Assembly: GCA_016931695.1 (NCBI GenBank)
Contig: JAFGEI010000126.1
Coordinates: forward strand, 1-44,950
From: Anaerolineae bacterium
GTDB taxonomy: Bacteria > Chloroflexota > Anaerolineae > B4-G1 > DUEL01
Reading direction: 5' to 3'
Length of the DNA: 44,950 nucleotides
The notes below the pieces were generated by a model. The model saw nothing but the letters and a program-made list of their open reading frames with translations, was not told where the DNA came from and ran no database searches. Below are positions 1-44,950 of the stretch, piece after piece. The translations under genes were made by a program, and so were the position numbers. The stretch's first letter is position 1. Every line of letters starts with the position of its first letter.

Positions 1-17
1 CCCGGGCGTAGCCGAGG

Positions 18-80
18 GGAGCGTAGCGAGCGAAGAATCCCGTTCCGGAGAAGCGAAATCTCGTTCTGCAAGGAACGAGA
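18..80. repeat. Intergenic GC-rich repeat-like segment with hairpin
   Basis: The first ~100 bases hold no gene. They contain the purine-rich string GAGCGTAGCGAGCGAAGAAT (about 19-38) and then a perfect 8-bp hairpin, TCTCGTTC (59-66) with GAACGAGA (73-80), loop 6 nt. There is no T-run, so it is not a clear intrinsic terminator. It sits just past the 3' end of the minus-strand ttcA gene and could be a dispersed repeat or an attenuating hairpin. Only one copy is visible in this window. Confidence 0.35.
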
Positions 81-105
81 CCCTTCGATGAATCCTCGCG
101 CGATT

Positions 106-855
106 CTACCGCTCCTGCCGGTCGGTTTCTGGGCCATGCCGCGGGTCCCGCCCGCATCCTGAGCGCGCCACGCGCCACAGGTTGGCGCGGATGTTGGCCT
201 GGTGGCGGCCGAAACCGCGCAGGAATTCCGCGATCCGCTGCCGGTTGGAATCGCTTTCGTAGGGACATGGTGGGGGGGGAGGGAAACCGGCGGCGCGGGC
301 GTAACGGGCCAGTTCCTTCGCCTCGATATAGATGAGCGGGCGGATGACAGTGACCCGCCCCGCAAAAAAATCGGTCCGGGGCTCCAGCGTCTCCACCCGC
401 CCGGCGAACATCAAGTTGAGCAGCGTCGTCACTGCCGCGTCGTCGGCGTGATGGCCGAGGGCCAGCTTGTTGCAGCCCAGGCTGTCCGCCGCCAGGAAGA
501 GCGCCTTGCGCCGGTTCCACGCGCAGCGGAAGCAGTCCAGCGGCAGCGGTTCGTCCGGGGAGAGTCCCAGCGGGACAAGATGGTGCTCGACGCCCAGCTC
601 CTGGAGCCATGGCTCTAGCAGGCCCGTCAGGTCGGGCAGGCCGGCGTGGCTCCCCGCCACGTGCAGGGCGACCAGCTCGTAAGTGTAAGGCACCCGCCCC
701 CGGTAGCGCAGCAGCAGGTCGAGCAGGCTGCGGCTGTCTTTGCCCCCCGACACGGCGACGGCGATCCGGTCCCCCGCGCTCAGCAGGCCAAACTCTTTGC
801 ACGCCCTGGCAAAGGACTTGAGCAGGAACGATGCGAGACGGTCGGGGTTGCTCAT
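106..855 (-). CDS. ttcA: tRNA 2-thiocytidine biosynthesis protein TtcA-like PP-loop ATPase
   Basis: This 249-residue protein has the PP-loop ATP-pyrophosphatase signature SGGKDS at residues 36-41, a CFRC pair (Cys108, Cys111) and a third cysteine at about 197 in the CPYESDSNR segment. This is the TtcA arrangement, in which three cysteines hold a [4Fe-4S] cluster used to thiolate cytidine 32 of tRNAs in the cytoplasm. The LGHHADDAAVTTLLNL stretch near residue 133 is also typical of the family. The ATG at 855 gives a normal N-terminus. The next gene upstream on the same strand is rfbB, about 120 nt away, so co-transcription is possible but not shown. Assignment to TtcA rather than another PP-loop thiolase is likely but not certain. 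Confidence 0.85.
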   Translation of the reverse strand: MSNPDRLASFLLKSFARACKEFGLLSAGDRIAVAVSGGKDSRSLLDLLLRYRGRVPYTYELVALHVAGSHAGLPDLTGLLEPWLQELGVEHHLVPLGLSPDEPLPLDCFRCAWNRRKALFLAADSLGCNKLALGHHADDAAVTTLLNLMFAGRVETLEPRTDFFAGRVTVIRPLIYIEAKELARYARAAGFPPPPPCPYESDSNRQRIAEFLRGFGRHQANIRANLWRVARSGCGRDPRHGPETDRQER

Positions 856-880
856 CGGATTTTTGTGCTTTCCTGGTTTT

Positions 881-903
881 GGTTCACACTTGCAGCGTGA
901 ACC
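881..903. other. Intergenic hairpin between ttcA and rfbB
   Basis: GGTTCAC (881-887) pairs with GTGAACC (897-903) across a 9-nt loop in the 119-nt gap between ttcA and rfbB. On the minus strand the stem is followed by AAAA rather than T residues, so an intrinsic terminator is not convincing. Confidence 0.35.
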
Positions 904-974
904 CCATCGCCTACACCTCGCTTGTCAAACAAATCGCAATGAGCCGGGTAGGCAGGGCGGCAAAAACTGTCCGC

Positions 975-1997
975 CTACACCTCGCGCCCCTGGTACTGCT
1001 GCTGGTAATACTGCTGATAATGCACACCGCTCTTGATCGGCCGCCACCACCATTCGTTCTCCACGTACCAGCGCACCGTATCCTCGATCGCTTCTTCAAA
1101 GCTGTGGTTTGGTTCCCACCCCAGCGCCCTGATCTTGCTGACGTCGAGGGCATAGCGGCGGTCGTGGCCCGGCCGGTCCTTCACCGGCTGGATCAGGGAG
1201 CGCGGCTTGCCCAGGATGTCAAGGATGGCGTGGGTCATGTCGATGTTGCGGGTCTCGGCCCCGATGCCCAGGTTATAAATCTCGCCAATCTCGCCCTGGT
1301 GCAGCACCACGTCGATCCCCTCGCAGTGATCGACAACGTACTGGTAGTCGCGCATCTGGCTGCCGTCGCCGTAGAGGGGCAGGGGCTGGTCGTCGATGGC
1401 GTTGGTGACAAAGAGGGGAACGACCTTTTCCGGGTACTGGTAGGGGCCGATGTTGTTCGAACCGCGGGTGATGGTCACCGGGACGTCAAAGCTGGTGTAG
1501 TAGGCAATGCAGAGCATGTCGCCGCCGGCCTTGGAGGCGGAGTAGGGACTGCGGGTGTGAAGAGAATCGGTCTCCCGGGATCTGCCCTCCAGCACCTCGC
1601 CATAGACCTCGTCGGTGCTGACCTGGTGGTAGCGTTCCAGGCCAAACGCTTTCGCCGCCTCCAGGAGCACGTGGGTGCCAAAGACGTCGGTGCGGATGAA
1701 CTCGTCCGGCTCCATCAGCGAGCGGTCGACGTGGGTGGCAGCGGCAAAGTTGACGACGCTGTCGACCTGGTGCTGGTGGATGGCGGCCCGAACCGCAGCG
1801 GCGTCGCAGACGTCGCCATGGACGAAAGCGTACCGCGCGCCAAAATCCCGCTGGACGTCCTTGAGGTTATCCAGGTTGCCGGCATAGGTCAGCTTGTCAT
1901 AGACGACGATGCGATAGCCGGCATATTTCTGCAGCATATAGCGGACGAAATTGGAGCCGATGAACCCGGCCCCGCCAGTGACCATCAAGTTTTGCAC
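975..1997 (-). CDS. rfbB: dTDP-glucose 4,6-dehydratase
   Basis: This extended short-chain dehydrogenase makes dTDP-4-keto-6-deoxyglucose from dTDP-glucose, the first committed step toward deoxysugars of cell-surface glycans. The protein shows the NAD-binding GGAGFIG (residues 8-14), AAATHVDRS (86-94, where AAESHVDRS is usual), STDEVYGEV (127-135) and the catalytic Y152-x3-K156 in PYSASK. The open frame extends to 2060, but the GTG at 1997 is preferred: AGGAG lies 7 nt upstream and the protein then begins right at the Rossmann fold. That gives 340 aa, normal for RmlB. The other rhamnose-pathway genes (rfbA, C, D) are not in the window. Confidence 0.93.
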   Translation of the reverse strand: MQNLMVTGGAGFIGSNFVRYMLQKYAGYRIVVYDKLTYAGNLDNLKDVQRDFGARYAFVHGDVCDAAAVRAAIHQHQVDSVVNFAAATHVDRSLMEPDEFIRTDVFGTHVLLEAAKAFGLERYHQVSTDEVYGEVLEGRSRETDSLHTRSPYSASKAGGDMLCIAYYTSFDVPVTITRGSNNIGPYQYPEKVVPLFVTNAIDDQPLPLYGDGSQMRDYQYVVDHCEGIDVVLHQGEIGEIYNLGIGAETRNIDMTHAILDILGKPRSLIQPVKDRPGHDRRYALDVSKIRALGWEPNHSFEEAIEDTVRWYVENEWWWRPIKSGVHYQQYYQQQYQGREV

Positions 1998-2046
1998 AAT
2001 CCTGCTCCTAGAAAAGTCGGAAATAACAGGGGAGATTCCCTTCTTT

Positions 2047-2088
2047 GTCCCCTGGGACAATGTCCCAAGGGACGATGTCCCAGGGGAC
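2047..2088. repeat. Three near-palindromic 12-mers at a 15-bp period
   Basis: GTCCCCTGGGAC (2047-2058), GTCCCAAGGGAC (2062-2073) and GTCCCAGGGGAC (2077-2088) follow one another with 3-bp spacers. Each is a near or perfect palindrome, and the first and third are reverse complements of each other, so several hairpins are possible. The block lies between clpP and rfbB, about 50 nt upstream of the chosen rfbB start. Confidence 0.8.
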
Positions 2089-2144
2089 GCTCCACATTCG
2101 TCAGGGCCCGCGACCGTGTCCCTGGCAGTTAGGCCGCGTTTCCG

Positions 2145-2747
2145 CTACGCGCGCGGCTCGGGCTTGAGCACCTGGTCGATGATGCCATACTGCATTGCGT
2201 CTTCCGCCGTCATGTAGAAATCCCGGTCGGTAAAGCGCTCGATCTGCTCGTCGGACAGGCCGGTGTGCCGCTTGAGCAGTTCATTGAGCAGGTTGCGCAT
2301 GCGCAGGATCTCGCGCGCGGCAATCTCGATGTCCGTCGCCTGGCCCTGCACGCCGCCCAGCGGCTGGTGCAGGTGGATGGTGGCGTGGGGGAGGGCAAAG
2401 CGGCGTCCCTCCATCCCGGCGGTCAGCAGGACGGTGCCCATGCTGGCGGTCATACCGACGGCGATGGTCGAGATGGGCGCGCGCAGCAGCTGCATCGTGT
2501 CATAGATCGCCAGCCCAGCAGCAATTGATCCACCAGGGGAATTGACGTACAGGGATATCTCTCGCTCCGGGTCCTCCCGGTCCAGAAACAGCAACTGGGC
2601 GACGATCAGGTTGGCAACCTGTTCGGTGATGGGGGTGCCCAAAAAGATGATCCGCTCTCGCAGCAAGAGAGAAAAGATATCATAGGCCCTCTCGCCCCGG
2701 CCCGTGGACTCAATCACCATTGGGATCAGGTTCTTGCTCTCGATCAT
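2145..2747 (-). CDS. clpP: ATP-dependent Clp protease proteolytic subunit
   Basis: ClpP forms the barrel-shaped serine peptidase that degrades proteins unfolded by Clp ATPases. The 200-aa protein carries the catalytic Ser102 in GMTASMG, His127 in HLHQP and the Asp of [12 protein letters not shown] near the C-terminus. The YVNSPGGS segment (about residues 67-74) is the usual oxyanion region. The frame opens with a TTG at 2753, but the ATG at 2747 has GAGGAGG at ideal spacing and is chosen. The start lies inside the 3' end of tig (38-nt overlap), so the two genes are translationally coupled, as in many genomes where tig and clpP are neighbours. No clpX follows; rfbB does. Confidence 0.96.
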
Positions 2748-4059
2748 CTCCAACCTCCTCTAGCGGCTCTGCTTGGCCAAGGGCGATCGCGATCAGCCGA
2801 TCAAATATCTTGTTCAGCAGGATGCTGTTGGCCAGGACCTGCCGCGTCTCTGGCGTATCGAGCTGCGTGCGCACCTGCTCCTCGCCACTTCCTTGCTCGG
2901 CGGCGATTTCGGCAATCAGCTCTGCGATCTCTTCCTTGCTGGCCTTGAGCCCTTCCTGGTGGGCAATTTGGCCGAACACCAGCGACTGTAGCAGATGCTG
3001 CGCCGCCTGTTCGCTCAGCTCATCGCGCAGCGATTCCTCACTCTTGTCGGTCGCCGTCAGATAGGCTTCGAGGCTCATCCGCAGCTCCCGCTTGACCCGC
3101 CTGGCAAATTCTTCCACGAGCTCGTCGATCTCTTCCTCCAACATGGCGGGAGGATACTCGACGGACGCCCCAGCGAGCACCCGGTCGACGACTTGCTGGA
3201 TATACTCGTCGTTCACCCGTTCTTGTTTCTGCTCCTGCAGGCGCTCGCGGATGTCCTGTTCCAACTCTTTCAAGCGGTCAAAGTTGCCCACCGTCCGGGC
3301 CAGGTCGTCGTCGATGCCGGGCAGGATGCGGTTCGACAGGCGGAGAAGCTGCACGGTAAAATCCGCCTCTGGCGAGGGCTGCCCGTTGGGCATCGCCAGG
3401 CGGAAAGTGCGTTTTTCGTCGACCTTGATTCCCCGCAGTTCCTGGTGGAAACCGGGCACCGGCTGCGTGCTCTTGGGATTCAGCACGATTTCGATCTCTT
3501 GGTCGACAAAGAGACTGCCGTCCTCCCCGCGTCCTTCGACCTTGATCTCCAGGGCATCCCCCGGCTGCGCGCCCCGATCCCCAGCCGGCTCCAGCACAGC
3601 GTGCTCTTGCCGCAATTGTTCCAGGGCCTCTTTGATCTCCTTTTTGTCCACCTTGACCTGGGGGCGCGGAACGCGCAGCGAGCGATAGTCGCCCAGATCG
3701 ACCACCGGCGGCAGCGGAATGGTAAAGACAAAGCGCAAGGGGTCCAGCAGCAGGTCGGTCAGAGAGCCGGCTGCATAGGGATCAATCTCGGCTTGCTCAA
3801 TTGCCTCGCGGTAGATCGATTCGGCCATCGCTTCTACCGCCTCGGCGCGGATCATCTCCTCGCCGTAGCGTTGAACGACAATCTCGTAGGGTGCCTTGCC
3901 CTTGCGGAAACCGGGGATGCGCGTCTCGCGCGCGATGCGGCGGGCCGTTTTTTTCATCTCCCCGAGCACCCGCTCCGGTGGTACTTGCACGGTCAGCTGA
4001 ACCACGCGCATTCCGGCCGGTTCGACCGTGATCTCCAGGCCCTGTTCTTGTTGGCTCAC
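2710..4059 (-). CDS. tig: Trigger factor (ribosome-associated chaperone)
   Basis: Trigger factor binds the ribosome exit tunnel and shields nascent chains. The N-terminal domain contains the ribosome-docking signature (R)[14 protein letters not shown] around residues 47-61. The middle domain (about 150-240) resembles the FKBP prolyl-isomerase fold ([29 protein letters not shown]) but is divergent, so isomerase activity is uncertain. The C-terminal helical domain follows, ending in an acidic tail. Length is 449 aa, typical for the family. Translation starts at a GTG (4059) with GAGAGG nearby. The gene lies directly downstream of tRNA-Leu and upstream of clpP; one promoter before the tRNA may serve all three. 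Confidence 0.95.
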
Positions 4060-4092
4060 CTCTCTCTTGCCTCCTCCTGCTCACACAGATTG

Positions 4093-4115
4093 CCGGGGCG
4101 CACGGGGCGCCCCGG
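4093..4115. terminator. Hairpin between tRNA-Leu and tig
   Basis: CCGGGGCG (4093-4100) pairs with CGCCCCGG (4108-4115) over a 7-nt loop just downstream of the tRNA 3' end on the minus strand. There is no T-tract, so it may be a processing or attenuation hairpin rather than a full terminator. Confidence 0.4.
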
Positions 4116-4119
4116 TCAG

Positions 4120-4201
4120 TGGGGAAGACGGGATTCGAACCCGTACGGGTTGCCCCACGTGATCCTAAGTCACGCTCGTCTGCCCATTCCGACACTTCCC
4201 C
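4120..4201 (-). tRNA. tRNA-Leu (anticodon UAG)
   Basis: Read on the minus strand, the acceptor stem GGGGAAG pairs with CTTCCCC. The D-arm (TCG/CGA) encloses the leucine-type loop GAATGGGCAGA. The anticodon stem CGTGA/TCACG holds the loop CTTAGGA, giving anticodon TAG. A long variable arm (class II) and a normal T-arm with TTCGAAT follow. The discriminator base is A, and no CCA is encoded after it, so CCA must be added by the nucleotidyltransferase. The identity is clear because both the long variable arm and the anticodon indicate leucine. Confidence 0.96.
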
Positions 4202-4239
4202 GCAAGTCGCCGGCGGACAATGCCGTGACAAGCGGCGTT

Positions 4240-4268
4240 ATTATAGACTGGAGCGGTCATTCTGGCAA
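4240..4268 (-). promoter_or_regulatory. Sigma-70-like promoter for tRNA-Leu (and probably tig-clpP)
   Basis: On the minus strand, TTGCCA (4263-4268) is followed by a 17-bp spacer and a perfect TATAAT (4240-4245). Transcription would start near 4233, about 32 nt before the mature tRNA 5' end. Confidence 0.8.
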
Positions 4269-4298
4269 GGAAAGGGTCGTCGGGGGGATTCGGGGCGG

Positions 4299-4595
4299 TT
4301 ACTCGCCCGGCAGTAATTCGCGGAACTCGTCAAAGGGGATCGCCGTCAGGGTCTGGGTCGTGCAGTTACCCAGGCGGTTGACCAGGAGGGCCACCCTGGC
4401 GGCGGCCATGGCATCGGGCGCTTCGAATATGTGCAGGAAATCAAACTCCCCCAGCAGGGCATAGCTGGCGATGCGCCTGGCCTGTGGACATTCCTCTTCC
4501 AGGCCGTGCTCCAGTTCCCTGTCCATATCCCGCAGCGCCCTGACCTGGCTGAAACTGTGCGGGGAAAGCTTGGAAAGCAGGATAAACGTCGTCAT
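4299..4595 (-). CDS. GYD-domain protein
   Basis: This small 98-residue protein matches the GYD family in its main landmarks: an N-terminal MTTFILLSKLSP strand, the GEFDFLHIFEAPD core (about residues 50-62) and LGNCTTQTLTAIPFDEF near the C-terminus. Members fold as a ferredoxin-like alpha/beta dimer; their biochemical role is not established. The start at ATG 4595 is preferred over the longer frame because GGTGGA lies just upstream and the longer frame overlaps the mutL stop. The gap to mutL is about 10 nt, so the two genes are likely co-transcribed, with GYD downstream. Confidence 0.8.
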   Translation of the reverse strand: MTTFILLSKLSPHSFSQVRALRDMDRELEHGLEEECPQARRIASYALLGEFDFLHIFEAPDAMAAARVALLVNRLGNCTTQTLTAIPFDEFRELLPGE

Positions 4596-4605
4596 CTGCT
4601 CCACC

Positions 4606-6336
4606 TCACTCCCGCCCAAACTCGCGCGCCAACTGATCGACGGAAATGTGAATCATCGTCGGGCGGCCGTGGGGGCAGGTGCGGGGGCTGGCGCACGCTT
4701 CCAGGGCCTGGATCAGCCCCGCCATCTCTTCCCGGGTCAGCACTTGCCCGGCCTTGACCGCCGCTCGCTTGCAAACCCGGCGCATCACGGCCTGCTCGAC
4801 CTCCGCGTCCACCATCGAGCGCCCCTCCTCCAGTGCTTCGACCACGTCGGGCAGCACCTCGGCCGGGCGGGCGCGGGTCAGGACGGCGGGCAGTGCCCGC
4901 ACCAGGACGGTGCTGCCGCCGAAAGGCTCCAGGACAAAGCCCAGCCGGTGCAGCGAGTCGAGGTGGGCTTCGAGCAATCCCGCCGCCTCGGGCGATAGAT
5001 CGACCGTCAGCGGAGTCAGCAGCCCCTGGGACGGAAGGCCCTGCTCCCGTTCTGCCATCATCCGTTCGTACAACACCCGCTCGTGGGCGGCGTGCTGGTC
5101 GATCAGGTAGAGGCCCTCCGGCCCCTCGGCGACGACGAAGGCGGCGCCGACCTGCCCGATGACCCGCAGGGCTGGAATCGCGGCCGGGGCATGCTGCGGC
5201 AGCAGCGGCTGCTGCCCGAGCGGCGATTCTCCCGCGTCGCTGGCCCGCGCCGCCCAGACGGGGGAGCGCCCTTCCCAGGGCCTTCCCCCAGACGCCGCCG
5301 GCCGGAGGAAGGCGGTCGGCGCGATGGGCGCCTGGCCCGTCACGCTGTTGCGCACCGCCCGCTGCACGGCCCGAAAGACGGCGTCGCCGTCGCTGAAGCG
5401 GACCTCCGCCTTGGCCGGATGGACGTTGACGTCGACCTGATCGGGGGGCATGGCGATCATCACCACCGCCACCGGGTAGCGGCCGCTGGGCAGCAGGGTA
5501 TGGTAAGCCTGGATCACGGCGTAGGTCAGCCGGCTGTCCTGGATCCAGCGACCGTTGAGAAAGAGCGTGATGCCGCCGCGATTGGCGCGGTGGAGGGATG
5601 GCGGGCTGGCAAATCCTCGCACGCGGATCGGAGAGCCGCTGCCCGGGTCCTCCAGGATCTCGACCAGATTGGCGCCGACCTCCATGCCATAGGCGGCGAT
5701 CAGCACCTCGCGCAGGTCATCGTTCCCCGGGGTGCGAAAGGTCTCCCGCCCGTCGTGGGAAAGGAGCAGCCGGAGATGGGGATAGGCGATGGCGTAGCGG
5801 GTGACCCAGGCGTCAATGTGGCGCCGCTCCGTGGCCTCGGTGCGGAGAAACTTGCGCCGGGCCGGGACGTTGTAAAAGAGGTCTTGGACGGTGATCGCCG
5901 TCCCCGGCGGGCGGCCGATGGGCCGCTGGTCGACGACCGCGCCGCTTTCCAGGCGCATCAGCGTGCCGATCTCTTCCCCTTCTGCCCGCGTGACGAGGGT
6001 AACGCGGCTCACGGCGGCGATGGACGCCAGCGCCTCACCACGAAAGCCCAGCGTGACGATGTGGTCCAGGTCCTCGGCCCGGGCGAGCTTGCTGGTCGAG
6101 TGGCGCTGGAAAGCGATCTCGACCTCGGCGGCAGGGATGCCGCGCCCGTCGTCGGTGATGCGGATCGACTGGCGGCCCCCTTTTTCCACGTCGACGCGGA
6201 CGTCGGTGGCCCCGGCGTCGATGCTGTTCTCGACCAGCTCTTTGACCACCGAGGCCGGCCGCTCCACCACCTCGCCGGCAGCGATCTGGGCGGCGACGTC
6301 AGGCGGAAGAACGCGGATACTTGTATCGTTTCTCAT
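4606..6336 (-). CDS. mutL: DNA mismatch repair protein MutL
   Basis: MutL couples mismatch recognition to strand removal. The N-terminal GHKL ATPase motifs are intact: ENSIDAGA (36-43), DDGRGI (62-67) and GFRGEAL (97-103). The C-terminal domain contains DQHAAHERVLYE, the DQHA(x)2E(x)4E metal-binding endonuclease motif, together with a CKRA and a CPHGRP segment. This is therefore the nicking type of MutL found where MutH is absent. Length is 576 aa from the ATG at 6336; the longer frame starts at a TTG (6363) and is less likely. The start overlaps the 3' end of plsY by about 38 nt, indicating an operon plsY-mutL-GYD. No mutS is present in the window. Confidence 0.95.
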   Translation of the reverse strand: MRNDTSIRVLPPDVAAQIAAGEVVERPASVVKELVENSIDAGATDVRVDVEKGGRQSIRITDDGRGIPAAEVEIAFQRHSTSKLARAEDLDHIVTLGFRGEALASIAAVSRVTLVTRAEGEEIGTLMRLESGAVVDQRPIGRPPGTAITVQDLFYNVPARRKFLRTEATERRHIDAWVTRYAIAYPHLRLLLSHDGRETFRTPGNDDLREVLIAAYGMEVGANLVEILEDPGSGSPIRVRGFASPPSLHRANRGGITLFLNGRWIQDSRLTYAVIQAYHTLLPSGRYPVAVVMIAMPPDQVDVNVHPAKAEVRFSDGDAVFRAVQRAVRNSVTGQAPIAPTAFLRPAASGGRPWEGRSPVWAARASDAGESPLGQQPLLPQHAPAAIPALRVIGQVGAAFVVAEGPEGLYLIDQHAAHERVLYERMMAEREQGLPSQGLLTPLTVDLSPEAAGLLEAHLDSLHRLGFVLEPFGGSTVLVRALPAVLTRARPAEVLPDVVEALEEGRSMVDAEVEQAVMRRVCKRAAVKAGQVLTREEMAGLIQALEACASPRTCPHGRPTMIHISVDQLAREFGRE

Positions 6337-6964
6337 GCTTGGTCTTTTCACCAACCAGGTCAACCTTGCGCTCCTCGCCGTGCAAGAGCCGCTGGATGTT
6401 GGGGCGCAGCGACCACAGGGTCAGAAGGGCAGTGACGATCCCGTGGACGACATATGCCCACGGCCCAAGCCCCAGGGCGGCGCGCACGACAAAGACGGTG
6501 GGGATGGCGAGGGCGAGGGCGATCGAGCCCATCGAGGCGCGGCGGGTGATGGCAATGATACCAAAAAGCGAGGGGATGGTCAAGAGGCCGCTCCAGGGCC
6601 AGAGCCCCATGGCGCTGCCGATCGACGTCCCGGTGCCCGCCCCGCCGCGAAAGGAGAGAAACAGGGAATAATTGTGTCCCACGACCGCCAGGACGCCGGT
6701 CAGCGCGTGGATGAGCGGGGGGCAGTTCAGCCATTTGGCGATCAGTACGGGCAGCCCGCCCTTCAGCACATCCCCAACGCCCGTGGCTAGCGCAAGCGGC
6801 CACCCGGCCGCTCGCATGACGTTGGTCCCCCCCGTGCGCCCGCTGCCGACCGTTCGCACGTCCACGCCCCGCACCCAACCGACGAGCAGGTACCCCACCG
6901 GAATCGATCCGAACAGGTACCCGAGGCCCAGGGCCAGGATCCAGATGCTCCAATGTGATGGCAT
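6299..6964 (-). CDS. plsY: Glycerol-3-phosphate acyltransferase PlsY-like, divergent
   Basis: PlsY is an integral-membrane enzyme that transfers an acyl group from acyl-phosphate to glycerol-3-phosphate in phospholipid synthesis. This 221-residue protein has the family's several hydrophobic helices and recognisable motifs: GSGRTGGTNVMRAAG (usual GSGNIGATNVLR) and GHNYSLFLSFRGGAGTGTSIG (usual GHxFPVFLKFKGGKGVAT). The second motif lacks the normally conserved lysine and reads A, so activity or substrate may differ. ATG 6964 is preceded by AAAGGGGGAG. It is the first gene of the plsY-mutL-GYD run. A non-canonical PlsY subgroup is the most likely identity. Confidence 0.8.
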   Translation of the reverse strand: MPSHWSIWILALGLGYLFGSIPVGYLLVGWVRGVDVRTVGSGRTGGTNVMRAAGWPLALATGVGDVLKGGLPVLIAKWLNCPPLIHALTGVLAVVGHNYSLFLSFRGGAGTGTSIGSAMGLWPWSGLLTIPSLFGIIAITRRASMGSIALALAIPTVFVVRAALGLGPWAYVVHGIVTALLTLWSLRPNIQRLLHGEERKVDLVGEKTKHEKRYKYPRSSA

Positions 6965-7095
6965 ACTCCCCCTTTGTCGCCGGGCGCATCGACGGCGTCG
7001 ACAATGTCACACCCGCGCTGGATGGCCGCCCACAGCGGGAAAAGTTTCGGGTTTCCCCGCTCAACTGGGGAGACCATTAACCGCCCAGCTGGCGA

Positions 7096-7123
7096 AATAT
7101 AAAACACCCAAAGGGGACACAAG
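7096..7123 (-). promoter_or_regulatory. Possible promoter upstream of plsY
   Basis: On the minus strand CTTGTG (7118-7123) is followed after 16 bp by TATATT (7096-7101). It lies in the 210-nt gap 6965-7174 between plsY and the redox operon. The -35 match is weak. Confidence 0.35.
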
Positions 7124-7174
7124 TTGCACCGGGGTCACGCCAGGGTGGCGGTTCGCCGTGCGCGCGATGGGTGG

Positions 7175-7552
7175 TCAATTTTGCGCCTCCATGGCCAACA
7201 GGTCTTGAACCGCCTGTTCAACGACTGCGGCGGGAAGCGTCCCCCGCAGCACCTGGAAGGGTTCTCCCGAACGATCGAGTAGCAGAATGGTCGGCGTGCC
7301 GACGATTCCATACTCGTGCGCGGTTTCCCGGCCCTGCTCTTCGTCCTGGCTGACATAGATGACGTCGAGGCGGCGGCCATAGTCGTCTTCGATCTCGTTT
7401 ACGATGGGCATGACTTGTTCGCAAAAGGGGCAGCCCTCAGCCCAAAAGAACATCAGGGTGGGATTTCCCTCGCTTGGGCCTGCTCCCTGGCAGGCAGCGG
7501 GCCAGAGGGACAATGCTGCCAGCAGTAGTGTGATCCACAGCCGTTTCTTCAC
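7175..7552 (-). CDS. Thioredoxin-like lipoprotein (CPFC active site)
   Basis: The product is a small extracytoplasmic thiol-disulfide protein. The N-terminus is a lipoprotein signal with the lipobox cysteine at residue 21 (SLWPAAC). The thioredoxin active site CPFC is at 41-44 (FFWAEGCPFCEQV), and the cis-proline region is VGTPTILLLD. The longer open frame is ignored: the GTG at 7552 places the signal peptide correctly and has GGGGAG upstream. Length is 125 aa. The gene is last in a three-gene operon, 4 nt after the upstream selenocysteine thioredoxin-like gene, which is its paralogue. It could serve as the cysteine partner that resolves or re-reduces the other two proteins, which is inference. 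Confidence 0.85.
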   Translation of the reverse strand: MKKRLWITLLLAALSLWPAACQGAGPSEGNPTLMFFWAEGCPFCEQVMPIVNEIEDDYGRRLDVIYVSQDEEQGRETAHEYGIVGTPTILLLDRSGEPFQVLRGTLPAAVVEQAVQDLLAMEAQN

Positions 7553-7556
7553 TGCG

Positions 7557-7934
7557 CTACTCCCCAATGATGCGCTGGATTTCCATTTCCAACGTCTCGC
7601 GAGACTGCGCGCCTTGCAAACGGCGGGTCTCTTCCCCCGCGCTGTCGAAAAAGATAAACGTGGGCTGGCCGATAAAGCCGTGCGCCCGGGCCAGCTCTTT
7701 GCCGTGTTCGGTATCGATATTGATGCGGACGAAATCAATTTCGTCCCCGTACTGATCTTGGAGCCCATCCACGATGGGCTTTATTCCCTGGCAAACCTCT
7801 CACCAATCGGCGTAAAAGTAGAGCAGCGTGGCGCCTTCGATGACCTCACCCGGCGGGGTGCATTGCACCAGCAACAAGCTGCCGCCGACGAGCGCCAGGC
7901 CCAGCACGATCGTAACGAACAGATGATCTTTCAT
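7557..7934 (-). CDS. Thioredoxin-like protein with predicted selenocysteine (UxxC), in-frame UGA
   Basis: Reading through a single in-frame TGA at 7800-7802 gives a complete 125-residue thioredoxin-fold protein. An N-terminal membrane anchor (residues 5-24) comes first, then FYADW-U45-EVC48-QGIKP, where FYADWCxxCQxIKP is expected, then VRINIDTE and the cis-proline GQPTFIFFD. The stop therefore falls precisely on the nucleophilic cysteine of CxxC, and the frame is intact on both sides. The ATG at 7934 has an AAGGAGAAT ribosome site. A hairpin begins 19 nt after the UGA (see 7762-7780). The upstream gene has the same feature, which argues against sequencing error or a pseudogene. Lys2 and a Cys at 25 suggest membrane anchoring, possibly as a lipoprotein, although the lipobox is poor. 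Confidence 0.85.
7762..7780 (-). promoter_or_regulatory. Candidate bacterial SECIS hairpin, thioredoxin-like gene
   Basis: In the minus-strand mRNA, AGCCCAUC pairs perfectly with GAUGGGCU around a GUG loop (8 bp, 3-nt loop). It begins 19 nt after the UGA codon, the distance range used by SelB-recognised bacterial SECIS elements. It lies within the coding sequence. Confidence 0.65.
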
Positions 7935-7951
7935 ATTCTCCTTCCTCTGCC

Positions 7952-8521
7952 TTACGGGATGATCTCTTGCAACGCTTCGAACAGTTCTTCGTTGTCGGGC
8001 ACCTCGTTGATGTCATAGATGTGAATGAAGCGAACGATGCCCTCCTTATCGACGATAAAGGTGGCCCGCTCGGTAAAGCCCTGCTCGCGCAGGACGCCGT
8101 ACGATTGCGCCACGGCCCCGTGAGGCCAAAAATCGCTCAACAAGGGGACCTGCTCGATGCCCAGCGAGGCAGCCCACGCCGCGTTCGTATCCCAGCTGTC
8201 CACACTCACACCCAGAACCTGGGTATCTTCCGCCTGGAAGCGCTCGAAATCGGCATCCAGGGCGGGCATCTCCTGGCTTCAGACCGGGGTCCAGGCCAGG
8301 GGATAGAAGGCGATGATGACGTTGTGCGTGCCCCGGAAATCGCTCAAGCGGACGTAGCGACCGGTGTGATCCATGAGCCGGAAATCGGGCGCCGGGTCGC
8401 CGACCTCCAGGCGGGCATTCTCGATCTCACATGTCCCGGGCGCCGCTCCGCCGCAGGCTGTCGCCAGTCCCGCGACGAGGGTCAGGATGAGCCCGAGGAA
8501 TACAAAAAGATGCTTGTTCAT
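7952..8521 (-). CDS. AhpE/Bcp-type peroxiredoxin with predicted selenocysteine, in-frame UGA
   Basis: Peroxiredoxins reduce peroxides through a peroxidatic Cys in a PxxxTxxC motif. Here the motif reads PLAWTPV-U81-SQEMPAL, the TGA (8279-8281) replacing that Cys; reading through gives a full 189-residue protein. Other landmarks are VGDPAPDF (40-47), DFRGTHNVIIAFYPLA, VLGVSVDSWDTNAAWA and a normal C-terminal half. The N-terminus is a lipoprotein signal with lipobox Cys23 (LATAC), so the enzyme acts outside the cytoplasmic membrane. ATG 8521 has GGGAGG upstream. The gene is first in an operon with two thioredoxin-like proteins, which would be natural electron donors. Ordinary gene callers would break it into two pieces. 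Selenocysteine peroxiredoxins are known in anaerobes; this identity is strongly supported by the position of the UGA. Confidence 0.9.
8233..8261 (-). promoter_or_regulatory. Candidate SECIS hairpin, peroxiredoxin gene
   Basis: In the minus-strand mRNA CCUGGA (8256-8261) pairs with UCCAGG (8233-8238) over a 17-nt apical region that can form a further short CG/CG closure. It begins 17 nt after the UGA. It is weaker than the hairpin in the next gene. Confidence 0.4.
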
Positions 8522-8635
8522 AGTCCTCCCGATTCTTTCGACCACGAGCACAGGATATTGCTGCTGCCTGGATGCGCCCCCACGGCGGGAGAAGGGCAAA
8601 ATGGAGGTTGGACGAGAGGCTGAGCAGGTACAAGC

Positions 8636-8664
8636 ATTCTAGCATCACATGGCCGGCAAGTCAA
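8636..8664 (-). promoter_or_regulatory. Promoter of the selenocysteine redox operon
   Basis: On the minus strand TTGACT (8659-8664), a 17-bp spacer and TAGAAT (8636-8641) form a good sigma-70-type promoter. The predicted transcript has a leader of about 110 nt before the peroxiredoxin ATG. The -35 box overlaps the T-run of the formate dehydrogenase terminator. Confidence 0.7.
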
Positions 8665-8695
8665 AAACGGCCGGGGAGAGTTTCCTCCCCCCGGC
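8663..8695 (-). terminator. Rho-independent terminator of the fdnGHI operon
   Basis: On the minus strand an 11-bp stem (8685-8695 with 8670-8680, one mismatch) closed by a 4-nt loop is followed within 2 nt by five T residues (8663-8667). It lies 22 nt after the fdnI stop. Confidence 0.8.
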
Positions 8696-8716
8696 ACGTC
8701 TCTTGGTGTCAGCCGG

Positions 8717-9379
8717 TTACTCTTTGCCCGACTGCAGCTTTTGGTAGTATTTGGCGTGGTGGTGCTTGACGTACTCCTCCGGCATCCAGCCAAAGATCAT
8801 GCCGTTGAGAGCACCTTTCATCAGCGGATGGACGACAGAGAGCATAAAGTGGACCAGGAAAAAGGCCGCGTAGGCGATGGTGCTGAGATCGTGCAAAAAC
8901 ACGCTCCACTGGAACATCCATACCGGCACGACGCCGCGGCCAAACCACATGACCAACCCGGTGACGATAAAAAGGATCATGCAGACCGCCACCACCAGGT
9001 AAAAGAGTTTTTGCCCGGTGTTGAACTTGTCCTGCGGCGGCATGGCTTTATCGTCGCCCATAAAGTAATAGGCCGGCGCGGCTTTTGCCCAGCCCAGATC
9101 CTCCTTGCTCCAGGTGAGGATGCGCTTCATGTCGGCCAGGAATCCCTTCAAGTCCAGGACGACGTAGAGGATCGGGACCAAGATGAAGGCAATGGCGCCG
9201 ATGCGGTGGACAAGGCGCACCATGTTTCCCCCATCCCCGCGCGCGATTGACTGGCTGAACCAGGGGATGTAGAGCATGGCTCCGGTGATCATCAACACGA
9301 CAAACGCTGCCGTGTGCAGCCAGTGGGCGAATCGCTGTCCGACGCTGAACACGTAAAGCTCTTTACGTTTCTCGGCCAT
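8717..9379 (-). CDS. fdnI: Formate dehydrogenase gamma subunit, cytochrome b556 type
   Basis: This 220-residue membrane protein carries electrons from the beta subunit's iron-sulfur clusters through b haems to the quinone pool. It has four or five hydrophobic segments and the histidines expected for haem ligation (QRFAHWLHTAAF near the N-terminus, MVRLVHRIGA, FLVHFMLSVVHPLMKG). The C-terminal IFGWMPEEYVKHHHAKYY is characteristic of FdnI/FdoI. The ATG at 9379 lies 1 nt after the fdnH stop, with GGAGGAGG inside the fdnH 3' end. It closes the alpha-beta-gamma operon and is followed by a clear terminator. Confidence 0.93.
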   Translation of the reverse strand: MAEKRKELYVFSVGQRFAHWLHTAAFVVLMITGAMLYIPWFSQSIARGDGGNMVRLVHRIGAIAFILVPILYVVLDLKGFLADMKRILTWSKEDLGWAKAAPAYYFMGDDKAMPPQDKFNTGQKLFYLVVAVCMILFIVTGLVMWFGRGVVPVWMFQWSVFLHDLSTIAYAAFFLVHFMLSVVHPLMKGALNGMIFGWMPEEYVKHHHAKYYQKLQSGKE

Positions 9380-9380
9380 C

Positions 9381-10166
9381 TTATGCCTCCTCCGCCTTGA
9401 TGCTCTTGCGGGCGATCAACCAGTTCAGCACCAGCCCCAGGGCAGTGGCGCCCACGGCGACGCCGCCCAGTGCCTGAATCCAGGGCTGCCAGGCCGTAGC
9501 CAGGCCACCCGACGGATTCTCGGGCAGGTCGAACGCGCTGGGGGGATGGGTGAGCACGTACAGCATCCCCAGCCCGCCCAGGATGTTCTCGCCGTAAAGG
9601 TTGGCCTCAGCATAGCCGCGGCTCTGGAGCACTGTCACGCGCTCCCGCCCCGCGGTCAACATGTCGAGGCGGGTGCCATACTGGATTGCGCCGGTGTGAC
9701 AGGCGTTGGCGCAGGCAGGAACCAGCCCGTTGGTCGCACGATCCTGGCAAAAGGTGCACTTGGTCGCCTTCCCCTGGCCCCAACGGTTGACATCCTTCAG
9801 CCGCGGGATGTCAAAGGGGCAGAACTGGGTACAGTAGCCGCAGCCGTTGCACAGCGACTCGTCGTAGGCGGTAAAGCCCATCGGGTTCTTGTGCAGGGCG
9901 CCGGTCGGGCAGACCCGCACGCAGGGGGCGTCGGCGCAGTGCATGCAGCGCACCGGGCGAAAGGCCCAGTGCAGCCGCTCTCCCTCGTCGATCTCCCAGA
10001 AAGCGATGCGGTTCCAGGTATCCGGCGACAGATCGGGAGGGTTGTCGTAGCAGCCCGCACAGACCGTGATCTCGCCCGGCAGGTCGTTCCACGCCTTGCA
10101 GGCCACCTGGCACGCTCGACAAGCTGTACACTTGGAGACATCGATCAGCATTGCCATTACAGCCAT
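9381..10166 (-). CDS. fdnH: Formate dehydrogenase beta subunit, four-cluster ferredoxin type
   Basis: The protein relays electrons between the molybdopterin/tungstopterin subunit and cytochrome b. It contains four [4Fe-4S] cysteine sets: [11 protein letters not shown] near the start, CMHCADAPCVRVCP, CNGCGYCTQFCPF and CTFCQDRATNGLVPACANACH. A single C-terminal membrane helix (about residues 225-250, ending WLIARKS) anchors it, as in E. coli FdnH. Length is 261 aa from the ATG at 10166, chosen because GGGAGGT lies 7 nt upstream; an in-frame GTG at 10175 would overlap the alpha stop. It lies 1 nt after fdnG and 1 nt before fdnI. Confidence 0.94.
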   Translation of the reverse strand: MAVMAMLIDVSKCTACRACQVACKAWNDLPGEITVCAGCYDNPPDLSPDTWNRIAFWEIDEGERLHWAFRPVRCMHCADAPCVRVCPTGALHKNPMGFTAYDESLCNGCGYCTQFCPFDIPRLKDVNRWGQGKATKCTFCQDRATNGLVPACANACHTGAIQYGTRLDMLTAGRERVTVLQSRGYAEANLYGENILGGLGMLYVLTHPPSAFDLPENPSGGLATAWQPWIQALGGVAVGATALGLVLNWLIARKSIKAEEA

Positions 10167-10167
10167 C

Positions 10168-13100
10168 TCACACACCTCCCTTGGTCACCTTGACCAGGAA
10201 CGCCTTGTACTCGGGGATCATGGTGTTGGGGTCGCCGACGTAGGGGCTGAGGTCATTGGCAGTATCACCCTGGCACAGGCCGGTAAAGCCCCAGTGCCAG
10301 GGCATGCCAATTTGGTGCACCGTCCTGCCGCCCACCTCGAACGGCTTGAAGCGCTTGGTGACGATCGCCACCGCTTGGATCTTGCCGCGTTTGGATTCCA
10401 CCGTCACCAGCTCGGCATTTCCAACCTCCAGCTCCGCGGCGAACTCTTCGCTCATCTCGACAAACATCTGCGGCATCAGCTCGACCAGCCAGGGCAGGTT
10501 ACGGGTCATCTGGCCCGCCTGCCAGTGCTCGGTCACGCGATAGGTGGTGCAGACGACGTCGTACCCCTCCTCCACCGTGCCCACCTCGTCCGGCCGCCAG
10601 ACCGTGATCGCCGGGTTGTTCTGCGTGCTGGAGAGCGGGTTGCGAACGGGGCTTTCCAACGGCTCGTAGTGTTCGGGGAACGGGCCGTCGACCAGGCCGG
10701 GACCAAAGATGTGCGCGTATCCCGACGGCTTCATGATAAAGGGCAGCCGCGTCCCTTCCACGTTCAGCGGCGGCCAGCCGCCGTCCGGCACGTCGCCGTC
10801 CCACCCGCTGCCGTTCCACCGGATCACAAAGTCGTCCGGGTCCCACGGGTTGCCGTCCGGGTCGACCGAGGCGCGGTTATAGATGATGCGCCGGTTGACC
10901 GGCCAGCACCACGACCACTTGGCGTAAGTGCCGATGCCGGCGGGGTGGTAGTCGGTGTTGTCCCGCCACTGCTGGCGGTTGCCGTCCTTGCGGTTATAGC
11001 TCTGCGTATAGAGCCAGTTGGAGGACGAGGTCCTGCCGTCGTCTTTGAGGTGCGCGAAGGACTCGAGCAGTTCGCCCTTGCGGTAAAAGACCGAGCCATC
11101 CTCGTTGAGCAGGTCGGCCTCGGCAAAGCCGTTGATCTCGCGCGAGACCAAGTCGACCAGACTCGAGGCGCCGTTCTTGCCCTGCGGCGCGTCGTACCAG
11201 CCCTTCCAGCGCAGCTTGGTGATCGCCTCGGCATTGGAGCCGCCCTCCGCCTCGTACAACTCGATCACCTTGAGCATCAGCTCGACAATGATCTCCAGGT
11301 CAGGCCTGGCGTCGCCGGGCGGATCGACCGCCTTCCAGCGCCACTGGCTCCAGCGGCCGCTGTTGCTGATCGTGCCTTCCTTCTCGTAGGAGCAGGCCGC
11401 CGGCAGCACAAAGATTTCGGTGTCGATGTCGGCCGGATTCAGGCCCGGCTCCTGCCAAAAGGCGCAGGTCTCGGTCTCCCACAGGTCGACGCTGACCAGC
11501 CACTTGAGCTTTTGCAGCGCCTGCCGCTCGGCGAACGAGTTGGGACCGCCCACCGCCGGGTTCTGGCCCCAGCAGAACAGCCCCTCGATCTTGCCCTTGG
11601 CCATCTCCTCGAAGAGGGCGATGTGCGAGTAGTTGGTGCCCGGGTTGAGCTTGGGCAGCCAGCCGTAGCCAAAGTCGTTCTCCGCCGTGGCGTTGTCGCC
11701 GTACCAGCTCTTGAGCAGGCTGACGTAATACTTGGGATAGTTCAGCCACCACGAGGCGCTGCGCGGGTCGCTGGTGGCAAAGCCCGCCAGCTTGGCATCC
11801 AGGTGATCCCGGAGCGTGGGCTGGGCAGCCGTCGGCGGCGTCAGGTAGCCGGGCAGGATGTGCCACAGCAGGCAGTGGTCGGTCGACCCCTGCACGTTCG
11901 ACTCGCCGCGCAGGGCGTTGATGCCCCCGCCGGCCACGCCGATGTTGCCCAGCAGCAGCTGCAGCATGGCGTAGGAGCGGATGTTCTGCGTGCCGTGCGT
12001 GTGCTGCGTGGTGCCCATGGCGTACATGATCGTGCCGCTCTTGCCCACCGGCCCCGTCAGCCGCGCGTAGGTCTCGCAGACCTGCCGGTAGACGTCGGGA
12101 TCGGTCCCGGTCACGCTGCAGACCGTGTCGACGTCGTAGCGGGCGTACTGCCGCTTCAGCAGTTGAAAGACACAGCGCTCGTCCCGCAGCGTTGGGTCCT
12201 TGAGCGGAACGCCTGCGTCATCGGTCTTCCACTTCCAGGTCGATTTGTCGTACGTGCCAAAGCGTGGGTCGTCCTCCCCGCCGACAAAGCCGGAGAACTT
12301 GCCGTCGTTTTCGGCGGCGGTGAGAAACTCGTCGTCGATCAAAAAAGCCAGGTTGGTGTATTCGGTGACGTAGGTCATGTTATAGTTGCCGGGGTTGGCC
12401 TCCATGTCGTCGAGCACCCACTTGATCATGCCGCCGACGAAGGCGATGTCGGTGCCCGAGCGCAGCCGGGCATAGATGTGCGCCTTGGACGACGAGCGGG
12501 TAAAACGGGGGTCGACGTTGATCAACGTCGCCCCGTTCTCTTCGATCGCCTTGGTGATCCATTTGAAGGAGAGGGGATGATTCTCGGCCGCGTTGCTGCC
12601 GATGATCAGGATACAGTCAGCATTTTGAATATCACACCAGTGTTGGGTCATTGCTCCCCTACCGAACGACTCTGCCAGAGCCGCAACAGTAACGGAGTGT
12701 CATATCCGCGCCTGGTGCTCGATGTACACCAGGCCCAGCGCGCGCATCGCCTTGCTCAGCAGCGAGCACTCTTCATTGTCCAGCGCCGCCCCGCCCAGGG
12801 AGGCGATGGCCTCCACGCGGTTGACGGTGCGACCTTCGCCGTCTTGTTCAAGAAAAGAACCTTCGCGGGTATCCTTGATGCGCCGGGCAATGGTCTCGAG
12901 CGCCCAGTCCCAGTCCTTTTCCTCCCATTGACTGGAACCGGATGCGCGGTATTTGACCGTCTGCAGACGGTGACGGTTGATCTCGCCGTCGACCGTGTTG
13001 ATCTGCGCCAGCGCCAGACCCTTGCTGCACAAGCTGCCTTGATTGATCGGGTGGTCCGGGTCTCCCTCCAGGTTCAAGACCCTGCCTCCCTCTGCACTGA

Positions 13101-13272
13101 CGATGGCTCCACAGCCAACGCCGCAGAAGCAGCAGATGGTCGGGGTTTCCCCCACCATCTTGTGCAACGGGAATGTCGGAGCCTCTTCGGCCAGGGCGGC
13201 TCCAGAGGGAACCAACAAGGCGCCCGCAGTTGTGGCGGTGAGTTTGAGAAACTCTCTACGGTTGACCTTCAT
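10168..13272 (-). CDS. fdnG: Formate dehydrogenase alpha subunit, selenoprotein, TAT-exported
   Basis: This catalytic subunit oxidises formate to CO2 at a Mo- or W-bis-pterin centre outside the cytoplasmic membrane. The N-terminus has the twin-arginine motif NRREFLK (4-10) followed by a hydrophobic stretch. A [4Fe-4S] site is formed by Cys47, Cys50, Cys54 and Cys82 (TICCFCGVGC, LCSKG). An in-frame TGA at 12700-12702 encodes residue 191 in [24 protein letters not shown], exactly where E. coli FdnG has selenocysteine in NQARVUHGPTVASLAPTFGRGAMT. Reading through gives 1034 residues, the normal length. A candidate SECIS hairpin follows the UGA. The gene starts at 13272 and is driven by a near-perfect promoter at 13505-13532. 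It is paralogous to the alpha gene at 38679-41792. Confidence 0.95.
12667..12683 (-). promoter_or_regulatory. Candidate SECIS hairpin in fdnG
   Basis: In the minus-strand mRNA CGGCUCU pairs with AGAGUCG (7 bp with one G-U) around a GGC loop, starting 16 nt after the UGA. The same 17 bases occur unchanged in the second alpha gene (41187-41203). Confidence 0.65.
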
Positions 13273-13396
13273 GTAGCGGTACCTCCTCAGTCACTTGGCG
13301 TACCACGGCAGGGTGCCGCGGTAGCCGCTTGGATTGTGCTGCGAATTGGTGCCCAATGTGCATGTATCGTCCGATAGACATCCTCCTTCATCGCCA

Positions 13397-13447
13397 GGGG
13401 CAATCCTTCATCCAGCCCCTCTCCGCACTATGCCACCTGGTGAGAGG
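13397..13447 (-). promoter_or_regulatory. Possible structured fdnG mRNA leader
   Basis: In the minus-strand transcript CCUCUC (13442-13447) pairs with GAGAGG (13418-13423), enclosing two short hairpins (CACCAGGUG and GCAUAGUGC). GGGGC (13415-13419) can pair with GCCCC (13397-13401), partly competing with the first stem. The alternative pairings could be regulatory. It does not match a riboswitch class I can name. Confidence 0.25.
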
Positions 13448-13504
13448 CCCAGAGGCATCGTCGTGCGAGTTATTCCCTCTCCTTAGAGGTTCCAATCCGC
13501 TTTC

Positions 13505-13532
13505 ATTATACACACGCGGCAAAGGCTGTCAA
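13505..13532 (-). promoter_or_regulatory. Consensus promoter of fdnGHI
   Basis: On the minus strand a perfect TTGACA (13527-13532) and a perfect TATAAT (13505-13510) are separated by 16 bp. This is the strongest promoter match in the window. Confidence 0.85.
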
Positions 13533-13620
13533 GTGCGACCCTGCTGTGTCGGTAGACATCGCCGCTGCCCCCCCTTTTTTGTACAAGATAAATGTCACCT
13601 GCCCATGGGAGGGGTGTCAC

Positions 13621-13649
13621 TTGCGCTGAATCCCATTTCGGGCTATTCT
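13621..13649 (+). promoter_or_regulatory. Promoter of the NuoEF-like operon
   Basis: TTGCGC (13621-13626), a 17-bp spacer and TATTCT (13644-13649) precede the NuoE-like start by about 46 nt. Confidence 0.55.
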
Positions 13650-13695
13650 ATGCAGGCTGGAAAAGTGCTCGAAAGCGATGAAAGGAGGCCAGACA

Positions 13696-14193
13696 ATGAG
13701 CGAACAGACGGTAGATGATATAGATCTCTCGGTCGTCGATCAAATGATCGAACGGTATGGAACGACAACCGACGCCGCGATTCCCATCCTGTTGGGGTTA
13801 CAAGAGACCTATGGCTATCTGCCTTTCAAAGCCTTGCAACACGTGACCGAGAAAACCGAGGCGACCCCCAACCAGGTCTATGGCGTGGCGACCTTTTACG
13901 GCCAGTTCCGGATGAAACCTGTGGGCAGACACATCGTCCGGGTTTGCCACGGCACGGCCTGCCACGTCCGCGGCGCCGTCGGCATCGACGAGACGCTCAT
14001 GGAGGTAATGGGCCTGGCAGGTGGGGAGGACACCACCGCGGACATGGAGTACACGGTGGAAAAGGTGGCCTGCCTGGGCTGCTGCAGCCTGTCGCCGGTG
14101 ATCATGGTCGACGACAAGGTGTATGGCAAGCTGACCCGACAGAAGGTGCGCAAGATTTTTCAGCAGTATGCGCGAGAGGAAGTAGAGCAATGA
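13696..14193 (+). CDS. NuoE-like [2Fe-2S] thioredoxin-fold subunit
   Basis: This 165-residue protein matches the 24-kDa/NuoE/HndA family. It has an N-terminal helical part (GLQETYGYLPFKALQHV), YGVATFYGQFRMKPVG, then four cluster ligands Cys84-x4-Cys89 (CHGTAC) and Cys126-x3-Cys130 (CLGCC). The subunit relays electrons to or from the NuoF-like flavoprotein encoded next. ATG 13696 is chosen over the in-frame ATG at 13678 because AAAGGAGG lies 8 nt upstream. The stop overlaps the next start (ATGA), so the pair is translationally coupled. It is the first gene of a three-gene plus-strand operon divergent from fdnGHI. Confidence 0.9.
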   Translation: MSEQTVDDIDLSVVDQMIERYGTTTDAAIPILLGLQETYGYLPFKALQHVTEKTEATPNQVYGVATFYGQFRMKPVGRHIVRVCHGTACHVRGAVGIDETLMEVMGLAGGEDTTADMEYTVEKVACLGCCSLSPVIMVDDKVYGKLTRQKVRKIFQQYAREEVEQ

Positions 14194-15962
14194 CCACCCA
14201 GATCATTGTCGGAATGGCTTCCTGCGGCATCGCCGCCGGGGCCCAGGAAGCCTACAAAGCATTCCAGGAGCGGATCGCGGCGACAGGGGCCGACGCCGAA
14301 CTGAGCGTCTCGGGCTGCATCGGGACCTGTTTTTTGGAGCCGGTGGTCAAGGTCGTGGGCCAAGACGGCCAGACGTACACCTACGGCGAGGTGACGCCCC
14401 AACGCGCCGTCGAGATCGTCGACCGGCACGTCGGCGACCAGGCTCCCATCGTCGAGTGGACCTTTGAGCAAGGCGATTACAAGGAAACCGTCGACGCCTT
14501 TATGGGCAAGCAAGTGCGCATCGTCATGCGCAACTGCGGCCTGATCAACCCCGAGAAAATTGACGAGTACCTGGCGCGGGACGGCTACAAGGCCCTCGAG
14601 AAGGCGGTGACGACGATGACGCCCGAGCAGGTCATCGAGGAGGTCACCCGCTCCGGGCTGCGAGGGCGAGGCGGGGCCGGCTTTCCCACCGGCCTCAAGT
14701 GGAAGTTTGGCCGGCAGTCCCCTGGCGACGTCAAGTACGTGATCTGCAACGCCGACGAGGGCGACCCTGGCGCGTTTATGAACCGCACCGTCCTGGAAAG
14801 CGACCCGCACAGCATGCTGGAGGGCATGATCATTGCCGGCTATGCCATCGGTTCGCAGCAGGGATACATCTACTGCCGCGCCGAATACCCCCTGGCGATC
14901 AAGCGCCTGGAGATCGCCCTGGCCCAGGCCCGGGAGCGTGGTTTCCTGGGCCACAACCTCTTTGGCAGCGATTTCTCGTTCCACATCGAGATCCGGCAGG
15001 GGGCCGGCGCTTTTGTCTGTGGGGAAGAGACGGCACTGATCGCCTCCATCGAAGGCCAGCGCGGTATGCCGCGCATGCGCCCCCCTTACCCGACGACTTC
15101 GGGCCTGTTTGGAAAACCGACCATCATCAACAACGTCAACACGCTGACCAACATCGCCTGGATCATCCTCCACGGCGGCGACGCGTTGGCCAAGTATGGG
15201 ACAGAAAAGAGCAAGGGCACCAAGGTCTTTTCCCTGGCCGGCAAGATCGCCCGCGGCGGTTCGGCCGAAGTGCCCATGGGGATGCCTCTCCGCGAGGTCG
15301 TGCTCGACATCGGCGGCGGCTCTTATTCCGGCCGGCCGGTCAAGGCGGTGCAGATGGGCGGGCCGTCCGGTGGCTGCGTGCCGGCCTCGCTCTTTGACAC
15401 GCGGGTGGATTACGAGGAGCTGGCCAAAACCGGCGCCATCGTCGGTTCGGGCGGCATGGTCGTCATGGACGAGAACACCTGCATGGTCGACATCGCCCGC
15501 TTCTTTCTCAGCTTTACGCAGGACGAATCGTGCGGCAAGTGCACCTACTGCCGCGTGGGGACCCGCCGCATGCTCGAGATCCTCACCCGCATCTGTGAGG
15601 GGCAAGGGAACATGGCGGACATTGAGACACTGGAACACCTGGCGGAGAACGTCAAAAGCTCCTCGCTGTGCGCGCTGGGCGGCACGGCCCCCAACCCCGT
15701 TTTGACCACCCTGCGCTACTTTCGCGAAGAATACGTCGCCCACGTGCAGGATAAAAAATGCCCGGCCAAGGTCTGCCGGCCGCTGCTGACCTTTACCATC
15801 GACGCGGAGGCGTGCACCGGCTGCGGTGCCTGCCTGCGCGGTTGCTCCGTCGGCGCGATCAGCGGGGAGAGGAAAGAGGTGCACACGATCGATCCCGAGC
15901 TGTGCATCAAGTGCGGCGTCTGCTACGAGACCTGCAAGTTCGATGCCGTCATTGTAGAGTGA
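14190..15962 (+). CDS. NuoF/HydB-like NAD(P)H- and FMN-binding iron-sulfur subunit
   Basis: This 590-residue protein has four parts. An N-terminal thioredoxin-like region (1-90) has Cys12, Cys43 and Cys47; one of the four usual [2Fe-2S] ligands is not obvious. A NuoF core follows, with GLRGRGGAGFPTGLKW (about 155-171) for FMN/NADH and IEIRQGAGAFVCGEETAL. The N3-type cluster motif is ESCGKCTYCRVGTRRM (about 446-461). A C-terminal two-cluster ferredoxin (CTGCGACLRGCSVGAI, CIKCGVCYETCKFDAV) ends the protein. This is the layout of the diaphorase subunit of bifurcating hydrogenases and NAD-dependent formate dehydrogenases. The start overlaps the NuoE-like stop. No catalytic hydrogenase subunit follows, which makes a formate- or ferredoxin-linked role more likely. 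Confidence 0.92.
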   Translation: MTTQIIVGMASCGIAAGAQEAYKAFQERIAATGADAELSVSGCIGTCFLEPVVKVVGQDGQTYTYGEVTPQRAVEIVDRHVGDQAPIVEWTFEQGDYKETVDAFMGKQVRIVMRNCGLINPEKIDEYLARDGYKALEKAVTTMTPEQVIEEVTRSGLRGRGGAGFPTGLKWKFGRQSPGDVKYVICNADEGDPGAFMNRTVLESDPHSMLEGMIIAGYAIGSQQGYIYCRAEYPLAIKRLEIALAQARERGFLGHNLFGSDFSFHIEIRQGAGAFVCGEETALIASIEGQRGMPRMRPPYPTTSGLFGKPTIINNVNTLTNIAWIILHGGDALAKYGTEKSKGTKVFSLAGKIARGGSAEVPMGMPLREVVLDIGGGSYSGRPVKAVQMGGPSGGCVPASLFDTRVDYEELAKTGAIVGSGGMVVMDENTCMVDIARFFLSFTQDESCGKCTYCRVGTRRMLEILTRICEGQGNMADIETLEHLAENVKSSSLCALGGTAPNPVLTTLRYFREEYVAHVQDKKCPAKVCRPLLTFTIDAEACTGCGACLRGCSVGAISGERKEVHTIDPELCIKCGVCYETCKFDAVIVE

Positions 15963-15973
15963 GAGGTGTGAGA

Positions 15974-18034
15974 ATGAACCAGGTAACCCTGATAATCGAT
16001 GGGCAAGAGGTAACTGTTCCCGAGACCGCCACCATTCTGGAGGCGGCGAAAAAGATGGGAATCGAGATTCCCACCCTCTGCTGGCACCCGGACTTGGAGC
16101 CGTTCAACTCCTGCCTGCTCTGCGTGGTCGAGGTAGAGGGGATCGACCGGCTGGTGCTCTCCTGCGGGATGCAGGTGCGCGAAGGCATGGTCGTCACCAC
16201 CGACAACCCACGCATCCGCGAGAACCGGCGCACGGCCCTGGAGTTGCTGCTCTCGGAGCACTGCGGCGACTGCTTCGGCGCCTGCCGCCTGGCCTGCCCG
16301 GCCCACATCGACATCCCCGCTTTCATCGCCCACATCGCCCAGCACGACTATGCCGAGGCGCTGCGCATCATCAAGGAAGACGTGCCCTTCCCCGTAGCGC
16401 TGGGCTGCGTCTGCCCTGCGCCCTGCGAGGACGAGTGCCGCCGCGAGCGTCTCGACGAGCCAACGGCGATCTGTGCACTCAAGCGCTTTGCCGGCGAGCG
16501 CGACCTCGAGAGCGCTCAACCTTACCTGCCCCCCGTCGACCCAGACACGGGGAAGCGCGTCGCCATCGTCGGCGCGGGGCCGGCCGGCCTGTCGGCAGCC
16601 TACTACCTGCGCCGCCGCGGCCACGCGGTGACGGTCTATGAGAAGCACGACAAGGGCGGTGGCATGCTGCGCTGGGGCATTCCCGCCTACCGCTTGCCCC
16701 ACGACAAGCTGGATGCCGAGATCAAGACGATCACCGACCTGGGCGTCGACGTCCGCTACAACACCCGGCTTGGCAAGGACGTGACCCTGTCTGGGCTGCA
16801 CGAAGAATACGACGCCGTATTTCTGGCCATCGGCGCGCAAAAGTCGTCGTCGATGAACATCCCCGGTGCCGACAACCCCAACGTCTGGGGCGGCATCGAA
16901 CTGCTCGATCCGATCTCCAAAGGTCAGCCGGTGCAGATTGGCCAGCGCGTCCTGGTCGTCGGCGGCGGCAACACGGCGGTCGATGTGGCCCGCTCGGTGC
17001 GGCGGCTGGGTTCCGAACCGACGATCATTTACCGGCGCTCGCGCCAGGAGATGCCTGCCCTGCCGGCCGAGATCAAGGCGGCGGAGGAAGAGGGCACCCA
17101 CATCCACGTCCTGGCCAATCCAACGGCGATCGAAGAGGTGGAAGGCGGGTTGCGCGTGACCGCGATCCGCATGGAGTTGGGCGAACCGGACGCCAGCGGG
17201 CGGCGGCGGCCCGTCCCCATCGCGGGCTCCGAGTTCACCATCGACTGTGACACGGTGGTGTTAGCGATCGGCCAGGTCGTCGACCCCACTTGCCTGGAAG
17301 GCGTTGGCATCGAGGTCAGCCGCTGGGGCACAATCGTGGTCGACCAGGATACACTACAGACGTCGGTAGCGGACATCTTTTCCGGCGGCGACAGCGTCAC
17401 CGGCGCCGACATTGCCGTGCGCGCCGTGGCCGCGGGCCGCCGGGCAGCCATATCGATCCACAGCTACCTGATGTACGGCGAGGCAGTGGGCGAACGCGAT
17501 ATCTGGAGCGCGACGATGGGGGCGATGGAGGAGGTTCCTGCGGCCCGCTTCGAGCGCTTTGAAAAAGTCACCCGCACCGAGATGCCTGAACTGGCGATGG
17601 AGCAGCGCGTCTGCACCTTTGACGAGGTCGAGCTCGGCTTTACCGAGGCCATGGCCCTGTGTGAAGCCGGTCGCTGCCTGGAGTGCAGCTGCAACGCCAT
17701 CGACAGCTGCCGGCTGCGCGAGTACGCCCTCGACTATGGCGCCCTCCCCGACCGGTTCCACGGCAAGAAGCGGCCCTACATGATCGACGACTCACATCCC
17801 AAGCTCATCTACGAGCCGGGCAAGTGCATCCTCTGCGGGCTGTGCGTGCGCATGTGCCGCGACGTCAAGGGCCTGAACGTCTTTACCTTTGTCAACCGCG
17901 GCTTTTCGGCAATGGTGCTGCCCTACTTTGGGCTGCCGCTGGGCGAGACGGTTTGCGACGGCTGCCTCAAGTGCGTCGAGGTCTGCCCCACCGGGGCGCT
18001 CATGGCGCGGGAAGGCGCGGCCGTCGAAAGCTAG
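15974..18034 (+). CDS. Fused [2Fe-2S] / GltD-like flavoprotein / 2[4Fe-4S] oxidoreductase
   Basis: This 686-residue protein is a fusion. Residues 1-90 are a NuoG-type [2Fe-2S] domain (Cys36, Cys47, Cys50, Cys64). Residues 97-190 are the GltD/NfnB N-terminal cluster domain (CGDCFGACRLACPAHIDIP). An FAD site VAIVGAGPAGLSAAYYL starts near 195 and an NAD(P) site VLVVGGGNTAVDVARSVRRLG near 325. The C-terminus (617-670) is a two-cluster ferredoxin (CILCGLCVRMC, CDGCLKCVEVCPTGAL). It resembles the NADPH-binding large subunit of NfnAB with extra clusters. With the two upstream subunits it could form a flavin-based transhydrogenase or electron-bifurcating complex; this is inference. It lies 11 nt after the NuoF-like gene and is followed by a strong terminator. 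Confidence 0.88.
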   Translation: MNQVTLIIDGQEVTVPETATILEAAKKMGIEIPTLCWHPDLEPFNSCLLCVVEVEGIDRLVLSCGMQVREGMVVTTDNPRIRENRRTALELLLSEHCGDCFGACRLACPAHIDIPAFIAHIAQHDYAEALRIIKEDVPFPVALGCVCPAPCEDECRRERLDEPTAICALKRFAGERDLESAQPYLPPVDPDTGKRVAIVGAGPAGLSAAYYLRRRGHAVTVYEKHDKGGGMLRWGIPAYRLPHDKLDAEIKTITDLGVDVRYNTRLGKDVTLSGLHEEYDAVFLAIGAQKSSSMNIPGADNPNVWGGIELLDPISKGQPVQIGQRVLVVGGGNTAVDVARSVRRLGSEPTIIYRRSRQEMPALPAEIKAAEEEGTHIHVLANPTAIEEVEGGLRVTAIRMELGEPDASGRRRPVPIAGSEFTIDCDTVVLAIGQVVDPTCLEGVGIEVSRWGTIVVDQDTLQTSVADIFSGGDSVTGADIAVRAVAAGRRAAISIHSYLMYGEAVGERDIWSATMGAMEEVPAARFERFEKVTRTEMPELAMEQRVCTFDEVELGFTEAMALCEAGRCLECSCNAIDSCRLREYALDYGALPDRFHGKKRPYMIDDSHPKLIYEPGKCILCGLCVRMCRDVKGLNVFTFVNRGFSAMVLPYFGLPLGETVCDGCLKCVEVCPTGALMAREGAAVES

Positions 18035-18052
18035 GCGCCAGGACACACAGCC

Positions 18053-18085
18053 AAGAGGCCCGGAGCATCCCCCCGGGCCTCTTTT
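18053..18085 (+). terminator. Rho-independent terminator of the NuoEF-like operon
   Basis: A perfect 11-bp stem, AAGAGGCCCGG (18053-18063) with CCGGGCCTCTT (18073-18083), loop 9 nt, runs into TTTT (18082-18085). Confidence 0.88.
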
Positions 18086-18128
18086 GCTGCTACTTGCGGG
18101 AAAGTAGGGGCAGGTCTCAGCCCCGCCC

Positions 18129-20900
18129 CTACAACGAATCGTCCCGGAAAATCGCCGGCAGATAGATGTACTGCAACGGCAGTTCGACCGTCACGCCCAA
18201 GGCATCCGTCACGACGACGTCCGTGCAGTTGGTGACGCTGACGACGACGGTGTACAGGCCGGGGTCCGGCCAGCTGTAGACGGCGGTCGGATTGGTCGAG
18301 CCATTGCTCCACAAAAAGTCGATCGGCGGCGTCGCGTCGCCCGGCGCCAGGGTGAGGGAATAAACACCCGGCGCGCCCGGCTCCAACTGGGTCGGCCCGT
18401 GGATCGTGGCCGTCACCAGCCCGACGCAGGTCACCGTCACCGCCAGGCTGTCGGTGACGACGGCGGCGCCGCCGCAGTTGGACGCGGTGACGAGGACGGC
18501 ATAGACGCCGGGGGCCGCCCAACTGTAGGTCGCCGACGTGCCGGTCATGCCGTTGCTCCACACGATGTCGACCGGCTCGGTGGCGGTGAGCGGTTCCAAG
18601 GTCACGGAGAAGGTCCCGCTCTCGCCGGGCATCAATTCGGTGGGACCGTGAATCGTCGCCGTGGTCAGCTCGCCGCAGGTCACTTCTACGTCGTAGGTGG
18701 CGGTGACGATGGCGCTGCCGTAGCAGTTGGTGGCCGTGACCCCGACGCGGTAAAAGCCGGGCAGGGTCCAGGTGTAGACGGCGCTGGCGCCGGTCGCCCC
18801 GTTGCTCCACAGGACGTCGATCGGTTCCGTCGCCCCCTCCGGCTCTACCGTCACCGTGAACAGGCCCCCTTCGCCAAGCGGCAGCGTCGGCGGCCCGGCG
18901 ATGGTCGCGGTGGTCACGTCGACGCACGACGGCCCGCAGCCCAGCCAATCGACGAGAAAGGCGCCCATCAGCGCAGCGCGGTCGTTGAGGTTGGGCAGCC
19001 ACTCGAAGGGCCAGCCCAGGTAGAGTGTTTTGAACGTATCGCTGACGTAGCGGGTCGAGTTGGGCATGCTGGACGCCGAGTAGAGCAGTGGTTCGTACCC
19101 GCCTGGCCGGACGTGGACCTCGTCATCATAGGGGCCCTGTTCGGCGCCGGTGGGCCAATAAGCGTCCCACTGATCGGGGCGCTCCAGCACGTAGGGACCC
19201 AGCCCGCCAAAGAGGGGATCGGCGGCGTTGCCCAGCGTGCCGGTCAGTACGACGTCCTCGACCACGTGGTCAACCCAAAAGTAGTCGGACATGATCGCGC
19301 TGCCGGGGTAGGCCCGTTCCTGCTCCTGGCTGGACATGAACAGGTTGCCGCCATCGTCCAGGTAGGCCATCAACTCTGGCCCCTCCGTGGTGGGCGAGAT
19401 GGGGTCCTGCCAGTCGTAGCCGGTGAACCAGATGACGGCGTCGTAGGGGGCCATATCCGCCGCCGTCGGCGCGCCCATCGAATCCGTGTCCCAGAGGTTG
19501 TAGGGGTACCCCAGCGCTTCCAGGGTGGAAGTATAGTAGGGCCGCCCGCCGCCGTGGGTGCTGCCATAGTCCATGTCGTCGTCCACGACGAGGATGCTGC
19601 ACTCGGGCAGGGAGAGGGGAAAGAACTCGGTCGGCGCGTAGGGGGGATCGCAGCCATTGTCCCACCGCCCGCCAAAGACCCACATGCCCGGCAGGCCGTC
19701 GCTGGGATCGGGGCTGTAGAGGGGGACGTAGACGCCGGCGTGGTTGACGCGGTCCTCGTTCAGGTCGGGAAAATCCAGGTTCCAGGCATCGGTCGCGACG
19801 TCGTATTCCATCACCTCCAGGCCGGTATCGGGCCAATCGCCGCCGCCGACGACGTACAGCTTGCCCTCCCACGGCATATTGCCCTGCAGCGTATCCGCCC
19901 CAAAGCCGAACCCCCGCCCTTCGGCGGTGGGGATGGGTAGGGGCGAGAGGGCCTGCCAGCCCGCGCCGACGTCGGCGGTGTCGAGCACTTCGACGACGTC
20001 GGTCGGCACCAGGTCCCCACCCACATAGCCCGAAATCCCGCCCATGGCATAGATTTTGCCGTCGTAGAGCGCGGTCTGGATGTAGGAGCGGCCCACGCTC
20101 AGGCTGACCCCCAGGTCCGTCCAGCGGGAACCGGAAGGCTGGCGGGGGTCGAAAGCCCATGTTTCGGCAGAAAAGTAGGGCGGCGTCGTGCTCTCCCATC
20201 CGCCAAAGACATAGATGACGTCGTTCAGCGTGGCGGTGCCCATTCCGCCAACGGTATAACCGGCAACGGTCACCGGCCAATCGTCCTGCGACGGCAGGGA
20301 TTCGATAAAGTAGGACTCGGGGTAGAAACGTTGGACCATGCCCAGGTTGCCGCCGCCGCTGCCGCCATCCTTGTCGTACCCGCCGACGACATAGACCGCT
20401 GGTCCGCGCCCGGTGCCATCGTCGAGCACCAGGTCGGCGTTATAGTTGGAGACGTCCTCGATCATATTGACCTGCGTGTCGGTATAGACGCCGCTGACGG
20501 GGTCGAACACCCAGATGCGGGGATTCTCGGAAGGAGCGCTGATGCGCCCGCCCATGAAATAGACCTTGTTGGCCCACGGTTCCCCCTCCGGCCCGGGCAC
20601 AAAGACGCCGTCAAAGCGCTGGTATTGAAAGCCGGAAGGAGGACCGTACTGCCAGCCCCATTGCTGGGGCAGGCCCCATTGCTGGGGCAGGCCCCATTGC
20701 TGGGGCAGGCCCCATTGCTGGGGCACAATCGGATCCGGCGCCAGCGGCTGCCCTGGCTGGTGGATAGGGTGGAGGAAATGGGTCTCGGGCCCCTTGCCTG
20801 GCGCGCCGGGGGCTGCATCCTGGGCCACCGTCGGCGTCGCAACGGTGCCGAGTACCATTGCCGCGAGGACGCAGGCAGAAAGTAAAACAGATCGGTTCAT
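18129..20900 (-). CDS. Large secreted kelch-repeat / PKD-domain protein
   Basis: The 923-residue product begins with a Sec signal peptide (cleavage near VAQDA, 25-29). A Pro/Gln/Trp-rich segment with LPQQWG repeated four times (about 59-82) follows, then kelch-type beta-propeller repeats (about 85-415; KVYFMGGRIS, AVYVVGGYDKDG, VIYVFGGWEST, KIYAMGGISG, KLYVVGGG, MWVFGGRWDN). A segment starting CSILVVDDDMDYGS (about 432-650) resembles glutamine-amidotransferase-like domains of secreted proteins. Three PKD-like beta domains (about 658-905) each contain WSNG and Y-W-PG-Y/V-V-TNC. The extreme C-terminus QYIYLPAIFRDDSL resembles ends common on exported Chloroflexota proteins. The role is unknown; surface binding or a structural function is likely. 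The start has TAAGGAGAAG upstream. Confidence 0.85.
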   Translation of the reverse strand: MNRSVLLSACVLAAMVLGTVATPTVAQDAAPGAPGKGPETHFLHPIHQPGQPLAPDPIVPQQWGLPQQWGLPQQWGLPQQWGWQYGPPSGFQYQRFDGVFVPGPEGEPWANKVYFMGGRISAPSENPRIWVFDPVSGVYTDTQVNMIEDVSNYNADLVLDDGTGRGPAVYVVGGYDKDGGSGGGNLGMVQRFYPESYFIESLPSQDDWPVTVAGYTVGGMGTATLNDVIYVFGGWESTTPPYFSAETWAFDPRQPSGSRWTDLGVSLSVGRSYIQTALYDGKIYAMGGISGYVGGDLVPTDVVEVLDTADVGAGWQALSPLPIPTAEGRGFGFGADTLQGNMPWEGKLYVVGGGDWPDTGLEVMEYDVATDAWNLDFPDLNEDRVNHAGVYVPLYSPDPSDGLPGMWVFGGRWDNGCDPPYAPTEFFPLSLPECSILVVDDDMDYGSTHGGGRPYYTSTLEALGYPYNLWDTDSMGAPTAADMAPYDAVIWFTGYDWQDPISPTTEGPELMAYLDDGGNLFMSSQEQERAYPGSAIMSDYFWVDHVVEDVVLTGTLGNAADPLFGGLGPYVLERPDQWDAYWPTGAEQGPYDDEVHVRPGGYEPLLYSASSMPNSTRYVSDTFKTLYLGWPFEWLPNLNDRAALMGAFLVDWLGCGPSCVDVTTATIAGPPTLPLGEGGLFTVTVEPEGATEPIDVLWSNGATGASAVYTWTLPGFYRVGVTATNCYGSAIVTATYDVEVTCGELTTATIHGPTELMPGESGTFSVTLEPLTATEPVDIVWSNGMTGTSATYSWAAPGVYAVLVTASNCGGAAVVTDSLAVTVTCVGLVTATIHGPTQLEPGAPGVYSLTLAPGDATPPIDFLWSNGSTNPTAVYSWPDPGLYTVVVSVTNCTDVVVTDALGVTVELPLQYIYLPAIFRDDSL
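20655..20726 (-). repeat. Four tandem 18-bp coding repeats
   Basis: The 18-bp unit GCCCCATTGCTGGGGCAG occurs four times in a row (20655, 20673, 20691, 20709), with one end base changed in the last copy. Each copy encodes one LPQQWG hexapeptide and is itself a near-perfect palindrome (GCCCC...GGGGC). The near identity of the copies at third codon positions suggests recent expansion. Confidence 0.9.
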
Positions 20901-20954
20901 CTTGTGCTTCTCCTTAATAAATATCTGACGATTTGGGGTGGCTGCTCAGCCCCC

Positions 20955-21725
20955 CTATTCTTTGCGCCCGGCGTACACGCCATAGCCCATGTCCCTCATC
21001 ATGTCTTTGGGCAGCGAGCCGGTCACGTCTTGCATAAACTCTCGCGCCGTTCGATCTCGGTAAAGCGTGACCAACGTCCTGAGCAGCACTTGCATGATAC
21101 CCCGACAACCGTAGCGTTCGAATCGCCCCCTGCTCTCCTGGGGGATATTGACTCGCTGGGCATTTCCGGTCACGTCCTCGAGCCCCACCTGTTGCAGCAG
21201 CTCAATCCACTCCCCTGCCTGCAGCGCGTCGGCATAGACGACTCGCCGGTAGTATTCCACCGCCTCCGGCGCTGGCGGACCGAGCCACGTCATCTCTGTG
21301 ATCCCGACGTACCCCCCACGCCGGGTCACTCGCGCACATTCGCCGATTACCTCCCGCTTGTCATCAAAAAAGACAAGGACCGATTCCGCGATGACGGCAT
21401 CGAAAAGACCCGCCGCAAACGGCAGGTTGCGCACGTCGGCGACCGCAAATTTGACGCGATTCTGCACCCCGGCCGCCGTTGTCCTGGCGCGCGCCTGCGC
21501 GATCATCGCTTCCAGCAGGTCCACGCCGACCACCCGGCAGTCAATCGCCCTGGCCAGGTAGTGCGGCGTGGCGCCCACCCCACAACCGACGTCCAGCACG
21601 TACTGCCCGCTGCGGATGCGGCACAACTCGATCAATTGCCGGGTGGCCTGCATGCTTCCCAGGTGCTTGGTCAGACCAAGACTGGCCAGAAACTCGAAAT
21701 ATCCAACCGCTTTTTCGGACAACAT
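20955..21725 (-). CDS. SAM-dependent methyltransferase (class I)
   Basis: This 256-residue protein has a Rossmann methyltransferase core: motif I VLDVGCGVGATPHYLA (near 43-58), VVGVDLLEAMI, the acidic motif KFAVADVRNLPF and the post-motif AVIAESVLVFF. It resembles small-molecule methyltransferases of the ubiquinone/menaquinone/sterol type, but the substrate cannot be read from sequence. The ATG at 21725 is used because GGAGAAGGG lies just upstream; the longer open frame to 21821 includes no convincing start. A promoter with an extended -10 lies about 50 nt upstream. The secreted kelch gene is 54 nt downstream on the same strand. Confidence 0.88.
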   Translation of the reverse strand: MLSEKAVGYFEFLASLGLTKHLGSMQATRQLIELCRIRSGQYVLDVGCGVGATPHYLARAIDCRVVGVDLLEAMIAQARARTTAAGVQNRVKFAVADVRNLPFAAGLFDAVIAESVLVFFDDKREVIGECARVTRRGGYVGITEMTWLGPPAPEAVEYYRRVVYADALQAGEWIELLQQVGLEDVTGNAQRVNIPQESRGRFERYGCRGIMQVLLRTLVTLYRDRTAREFMQDVTGSLPKDMMRDMGYGVYAGRKE

Positions 21726-21783
21726 TCCCTTCTCCTGTTTGCGCAGCGCCGGGCAAGCGCAAGGACTGGCCGGCAGTGCACAA

Positions 21784-21792
21784 ATTATACCA
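21784..21792 (-). promoter_or_regulatory. Extended -10 promoter of the methyltransferase gene
   Basis: On the minus strand TGG-TATAAT occupies 21784-21792, a TGn extended -10 with perfect hexamer. No good -35 is seen. The leader would be about 50 nt. Confidence 0.6.
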
Positions 21793-21839
21793 CAAAAGGT
21801 GACGGGCGACTGCCCGGCCAATCGTGCTGGATTTGGTAC

Positions 21840-21932
21840 CTGAGCAGTTACTGGATTTGAACTTTAATCTGGCACAAACCAGGGCCGCCGGAGCTTTTGG
21901 GAAGGTACATCGCAAGGATGGCTGAGCAGTTG
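21840..21932. repeat. Copies of the intergenic TGAGCAGTT motif
   Basis: The gap 21726-22019 contains CTGAGCAGTTAC at 21840-21851 and GCTGAGCAGTTG at 21921-21932, in the same orientation. The same 12-mer occurs as an inverted pair at 42200-42286, and a related GCTGAGCAGC (minus strand) occurs near 20941. No gene is visible in this gap. Confidence 0.55.
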
Positions 21933-21948
21933 CCTTTTCCACGACCTT

Positions 21949-21979
21949 GGGTGGGCCGGAGTTGCACTCCGGCCCACCC
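21949..21979 (-). terminator. Strong hairpin downstream of the kinase gene
   Basis: GGGTGGGCCGGAG (21949-21961) pairs perfectly with CTCCGGCCCACCC (21967-21979), a 13-bp stem with a 5-nt loop. On the minus strand it lies about 40 nt past the kinase stop and is followed by a short T-poor stretch, so termination may need Rho. Confidence 0.55.
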
Positions 21980-21995
21980 GTTGGACGTGGCCGAG

Positions 21996-22022
21996 TAGGG
22001 GCGACCCGGCCGGTCGCCCCTA
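21996..22022. other. Perfect inverted repeat overlapping the kinase stop codon
   Basis: TAGGGGCGACC (21996-22006) and GGTCGCCCCTA (22012-22022) are exact inverted repeats separated by 5 bp. The outermost bases include the TAG stop codon of the kinase gene (22020-22022). The element may stabilise the mRNA 3' end together with the next hairpin. Confidence 0.75.
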
Positions 22023-23345
22023 GAAACGAATCTCGCCCTCGACCTGGCCAAAGTTGATCCGCAGCCCCACGGCCATGCGCGCGCTGCGCCCCGGCTCGAC
22101 GTCGCGGATCGTGCCGTCATCGGCGGTGATGACCCATTTCTCGTCAGAGAGGTTCTTTAACCCCCAAATGTCGGGCTCCGTGGGATGCCGGTTCACTTCG
22201 GCCACCGGCTGGGAAAAGTCGTACAGCCGCTGGCTGTCGACGTGGTGCGGAAAGAGCTGGCTGTCGTGGTTGAGCATCACGACGCTCGAACCGATGCGGA
22301 TGCGCGGCGGCATAACGATCGTTTTCTGGCAAGCCCAGCAGGCGCCCGGCTGGCCGCCTGTTGCCTTGAGCAGCTCGACGTCGTAAAAGTTTTCCGCCCC
22401 ACAGCTGGTACAGTAGAGGATGGAATCACGAAGCTGGACCATGGCCGCCCGCCATTCGCTTTCGCGCACGTCGCGCTGCTCGGGATAGTCGCGCAGGCCG
22501 TCGGTAAACGCCTTGGTAAAGAGCGCGCGCAGGAACTGGGGATAGACCGGCCAGAAGGCGATGGCGTTGTCGTGGTAGCCCGGCACGGGGCGGTTGGAAT
22601 CGTCGTCGGGGTCAAAGATAAAGACCGGTTCGGTGCCATAGAGCCGGGTCATTGCCGGGAGGTCGAGGCAGTGAATCTCGAGCTCTTTGCGGCCTTCCAG
22701 GGGGTGGTGGACCATAAAGATGTAGAACAGGAGGACGGAGAGGGAAAAGAGGTCGGTTTCGGTGCTGGGCAGGGCCTCGCCGCGCACGACCTCGGGGGCC
22801 ATGAAGCGCGGGGTTCCCAGCACGCCCGCCTTGCCCTGCCCGTCCACGGTGACGTTGTCGTTGTCGCAGATGAGCACCTCGCCGCTGTCGGGGTCGAAAA
22901 AGGCGTTGCCGAAGGAAATGTCCCGGTAGCAGAGACCCTGGGCGTGCAGTTGGAGGTAGCTGTGGGCGAGTTCCAGCCCGGCGGTCGCCAGGGCGCGGAA
23001 GGATGGCTCGATGCGCCGTTTCATCAAGTCGACAATGCCCTTGAAGCGCGGCTCCCGCAGCGGCATGATGTAACCGAACCCCGGCACGCCGGCGGCAAAA
23101 GTCAACTCTTCCGGCCACAGGAACTTGGCGGTGGGCGGCCCTTTTTTCACCAATATCTCGAGCGCCTCTCGCTGCTCGGGCGTCGCCGTGGCAGGGAAAT
23201 ACCACTTGAGCGCCACGGCCTTGCCCCCCAGCTCCGCCTGGTAGACCTCCCCCTGCCCCCCGCCGCCGAGGAAGCGGACCACCCGGCACGGCGCGCCCGT
23301 CGTTTCCGTCTGCACGATTTGTCCGATCTTGAGAATTTGGTTCAT
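22020..23345 (-). CDS. Hanks-type Ser/Thr protein kinase with zinc ribbon, TerY-P triad type
   Basis: This 441-residue kinase has a glycine loop GGGGQGEVY (27-35), Lys47 (VALKW), a catalytic loop YRDISFGN (140-147; Tyr replaces the His of HRD), the metal Asp161 in DND (usual DFG) and MAPE (182-185). After the kinase domain (ending near 300) comes a zinc ribbon (CTSCGAEN...CWACQK) and a C-terminal beta-rich module. The ATG at 23345 has GGGGAGAAG upstream. It is the last gene in the signalling cluster. Together with the PP2C and TerY-like genes upstream it forms the kinase-phosphatase-vWA set described for Ter-linked stress systems. There is no transmembrane segment, so it acts in the cytoplasm. 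Confidence 0.9.
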   Translation of the reverse strand: MNQILKIGQIVQTETTGAPCRVVRFLGGGGQGEVYQAELGGKAVALKWYFPATATPEQREALEILVKKGPPTAKFLWPEELTFAAGVPGFGYIMPLREPRFKGIVDLMKRRIEPSFRALATAGLELAHSYLQLHAQGLCYRDISFGNAFFDPDSGEVLICDNDNVTVDGQGKAGVLGTPRFMAPEVVRGEALPSTETDLFSLSVLLFYIFMVHHPLEGRKELEIHCLDLPAMTRLYGTEPVFIFDPDDDSNRPVPGYHDNAIAFWPVYPQFLRALFTKAFTDGLRDYPEQRDVRESEWRAAMVQLRDSILYCTSCGAENFYDVELLKATGGQPGACWACQKTIVMPPRIRIGSSVVMLNHDSQLFPHHVDSQRLYDFSQPVAEVNRHPTEPDIWGLKNLSDEKWVITADDGTIRDVEPGRSARMAVGLRINFGQVEGEIRF

Positions 23346-23440
23346 CACACTTCTCCCCGTGTACGACACAGTTCAGCTGCCGATCCGCCCAACCCTGGCA
23401 AGTGCAGCCCACAGAACCTCCACCGCTCGTTCTCCGGCAG

Positions 23441-23737
23441 CTACATTCCTCTTATCTCTTCTTCGACTTCTTCTGCTCCCTCCGCGTAAAACTCTTCTTC
23501 CTCGGGGTCGAGTTCGTACAGGAGCCGGAGAAACTCGCCGGCGTGAACGCGCTCTTCATCGGCAATGTCCGTCAGGACGTCGATAGCCAGCTGGTTGTCC
23601 GTCGATTCGGCCAGCTGCATGTAGAGCTGAATGGCTTCGTACTCGGCGGCGATCATGAACCGAATCGCTCGGATCAGTTCCTCGTGGGTGATCTTTTCTT
23701 TTGCCAATCCTGAGAAAGGCGATCCAAATTCTGGCAT
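23441..23737 (-). CDS. Small ferritin-like protein (encapsulated-ferritin-like family)
   Basis: This 98-residue helical protein begins MPEFGSPFSGLAKEKITHEELIRA and has carboxylate/His metal ligands spaced as in ferritin-like proteins: AAEYEAIQLY (Glu near 32 and 35) and DIADEERVHAGEFL (Glu61, Glu62, His65). The N-terminal MPEFG(N/S)PFS and overall size resemble the short ferritin-like proteins packaged in encapsulin shells of thermophiles. No encapsulin gene is in the window, and the C-terminus (EEEIRGM) does not show an obvious cargo peptide. ATG 23737 has AAGGAGGAAAATAA upstream. It lies between the WD40 and kinase genes, which makes iron or redox handling a possible output of the signalling cluster. 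Confidence 0.8.
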   Translation of the reverse strand: MPEFGSPFSGLAKEKITHEELIRAIRFMIAAEYEAIQLYMQLAESTDNQLAIDVLTDIADEERVHAGEFLRLLYELDPEEEEFYAEGAEEVEEEIRGM

Positions 23738-23777
23738 TTTATTTTCCTCCTTAGCATAGTAGATGGCATTTGCTTAC

Positions 23778-25058
23778 TCAATGCCCGACGTGAATCCTCC
23801 AAATCCGAACCGTCCCGTCCCAACTGCCCGAGGCCAGCAGGCGGCCGTGCGGGTGAAAGGCCAGGCTCTGTACCAGGTGGGAGTGGCCGCGGAACTGGCC
23901 GAACAGTTCCCCCACCTGCACGTCCCACAGGGCGATGGCATCCATCGCTGCCGCGGCGAGCATGCGCCCATCGGGGCTGAACGCCACGGCATTTACGCCG
24001 CCGGTCTGTTCGGCCAGCTGCTGCACTTGCTGCCCGCGCTGGGGGTCCCACAGACGCACTGTCCGGTCATAGCTGCCGGAGGCCAACAGGCGCCCGTCGG
24101 GGCTGAAGGCGACGCACCACACTGCCTGGGTGTGGCCGCGCAGCTGGCGGACCACCTGCCCACTGACGGCATCCCACAGGCAAACCGTCCCGTCTGCACC
24201 GGCCGAAGCCAGGGTGTAGCCGCCGCGCCCATAAGCCACCGCCTGCACCGAGCGGTCGTGCCCGTGCAGCCGCCCCATCTCCTGCCCACGGGCTACGTCC
24301 CACAGCACGATGGTGTCCCCGCTGGCCGCGGCAAAGGCCGGGCCGCTGGGACTGGCAGCCACGCCGTTGACCCCCCCAGCGTGCGCTTCGAGGGGCGGCA
24401 ACTCCTGGTCGCGCCCCATATCCCAGCGGTAAACCCGGCCGTCTTCCCCCCCCCAGGCCAGGAAGGCGCCGTCAAAACTAAAGGCCAGGGCGGTGATGGG
24501 CGCCGATCCCAGCATGGGCCGGATCACGCGCGGATTGGGGACCGCGTCGGTGATGAAAGAAGTGTCCCACAGCCGCACCGTCCGGTCGTGGCCCGCCGAG
24601 GCCAGGACGTGACCGCCGGGGTGGAAAGCGACGTCCCGCACCCAGCCGTCGTGGCCCTCCACGACCGACAGCAGGCCCGGCCCGGCCGGTGCAGGCCGCG
24701 CAGCAGGCGGCTCAGGTTGACCAGGGGGCAGCGGGGAGAGCGGAGTCGGATCGGCGATAACCCCCAACGCCAGCGCCCACGACTCGACCGCCCAGTGGGC
24801 GGCATGCTGCGTCAGCGCCAGGTGCTCCTGCAGCCGCCGGGTGAGGCGGGCCCGCAGCACCTCGTAGGGCAGCGGCTGCGAGGCCAGCAAGCTGGTGCCC
24901 ACTTCCTCCTGCAGCGCGCTGACCAGGACAAAGATTTCGCGCTTGTACTCGCCGCACAGGTCGCGCAGCAGGGCCTCCGCGCGGCGCGGATCGTCGGCCA
25001 GGGTGGGGCCATACTGCTCGACGAGCTTGCAGAGCGTTTGCCGCGGCAGGTCGTTCAT
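23778..25058 (-). CDS. WD40 beta-propeller protein with conserved N-terminal helical domain
   Basis: Residues 1-105 form a helical region (LCKLVEQYGPTLADDPRRAEALLRDLCGEYKREIFVLVSAL...AVESWALALGV) that I recognise as a recurrent N- or C-terminal module of bacterial signalling proteins. After a Pro-rich linker, seven WD40 repeats run from about 140 to 424, each ending in LWD, RWD or IWR (for example VAFSPDGRLLASGSYDRTVRLWD). Seven repeats make one closed propeller. The protein has no membrane segment and probably scaffolds other members of the cluster. No strong ribosome site precedes the ATG at 25058. It is 71 nt downstream of the PP2C gene and 40 nt upstream of the ferritin-like gene. Confidence 0.88.
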   Translation of the reverse strand: MNDLPRQTLCKLVEQYGPTLADDPRRAEALLRDLCGEYKREIFVLVSALQEEVGTSLLASQPLPYEVLRARLTRRLQEHLALTQHAAHWAVESWALALGVIADPTPLSPLPPGQPEPPAARPAPAGPGLLSVVEGHDGWVRDVAFHPGGHVLASAGHDRTVRLWDTSFITDAVPNPRVIRPMLGSAPITALAFSFDGAFLAWGGEDGRVYRWDMGRDQELPPLEAHAGGVNGVAASPSGPAFAAASGDTIVLWDVARGQEMGRLHGHDRSVQAVAYGRGGYTLASAGADGTVCLWDAVSGQVVRQLRGHTQAVWCVAFSPDGRLLASGSYDRTVRLWDPQRGQQVQQLAEQTGGVNAVAFSPDGRMLAAAAMDAIALWDVQVGELFGQFRGHSHLVQSLAFHPHGRLLASGSWDGTVRIWRIHVGH

Positions 25059-25129
25059 CGTCTATGTCGTCGCCAGCCACCACAAGACGGGCCCGGAAAC
25101 CATTCTCGGGCAGTTACACGCAGCAATTG

Positions 25130-26422
25130 TCATCGATCCGCCCGGGTCTTGAGGCTGCCGATGGGGTCGCGGAGCTGGACGGCAGCGCCGCACCAGGGGC
25201 AGGTCGCGGCGCTGCTCCGGCCATCCCAGCAGGCGACCTCGCCGCAAGCGCACTGAAAGATGCTGGGGGCGCCGCAGTGCGGACAGCCCGGGTACGCAGC
25301 GTCGAACTCGAAAGTACCGGTAACCTCACCCTGGCCGTACGCCCGTTTTCCCACGACCTTCTCGTCGATGGCAAACGCCCAGTCGGCGATCCATCGTCCC
25401 CGCCCCTGTTCCTCCAGCCGGATGCCGAACCCCTGCCCGTTCTGACTGCAGCGGGCCAGGACGATTCCGCCTTCCTCCCTGGCGCTGTGCAACTGACCGG
25501 CGGGCACGCGCCCGAGGGGAATTTCCAGGGCATCCAGGCGGCACAGGATGCCCAGCGTGATGTCGTCGCCGCTGCCATCCTGGGAGGCCTCGGTGAGCCA
25601 CGATTGCAGGCTCTCCTGGACGGCGGTCAGCCCCTGCGTGCGGATCATCTCCAGGATGTCACTGCCGACCTGGAGAAAACCGGCCTCGTCGCGGAACGAG
25701 TTGGCATAGCCGTCGGTCGAGACGAGGATCAGGGCCGGCGGGGCGCCAGAGAGCACCTGGAAGTGGCTGCGGAACTCGCGCCAGGCTTCCTCGCTGCAGA
25801 GGGAGGTGGTCGCGTTGGCAAAGAGGCGCGCGTCGGCCGGCAGCGGAACCCGGCTGACCTCCCCGCTTTCCGAGACGTCCAGGATGTCGCCGTCCCCAAG
25901 CTGGAGGTAGAGGGTGAAGGCGGGGGTCATCAGGACGGACAGGAGCGTGGCGCCGTAGGCAAGGACAGGGTCCAGAACGACCTGGCGCTCCTTTTCCCCG
26001 CCGACCTCGGCGCGCAGCCGTTCCAGTTCCTCGCGGGTGAAGGGTGTCTCGAGCAGGTCGTCGGCGACCGATTCGCGCCAGCGGCGGACGATCTGCTGCG
26101 GCAGGTTCTCGCCCGCCCACCGCTTGACGGCCGAATAGTTGGGCGACTCGTCCAGGCCGTCCAGAAAATCTTGCAGCGCGGCCATCGCGGCCGCAACAGC
26201 GGCGCGGGCGCCGACGTGACTGCGAAAGCACTTGTCGCTGCCGTGCCCGTCGGATACAGCGAGAATGACCAGCGGGCCAGTGCCCGAACCGGGATGCCAG
26301 CAGATGGCGTCCTGGTTCGGCAGGCCGCTGCGAACGTGAGCCGCCCCGCGCACCGACGCGCCGATCACGCGCCACGCGGGTGGTTGCGGGCCGTTTGTCC
26401 GCGGCGTGTCGCTACCAAACAT
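25130..26422 (-). CDS. PP2C-family protein phosphatase with C-terminal zinc ribbon
   Basis: The 430-residue protein carries the metal-binding aspartates of PP2C phosphatases: GLPNQDA (near 33-39), AVSDGHGSDK (about 55-64), LVSTDGYAN and GSGDDITLGIL. The C-terminal 60 residues form a zinc-ribbon-like unit (CPHCG, CACGEVACWDG, CPWCGAA). PP2C enzymes remove phosphates placed by Ser/Thr kinases such as the one encoded downstream. The ATG at 26422 lies inside the 3' end of the TerY-like gene (11-nt overlap), showing tight coupling. This phosphatase, the TerY-like vWA protein and the kinase match the TerY-P triad. Zinc ribbons occur in both the phosphatase and the kinase. Confidence 0.9.
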   Translation of the reverse strand: MFGSDTPRTNGPQPPAWRVIGASVRGAAHVRSGLPNQDAICWHPGSGTGPLVILAVSDGHGSDKCFRSHVGARAAVAAAMAALQDFLDGLDESPNYSAVKRWAGENLPQQIVRRWRESVADDLLETPFTREELERLRAEVGGEKERQVVLDPVLAYGATLLSVLMTPAFTLYLQLGDGDILDVSESGEVSRVPLPADARLFANATTSLCSEEAWREFRSHFQVLSGAPPALILVSTDGYANSFRDEAGFLQVGSDILEMIRTQGLTAVQESLQSWLTEASQDGSGDDITLGILCRLDALEIPLGRVPAGQLHSAREEGGIVLARCSQNGQGFGIRLEEQGRGRWIADWAFAIDEKVVGKRAYGQGEVTGTFEFDAAYPGCPHCGAPSIFQCACGEVACWDGRSSAATCPWCGAAVQLRDPIGSLKTRADR

Positions 26423-27110
26423 CGTCGGCCGACGCCGGGCCAGCGTCGGGGGCAGCCGGGATGGGCACGTGGACTGCCGGCGCTGCCGCGTCCGCCGACT
26501 GGCTGGCTGGCGAAGAAGCGGATTTGAGCACGGCAGTCGAAACCCACTTGATGTAATTGACTAGCGCCTCCGAGTTGTTGGCCTGCAGCGGCTTGATCTC
26601 GGCATGGCCGATGAATTTCTGCAGCACGTCGTGGTCGGCATCTTCGCCGATAGCAATGGCAATGCGAACGGCTTTTTTGCCCCACGGCTGGTCCATCAGC
26701 TCCCGCAGGCCGCCCTCGAAATCGTCGGTGGGCTGCCCGTCCGAGATCAGCACCAGCACCGGGGGGAGCGCGCGATCGGTCATCGGCGGGATCCGCAGCT
26801 GCTCGGCGACCATCTCGAGTGCCTTGCCCATGTCCGTGACGCCGTCGGCGGTCAGGTCGGTCCACTCGAAATCGGCGACGACGGTCGGTTGGGAGATGTG
26901 CCACTGCGCGCCGTTGGAAAACTTGATCGCGCGCACCAACACCTCGGCGTTGGGGTTGTCGTCGGCGACCGAACGCATGTCAGGGATGGCATTGCGGATG
27001 GCATAGTTCAGGGCCTGGATCTTGCCGTCAACGGCCATCGAGCCGGAGCAGTCGGCAATCCAGATAAAGTGCAGGGGCCGCGTGGCCAATTCACCACCAG
27101 GTCTTTTCAT
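26412..27110 (-). CDS. TerY-like von Willebrand factor A domain protein
   Basis: This 232-residue cytoplasmic protein is a single vWA domain with a complete metal-ion-dependent adhesion site: DCSGSM (near 20-25), the Thr of VTDMGKAL and SDGQPTDD. The start PLHFIWIADCSGSM is characteristic of TerY. The last ~35 residues are an Ala/Pro/Ser-rich tail. TerY proteins occur with a PP2C and a Ser/Thr kinase in stress-response loci, as here. ATG 27110 has GGAGGTTCC upstream. It overlaps the phosphatase gene by 11 nt. Confidence 0.9.
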   Translation of the reverse strand: MKRPGGELATRPLHFIWIADCSGSMAVDGKIQALNYAIRNAIPDMRSVADDNPNAEVLVRAIKFSNGAQWHISQPTVVADFEWTDLTADGVTDMGKALEMVAEQLRIPPMTDRALPPVLVLISDGQPTDDFEGGLRELMDQPWGKKAVRIAIAIGEDADHDVLQKFIGHAEIKPLQANNSEALVNYIKWVSTAVLKSASSPASQSADAAAPAVHVPIPAAPDAGPASADDVW

Positions 27111-27188
27111 GTTTCGGAACCTCCTTTACTGATACGGTAATTGTACTGAAAGCGTGACAAGGAGACAGCATCGGCAGTTTACCTTGTC

Positions 27189-28019
27189 CTATGACGTCAA
27201 GCTTTGGGTATGGTGATCGTAATAGACCTCGTTGATGCTGCTGACCAGGTCGTTCAGGCGCTGGATCTGCTCCTGGATGTCAGTCCGCAGGCGGTCGGAG
27301 CGGCCGCTGTCGACGTCCTGGGCATCGATCAACTGCACCTGGCTGTAGACGGTCGCCAGGGAGGTCAGGCTCTGTTCGAGCTGCAGTTCGGCCTGCTTCA
27401 TGCGCGTGTCCAGCGCCCGCAGCGTCTGCCACTGCTGTTCCTTGCTCTCCAGCACATGGTCCAACTGGCGCCGGACCGCCGGATCATCCTCCAGGCGGCG
27501 CCGTGCGGCCAGGCCCTCAATCTCCTGCGGCACGTGGACCCGCTCCTTGGCCAGCAGGGTGTCGCCCCGGAAAGCGTCCAGGCGGCTGGCCAGGAGGTAG
27601 ATGTTGCCGATCCAATCGCTCAACTGGCCGGCGGTGCCTTCCAACCGCTCCCGCAGCGCGCCGGGGCGCTGGCTGCGTACCAGCGCCTCGATGTGGCGCT
27701 GATACTCCAGGGCGGATTCGACGTCTTGGCGCAGCCCCGCGTCCTTGATCTTGCGCGGGTCAAACTGGCCCTGGAAGAGGTCCAACAGCACCCGCGCGTT
27801 GGTATTGGCGTCGGTCAGGCTGGTGTAGACGATGGCCAGCAGTCCCAGCAGGCCGAGGGCCGGCCAGGCCCAGATGGGCCACCAGGGAAAGGGATGCGAC
27901 AGCAACGCCGTCAGCAAGATCGTGCCGGCCAGGACGACGGCGCTCTCCCAGCGAAAGAGCGCGTACTGGAAGATGGCGCCCTGGGCCTTTTTCTGCAGCT
28001 CGGAACGGGTAGTGGACAT
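27189..28019 (-). CDS. Membrane-anchored coiled-coil protein, function unknown
   Basis: The 276-residue product has two adjacent hydrophobic segments (about 24-42 and 48-66) followed by a long helical, charged, coiled-coil region (about 80-270; EYQRHIEALV, LDTRMKQAELQLEQSLTSLATVYSQVQLI). I recognise no catalytic motif. It lies directly after pspA (43-nt gap) and before the TerY-like gene, so it may tether PspA or the vWA protein to the membrane; that is inferred from context. No strong ribosome site precedes ATG 28019. Confidence 0.75.
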   Translation of the reverse strand: MSTTRSELQKKAQGAIFQYALFRWESAVVLAGTILLTALLSHPFPWWPIWAWPALGLLGLLAIVYTSLTDANTNARVLLDLFQGQFDPRKIKDAGLRQDVESALEYQRHIEALVRSQRPGALRERLEGTAGQLSDWIGNIYLLASRLDAFRGDTLLAKERVHVPQEIEGLAARRRLEDDPAVRRQLDHVLESKEQQWQTLRALDTRMKQAELQLEQSLTSLATVYSQVQLIDAQDVDSGRSDRLRTDIQEQIQRLNDLVSSINEVYYDHHTQSLTS

Positions 28020-28062
28020 TGTGTGTGAAATGGCTTTATGTTTTACGTTTCACGTTATCCCT

Positions 28063-28743
28063 CTACTCGGTCAACCCCAGTTTTTTCTTGCGCTCAGCCA
28101 GTTGGGCTTCGATGGCGCCGCGTTCGAGCACGTCGTCGATCTGCTCGTCCAGGCTGGCGGCCCGCATTTCGGTGGCGGTGGTGGCCTTGTCGAGGCGGGC
28201 GTGGATGCCCTGGGCGATGCGGCCAATGTCGGCGTCGCCAGAGCCCATCAGATCGTCCAGGCCCTTCATCGCCTGGACGGCGATTTCTTTGCTGCGCGCC
28301 AGCTCCAGCAGCGCCTGGAGCTCTTCCCGCTGCTGCTTCATCGTCGCCAGGCGGGCTTCCAGCTTGACCTTGGCTTCCAGCAGCTGCTGGTACTCGCCCT
28401 CGAGGCGGCCCAGCTGCTCGGTGTAGGTTTCGATCAACCGCCGCGTGCTGTTGAGCTTGCTCTGGGTGGCGAGGGCCGTCGTCTCGTTGCCCTCCACCAG
28501 GAATGCGTCGATGGCGCGGTCGAGCTCGCCCGCCTTTTGCTGCTGATCGTCCAACCGGCGCTTGATCGACTTGACCTCGCCGCCCACCGTAGCCGCCGCG
28601 TCCTCCAAGTCCTCCAGGTGGTCTTCGACCTGGCGGATGTACTGGTCGATCACCGCCATGCTGTTGCTCTTGAGCGCCTGGTCGACCAGGGCGTGCAAGT
28701 TGGCCGAGATCAGCGTCTTGACCTTGTCTAAAAGTGTTGCCAT
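28063..28743 (-). CDS. pspA: PspA/IM30-family membrane-stress protein
   Basis: This 226-residue protein is almost wholly alpha-helical. Its N-terminal helix LLDKVKTLISANLHALVDQA and the following AVIDQYIRQVEDHLEDLEDA match PspA/Vipp1 proteins, which belong to the ESCRT-III fold and polymerise on damaged membranes to preserve the proton gradient. Long coiled-coil helices fill residues 25-180. The ATG at 28743 has AAGGAGG upstream. The usual PspBC/PspF regulators are absent; instead the gene lies among sensor, vWA, phosphatase and kinase genes, suggesting regulation by this local system. Confidence 0.92.
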   Translation of the reverse strand: MATLLDKVKTLISANLHALVDQALKSNSMAVIDQYIRQVEDHLEDLEDAAATVGGEVKSIKRRLDDQQQKAGELDRAIDAFLVEGNETTALATQSKLNSTRRLIETYTEQLGRLEGEYQQLLEAKVKLEARLATMKQQREELQALLELARSKEIAVQAMKGLDDLMGSGDADIGRIAQGIHARLDKATTATEMRAASLDEQIDDVLERGAIEAQLAERKKKLGLTE

Positions 28744-28812
28744 TTCGTTTCCTCCTTCTTATTGGGTATATAGCTCAAACTGCTTACTTTGTCAAAGGGC
28801 CAAGCCACCACT

Positions 28813-30468
28813 TTACCGCCCTACGCCGACGCTTCCGCCGAACGCAGCGGACATCTCCTCATAGATGGCAGCAATGTTGGCCTCGTCGCCCAGGTAAAAG
28901 TTACCATAGGCCCGATCCGCCAGTTCGGCCAATAGATCCTCGTCGGCGTCGCCGCCGTAGGCGATGGTAAAGACGGTCGTGTGGTTGGCGATGGCCAGGT
29001 CGATCAGGGACTGGTTGAACTGGTAGCGATGGCTGTTGTTGTCCAGCCCGTCGCTCAAGACGATCATGGCGTTGCTCACCTGGGACGAACCGGTGTCGGC
29101 GATGGCGCTGGAGCCATCCGCGACGGCGTCGTAGAGGGCAGTCTCGCCGCGGGCCACCAGGCCCTGCAGGGCGGCAATGATCTGCTCGCGCCCGGAGCCG
29201 ACCGGCTGGTTGTAGACGACGACGTAGGGATCGGTGGCAAAGGCAATGATGGTGATGCGGTCGTCGTCGCCCATCTGTTGGACGAACTGGATCGCGGCGG
29301 CGCGGGCGTTCTCCATCTTGTCGCCGCGCATGCTGCCCGAGGTGTCGATCAACATGACCAGGTTGACGTCTTTGCGCGCCGACTGCCACAGCTCCTGCAC
29401 GGCGTAGAGGGCGTCGACGCTGGGAGCGCCAAAGATAATCTCGGGCTGGCCCAGGTCGACGCCGCGGCTGGCATCCAGGGGCGGGCCCGGCGGGACGTTC
29501 GCGCTGACCGGCCGCAGGCCGCTGGCCAGGGCCAGCTGCTGCGCCTCGTCGCCCAGCAGGTAATCGCGAAAGAGGCGTGCGGCCTCCTGCGTCACGCCGT
29601 CGGCGGAACTGTTCAGGCAGGCGGGATGGGCGGCGACAAAGGTGCCTTCGAAGGGATAGATGGGGACAATCTCGGGATCACCGCTGCCATAATAGACGGC
29701 GGTACTCTCGTACATCACCGCCGCGCCCAGGTAGCCGATCCCCCGCTGCTGCATGGTGCGCCCCAGGTCGTCGGTGTCGGAGCTGAACCAGGACACGGCG
29801 GCCTCGAAGGCGCTGACCGAGGCCTGCACGATCGGCTGCTGGATGTCGTCGACGCTGACCGCTTCGGTCTTGGACTCGGCGGCCTGGACGACGGCGACCA
29901 GGGTGCTGGCGCCGGCGCCGGACAGGCCGGGGTGGGTGTGGCCCAGGCGCAGGCTGTCGCCGAACTGGCCCCCGCTGTAATAGGCCCAGGCGCTGGGGTC
30001 GGCAGCCAGGCTGCCGATGTCGAGCCAGCCCAGGGAGCGGCCAGGCCAGCCGAGCGACTCGGCCACCGGCCGCCACATGGCGATGACGAGGGGGCTCTCC
30101 GCCACGCTGACGCAGTCGCCCTGGAAGCTGCCGTCCCCCATGCCAGCCAGCATGTTGGCCCACACCAGGTCGTCGGGGAGCCAGAGGGCCGGCCGCGCGC
30201 CGCTTTCGGCCATGGCAATGACCGCCCGGCCCGCTTCCTGCAGGTCGAGGACGACATAGACCGGCTTGCCGCCGCTGGTCTCGACCCCCGCGGCGTTGAA
30301 ATCCGCCACTGCTTCCTCCAGCCAGGGCCGGAGGCTGGTGTTGGCCGTCACCTGGATCACTACGGCGTTACGGGGCGGGCGATCTGCGCCGGACCCCAGG
30401 CTACAAGTGAGCGTCGCCAGGCTCAGCAGGGCGATCAGCGGTAGCCAAACGAATCTTTTCTTGTTCAT
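28813..30468 (-). CDS. Lipoprotein with substrate-binding and vWA domains
   Basis: The 551-residue protein has an N-terminal signal and probable lipobox Cys22 (LATLTC). Residues 35-340 resemble a periplasmic substrate-binding domain (VTANTSLRPWLEEAVADFNAAG, IVPIYPFEGTFVAAHPACLN). The C-terminal ~190 residues form a vWA domain with full MIDAS: DTSGSM, the Thr of RGETALYDAV and LSDGLDNN. It would sit on the outer face of the membrane, where the vWA domain could bind another protein in a ligand-dependent way. It lies 12 nt downstream of the substrate-binding/OmpA gene and about 70 nt upstream of pspA. There is no transporter permease nearby, so a sensor role is more likely than uptake. Confidence 0.87.
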   Translation of the reverse strand: MNKKRFVWLPLIALLSLATLTCSLGSGADRPPRNAVVIQVTANTSLRPWLEEAVADFNAAGVETSGGKPVYVVLDLQEAGRAVIAMAESGARPALWLPDDLVWANMLAGMGDGSFQGDCVSVAESPLVIAMWRPVAESLGWPGRSLGWLDIGSLAADPSAWAYYSGGQFGDSLRLGHTHPGLSGAGASTLVAVVQAAESKTEAVSVDDIQQPIVQASVSAFEAAVSWFSSDTDDLGRTMQQRGIGYLGAAVMYESTAVYYGSGDPEIVPIYPFEGTFVAAHPACLNSSADGVTQEAARLFRDYLLGDEAQQLALASGLRPVSANVPPGPPLDASRGVDLGQPEIIFGAPSVDALYAVQELWQSARKDVNLVMLIDTSGSMRGDKMENARAAAIQFVQQMGDDDRITIIAFATDPYVVVYNQPVGSGREQIIAALQGLVARGETALYDAVADGSSAIADTGSSQVSNAMIVLSDGLDNNSHRYQFNQSLIDLAIANHTTVFTIAYGGDADEDLLAELADRAYGNFYLGDEANIAAIYEEMSAAFGGSVGVGR

Positions 30469-30480
30469 CCCGCCCCTCCT

Positions 30481-32106
30481 CTAGCGCCCGACAGTGATCA
30501 GCGTCATTTCCACGTAGCGATCCTCGGCCTGGATCTCGGCGTCCTCGGTCTCCCAATGCTCCTCCGGCGGCAGCCTGGCTTCGACGATGAACCGGGCGCG
30601 GTCGATCCCCTGGCTGACCAGGTAATCGACCACCGACTGGGCGCGGGCTTCTGCAAATTCATAGACCTCCTGCTCGCTGTAGGTGCCCGGCGGGCCAGGC
30701 CAGGCGGCGCAGCCTTCGACCCGCAGGAAGAGGCCGACGCTCTGCAGCAGCGTCGGCACGACGCAGTCGTCCAGGATGCGCCGCGATTCCAATGTCAGCT
30801 CGGTCGATTCGGGGAGGAAGGTGAAGCGGCGGCAGGGCAGCACGGCGAGGGTGGCCGCGTCTTGGGTGCCGACGTCGGAGAGGTCGAGTTGGGCAGAGAT
30901 GGAAAAGCTGTCGTTGACCGGATTGCCGTTGGCCTGCAGGCTGGCCTGGCTGGCCGCGCGGGTGACGAAACCGGGGTTGAGCAGGTCCGCCACGTCGTCG
31001 CCGGGCACTTCCAGGCCGGAGGCGGCCCAGACGCGGCGGGCGATCTCGAGACGGGTGACGATGGGCCGCGTGTCGCGCATGACAAAGGCATTGTCCCCCA
31101 GGTCGGCCTGGGCCACGCTCTCCAGCCACAGGGCCAGGTCCTCGCTGGCGCTCTCGGGATAGACAAAGCTCCAGTCGTTGTGGCCCCAGGCAGCGATCTG
31201 GGCGGCGGCGGTGTCGAAATCCTCCACCTGCGCCTTGAGGGTGTCGAACCAGGCGTCGTGGAAGGACTGCACCAGGTCGGGGTCGTCGGCAATCGACTGG
31301 CGGGAGGTGACGATGACGTCGATGACGATGCGCAGCTGGTTCGAGCTGAGCAGGGGCACCCCGCCGCTCAGCTCGGCGTCATAGATGTCCGGCTCCCAGC
31401 CCGATACCGCGTCGGCCTGCCCGGCGTTAAAGACCTCAATCGCTTCGGCGACGCTGTCCTGGGGGATCAGGGTCACGTCGAAGCGCGGGTTCAGCCGGGC
31501 GATGGAGAGGGTATAGTAGACGAAATACTCGCCGACGCTGGCGCGGGAAAAAGTGATCCGCTTGCCCCGCAGGTCGTTGATGGTGGCGACGTCGCGCACC
31601 CAGAGCTGGTCGGCGCCAGCGCTCTCGTCGACGATGGCGGTGACGACGCCGGGGCTGGTCAGGGCGACCGAGTCGAGGGTGGTCAGCAGGCAGTTCCACT
31701 GCCCGGCATCCAGCAGCGCCGTCCGCTGCTCCTCCGAGATTGCGTAAGCCGGGTTCTCGTCCAGCAGGAAGGGGACGATGCCCAGGTGAAAGCCGTGCTC
31801 GACGTCCTTGCCCGCCATCTGCATCTGTTGCAGGACAAAATAGCTGCCAAAGGCGTCGGCGCCGCAGATGTAGGTGGGAAGGCCGTCGTTGGGGTCATAG
31901 TTGGGACCAAAGACAGGCTGGGGGGAGTCGAGGTGGACGACGGGGGTGGCCGCCCCGCCAGAGACCGTCGTGCCGTCGGCGGCGGGGGTCGGCGAACCGG
32001 CGAGCAGGCGGCTGAGCGCGCCGTAGGATAGAGCAGCACAGACGATGAGCAGGGCCGCCCCGACGATGACGATAAAAATGATGCGCGTTTTGTCTAGCTC
32101 TTTCAT
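30481..32106 (-). CDS. Membrane-anchored substrate-binding protein with OmpA-like C-terminal domain
   Basis: This 541-residue protein has one N-terminal membrane segment (about 8-30). A NitT/TauT (NMT1-like) substrate-binding domain follows (about 75-400; NDLRGKRITFSRASVGEYFVYYTLSIARL, EAIEVFNAGQADAVSGWEPD). The C-terminal ~130 residues resemble an OmpA-type peptidoglycan-binding domain (FLPESTELTLESRRILDDCVVPTLL, FAEARAQSVVDYLVSQGIDRARF). The combination suggests a receptor that spans from membrane to cell wall. ATG 32106 has AAGGAG upstream. It is the first gene of the co-directional signalling cluster. No ABC permease or ATPase accompanies it. Confidence 0.86.
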   Translation of the reverse strand: MKELDKTRIIFIVIVGAALLIVCAALSYGALSRLLAGSPTPAADGTTVSGGAATPVVHLDSPQPVFGPNYDPNDGLPTYICGADAFGSYFVLQQMQMAGKDVEHGFHLGIVPFLLDENPAYAISEEQRTALLDAGQWNCLLTTLDSVALTSPGVVTAIVDESAGADQLWVRDVATINDLRGKRITFSRASVGEYFVYYTLSIARLNPRFDVTLIPQDSVAEAIEVFNAGQADAVSGWEPDIYDAELSGGVPLLSSNQLRIVIDVIVTSRQSIADDPDLVQSFHDAWFDTLKAQVEDFDTAAAQIAAWGHNDWSFVYPESASEDLALWLESVAQADLGDNAFVMRDTRPIVTRLEIARRVWAASGLEVPGDDVADLLNPGFVTRAASQASLQANGNPVNDSFSISAQLDLSDVGTQDAATLAVLPCRRFTFLPESTELTLESRRILDDCVVPTLLQSVGLFLRVEGCAAWPGPPGTYSEQEVYEFAEARAQSVVDYLVSQGIDRARFIVEARLPPEEHWETEDAEIQAEDRYVEMTLITVGR

Positions 32107-32193
32107 GAAGGACGCTCCTTATTGAGTATGGCTCTACTGATCAAGACGAGGTAACTTGGTGACAAGAAGAAACAGAAAGGTTTGCCAGTGCCA

Positions 32194-33666
32194 TCATCTT
32201 GTCTCCTTGTCTCCTTGCCCCTTTGTCTCCACATCACAATAGCCAAGGTTGCGTAAAACATCACCCGAACTCTGGCCCGGGATGATCTCGAAGCGGTAGC
32301 GGCCCTGAGAGTCCCGATCGATGACCAACTCGTTGGCCTCGGGCAGGACGCAGTGCTTGCTGCCCCGCACGCCGCCCAGCATCTCCTGGTAGGCGCCGAT
32401 GCCGAAAAAACCGACGTAGAGCCCCCGGCTCTCCACCGGCAGGTAAAGGGGGGAGGAGCTCGGCTTGGGGGGATAGACGTCGTCGCTGTCACAGGTGATG
32501 CCGCCCAGTTGAACGCGGCGGAAGGGCCGGTCGAGGTGGTTGATGGGCAGGACGATAAAGTGCTCGCTCAGCGCCCAGGTGTCGGGGAAAGAAGTCATGA
32601 TCGAACCGTTAATGAGATACCACGGGAGAGCAGAAGCATTTTCCTTGACCGCGACGACGTCAAAGACGTGGGCACCGTGCTCGGCGGTGGTGTAGCGCCC
32701 GAATTCGCCCAGCACGTCGGGCGCCGGCACGTTGTGACGGGCGCAGGCCGCCTGCAGCGTGGTCAGCAGGCGACGGACAAAGGCCGGGTAGTCGAACTGG
32801 AAATCGAGGGTCATGGGGACGGGCACGCCGCCGCCAAAGTCAAAGATGCTCAGGCCGGGGTGACGCTGGCGCAGTTGGGCGTAAATTTCGATCGGCGGCG
32901 TCAGCCAGGCGACGAAATCTCGCTCGTTCAGGATCTGGCTGCCGACCATGGCGTGGTAGAGCTTGAGCTCGAGGTTGGGGGCCGCGGCGATGATCTCGGC
33001 CGCGCGGTGGATGTCGTCGACGCTCATCCCAAAGCGGGAATTGGCTGCCTCCATCTCGCCCAGGTCCTGGTGTGGGCCGTAGCTTTTCTGCCGCAGGCCA
33101 ACCTGGAAGGAAAGGCCAGAATCGATCAGCGGGGCGAGTTCGTCGACATCCTCGACGACGGGGATGACCAACCCGTGTTCCCGCTTCAGGCGAATGAGGC
33201 TGCGGGTATAGTCGATGCCCGGCGGCTTGAAGCCGTTGCAGATCACCATGCAATCCGGCCGCAGGTGACCCGCGGCAATCATGCGGCGGGCGATCTCGAC
33301 GTCGACTGTCGACGACATCTCGTAGTGGGCACCGACCTCCAGCGTGGTGCGGACGACCTCCGCCGCAGCGTTGGCCTTGGAGGCATAGGCATAGTGGAAA
33401 GCGCCCGGATAGCCCGTCTCGTCGATCACGGCAGCAAAGACCGCGCGCATCTGGGCGATCTTTTGGCGGATCTTGGGCAAATAGACGACTTCCAGCGGGC
33501 TGGCAAGCGGCCGCCCTACCTGGACCGGCTCCTGGCCCATCAGCAAGCGGGCCAGGTCGAGCTCTTCATAGTAGAGGTACCCGCCGCGCGCGCTGAGATA
33601 GTCGTTGAACGCATAGCCGTCAGGAACCGCCGTTTCCTGCTCCCAACCGATTACTGGATGGTCCAT
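32194..33666 (-). CDS. Fold-III PLP-dependent decarboxylase (arginine/diaminopimelate decarboxylase family)
   Basis: The 490-residue protein has an alanine-racemase-like barrel with the PLP lysine in FHYAYASKANAA (about 94-105), the glycine-rich phosphate site DFGGGVPV, LGEFGRY, and the C-terminal GITCDSDDVYPP that supplies the substrate-binding Cys-Asp. The pattern is closest to biosynthetic arginine decarboxylases, which lead to polyamines, but the protein is shorter than E. coli SpeA, so the substrate is uncertain. The last ten residues (TKGQGDKETR) are read from a tandem ACAAGGAG-like repeat, so the 3' end may have been extended. A promoter directly before the ATG predicts a leaderless mRNA. 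Confidence 0.85.
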   Translation of the reverse strand: MDHPVIGWEQETAVPDGYAFNDYLSARGGYLYYEELDLARLLMGQEPVQVGRPLASPLEVVYLPKIRQKIAQMRAVFAAVIDETGYPGAFHYAYASKANAAAEVVRTTLEVGAHYEMSSTVDVEIARRMIAAGHLRPDCMVICNGFKPPGIDYTRSLIRLKREHGLVIPVVEDVDELAPLIDSGLSFQVGLRQKSYGPHQDLGEMEAANSRFGMSVDDIHRAAEIIAAAPNLELKLYHAMVGSQILNERDFVAWLTPPIEIYAQLRQRHPGLSIFDFGGGVPVPMTLDFQFDYPAFVRRLLTTLQAACARHNVPAPDVLGEFGRYTTAEHGAHVFDVVAVKENASALPWYLINGSIMTSFPDTWALSEHFIVLPINHLDRPFRRVQLGGITCDSDDVYPPKPSSSPLYLPVESRGLYVGFFGIGAYQEMLGGVRGSKHCVLPEANELVIDRDSQGRYRFEIIPGQSSGDVLRNLGYCDVETKGQGDKETR

Positions 33667-33672
33667 AATTCC

Positions 33673-33701
33673 AGTTTAGCAGGATTCGGCGTTGAGGGCA
33701 A
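33673..33701 (-). promoter_or_regulatory. Promoter giving a leaderless decarboxylase mRNA
   Basis: On the minus strand TTGCCC (33696-33701), a 17-bp spacer and TAAACT (33673-33678) end 6 nt before the ATG at 33666, so transcription would start at or next to the start codon. No ribosome-binding site is present. Confidence 0.6.
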
Positions 33702-33805
33702 GTCGGGGGCCCATCAGTTGGCTGACAATGGGCTGACGAAAATGAAGATGAAGTTTAAAATGTAAAACGTAAAGCGTGGGATTGTTCTGTTTTGCGCATT
33801 GCGCT

Positions 33806-35350
33806 TTATGGCATGGGGTTTGCTAGCCAGGCGATCACTCCGGTCACCAGTGCTAACACGATGAGAGTGACGAGGCCATAGGTCATCGTCTTGCGCATCG
33901 CAGCGCTTTCTTGGGCACCGACCGGCGCGCACCCGACGATGACCTTGGCCGGGGCAAACATGCCGCCCATCGCCCCGCCCGCCGTCTGGGCTGCCAGGGC
34001 AAGCAGGGGGCTCATGCCGACCAGCAGCGCCACCTGTTCCTGCAGCGCGCTAAAGACGACGTTGGAGTTGGTGTTGGAACCGGTCATAAAGGCGCCCAGC
34101 GCGCCGATGAAGGGCGAGGCGAGGGGAAAGGCCGGGCCGACGACGCGGCTGATGCCCTCCGCCAGCAGGTGGGTCATGCCGGCGTGGTCCATCGTCACCG
34201 CCATGCCGACCATGGTGGCGATGCCGAGGCTGGATGGCATCGCCCGGCGCACCACGTCGCGAGCGATGCGGCGCCCGGTCCCCGGCCCGTAGCGGCCCTG
34301 CCGCCAGAACAACACAGCGGTGAGAAGCGAGGCATAGGCCAGCAGCGCCCCGGCGTGGCCAAAGACGTCGATGGTCCGCGCCGTTCCCGCCGGCGTGACC
34401 CAACCGCGGGCCGTCGCCAGCTGGGGCGCCTGGATTCGCAGCACGACCTGGCCGAGAAAGGCGTTGACCGGCGGGACCAGCTCGGCAAGCAAGACGATGA
34501 GGACCAACAGGCCGTATGGAACCAGGGCCCACGGCAGGCGCATGCCCTCGTCGTCCACTTCCCGCTTCTCCATCTTCCCCCGCGCGGCCCAACGCGCCCA
34601 GGCCACGCCGACCGCCAACCCGGCCAGGCCGCCGCACATGCCGCCAATGGACCACATGCCCAGGACGACGACCAGGTATTGGGCGCCGGCCATCGCCAGC
34701 CCCATGACCAGCAGCGGAAGCAGGCGGCGAAAGAGCGCGCGCGGGCCGCCGGCGGCCCACAGCACCCCCGCGCCGCACAGCATGCAGGTAAGCCCAAGCA
34801 TCGCCGCCGCAGGGGCGGCCAGCTCCTCGCCGGAGCGGCCGGTGGCGGCGATCAGGGCGTAGAAGGACGAGCCGAGGGAGCCAAAGGTCACGGCCCAGGA
34901 GTGGCCCACCGAGGCAATGACGACAGCAGTCACGGCGGGAAAGCCGAGCCCGACCAGCAGCGGTCCGACCACCGCCACCGGCACGCCAAAACCGCTGACG
35001 CCCTGGAGAAAGGAGCCAAAGGCCCAGCCCAGCAGGAGCGCCTGCAACGCCCGGTCGGGAGTGAGCCGGGGCAGGCCCTGGCCGATAGCTGTAATTGCTC
35101 CCGCTTCGTCCGTCACGCGGTAAAAGAGGAGGGCGGCCCAGATGATATAGAGCACCCACAAGGCGAGCAGCAGCCCCTTGACCTGCGCCCAGGCCAGCAC
35201 CTGCCACCCGGCGCCAAAGCGGAGGGCGGCGATGAGCAGCGCCGCCAACCAGCCGGCTGGCCCGGCCTGGGTGCCTTTCCAGCGCAGCCCAAGCATGAGA
35301 AAGAGGACCAAGACAATGGGGAGAAGGGCGGATATCCAGTCAATAAACAT
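33806..35350 (-). CDS. L-lactate permease (LctP) family transporter
   Basis: This 514-residue protein is highly hydrophobic with about a dozen membrane segments. The [26 protein letters not shown] stretch (about 130-155), [21 protein letters not shown] and [24 protein letters not shown] near the C-terminus are hallmarks of the LctP family, which imports lactate or glycolate with protons. The substrate cannot be settled from sequence. There is no good ribosome site before ATG 35350. It lies 43 nt downstream of the C39-like gene on the same strand, with tandem repeats between them. Confidence 0.92.
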
Positions 35351-35351
35351 T

Positions 35352-35379
35352 AGTCTGAAGTCCGAAGTCTGAAGTCCGA
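35352..35379. repeat. Short 14-bp tandem repeat
   Basis: AGTCTGAAGTCCGA occurs twice head to tail (35352-35365, 35366-35379), with a partial third copy, in the 43-nt gap between the C39-like and permease genes. Confidence 0.8.
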
Positions 35380-35393
35380 AGTGTGGAGAGACA

Positions 35394-36647
35394 TTATTCT
35401 TCTATCGCGGCTAGTGCCTCCGCCGCCGGGGACCAGTCCTCGTGGTAGTGGAGGGCGGTTTCGAAATCCGCCCGCGCCGCCGCGACGTCCCCTTGGCCCC
35501 AGAGGGCCATCCCGCGCCAGTAGTACGACTCTTCCAGGTTCGACGTCGTCGCCAGGGTGGCATTGGCCAACGCGATGACGTCCTCATAGCGGCCGGCGGC
35601 ATAGTAGGCTTCGTAGGGGCCGAACTGGTACCACAGCATGCGCCAGTGGAGGCCCAGCACGCGCGCCCGGTCGTAGGCGGCGGCGGCTTCTTCGTACTGC
35701 CCGAGCAGCAGCAGGTTGGAGCCGACGTCGAACCAGGCAAAGGTCTCGGCGTCGGCGCAGTCGGCGTAGGCGACGCAGGAGAGGGGCGGCTCGAGCGCCT
35801 CCTGGCGGGCCGTCTCCAGCGCCCCAGCGATAGCTGTCGCCTCGTCCCAATCCGCCCCCAGCACCGCCGCCAGTTGGCCCTCCCGCTCGGCCGGGTAAGG
35901 CACAACATACACCCGGTCAAAGACCCGCCACAACTCGTCCAGCTCCTGGTAGCCAATGGGCAGGTCGGGGCCGTGGAGCGAGTCGTAGGTGATGAACTGC
36001 TCCGCCGCGTCGTCGTAGCCGACCAGCAGCCGGTAGTGACCGAGTTGGTCCCGCGCATCCCGCACGTACCAGGTCTCGACGATGACGGGAAAGCCGGCGG
36101 CGAGCAGCCGCTTGAGCCGTTCCAGGTCGCCGCCGACGCGGACCAGGGCTTGCAGCCCGATCTCTTGCACCGCGTCGGCCATCTCGTGCGGGCTGACGTT
36201 CTTGTCCTCGGGATCGGGCTTGAGGATGGGGGCCAGCTCGCGCTGCGTCTCGCTGCGGCCCCAGTAGGAGAGGGCCATGGCCAGCGTCGCCGGGCCGCAG
36301 TTGTTCCAGCCCTGGGGTTCGTGCCGCAGGCCAGCCAGGGTGTGGGCGGCGGGCAGGGTGGGACGGGGAGTGGGCGAGGGCAGAGGGGTGGGTTGAAGGG
36401 TCGGGAGAACCGTCGGCGTTGGGGAGGGGATCGGCGTGGGCGCGGGCGGAAGCGTAGCAGCGGGAGTCGGGAGCAGGTCGGGATGGTCGACCTGGCGCCA
36501 CTGTTGGAGAGGCTCGGGCATATAGTAGGCGTAGCGGCCCGGCAGGGCGCGAACCAGGGCCGGCAGCGCGGCGAAAAAGACAGCGGCGAGGAGCAGGCCG
36601 ATGGTCAACAGGATGAGCAAGATCAGCAACCGGTGTGCACGCGACAT
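35394..36647 (-). CDS. Membrane-anchored C39-like cysteine peptidase with TPR-like repeats
   Basis: The 417-residue product has an N-terminal membrane helix (7-30) and a Pro/Thr-rich linker (about 60-100). A C39-like domain follows, with Cys117 in WNNCGPATLAMAL, His204 in GHYRLLVGYDD and Asp222 in TYDS. The C-terminal third (about 280-415) contains helical repeats resembling TPRs (FDVGSNLLLLGQYEEAAAAYDRA, YYWRGMALWGQGDVAAARADFETAL). The linker and anchor place the peptidase domain outside the membrane. Such stand-alone C39-like proteins may cleave peptides or only bind them; activity is not proven. A promoter next to the ATG suggests a leaderless transcript. A much longer open frame upstream on this strand is a shadow of the formate dehydrogenase genes. 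Confidence 0.87.
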   Translation of the reverse strand: MSRAHRLLILLILLTIGLLLAAVFFAALPALVRALPGRYAYYMPEPLQQWRQVDHPDLLPTPAATLPPAPTPIPSPTPTVLPTLQPTPLPSPTPRPTLPAAHTLAGLRHEPQGWNNCGPATLAMALSYWGRSETQRELAPILKPDPEDKNVSPHEMADAVQEIGLQALVRVGGDLERLKRLLAAGFPVIVETWYVRDARDQLGHYRLLVGYDDAAEQFITYDSLHGPDLPIGYQELDELWRVFDRVYVVPYPAEREGQLAAVLGADWDEATAIAGALETARQEALEPPLSCVAYADCADAETFAWFDVGSNLLLLGQYEEAAAAYDRARVLGLHWRMLWYQFGPYEAYYAAGRYEDVIALANATLATTSNLEESYYWRGMALWGQGDVAAARADFETALHYHEDWSPAAEALAAIEE

Positions 36648-36654
36648 ACCGGCA

Positions 36655-36682
36655 ATGATACCAGAGGTGGGGCAGAGCGCAA
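36655..36682 (-). promoter_or_regulatory. Promoter giving a leaderless C39-like mRNA
   Basis: On the minus strand TTGCGC (36677-36682), a 16-bp spacer and TATCAT (36655-36660) end 7 nt before the ATG at 36647. Confidence 0.55.
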
Positions 36683-36688
36683 ATGGGG

Positions 36689-36728
36689 GGATTGGGGGCC
36701 GCTGGCCGGAACCGGCGGCCCCCAATCC
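36689..36728 (-). terminator. Strong hairpin after the second formate dehydrogenase operon
   Basis: GGATTGGGGGCCGC (36689-36702) pairs with GCGGCCCCCAATCC (36715-36728), 14 perfect bp extendable inward by 3. It lies 8 nt after the NrfD-like stop. No T-run follows. Confidence 0.65.
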
Positions 36729-36736
36729 ATTGGCAG

Positions 36737-37879
36737 CTAGGTCGTCGCTTCGTCGCGCGCGACGGCCGGTTCGGGCAAAACAGGCAGGAAGCGCGTGGCC
36801 AGGAAAAAGAGGAGCACGCCAGCGGCAACGGCGGCGATGGAGACGGCGATCTCGATCCAGTGGGGGAAATACGTCGCCCCGGGCGGAGCGTTCAGCGCCA
36901 GTAGGGCGACGTTGGTGCGGTTGAGCGCCAGGCCCACCAGCACGCACGCCGACCCCCAAACCAGCCCCGAACTGGTTTCCCGGCCCTTGCGTGTCAAGAA
37001 GAGGACAAAGGGGACAACGGCCCCAATCACAATCTCGGCCAGGAATAACACGCTCAACCAGCCCTCTGTGAACAACAGCCCCATCTCTCCCGCAGTCAGC
37101 AGATCGCCGATCTTGATTGCCAGGTAGATGCCAAGCATGATCGCCACGATCTTGGCCAGGTCGCTCAGAAGGCCCAGCTTGAGGTCGCGGCCAAAGGCCT
37201 TGAAGCTCACCACGGCGACAAAGATCGCCATCGACAGCCCGCTGAACGCCGCGGCGGCGAAAAAGAACAAGGGCAGCAGCGGCGTCCACCACAGGGGATG
37301 GAGCTTGTAGGGCATGAGCAGGAAGAGGGAGCCGAGGGAGGACTGATGGAGCGAGGAGAGGACGATCCCTGCCCCGGCAATCACGACGGTGGCGAACCGG
37401 ATGAGCCGGAGCGGCTTTTGCCAGTTCAGCCGTTCCAGGATCGCCGGGGCGACTTCCAGGACGAGAATGACGGTGTAGACGGTGATGCACATGCTGACCT
37501 CGAACATGAACGAGTGCAGGTTCCAGTACCAGGGGATGAGAATGTTGTAGAACCTGTGCCAGCGTGCCAGGTCCATCAGCAGCACCACGACGACAAAGAC
37601 ATAACCCAGGAAGCCGGCGACAATCACCGGGCGCGCGATGGGATAGTATTCGTGCCGGTCGTAGATGTGCGTGACGGCCGAGATCATGAACGCGCCGGCC
37701 GAGAAGGGGATGAAAAAGACGTCGTAAACGATCCACAAACCCCAGGGATAGGCGTCGCTGAGGTTGGTGGTCGGCCCCAGCCCCTGGACGAAGCGCGCGA
37801 TCGCCGCGATCCCTCCCACCAGGGTCACGATCCCCAGGATGACGACGATGGCAGCTTGAAGTTTCCTTGTCTTGCTCAT
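36737..37879 (-). CDS. NrfD/HybB-type integral membrane subunit
   Basis: This 380-residue protein has about nine or ten membrane helices and matches the NrfD/PsrC family ([27 protein letters not shown] near 41-67, [37 protein letters not shown]). These subunits exchange electrons with quinones without haem, often in complex with a four-cluster protein and a molybdopterin enzyme. It replaces the cytochrome b subunit found in the first formate dehydrogenase operon. The ATG overlaps the beta-subunit stop by 4 nt (37876-37879). Confidence 0.92.
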
Positions 37880-38682
37880 GATGCCTCCCGTTCCTCTTGT
37901 TCAGCATCTTGTTCGGCGTGCATGTTTTTCTCCCGGCGGGAGAACCAGTAATAGAGGCCGCCCAACACGGCTGCCACGGTGACGGCGATGCTGGGCGTAC
38001 CATAGGTAGCGACCACCTCGCTCAGCGTCGTGACCGGCTCCGGCCCCAGGGTGGGGAACCCCAGCTTGTCGAAAGGAACCGCCGAGAGGTACAACCACGA
38101 CGTGCCGCCCAGTTCGTCCTTGCCATAAACGTGGTCGACGTACCGGCCGGGTTGGTTGCGGATGCGCTCCTCCGCCTCGGCGATGAGGTCGTCCCGGTTC
38201 CCAAAGACGATCGCGTCGGTGGGGCAGGCCTTGGCGCAGGCCGGCTCCAGCCCGGCCTCCAGGCGGTCCACGCAGAAGCGACACTTGCGGACGAAAGGCA
38301 GGGGCTCTTCCCATTCCAACTTGGGCACGCCAAAAGGACAGACTACCATGCAGTAACGGCAGCCGATGCAGCGGGCGGGGTCGTAGACGACGGCGCCCTG
38401 CTCCGTTTGATGGAAGGCGCCCACCGGGCAGGCCGACGCACAGGCGGGGTGCAGGCAGTGCATACACTGTCGCTTGGCAAAAACCCACTGCAGCCCATCG
38501 CCCTCGTCCACCTCGGTGAACTCGACCAGGGTCCACGTGTCGGCCGACAGCGCGGCTGGATTCTGATAGCTGCCCCAGTTTTGGGTCTCTTCTGCCGGCA
38601 GGTCGTTCCACTGCTTGCAAGCCACCTGGCACGCCCGGCAGCCGATACATCGCGTCAGGTCGACCAGCATTCCTTTTCTCAT
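37876..38682 (-). CDS. Formate dehydrogenase beta-like four-cluster iron-sulfur protein
   Basis: The 268-residue protein contains four [4Fe-4S] cysteine sets: [42 protein letters not shown] and [23 protein letters not shown]-terminal membrane helix (about 228-248, [23 protein letters not shown]) follows, as in FdnH. It should pass electrons from the selenocysteine alpha subunit to the NrfD-like subunit. The start (ATG 38682) overlaps the alpha stop as ATGA, with AAAGGGAG upstream. It is paralogous to 9381-10166. Confidence 0.93.
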
Positions 38683-41600
38683 TGTTCTGCACTCCCTTTC
38701 CTGATCCTGACCAAAAAAGCTTTATACTCGGGGATCATGGTGTTGGCGTCGCCGACGTGGGGGGTCAGTACGTTGGCGCTGTCGCCCTTGCTCAGGCCGG
38801 TAAAGCCCCAGTGCCACGGGATGCCGATCACGTGAACGATCTTGCCGTCCAATTGAAACGGCTTGAAGCGCCTGGTGACGACCGCCCGCGCCGTGATCGC
38901 CCCGCGCATGGACTCGACAGTGACCCACTCGCCGTTCTGGATCTCTGACGCGGCTGCCAGTTCCTCGCTCATCTCGACGAACAGCTCGGGCATCATCTCC
39001 ACCAGCCATGGGATGTTGCGAGTCATCTGCCCGGCCTGCCAGTGCTCGCTCACCCGGTACGTGGTCGCCACGACGGGGAACTCGTCGCACGTGCCAACCT
39101 GGTCTGGTCGCCAGACCTTGATGCACGGATTGACCTGGGTAGCGCCGAGCGGATGCTCGAAGGGGCTCTCCAGGGGTTCATAGTGCTGCGGGAACGGCCC
39201 ATCGGTCAGGCCGGGGCCAAAGATGTGCGCGAGTCCCAGCGGTTTCATGATGAAGGGGTAGCGCGTGCCCTCGCTGTTCATCGGCGGCCACCCGCCGTCC
39301 GGCACGTCGCCTTCCCATCCTTCGCTCGTCCAACGCACGACAAAGTCCTCGCCGTCCCAGGGATTGCCGTCCAGGTCGACCGAGGCGCGATTGTAGATGA
39401 TGCGCCGGTTGAGCGGCCAGCACCAGGCCCAACGGGCATAGAGGCCGATGCCGGCAGGGTGGTAGTCGACGTCGTCGCGCCACTTTTGGCGGTTGCCATC
39501 GCTCTCGTTATAGCTCTGCGTATAGAGCCAGTTGCTCGACGAGGTCGCCCCGTCGTCTCTCAGGTGCGCAAAGCTCTTGAGCAGCGTCCCCGCGCCGTAC
39601 GCCAGCGAACCGTCCTCGTTGCGCAGCGCGGTTTCGGCAAAGCCGTTGATCTCGCGCGAGACCAGGTCGACCAGGCTGTCCGCGCCGCGGGGGAAAGGCG
39701 AAGCGTCGTACCAGCCCTTCCAACGCATCTTGGTGATGGCCTCGGCGTTCGGACCGCCCTCGACCTCGTACAGCGCGATGATGTGGAGCATCAGCTCGTT
39801 CAAGATCTCCAGATCAGACCTGGCCTCGCCGGGCGGATCGACCGCCTTCCAGCGCCACTGGCTCCAGCGCCCGCTGTTGATCACACTGCCCTCTTTTTCG
39901 TACGAGCAGGCTGCGGGCAGGGCAAAGACCTCGGTTTGGATCTGTGCCGGGTCGACGCCCGGTTCCCGCCAGAAGGCAGCAGTCTCTGTTTCCCACAGGT
40001 CGACGGCCACCAACCATTTCAGGTTTTGCAGCGCCTGCCGTTCGACGACGCTGTTCGGACCGCCCACGGCCGGGTTCTGGCCCCAGCACAACAACCCCTC
40101 GATCTTGCCCTGCGCTAGCGCCTCGAACAGCGAGATGTGGGAATAGTTACCACCCGGTTCGAGCTTGGGCAGCCACTGGTAACCGAACTCGTTCTCCGCC
40201 GTGGCATTGTCGCCGTACCAGCTCTTGAGCAGACTGACCAGATACTTGGGATAGTTCAACCACCAACTGGCGCTCTTGGGATCGCTGGTGGCATAAGCCC
40301 GGGCGCGATTTTCCAGGTGGTCTTGCAAGGTCACCTCGCTGGCGTTGGGCATCGCCAGGTAACCCGGCAGAATGTGGAACAAGAGGGCGTGGTCAGTGGA
40401 GCCTTGGACGTTGCACTCCCCGCGCAGGGCGTTGATGCCCCCGCCCGCCACGCCCATATTGGCCAGCAACAGCTGCAGGATGGCGTAGGAGCGGATATTC
40501 TGGGTCCCGTACGTGTGGTGGGTGGCGCCCATGGCATACATGATGGTTCCACTCTTGCCCACCGGTCCCGTCCGGCGCGCATAGGTCTCGCAAACCCGGA
40601 TAAAGTCCTCCGGGTCGGTGCCGGTGATGGCACAGACGGTCTCGACGTCGTATGGTTCGTACTGTTTTTTCAAGAGCTGAAAAACGCAGTTTGGATCACT
40701 GAGCGTCGGGTCGCGCAGCGGGATGCCGTTTTCATCACTCTGCCACTGCCACGTTGTCTTGTCGTACTGGCCAAAGCCAGCGTTCTCACCGGGCACAAAA
40801 CCGGAAAACAGGCCGTCATGTTCCGTGGACGTCTGGAACGCGGGGTCGATCAGGACAGCGGCGTTGGTATATTCGACCAGGTAAGTCTTGTTGTAAAAGA
40901 GCGGATCGTCCAGATGTTCTTCCATGTCATCCAGGACCCACTTGATCATCCCGCCAAAGAATGCAATGTCGGTACCCGGGCGGAGCCGGGCATAGACGTG
41001 GGCTTTGGCCGAGGTGCGGGTAAAGCGTGGATCGAGGTTGATCAACGTGGCCCCATTCTCCTCGATGGCCTTGGTGACCCACTTGAAGGAGACAGGGTGA
41101 TTTTCTGCCGCGTTGCTGCCGACGATCAGGATGCAGTCGCTGTTCTGCAAATCACACCAGTGGTTCGTCATCGCCCCTCTACCGAACGACTCTGCCAGAG
41201 CCGCTACAGTAGCGGAGTGTCATATTCGCGCCTGGTGTTCCAGGTAGACGAGGCCGAGCCCGCGCAACATCTTGACCAGCAGGGCGCACTCTTCGTTGTC
41301 CAAGGCAGCCCCGCCCAGCGCGCCGATCGTCTCGACCCGGTTGACCGTGCGGCCTTCGCTGTCGACCGTTTGGAAATCCGGGTCGCGGGTGTCCTTGATT
41401 CGCCGCGCGATCTGCGCCAGCGCCCAGTCCCACGACTTTTCCTCCCATTCCGTGGCCCCCGGCGCGCGGTACAAGACCGCCTGCAAGCGGTAGGGATTGA
41501 TCTCCCCGTCCACTGTATGGATCTGCGGCGAGGACGCCCCCTTGCTACACAGGCTCCCGCGGTTGATGGGATGATCGGGGTCGCCTTCCATGTTGACCAC

Positions 41601-41792
41601 CTGGCTGTCCTGGGCGGCCACGATGGCGCCGCACCCCACGCCGCAGTAGCAGCAGATGGTGGGCGTCTCGCCGATGGGCTTGTGCAAGGGAAAAGACTGC
41701 ACCGCGGCTGCCCGGACAGCTCCGGCGGGCAAGATCAGGGCACCGGCTACAGTTCCGGTGAGTTTGAGAAAATCTCTGCGGTTCAGTTCCAT
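38679..41792 (-). CDS. Second formate dehydrogenase alpha subunit, selenoprotein, TAT-exported
   Basis: This 1037-residue protein (reading through one TGA) is a close paralogue of 10168-13272. It has the twin-arginine signal NRRDFLK (4-10), the [4Fe-4S] ligands Cys47, Cys50, Cys54 and Cys82, and an in-frame TGA at 41220-41222 for residue 191 in [24 protein letters not shown]. The selenocysteine position, the following His and the [11 protein letters not shown] run match known formate dehydrogenases. Its partners are a four-cluster beta protein and an NrfD-type subunit rather than a cytochrome b. Gene callers would split it at the UGA. A start at ATG 41792 is supported by GAGGAGGTTTGAA upstream. 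Specificity for formate rather than a related substrate is inferred from similarity to the first copy. Confidence 0.93.
41187..41203 (-). promoter_or_regulatory. Candidate SECIS hairpin in the second alpha gene
   Basis: The mRNA forms CGGCUCU-GGC-AGAGUCG 16 nt after the UGA, identical to the copy at 12667-12683. Here the preceding bases also form a perfect 6-bp stem, CCGCUA-CUG-UAGCGG, which is imperfect in the first gene. Confidence 0.65.
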
Positions 41793-41863
41793 ATTTCAAA
41801 CCTCCTCATAAAAGATGAGCGGGCGAGTGTGAGATACTCGTTTTGGGTCAATTTCCTGGCGGC

Positions 41864-41921
41864 AGCCCACAGGGTGGGCTGGGGCAGGCCACAGGGCCCT
41901 GGAGGGGAACCCTGCGGCCTG
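41864..41921. other. Two strong hairpins in the leader of the second formate dehydrogenase operon
   Basis: AGCCCAC/GTGGGCT (41864-41870, 41874-41880) is a perfect 7-bp stem. CAGGCCACAGGG (41885-41896) pairs with CCCTGCGGCCTG (41910-41921), 12 bp with one G-U in the minus-strand RNA. They lie in the 201-nt gap between a small membrane protein gene and the alpha gene and could act as terminator or attenuator. No clear promoter is seen in this gap. Confidence 0.6.
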
Positions 41922-41993
41922 CCTGGCACCAATCGTGCAGCCGGAGGTACCGCCAACCGGCCTCACGCCTCAGCTGTCAATGCGGCGAGAAGG

Positions 41994-42173
41994 TCACTCT
42001 GCCTCTACAGACACCCTGGATACTTTTTGCACGACAGCCTGCCGCCATTCCCGCGCCTTGTCGCGCACAATCCGGTACAGCCCGGCAATGACCGTCGACC
42101 AGACGAGGAAGGGGACGAAGAAAATCACCGCAACCCCAACAACCAAAGCAACGACGACTCCAATTTCCTCCAT
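41994..42173 (-). CDS. Small membrane protein, microprotein family member A
   Basis: This 59-residue protein has one hydrophobic helix with a fixed pattern (VVVALVVGVAVIFFVPFLVWSTVIAGLYRIVRDK, about residues 5-38), followed by a charged tail. The same pattern recurs in two other small proteins (44478-44654, 44688-44858) and in the C-terminus of the TauE-like permease, so it is a real family. The ATG at 42173 has AGGAGGC upstream; the longer open frame has no support. Function is unknown. It lies between the permease and the second formate dehydrogenase on the same strand. Confidence 0.8.
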   Translation of the reverse strand: MEEIGVVVALVVGVAVIFFVPFLVWSTVIAGLYRIVRDKAREWRQAVVQKVSRVSVEAE

Positions 42174-42199
42174 TTTTTGCCTCCTGATGTTTTTTATAC

Positions 42200-42286
42200 G
42201 TAACTGCTCAGCCGGGCGCCCCTGGACGCCCTCCCAAGTCCGGAAAGGGGAAGGATGTGGATGTCGCGGGCGGCCTGAGCAGTTAC
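42200..42286. repeat. 87-bp element with 12-bp terminal inverted repeats
   Basis: GTAACTGCTCAG (42200-42211) and its exact reverse complement CTGAGCAGTTAC (42275-42286) bound a GC-rich core with no gene. The same 12-mer is at 21840-21851. It occupies most of the gap between the TauE-like and microprotein A genes. It could be a miniature transposable element or a REP-like repeat. Confidence 0.65.
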
Positions 42287-42288
42287 TG

Positions 42289-43221
42289 TTATACAATCTC
42301 TTGTTCCAGGCCTTGTTCGACCTCTGGTTTCTTTTCCTGCAGCCGGTCTTGGACGATCCGGCGCAATCCGGCGATCACGGCAGCCCAGACCAGGATGGGA
42401 GCGAGGAAGGTGACGGCAACAGCAATGATCAGGGCCACGGCGATCTGAACTTGATCGGTGTTGATCGACTCGATCAACGGCGGTAGGGTCTGGATCATCG
42501 TTCGCGCTGCCAGGGCGACGATCAACACGCCCACGATGATCATCAATACTCTGGGCTGGAGCTTTTTGCAGATCAGGGCCGCCAGGGGAGCGGCCAACAC
42601 CCCGCCGATGATCAGGCCGGCGATGATCCGCCAGTGGGTCAGCCCAGCTACAGTGAGAAAAGCCAGCACTTCACACAGCGTGACAAAGAACTCGGTCAAA
42701 TTGACAGAGCCAATGGCATGGCGCGGGTTCTTGCCCCTGGCGACCAGCGTGGAGGTCACGATGGGCCCCCATCCTCCGCCGCCAATCGCGTCAAAGAACC
42801 CGCCCAACGCACCGAGCAAGAACAGGCGCGGGGAGGTTCCCTTTTTCCCGTTCGTCATTTTGATCGCTTTGCGGATAATGGCCAGTCCCATGACCGTCAG
42901 GTAGATCGCGATGAACGGCTTGAGCGCATCTCCGGGCACAAAGGAGAGGAAATATGCCCCGATGACCCCGCCCAACACGCCAGGGATGACCAGCCGTTTG
43001 AACAGCTCCTTGTCCACGTTTCCGAGCTTGAGGTGAGAGAGGCCCGAGACGCCGCTGGTAAAGATCTCGGCGGTGTGCACGCTTGCGCTGGCGGCAACCG
43101 GCGGAATGCCCAGGCTCAACAGGAACGTCGTCGAGCTGACGCCGTACGCCATTCCCAGCGCGCCGTCAATGACCTGGGCGATGAACCCGACGAAAATAAA
43201 GAGCAAAATACTCTGATCCAT
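42289..43221 (-). CDS. TauE/SafE-family permease with an extra C-terminal membrane domain
   Basis: The 310-residue protein has about eight membrane helices and matches TauE/SafE anion exporters (FIAQVIDGALGMAYGVSSTTFLLSLGIPP at 12-40, FFDAIGGGGWGPIVTSTLVARGKNPRHAIGSVNLTEFFVTL about 150-190). This family moves sulfite, sulfoacetate or other organosulfur anions; the exact substrate is unknown. The last ~57 residues (DQVQIAVALIIAVAVTFLAPILVWAAVIAGLRRIVQDR) are not typical of the family and match the small membrane proteins encoded nearby. ATG 43221 has GCGGAG upstream. It lies downstream of the sulfate-type binding protein, separated by an inverted-repeat element. Confidence 0.9.
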   Translation of the reverse strand: MDQSILLFIFVGFIAQVIDGALGMAYGVSSTTFLLSLGIPPVAASASVHTAEIFTSGVSGLSHLKLGNVDKELFKRLVIPGVLGGVIGAYFLSFVPGDALKPFIAIYLTVMGLAIIRKAIKMTNGKKGTSPRLFLLGALGGFFDAIGGGGWGPIVTSTLVARGKNPRHAIGSVNLTEFFVTLCEVLAFLTVAGLTHWRIIAGLIIGGVLAAPLAALICKKLQPRVLMIIVGVLIVALAARTMIQTLPPLIESINTDQVQIAVALIIAVAVTFLAPILVWAAVIAGLRRIVQDRLQEKKPEVEQGLEQEIV

Positions 43222-43252
43222 TGTTTACTCCGCAAAATCCTGTCAGTAACTC

Positions 43253-43394
43253 GACAATGGCACATTTCAACATTGGATGCTCTACCGCAGTGGGAGAAGG
43301 GGGGGGGTTCGCAGGCGGCGAAGCCGCCTGCGAACCCCCTCTTTTCCCCCTTCCCCGTGCTTGGCAGAGCAATCTATTGAAATGTGCCATTGTC
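43253..43394. mobile_element. 142-bp MITE-like long inverted repeat
   Basis: The 18-bp ends GACAATGGCACATTTCAA (43253-43270) and its exact reverse complement (43377-43394) bound an almost completely palindromic segment. The centre is a perfect 17-bp stem with a GAA loop (43303-43319 with 43323-43339). No open reading frame lies inside, and no clear target-site duplication is visible. It lies in the 205-nt gap between the binding-protein and TauE-like genes, so it could also affect read-through. Confidence 0.8.
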
Positions 43395-43426
43395 AAAGTA
43401 ATCTGAATGGCGCCAACGGCACCGCA

Positions 43427-44458
43427 TCAGCGACTGTTGGGGAGCAGTTGTTCGCACGTTCTGTGAATGACGTTCGGGTAAACGTACGCCCACCCCCCCA
43501 GCTCGTCGACGGTAAAGGAATTGTTGATGGGTTGAAACTCTGGCACGGCCTCGTTGAGCAACTCGTCGCTGGCCGAACGGAAATAGTACCGGGTAAAGAT
43601 GCTTTGGGCCTGCTCACTCCAGAGAAAGGCGACAAAGGCCTCGACGACGTCCCTTTCCCATTCCCGGACATTTTTATCGACAATGACCACCAGGTGCTCG
43701 CTCATGATCGTATTGTTCGGCATCACAATCTCGAATGCGGCGCCGCGGGATTGTGCCAATAGTGCATCCTGCTCGTAGGTAACAAGGACATCACCGGTGC
43801 CATACAGAAATTCCCGCATCGCCTCCCGAGATGTAGCAGGACACGAGATGACATTGCCCCAGACCTGCTCCAGTTCCTCCCAGGCATACGCTTCATCGCC
43901 GTTCGAATCGAGGAGAAACGTGCCATATTCGGCCAAGACGGCCCACTGCGCCCCACCCGACGTGCAGAGATTGGGGTGGATCACTGCCAGCCCGGACCGG
44001 GTCAGGTCAGACCAGCCGTGAATCCCAAAGGGATTGCCTGGCCGGACCACGAGGACAATCGGGCTGCAACTGATGACTCCCTCTTGCGGAAAGGTATGCC
44101 AATCGGTCTCTACCATGTTGTTGATGCGCAGCCAGGTCGCATGCTGTTCGCTAGAAAAGATGGCAATGTCGCCTGCTCCCCCGGCGATAATGCTGTCGGC
44201 TACCTGTTCAGAGCTTGTAAAGACTCCCTGAAAGGTCACGGCCTGGCCTGTCCGCTCCCGCCACTCGTTCTGAAATGCGGGGAAGAGGCCATCGGTCATG
44301 ACCTCTTCCCCGATGCTAAAGCTGTGGACGACGATGGTGCGGTTGACCTCTGTCGCCTGACCACCGTCCGTCATGCCCTGGCATCCACAGGCCAGCAGGG
44401 CGAGCAAGGCCAGTACAGCGGTGAGCGAGCTAACCGTAATCGATTTCCGGCTGTCCAT
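43427..44458 (-). CDS. Sulfate/thiosulfate-type substrate-binding lipoprotein
   Basis: This 343-residue protein has a lipoprotein signal with Cys24 (ALLALLACGC) and a substrate-binding fold of the Sbp/CysP family. The diagnostic stretch IVLVVRPGNPFGIHGWSDLTRSG, then AVIHPNLCTSGGAQWAVLAEYG (about 140-185), matches sulfate- and thiosulfate-binding proteins. The ATG at 44458 is preferred over the frame start at 44476 because GAGGAG lies just upstream. No ABC permease or ATPase gene is nearby; instead two microprotein genes lie upstream and a TauE-like permease downstream. It may be a sulfur-oxyanion receptor, but the ligand is not proven. Confidence 0.87.
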   Translation of the reverse strand: MDSRKSITVSSLTAVLALLALLACGCQGMTDGGQATEVNRTIVVHSFSIGEEVMTDGLFPAFQNEWRERTGQAVTFQGVFTSSEQVADSIIAGGAGDIAIFSSEQHATWLRINNMVETDWHTFPQEGVISCSPIVLVVRPGNPFGIHGWSDLTRSGLAVIHPNLCTSGGAQWAVLAEYGTFLLDSNGDEAYAWEELEQVWGNVISCPATSREAMREFLYGTGDVLVTYEQDALLAQSRGAAFEIVMPNNTIMSEHLVVIVDKNVREWERDVVEAFVAFLWSEQAQSIFTRYYFRSASDELLNEAVPEFQPINNSFTVDELGGWAYVYPNVIHRTCEQLLPNSR

Positions 44459-44477
44459 TGACAACTCCTCAATCACG

Positions 44478-44654
44478 TCAGTGAGACAGGGTAGTCGGCT
44501 GTGCGCTCCGGTATTGCTGGGCGGAGCGCTCGCCCATCTTTTCCCGCGCCATCCTGACCAGTCCGGCGATCACCATCGCCCACACCAGCGCGGGAGCAAA
44601 TGATATCACAACGACGCCGATAACGAGCGCGATCACGACCTGCAGTGTTTCCAT
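44478..44654 (-). CDS. Small membrane protein, microprotein family member C
   Basis: The 58-residue product METLQVVIALVIGVVVISF... shares the helix pattern VIALVIGxVVxxFAPALVWAMVIAGLVRMAREK with members A and D and with the TauE-like C-terminus. ATG 44654 has AAGGAGGGATGAA upstream, an excellent ribosome site. It lies 33 nt after member D and 19 nt before the binding-protein gene, so all three are likely co-transcribed. Function unknown. Confidence 0.8.
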   Translation of the reverse strand: METLQVVIALVIGVVVISFAPALVWAMVIAGLVRMAREKMGERSAQQYRSAQPTTLSH

Positions 44655-44687
44655 TTCATCCCTCCTTACTCCCAAGCAGAGTAGACC

Positions 44688-44858
44688 TTATAGAAATATC
44701 TTGCCTTCCTGGGGCTTTTCGATCTGGCGGCTCTTGCGGACATATTCTCGGGTGATCTGGGTGATCCCGCTGACGACCATCAGCCACACCAGGAAGGGAG
44801 CGAAGAAACAAACCACAATCCCCACGACCAGGGCAATGACTGCTTCTAGACTGTACAT
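44688..44858 (-). CDS. Small membrane protein, microprotein family member D
   Basis: The 56-residue product has one membrane helix (EAVIALVVGIVVCFFAPFLVWLMVVSGITQITREY, about 5-39) and a basic tail ending QEGKIFL. It is clearly related to members A and C. ATG 44858 has TAGGAGGTGGCGAG upstream. It appears to be the first gene of the run that continues to the sulfate-type binding protein and TauE-like permease. Function unknown. Confidence 0.8.
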   Translation of the reverse strand: MYSLEAVIALVVGIVVCFFAPFLVWLMVVSGITQITREYVRKSRQIEKPQEGKIFL

Positions 44859-44910
44859 CTCGCCACCTCCTAGTATCATGCATTATGTGGGAAGGGGCAG
44901 TTCGCGGTAC

Positions 44911-44939
44911 ACTATAGACGGGCCAGGCATCGACCACAA
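44911..44939 (-). promoter_or_regulatory. Promoter upstream of microprotein D
   Basis: On the minus strand TTGTGG (44934-44939), a 17-bp spacer and TATAGT (44911-44916) precede the first microprotein start by about 50 nt. Confidence 0.5.
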
Positions 44940-44950
44940 AGAGGCCATAG

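Follow-up and report, generated by a model that had tools for sequence, protein, structure and literature searches.

The locus studied here raises two linked questions: whether two adjacent genes that carry a UGA codon at the catalytic residue encode selenoproteins, and whether their products and that of a third gene could form one peroxide-reducing chain outside the cytoplasm. The genes occupy positions 7175-8521 of the window, i.e., the whole 44,950-nucleotide stretch of Anaerolineae DNA analyzed. The coordinates given in the original prediction were correct, and all three genes lie on the minus strand.

Organization and products of the gene trio

The first gene (8521-7952, minus strand), with TGA read as U, encodes a protein of 189 aa with the motif PLAWTPVUSQE. 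Its UGA (8279-8281, minus strand) specifies residue 81, the peroxidatic position of the PxxxTxxU motif. Matches to PF00578 (E 7.6e-37) and to AhpE as the nearest structures indicate an AhpE-type 1-Sec peroxiredoxin, a probable lipoprotein (LATAC, C23). The second gene, thioredoxin 1 (7934-7557, minus strand), read in the same way, encodes a 125-aa UxxC thioredoxin with the motif ADWUEVC and a hydrophobic N-terminal anchor; its UGA (7800-7802, minus strand) specifies residue 45, the first of UEVC in the frame translation, and is repeated in a second genome, G018 (see below). U81 and U45 are thus, as predicted, the single in-frame UGA of each gene. The third gene, thioredoxin 2 (7552-7175, minus strand), starts with GTG, carries CPFC at the active site and has its own TGA stop as its sole UGA; together with its WPAAC N-terminus this agrees with the prediction of a Cys-only thioredoxin-like lipoprotein. 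The peroxiredoxin and thioredoxin 1 genes are separated by 17 nt and the two thioredoxin genes by 4 nt, spacings from which we judge that the trio is probably co-transcribed, and a purine-rich, ribosome-site-like stretch precedes each gene.

Thioredoxin 1 scored 53.6 bits against PF00085 (gathering score 23.5), with UEVC at the CxxC-type site, and 57.6 bits against the NCBIfam equivalog TIGR01068, below its curated cut-off of 96.8; by these profiles it is a thioredoxin-domain protein outside that equivalog. The N-termini of all three products are hydrophobic, with a Cys closing the stretch in LATAC (peroxiredoxin), LLVQC (thioredoxin 1) and WPAAC (thioredoxin 2), and all three are probably exported and membrane-tethered. 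The predicted membrane or lipid anchors were therefore borne out by the hydrophobic N-termini and by LATAC, but less well by the lipobox of thioredoxin 1: we take LLVQC to be atypical and ILSAC, its counterpart in the G018 orthologue, to be canonical.

Evidence that the UGA codons encode selenocysteine

At the aligned peroxidatic position, U was present in 35 and C in 74 of the distinct homologues, i.e., in 109/109 rows (loci L078-L097 and the window were left out as repeats of loci already counted, and identical rows were dropped). The site was thus Cys or Sec in every homologue, free of unrelated codons, as expected from the original prediction. The same held for the genes selA, selB, selC and selD, all of which were found in the genome of the window with scores above cut-off (558.6, 351.8, 66.7 and 369.8 bits, respectively). 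Ignoring further evidence, the chance that two random UGAs would both fall at catalytic sites is about (1/189) x (2/125), near 1e-4. Because the site holds only U or C in the 109 homologues, and because both UGAs are repeated in G018, we do not regard them as accidental; on this comparative evidence the window contains two adjacent selenoprotein genes.

G018, which belongs to another family of the same class, has a full trio with an active-site UGA in all three genes (PLAWTPVUGQE, AKWUPIC and SSTUPYC). The third gene has therefore undergone a Sec/Cys swap, being TGC in the window and TGA (UPYC) in G018. The two peroxiredoxins are 72 percent identical, the next best genome reaching 56. Downstream of the UGA, dN and dS between the two genomes were 0.20 and 0.87 for the peroxiredoxin (108 codons), 0.35 and 1.38 for thioredoxin 1 (80 codons) and 0.54 and 1.40 for thioredoxin 2 (82 codons); since selection after the UGA is purifying, translation very likely runs past it. 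Adjacent same-strand selenoprotein genes conserved in a second genome are what identifies a selenoprotein operon, and the window and G018 share such an arrangement.

Two readings without selenocysteine were considered. That the UGAs are true stops, left by pseudogenization or sequencing errors or yielding truncated products, has a very slight probability: nothing speaks for it except the UGAs themselves, and it conflicts with the identical UGAs in G018, the purifying selection past them, the complete Sec machinery and a SECIS-type structure (see below), the first three of which led us to reject the pseudogene reading. A genome-wide reassignment of UGA (e.g., to Trp or Gly), which several genes with in-frame UGAs could suggest, is of negligible probability and was rejected, as UGA terminates the thioredoxin 2 and formate dehydrogenase alpha genes, each in-frame UGA analyzed in the window lies at a catalytic Cys/Sec site, and a tRNA-Sec is present with the rest of the Sec machinery.

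In-frame UGAs were also seen elsewhere. The SelD match of the same genome (L016, G000:C191) has one, and this SelD is probably itself a selenoprotein. Another peroxiredoxin-like frame of this genome (G000:C231:27269-27712), 32% identical, has one UGA, and two further peroxiredoxin-like frames, L177:828-1196 and L149:11058-11453, have a UGA at the active site (DFTFVUPTE and FTPLUTGEM, respectively).

Predicted RNA structures downstream of the UGA codons

Folding predicted a SECIS hairpin in each of the two mRNAs; in both, the first nucleotide of the loop is a G, placed 27 nt downstream of the UGA. The one in the peroxiredoxin mRNA (8230-8265, minus strand), also indicated by a synonymous-codon test, has the apical loop GAUUUCGA; the one in thioredoxin 1 (7763-7779, minus strand), also indicated by covariation, has a 7-bp stem and a GUG loop. 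Both conform to the published bSECIS rules (loop of 3-9 nt, G in the first two places, 16-37 nt from the UGA, MFE <= -7.5; PMC13188914), rules loose enough to be passed by 30/35 Sec peroxiredoxins, 30/74 Cys peroxiredoxins and 19/20 Sec thioredoxins. The sole Rfam match of the window at the gathering score was a tRNA. RNAalifold gave no consensus on the gap-free peroxiredoxin set, and by eye the stem register shifts among rows, for which reason we relied on the synonymous-codon test and on a hairpin count. Kinship among rows inflates such structure tests, and the Sec/Cys contrast serves as the control.

Compared with synonymous-codon shuffles, nucleotides 13-60 from the codon fold more stably in Sec than in Cys peroxiredoxins, with a mean z of -2.68 in the 35 Sec rows versus -0.23 in the 74 Cys rows (p 6.4e-15), and an inner 4-bp hairpin, with stems varied yet complementary, occurred in 30/35 Sec versus 8/74 Cys rows. 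The corresponding means for thioredoxins were -1.71 (20 Sec rows) and -0.35 (12 Cys rows; p 0.0011). All 20 Sec thioredoxins have a hairpin at nucleotides 24-40 with an invariant GUG tip; five of its seven pairs are formed in 19 or all of these rows, whereas 16 rows form the outermost pair and 5 the innermost. Cells changed on both sides of this stem numbered 16, versus 4.0 in shuffles (0/500). Two of the five covariation measures did not stand out, namely pairs with a change on both sides (4 versus 2.5 in shuffles, 31/500) and further pair types (6 versus 6.5, 462/500).

The signal was less clear for single genes than for the sets, with z of -1.68 or -2.75 for the window peroxiredoxin, depending on the source of codon usage, -1.00 or -2.18 in two runs for thioredoxin 1 of the window, and -0.87 or -1.55 for thioredoxin 2 of G018. 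The Cys-containing thioredoxin 2 of the window gave no structure signal (z +0.62 and +0.77), its weak hairpin still passing the loose published rules. For formate dehydrogenase, z was +0.39 and +1.09 with a region that cuts off the stem, and -1.58 and -1.64 with nucleotides 7-51. Five of the 20 Sec thioredoxin rows (L050, L058, L062, L071 and L075) were of a UxxU form with two UGAs (UAPU, UPAU or UPTU), for which one hairpin might serve both codons; this form is not among the PF00085 entries in the part of the PMC13188914 catalogue considered here.

Predicted fold of the peroxiredoxin and absence of the second Cys

AhpE was the closest solved structure both by sequence (E 1.8e-34) and by a Foldseek search (TM 0.77/0.94) with an AF2 model (mean pLDDT 86.4, below 50 for residues 5-34), in which ranks 1-12 were all AhpE. 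From these matches the protein is predicted to be AhpE-like and of the 1-Cys type; against the NCBIfam PrxU model it scored 63.1 bits, far below the cut-off of 270. In a 28-row alignment P74, A76, C/U81 and R152 were invariant and T78 was conserved in at least 90%. A second Cys, in the motif SVDSxxC, is present in 29/35 Sec rows and would be the natural resolving residue, kept in most of the apparently cytosolic Sec relatives. Thr takes its place in the window and in G018, and it is also missing from Sec rows L028, L030, L098 and L106; the window peroxiredoxin has no Cys at all after U81. Related Sec peroxiredoxins were also found in the named Anaerolineae relatives L102, L106, L110 and L154. 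In a quick tree the Chloroflexota Cys rows L099, L100, L101 and L104 were nested beside a Sec row in a largely Sec clade, a probable Sec-to-Cys change.

The trio itself proved rare. Peroxiredoxin searches covered overlapping sets of 249 class, 48 order, 400 phylum and 396 class genomes, with cut-offs (1e-30 for the order, 1e-45 for the phylum and 1e-57 for the 396-genome class set) strict enough that diverged trios may be missed; within this scope no trio was found outside the genome of the window and G018 (2/396 class genomes at E<=1e-57). Similarly, a PF00085-type thioredoxin within 6 kb was found only in these two among the Chloroflexota neighborhoods examined; for 9 of the other 28 class loci (L020-L047) the neighborhood extended no further than about 1.5 kb on one side (L040 was available in a longer form as L109).

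Gene neighborhoods of exported and apparently cytosolic peroxiredoxins

Across the 109 distinct peroxiredoxins, a redoxin or thioredoxin neighbor accompanied 50, all of which lack the second Cys (50/50) and have a hydrophobic N-terminus (50/50). The second Cys was present in 38/109, and none of these had such a neighbor (0/38) in flanks that reached 1 kb or more on both sides of every gene. Another 18, apparently cytosolic, had neither signal, second Cys nor neighbor (14 Cys rows and the Sec rows L028, L030, L098 and L106); a missing second Cys is thus seen outside the paired proteins too. Only three exported rows lacked the neighbor, two of them (L133 and L145) at a contig start. With the signal test being a crude hydropathy cut, the neighbor is thus found beside 50 of the 53 exported single-Cys/Sec peroxiredoxins. 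Since the resolving Cys is absent where the redoxin neighbor is present, the thioredoxins of the trio probably resolve the selenenic acid of the peroxiredoxin in trans.

The 50 paired rows fell into two clades of the quick tree, so that the pattern perhaps reflects two events. One of these clades, which we call Desulfobacterota-type, consists of bins labeled mostly Thermodesulfobacteriota or Deltaproteobacteria, with few others, and has a redoxin gene just upstream of the peroxiredoxin gene in 48/51 rows. This redoxin is an exported protein of ~190 aa of the AhpC-TSA/redoxin type (PF00578/PF08534), dissimilar to thioredoxin 1 in the one representative compared. Its motif has Cys first in 43/48 and is UPxC in 5/48 (L111, L134, L153, L165 and L175). 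The peroxiredoxin has Cys in all Desulfobacterota-type rows, including those beside UPxC redoxins. From these sequences the pairing therefore seems to have arisen on two separate occasions, and the donor to have acquired selenium in each.

Association with formate dehydrogenase

Directly upstream of the trio, on the same strand, lies an operon of the formate dehydrogenase-N type (13272-8717, minus strand). Its alpha gene (10168-13272) scored 1217.7 bits against TIGR01553 (cut-off 814.2) and encodes a twin-arginine-like start and Sec at U191 (UGA 12702-12700); the beta-like Fe-S subunit (9381-10175) matched PF13247 and scored 230.9 bits against TIGR01582, under the cut-off of 334.7; the gamma-like cytochrome b subunit (8717-9379) was over cut-off for PF01292 and, with 108.3 bits, just under the 115.85 of TIGR01583. 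A second alpha and beta pair is present at 37999-41792 of the window (minus strand), the alpha gene with a Sec UGA at 41222-41220.

Formate dehydrogenase genes occurred in the flanks (up to 8 kb) of 17/80 named homologues, all 17 of Desulfobacterota type, and in L127, L146 and L152 the order is fdhA-fdhB-fdhE-redoxin-peroxiredoxin. An FdhE-like gene is also found within the G018 cluster, as it is in Desulfobacterota-type clusters. Neither formate dehydrogenase nor a PF00085-type neighbor was found in 19 other enlarged Chloroflexota loci (L079-L097). To gauge chance adjacency we took 15 genomes (1.7-6.0 Mb), namely 14 of those with a formate dehydrogenase-linked locus, L120 being left out, and G018; formate dehydrogenase alpha gave 18 over-cut-off matches in 12 of the 15. 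By our own estimate, partly circular as the genomes were picked because they are linked, adjacency by chance should be near 1 percent. The G018 alpha gene (L078:7029-9374) has the catalytic UGA and two further UGAs inside the match, which covers positions 2-740 of 1009 with the C-terminal part missing. It may be decaying while the trio is kept, which would argue against a strict tie of the trio to the enzyme, as does the absence of formate dehydrogenase genes near the 19 other enlarged Chloroflexota loci.

A proposed relay and its alternatives

Our preferred reading, to which we assign a probability of about 0.6, is that the three proteins, tethered to the outside of the cytoplasmic membrane, work together as a relay dedicated to peroxide reduction. 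A Sec formate dehydrogenase would lie beside them, its active site being expected on that side of the membrane as well. We infer that peroxide is the substrate, that electrons pass through each of the following steps and that the relay serves to protect formate dehydrogenase. Sec81 of the peroxiredoxin would react with peroxide to give a selenenic acid. Because the peroxiredoxin lacks a resolving Cys, this would be attacked by a trio thioredoxin, the likely nucleophile being Sec45 of thioredoxin 1, to form an intermolecular Se-Se or Se-S bond; Cys48 of thioredoxin 1 would then free the peroxiredoxin, and re-reduction of thioredoxin 1 would fall to thioredoxin 2, to a membrane protein of the CcdA type, or to both. 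A CcdA-like protein (SPCVLPLVP, GWTPCIGP) is encoded on another contig of the genome and could supply electrons from the other side of the membrane. The predicted selenol chain stands as a plausible peroxidase-thioredoxin relay but not as a self-contained one, given that a membrane electron donor is still needed. A more specific version, which we hold as somewhat doubtful, is that the selenol thioredoxin resolves the single-Sec peroxidase through a Se-Se bond and so shields the Sec formate dehydrogenase from peroxide, the neighbor having replaced the resolving Cys twice with selenium in both donors.

The three proteins might instead be selenoproteins and partners of no single chain, the thioredoxins keeping house for exported enzymes (disulfides or cofactors of formate dehydrogenase and cytochromes) and a small thiol or sulfide reducing the peroxiredoxin. 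The closest relative is the 1-Cys peroxiredoxin AhpE, whose active site, judging from a structure title, was studied after exposure to mycothiol, which suggests that a small thiol may serve, and the FdhE-like genes in G018 and the Desulfobacterota-type clusters would suit the housekeeping role. We nevertheless think this unlikely, given the 17-nt and 4-nt gene spacing and the neighbor found in 50/53 exported single-Cys/Sec peroxiredoxins, two of the other three being at a contig start.

Electrons could also flow the other way, a peroxide-oxidized peroxiredoxin oxidizing the thioredoxins, which would form disulfides in exported proteins. Eukaryotes are known to use peroxiredoxins to drive oxidative folding, and the probable extracytoplasmic location would allow it here; the formate dehydrogenases and Sec enzymes, however, suggest an anaerobe, a selenol in the thioredoxin would favor reduction, and a gene for a CcdA-like reductant is present, all of which makes a reversed relay quite improbable.

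For the preferred relay, the trio itself is known from two genomes only, and yet it offers a testable case: two selenoproteins (three in G018) that resemble donor and acceptor of one chain. The comparative pattern, in which exported peroxiredoxins combine a redoxin neighbor with the absence of the second Cys and those with the second Cys have no such neighbor, is new and would explain why the redoxin-peroxiredoxin gene pair exists. The Sec/Cys swaps (TGC/TGA in the third gene, the nested Cys peroxiredoxins, and the Sec redoxin beside a Cys peroxiredoxin) are natural experiments on the contribution of selenium, and the formate dehydrogenase link points to a way in which exported Sec-Mo enzymes might be protected in anaerobes.

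Comparison with known systems

Each element of the trio has known counterparts (Sec-containing peroxiredoxins, thioredoxins of the UxxC type, operons of selenoprotein genes), and their assembly is apparently new: in the open-access literature, judged by titles and abstract beginnings, neither a selenoprotein operon that joins Prx and Trx nor one associated with formate dehydrogenase was found. The trio peroxiredoxin shares with AhpE (PDB 1xvw, 4x0x) the fold, the PxxxTxx(C/U) motif and the lack of a resolving Cys, and differs in having Sec for Cys, an N-terminal lipid anchor and adjoining thioredoxin genes. In the part of PMC13188914 considered, which cites work on Eubacterium acidaminophilum, a bacterial Sec peroxiredoxin (TxxU) likewise has a peroxidatic Sec in a PF00578 protein; that of the window is exported and AhpE-like. 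The UxxC thioredoxin (PF00085) catalogued there also has Sec in place of the leading Cys of the CxxC motif of its thioredoxin domain, whereas thioredoxin 1 is membrane-anchored and lies beside its probable client.

The same source names selenoprotein operons, among them Prx with SelW-like, Prx-like with AhpD-like, and others, e.g., SAO and Tso. As here, adjacent selenoprotein genes suggest one pathway; the trio differs in combining a peroxiredoxin with thioredoxins, in being exported and in lying behind a Sec formate dehydrogenase, a pairing that is not among the operons named. The Sec glutaredoxin and Sec MsrA pair ('Tandem use of selenocysteine', via PMC13188914), likened to the trio by its reference title, is a case of a selenol reductant serving a selenol enzyme in other protein families. 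A further parallel is given by the Desulfobacterota-type clusters of a redoxin and a Cys peroxiredoxin, which, like the trio, are exported, lack the second Cys and sometimes occur with formate dehydrogenase and fdhE; unlike the trio, they always have a Cys peroxiredoxin, and its partner is the ~190-aa AhpC-TSA/redoxin-type protein and not a PF00085 thioredoxin.
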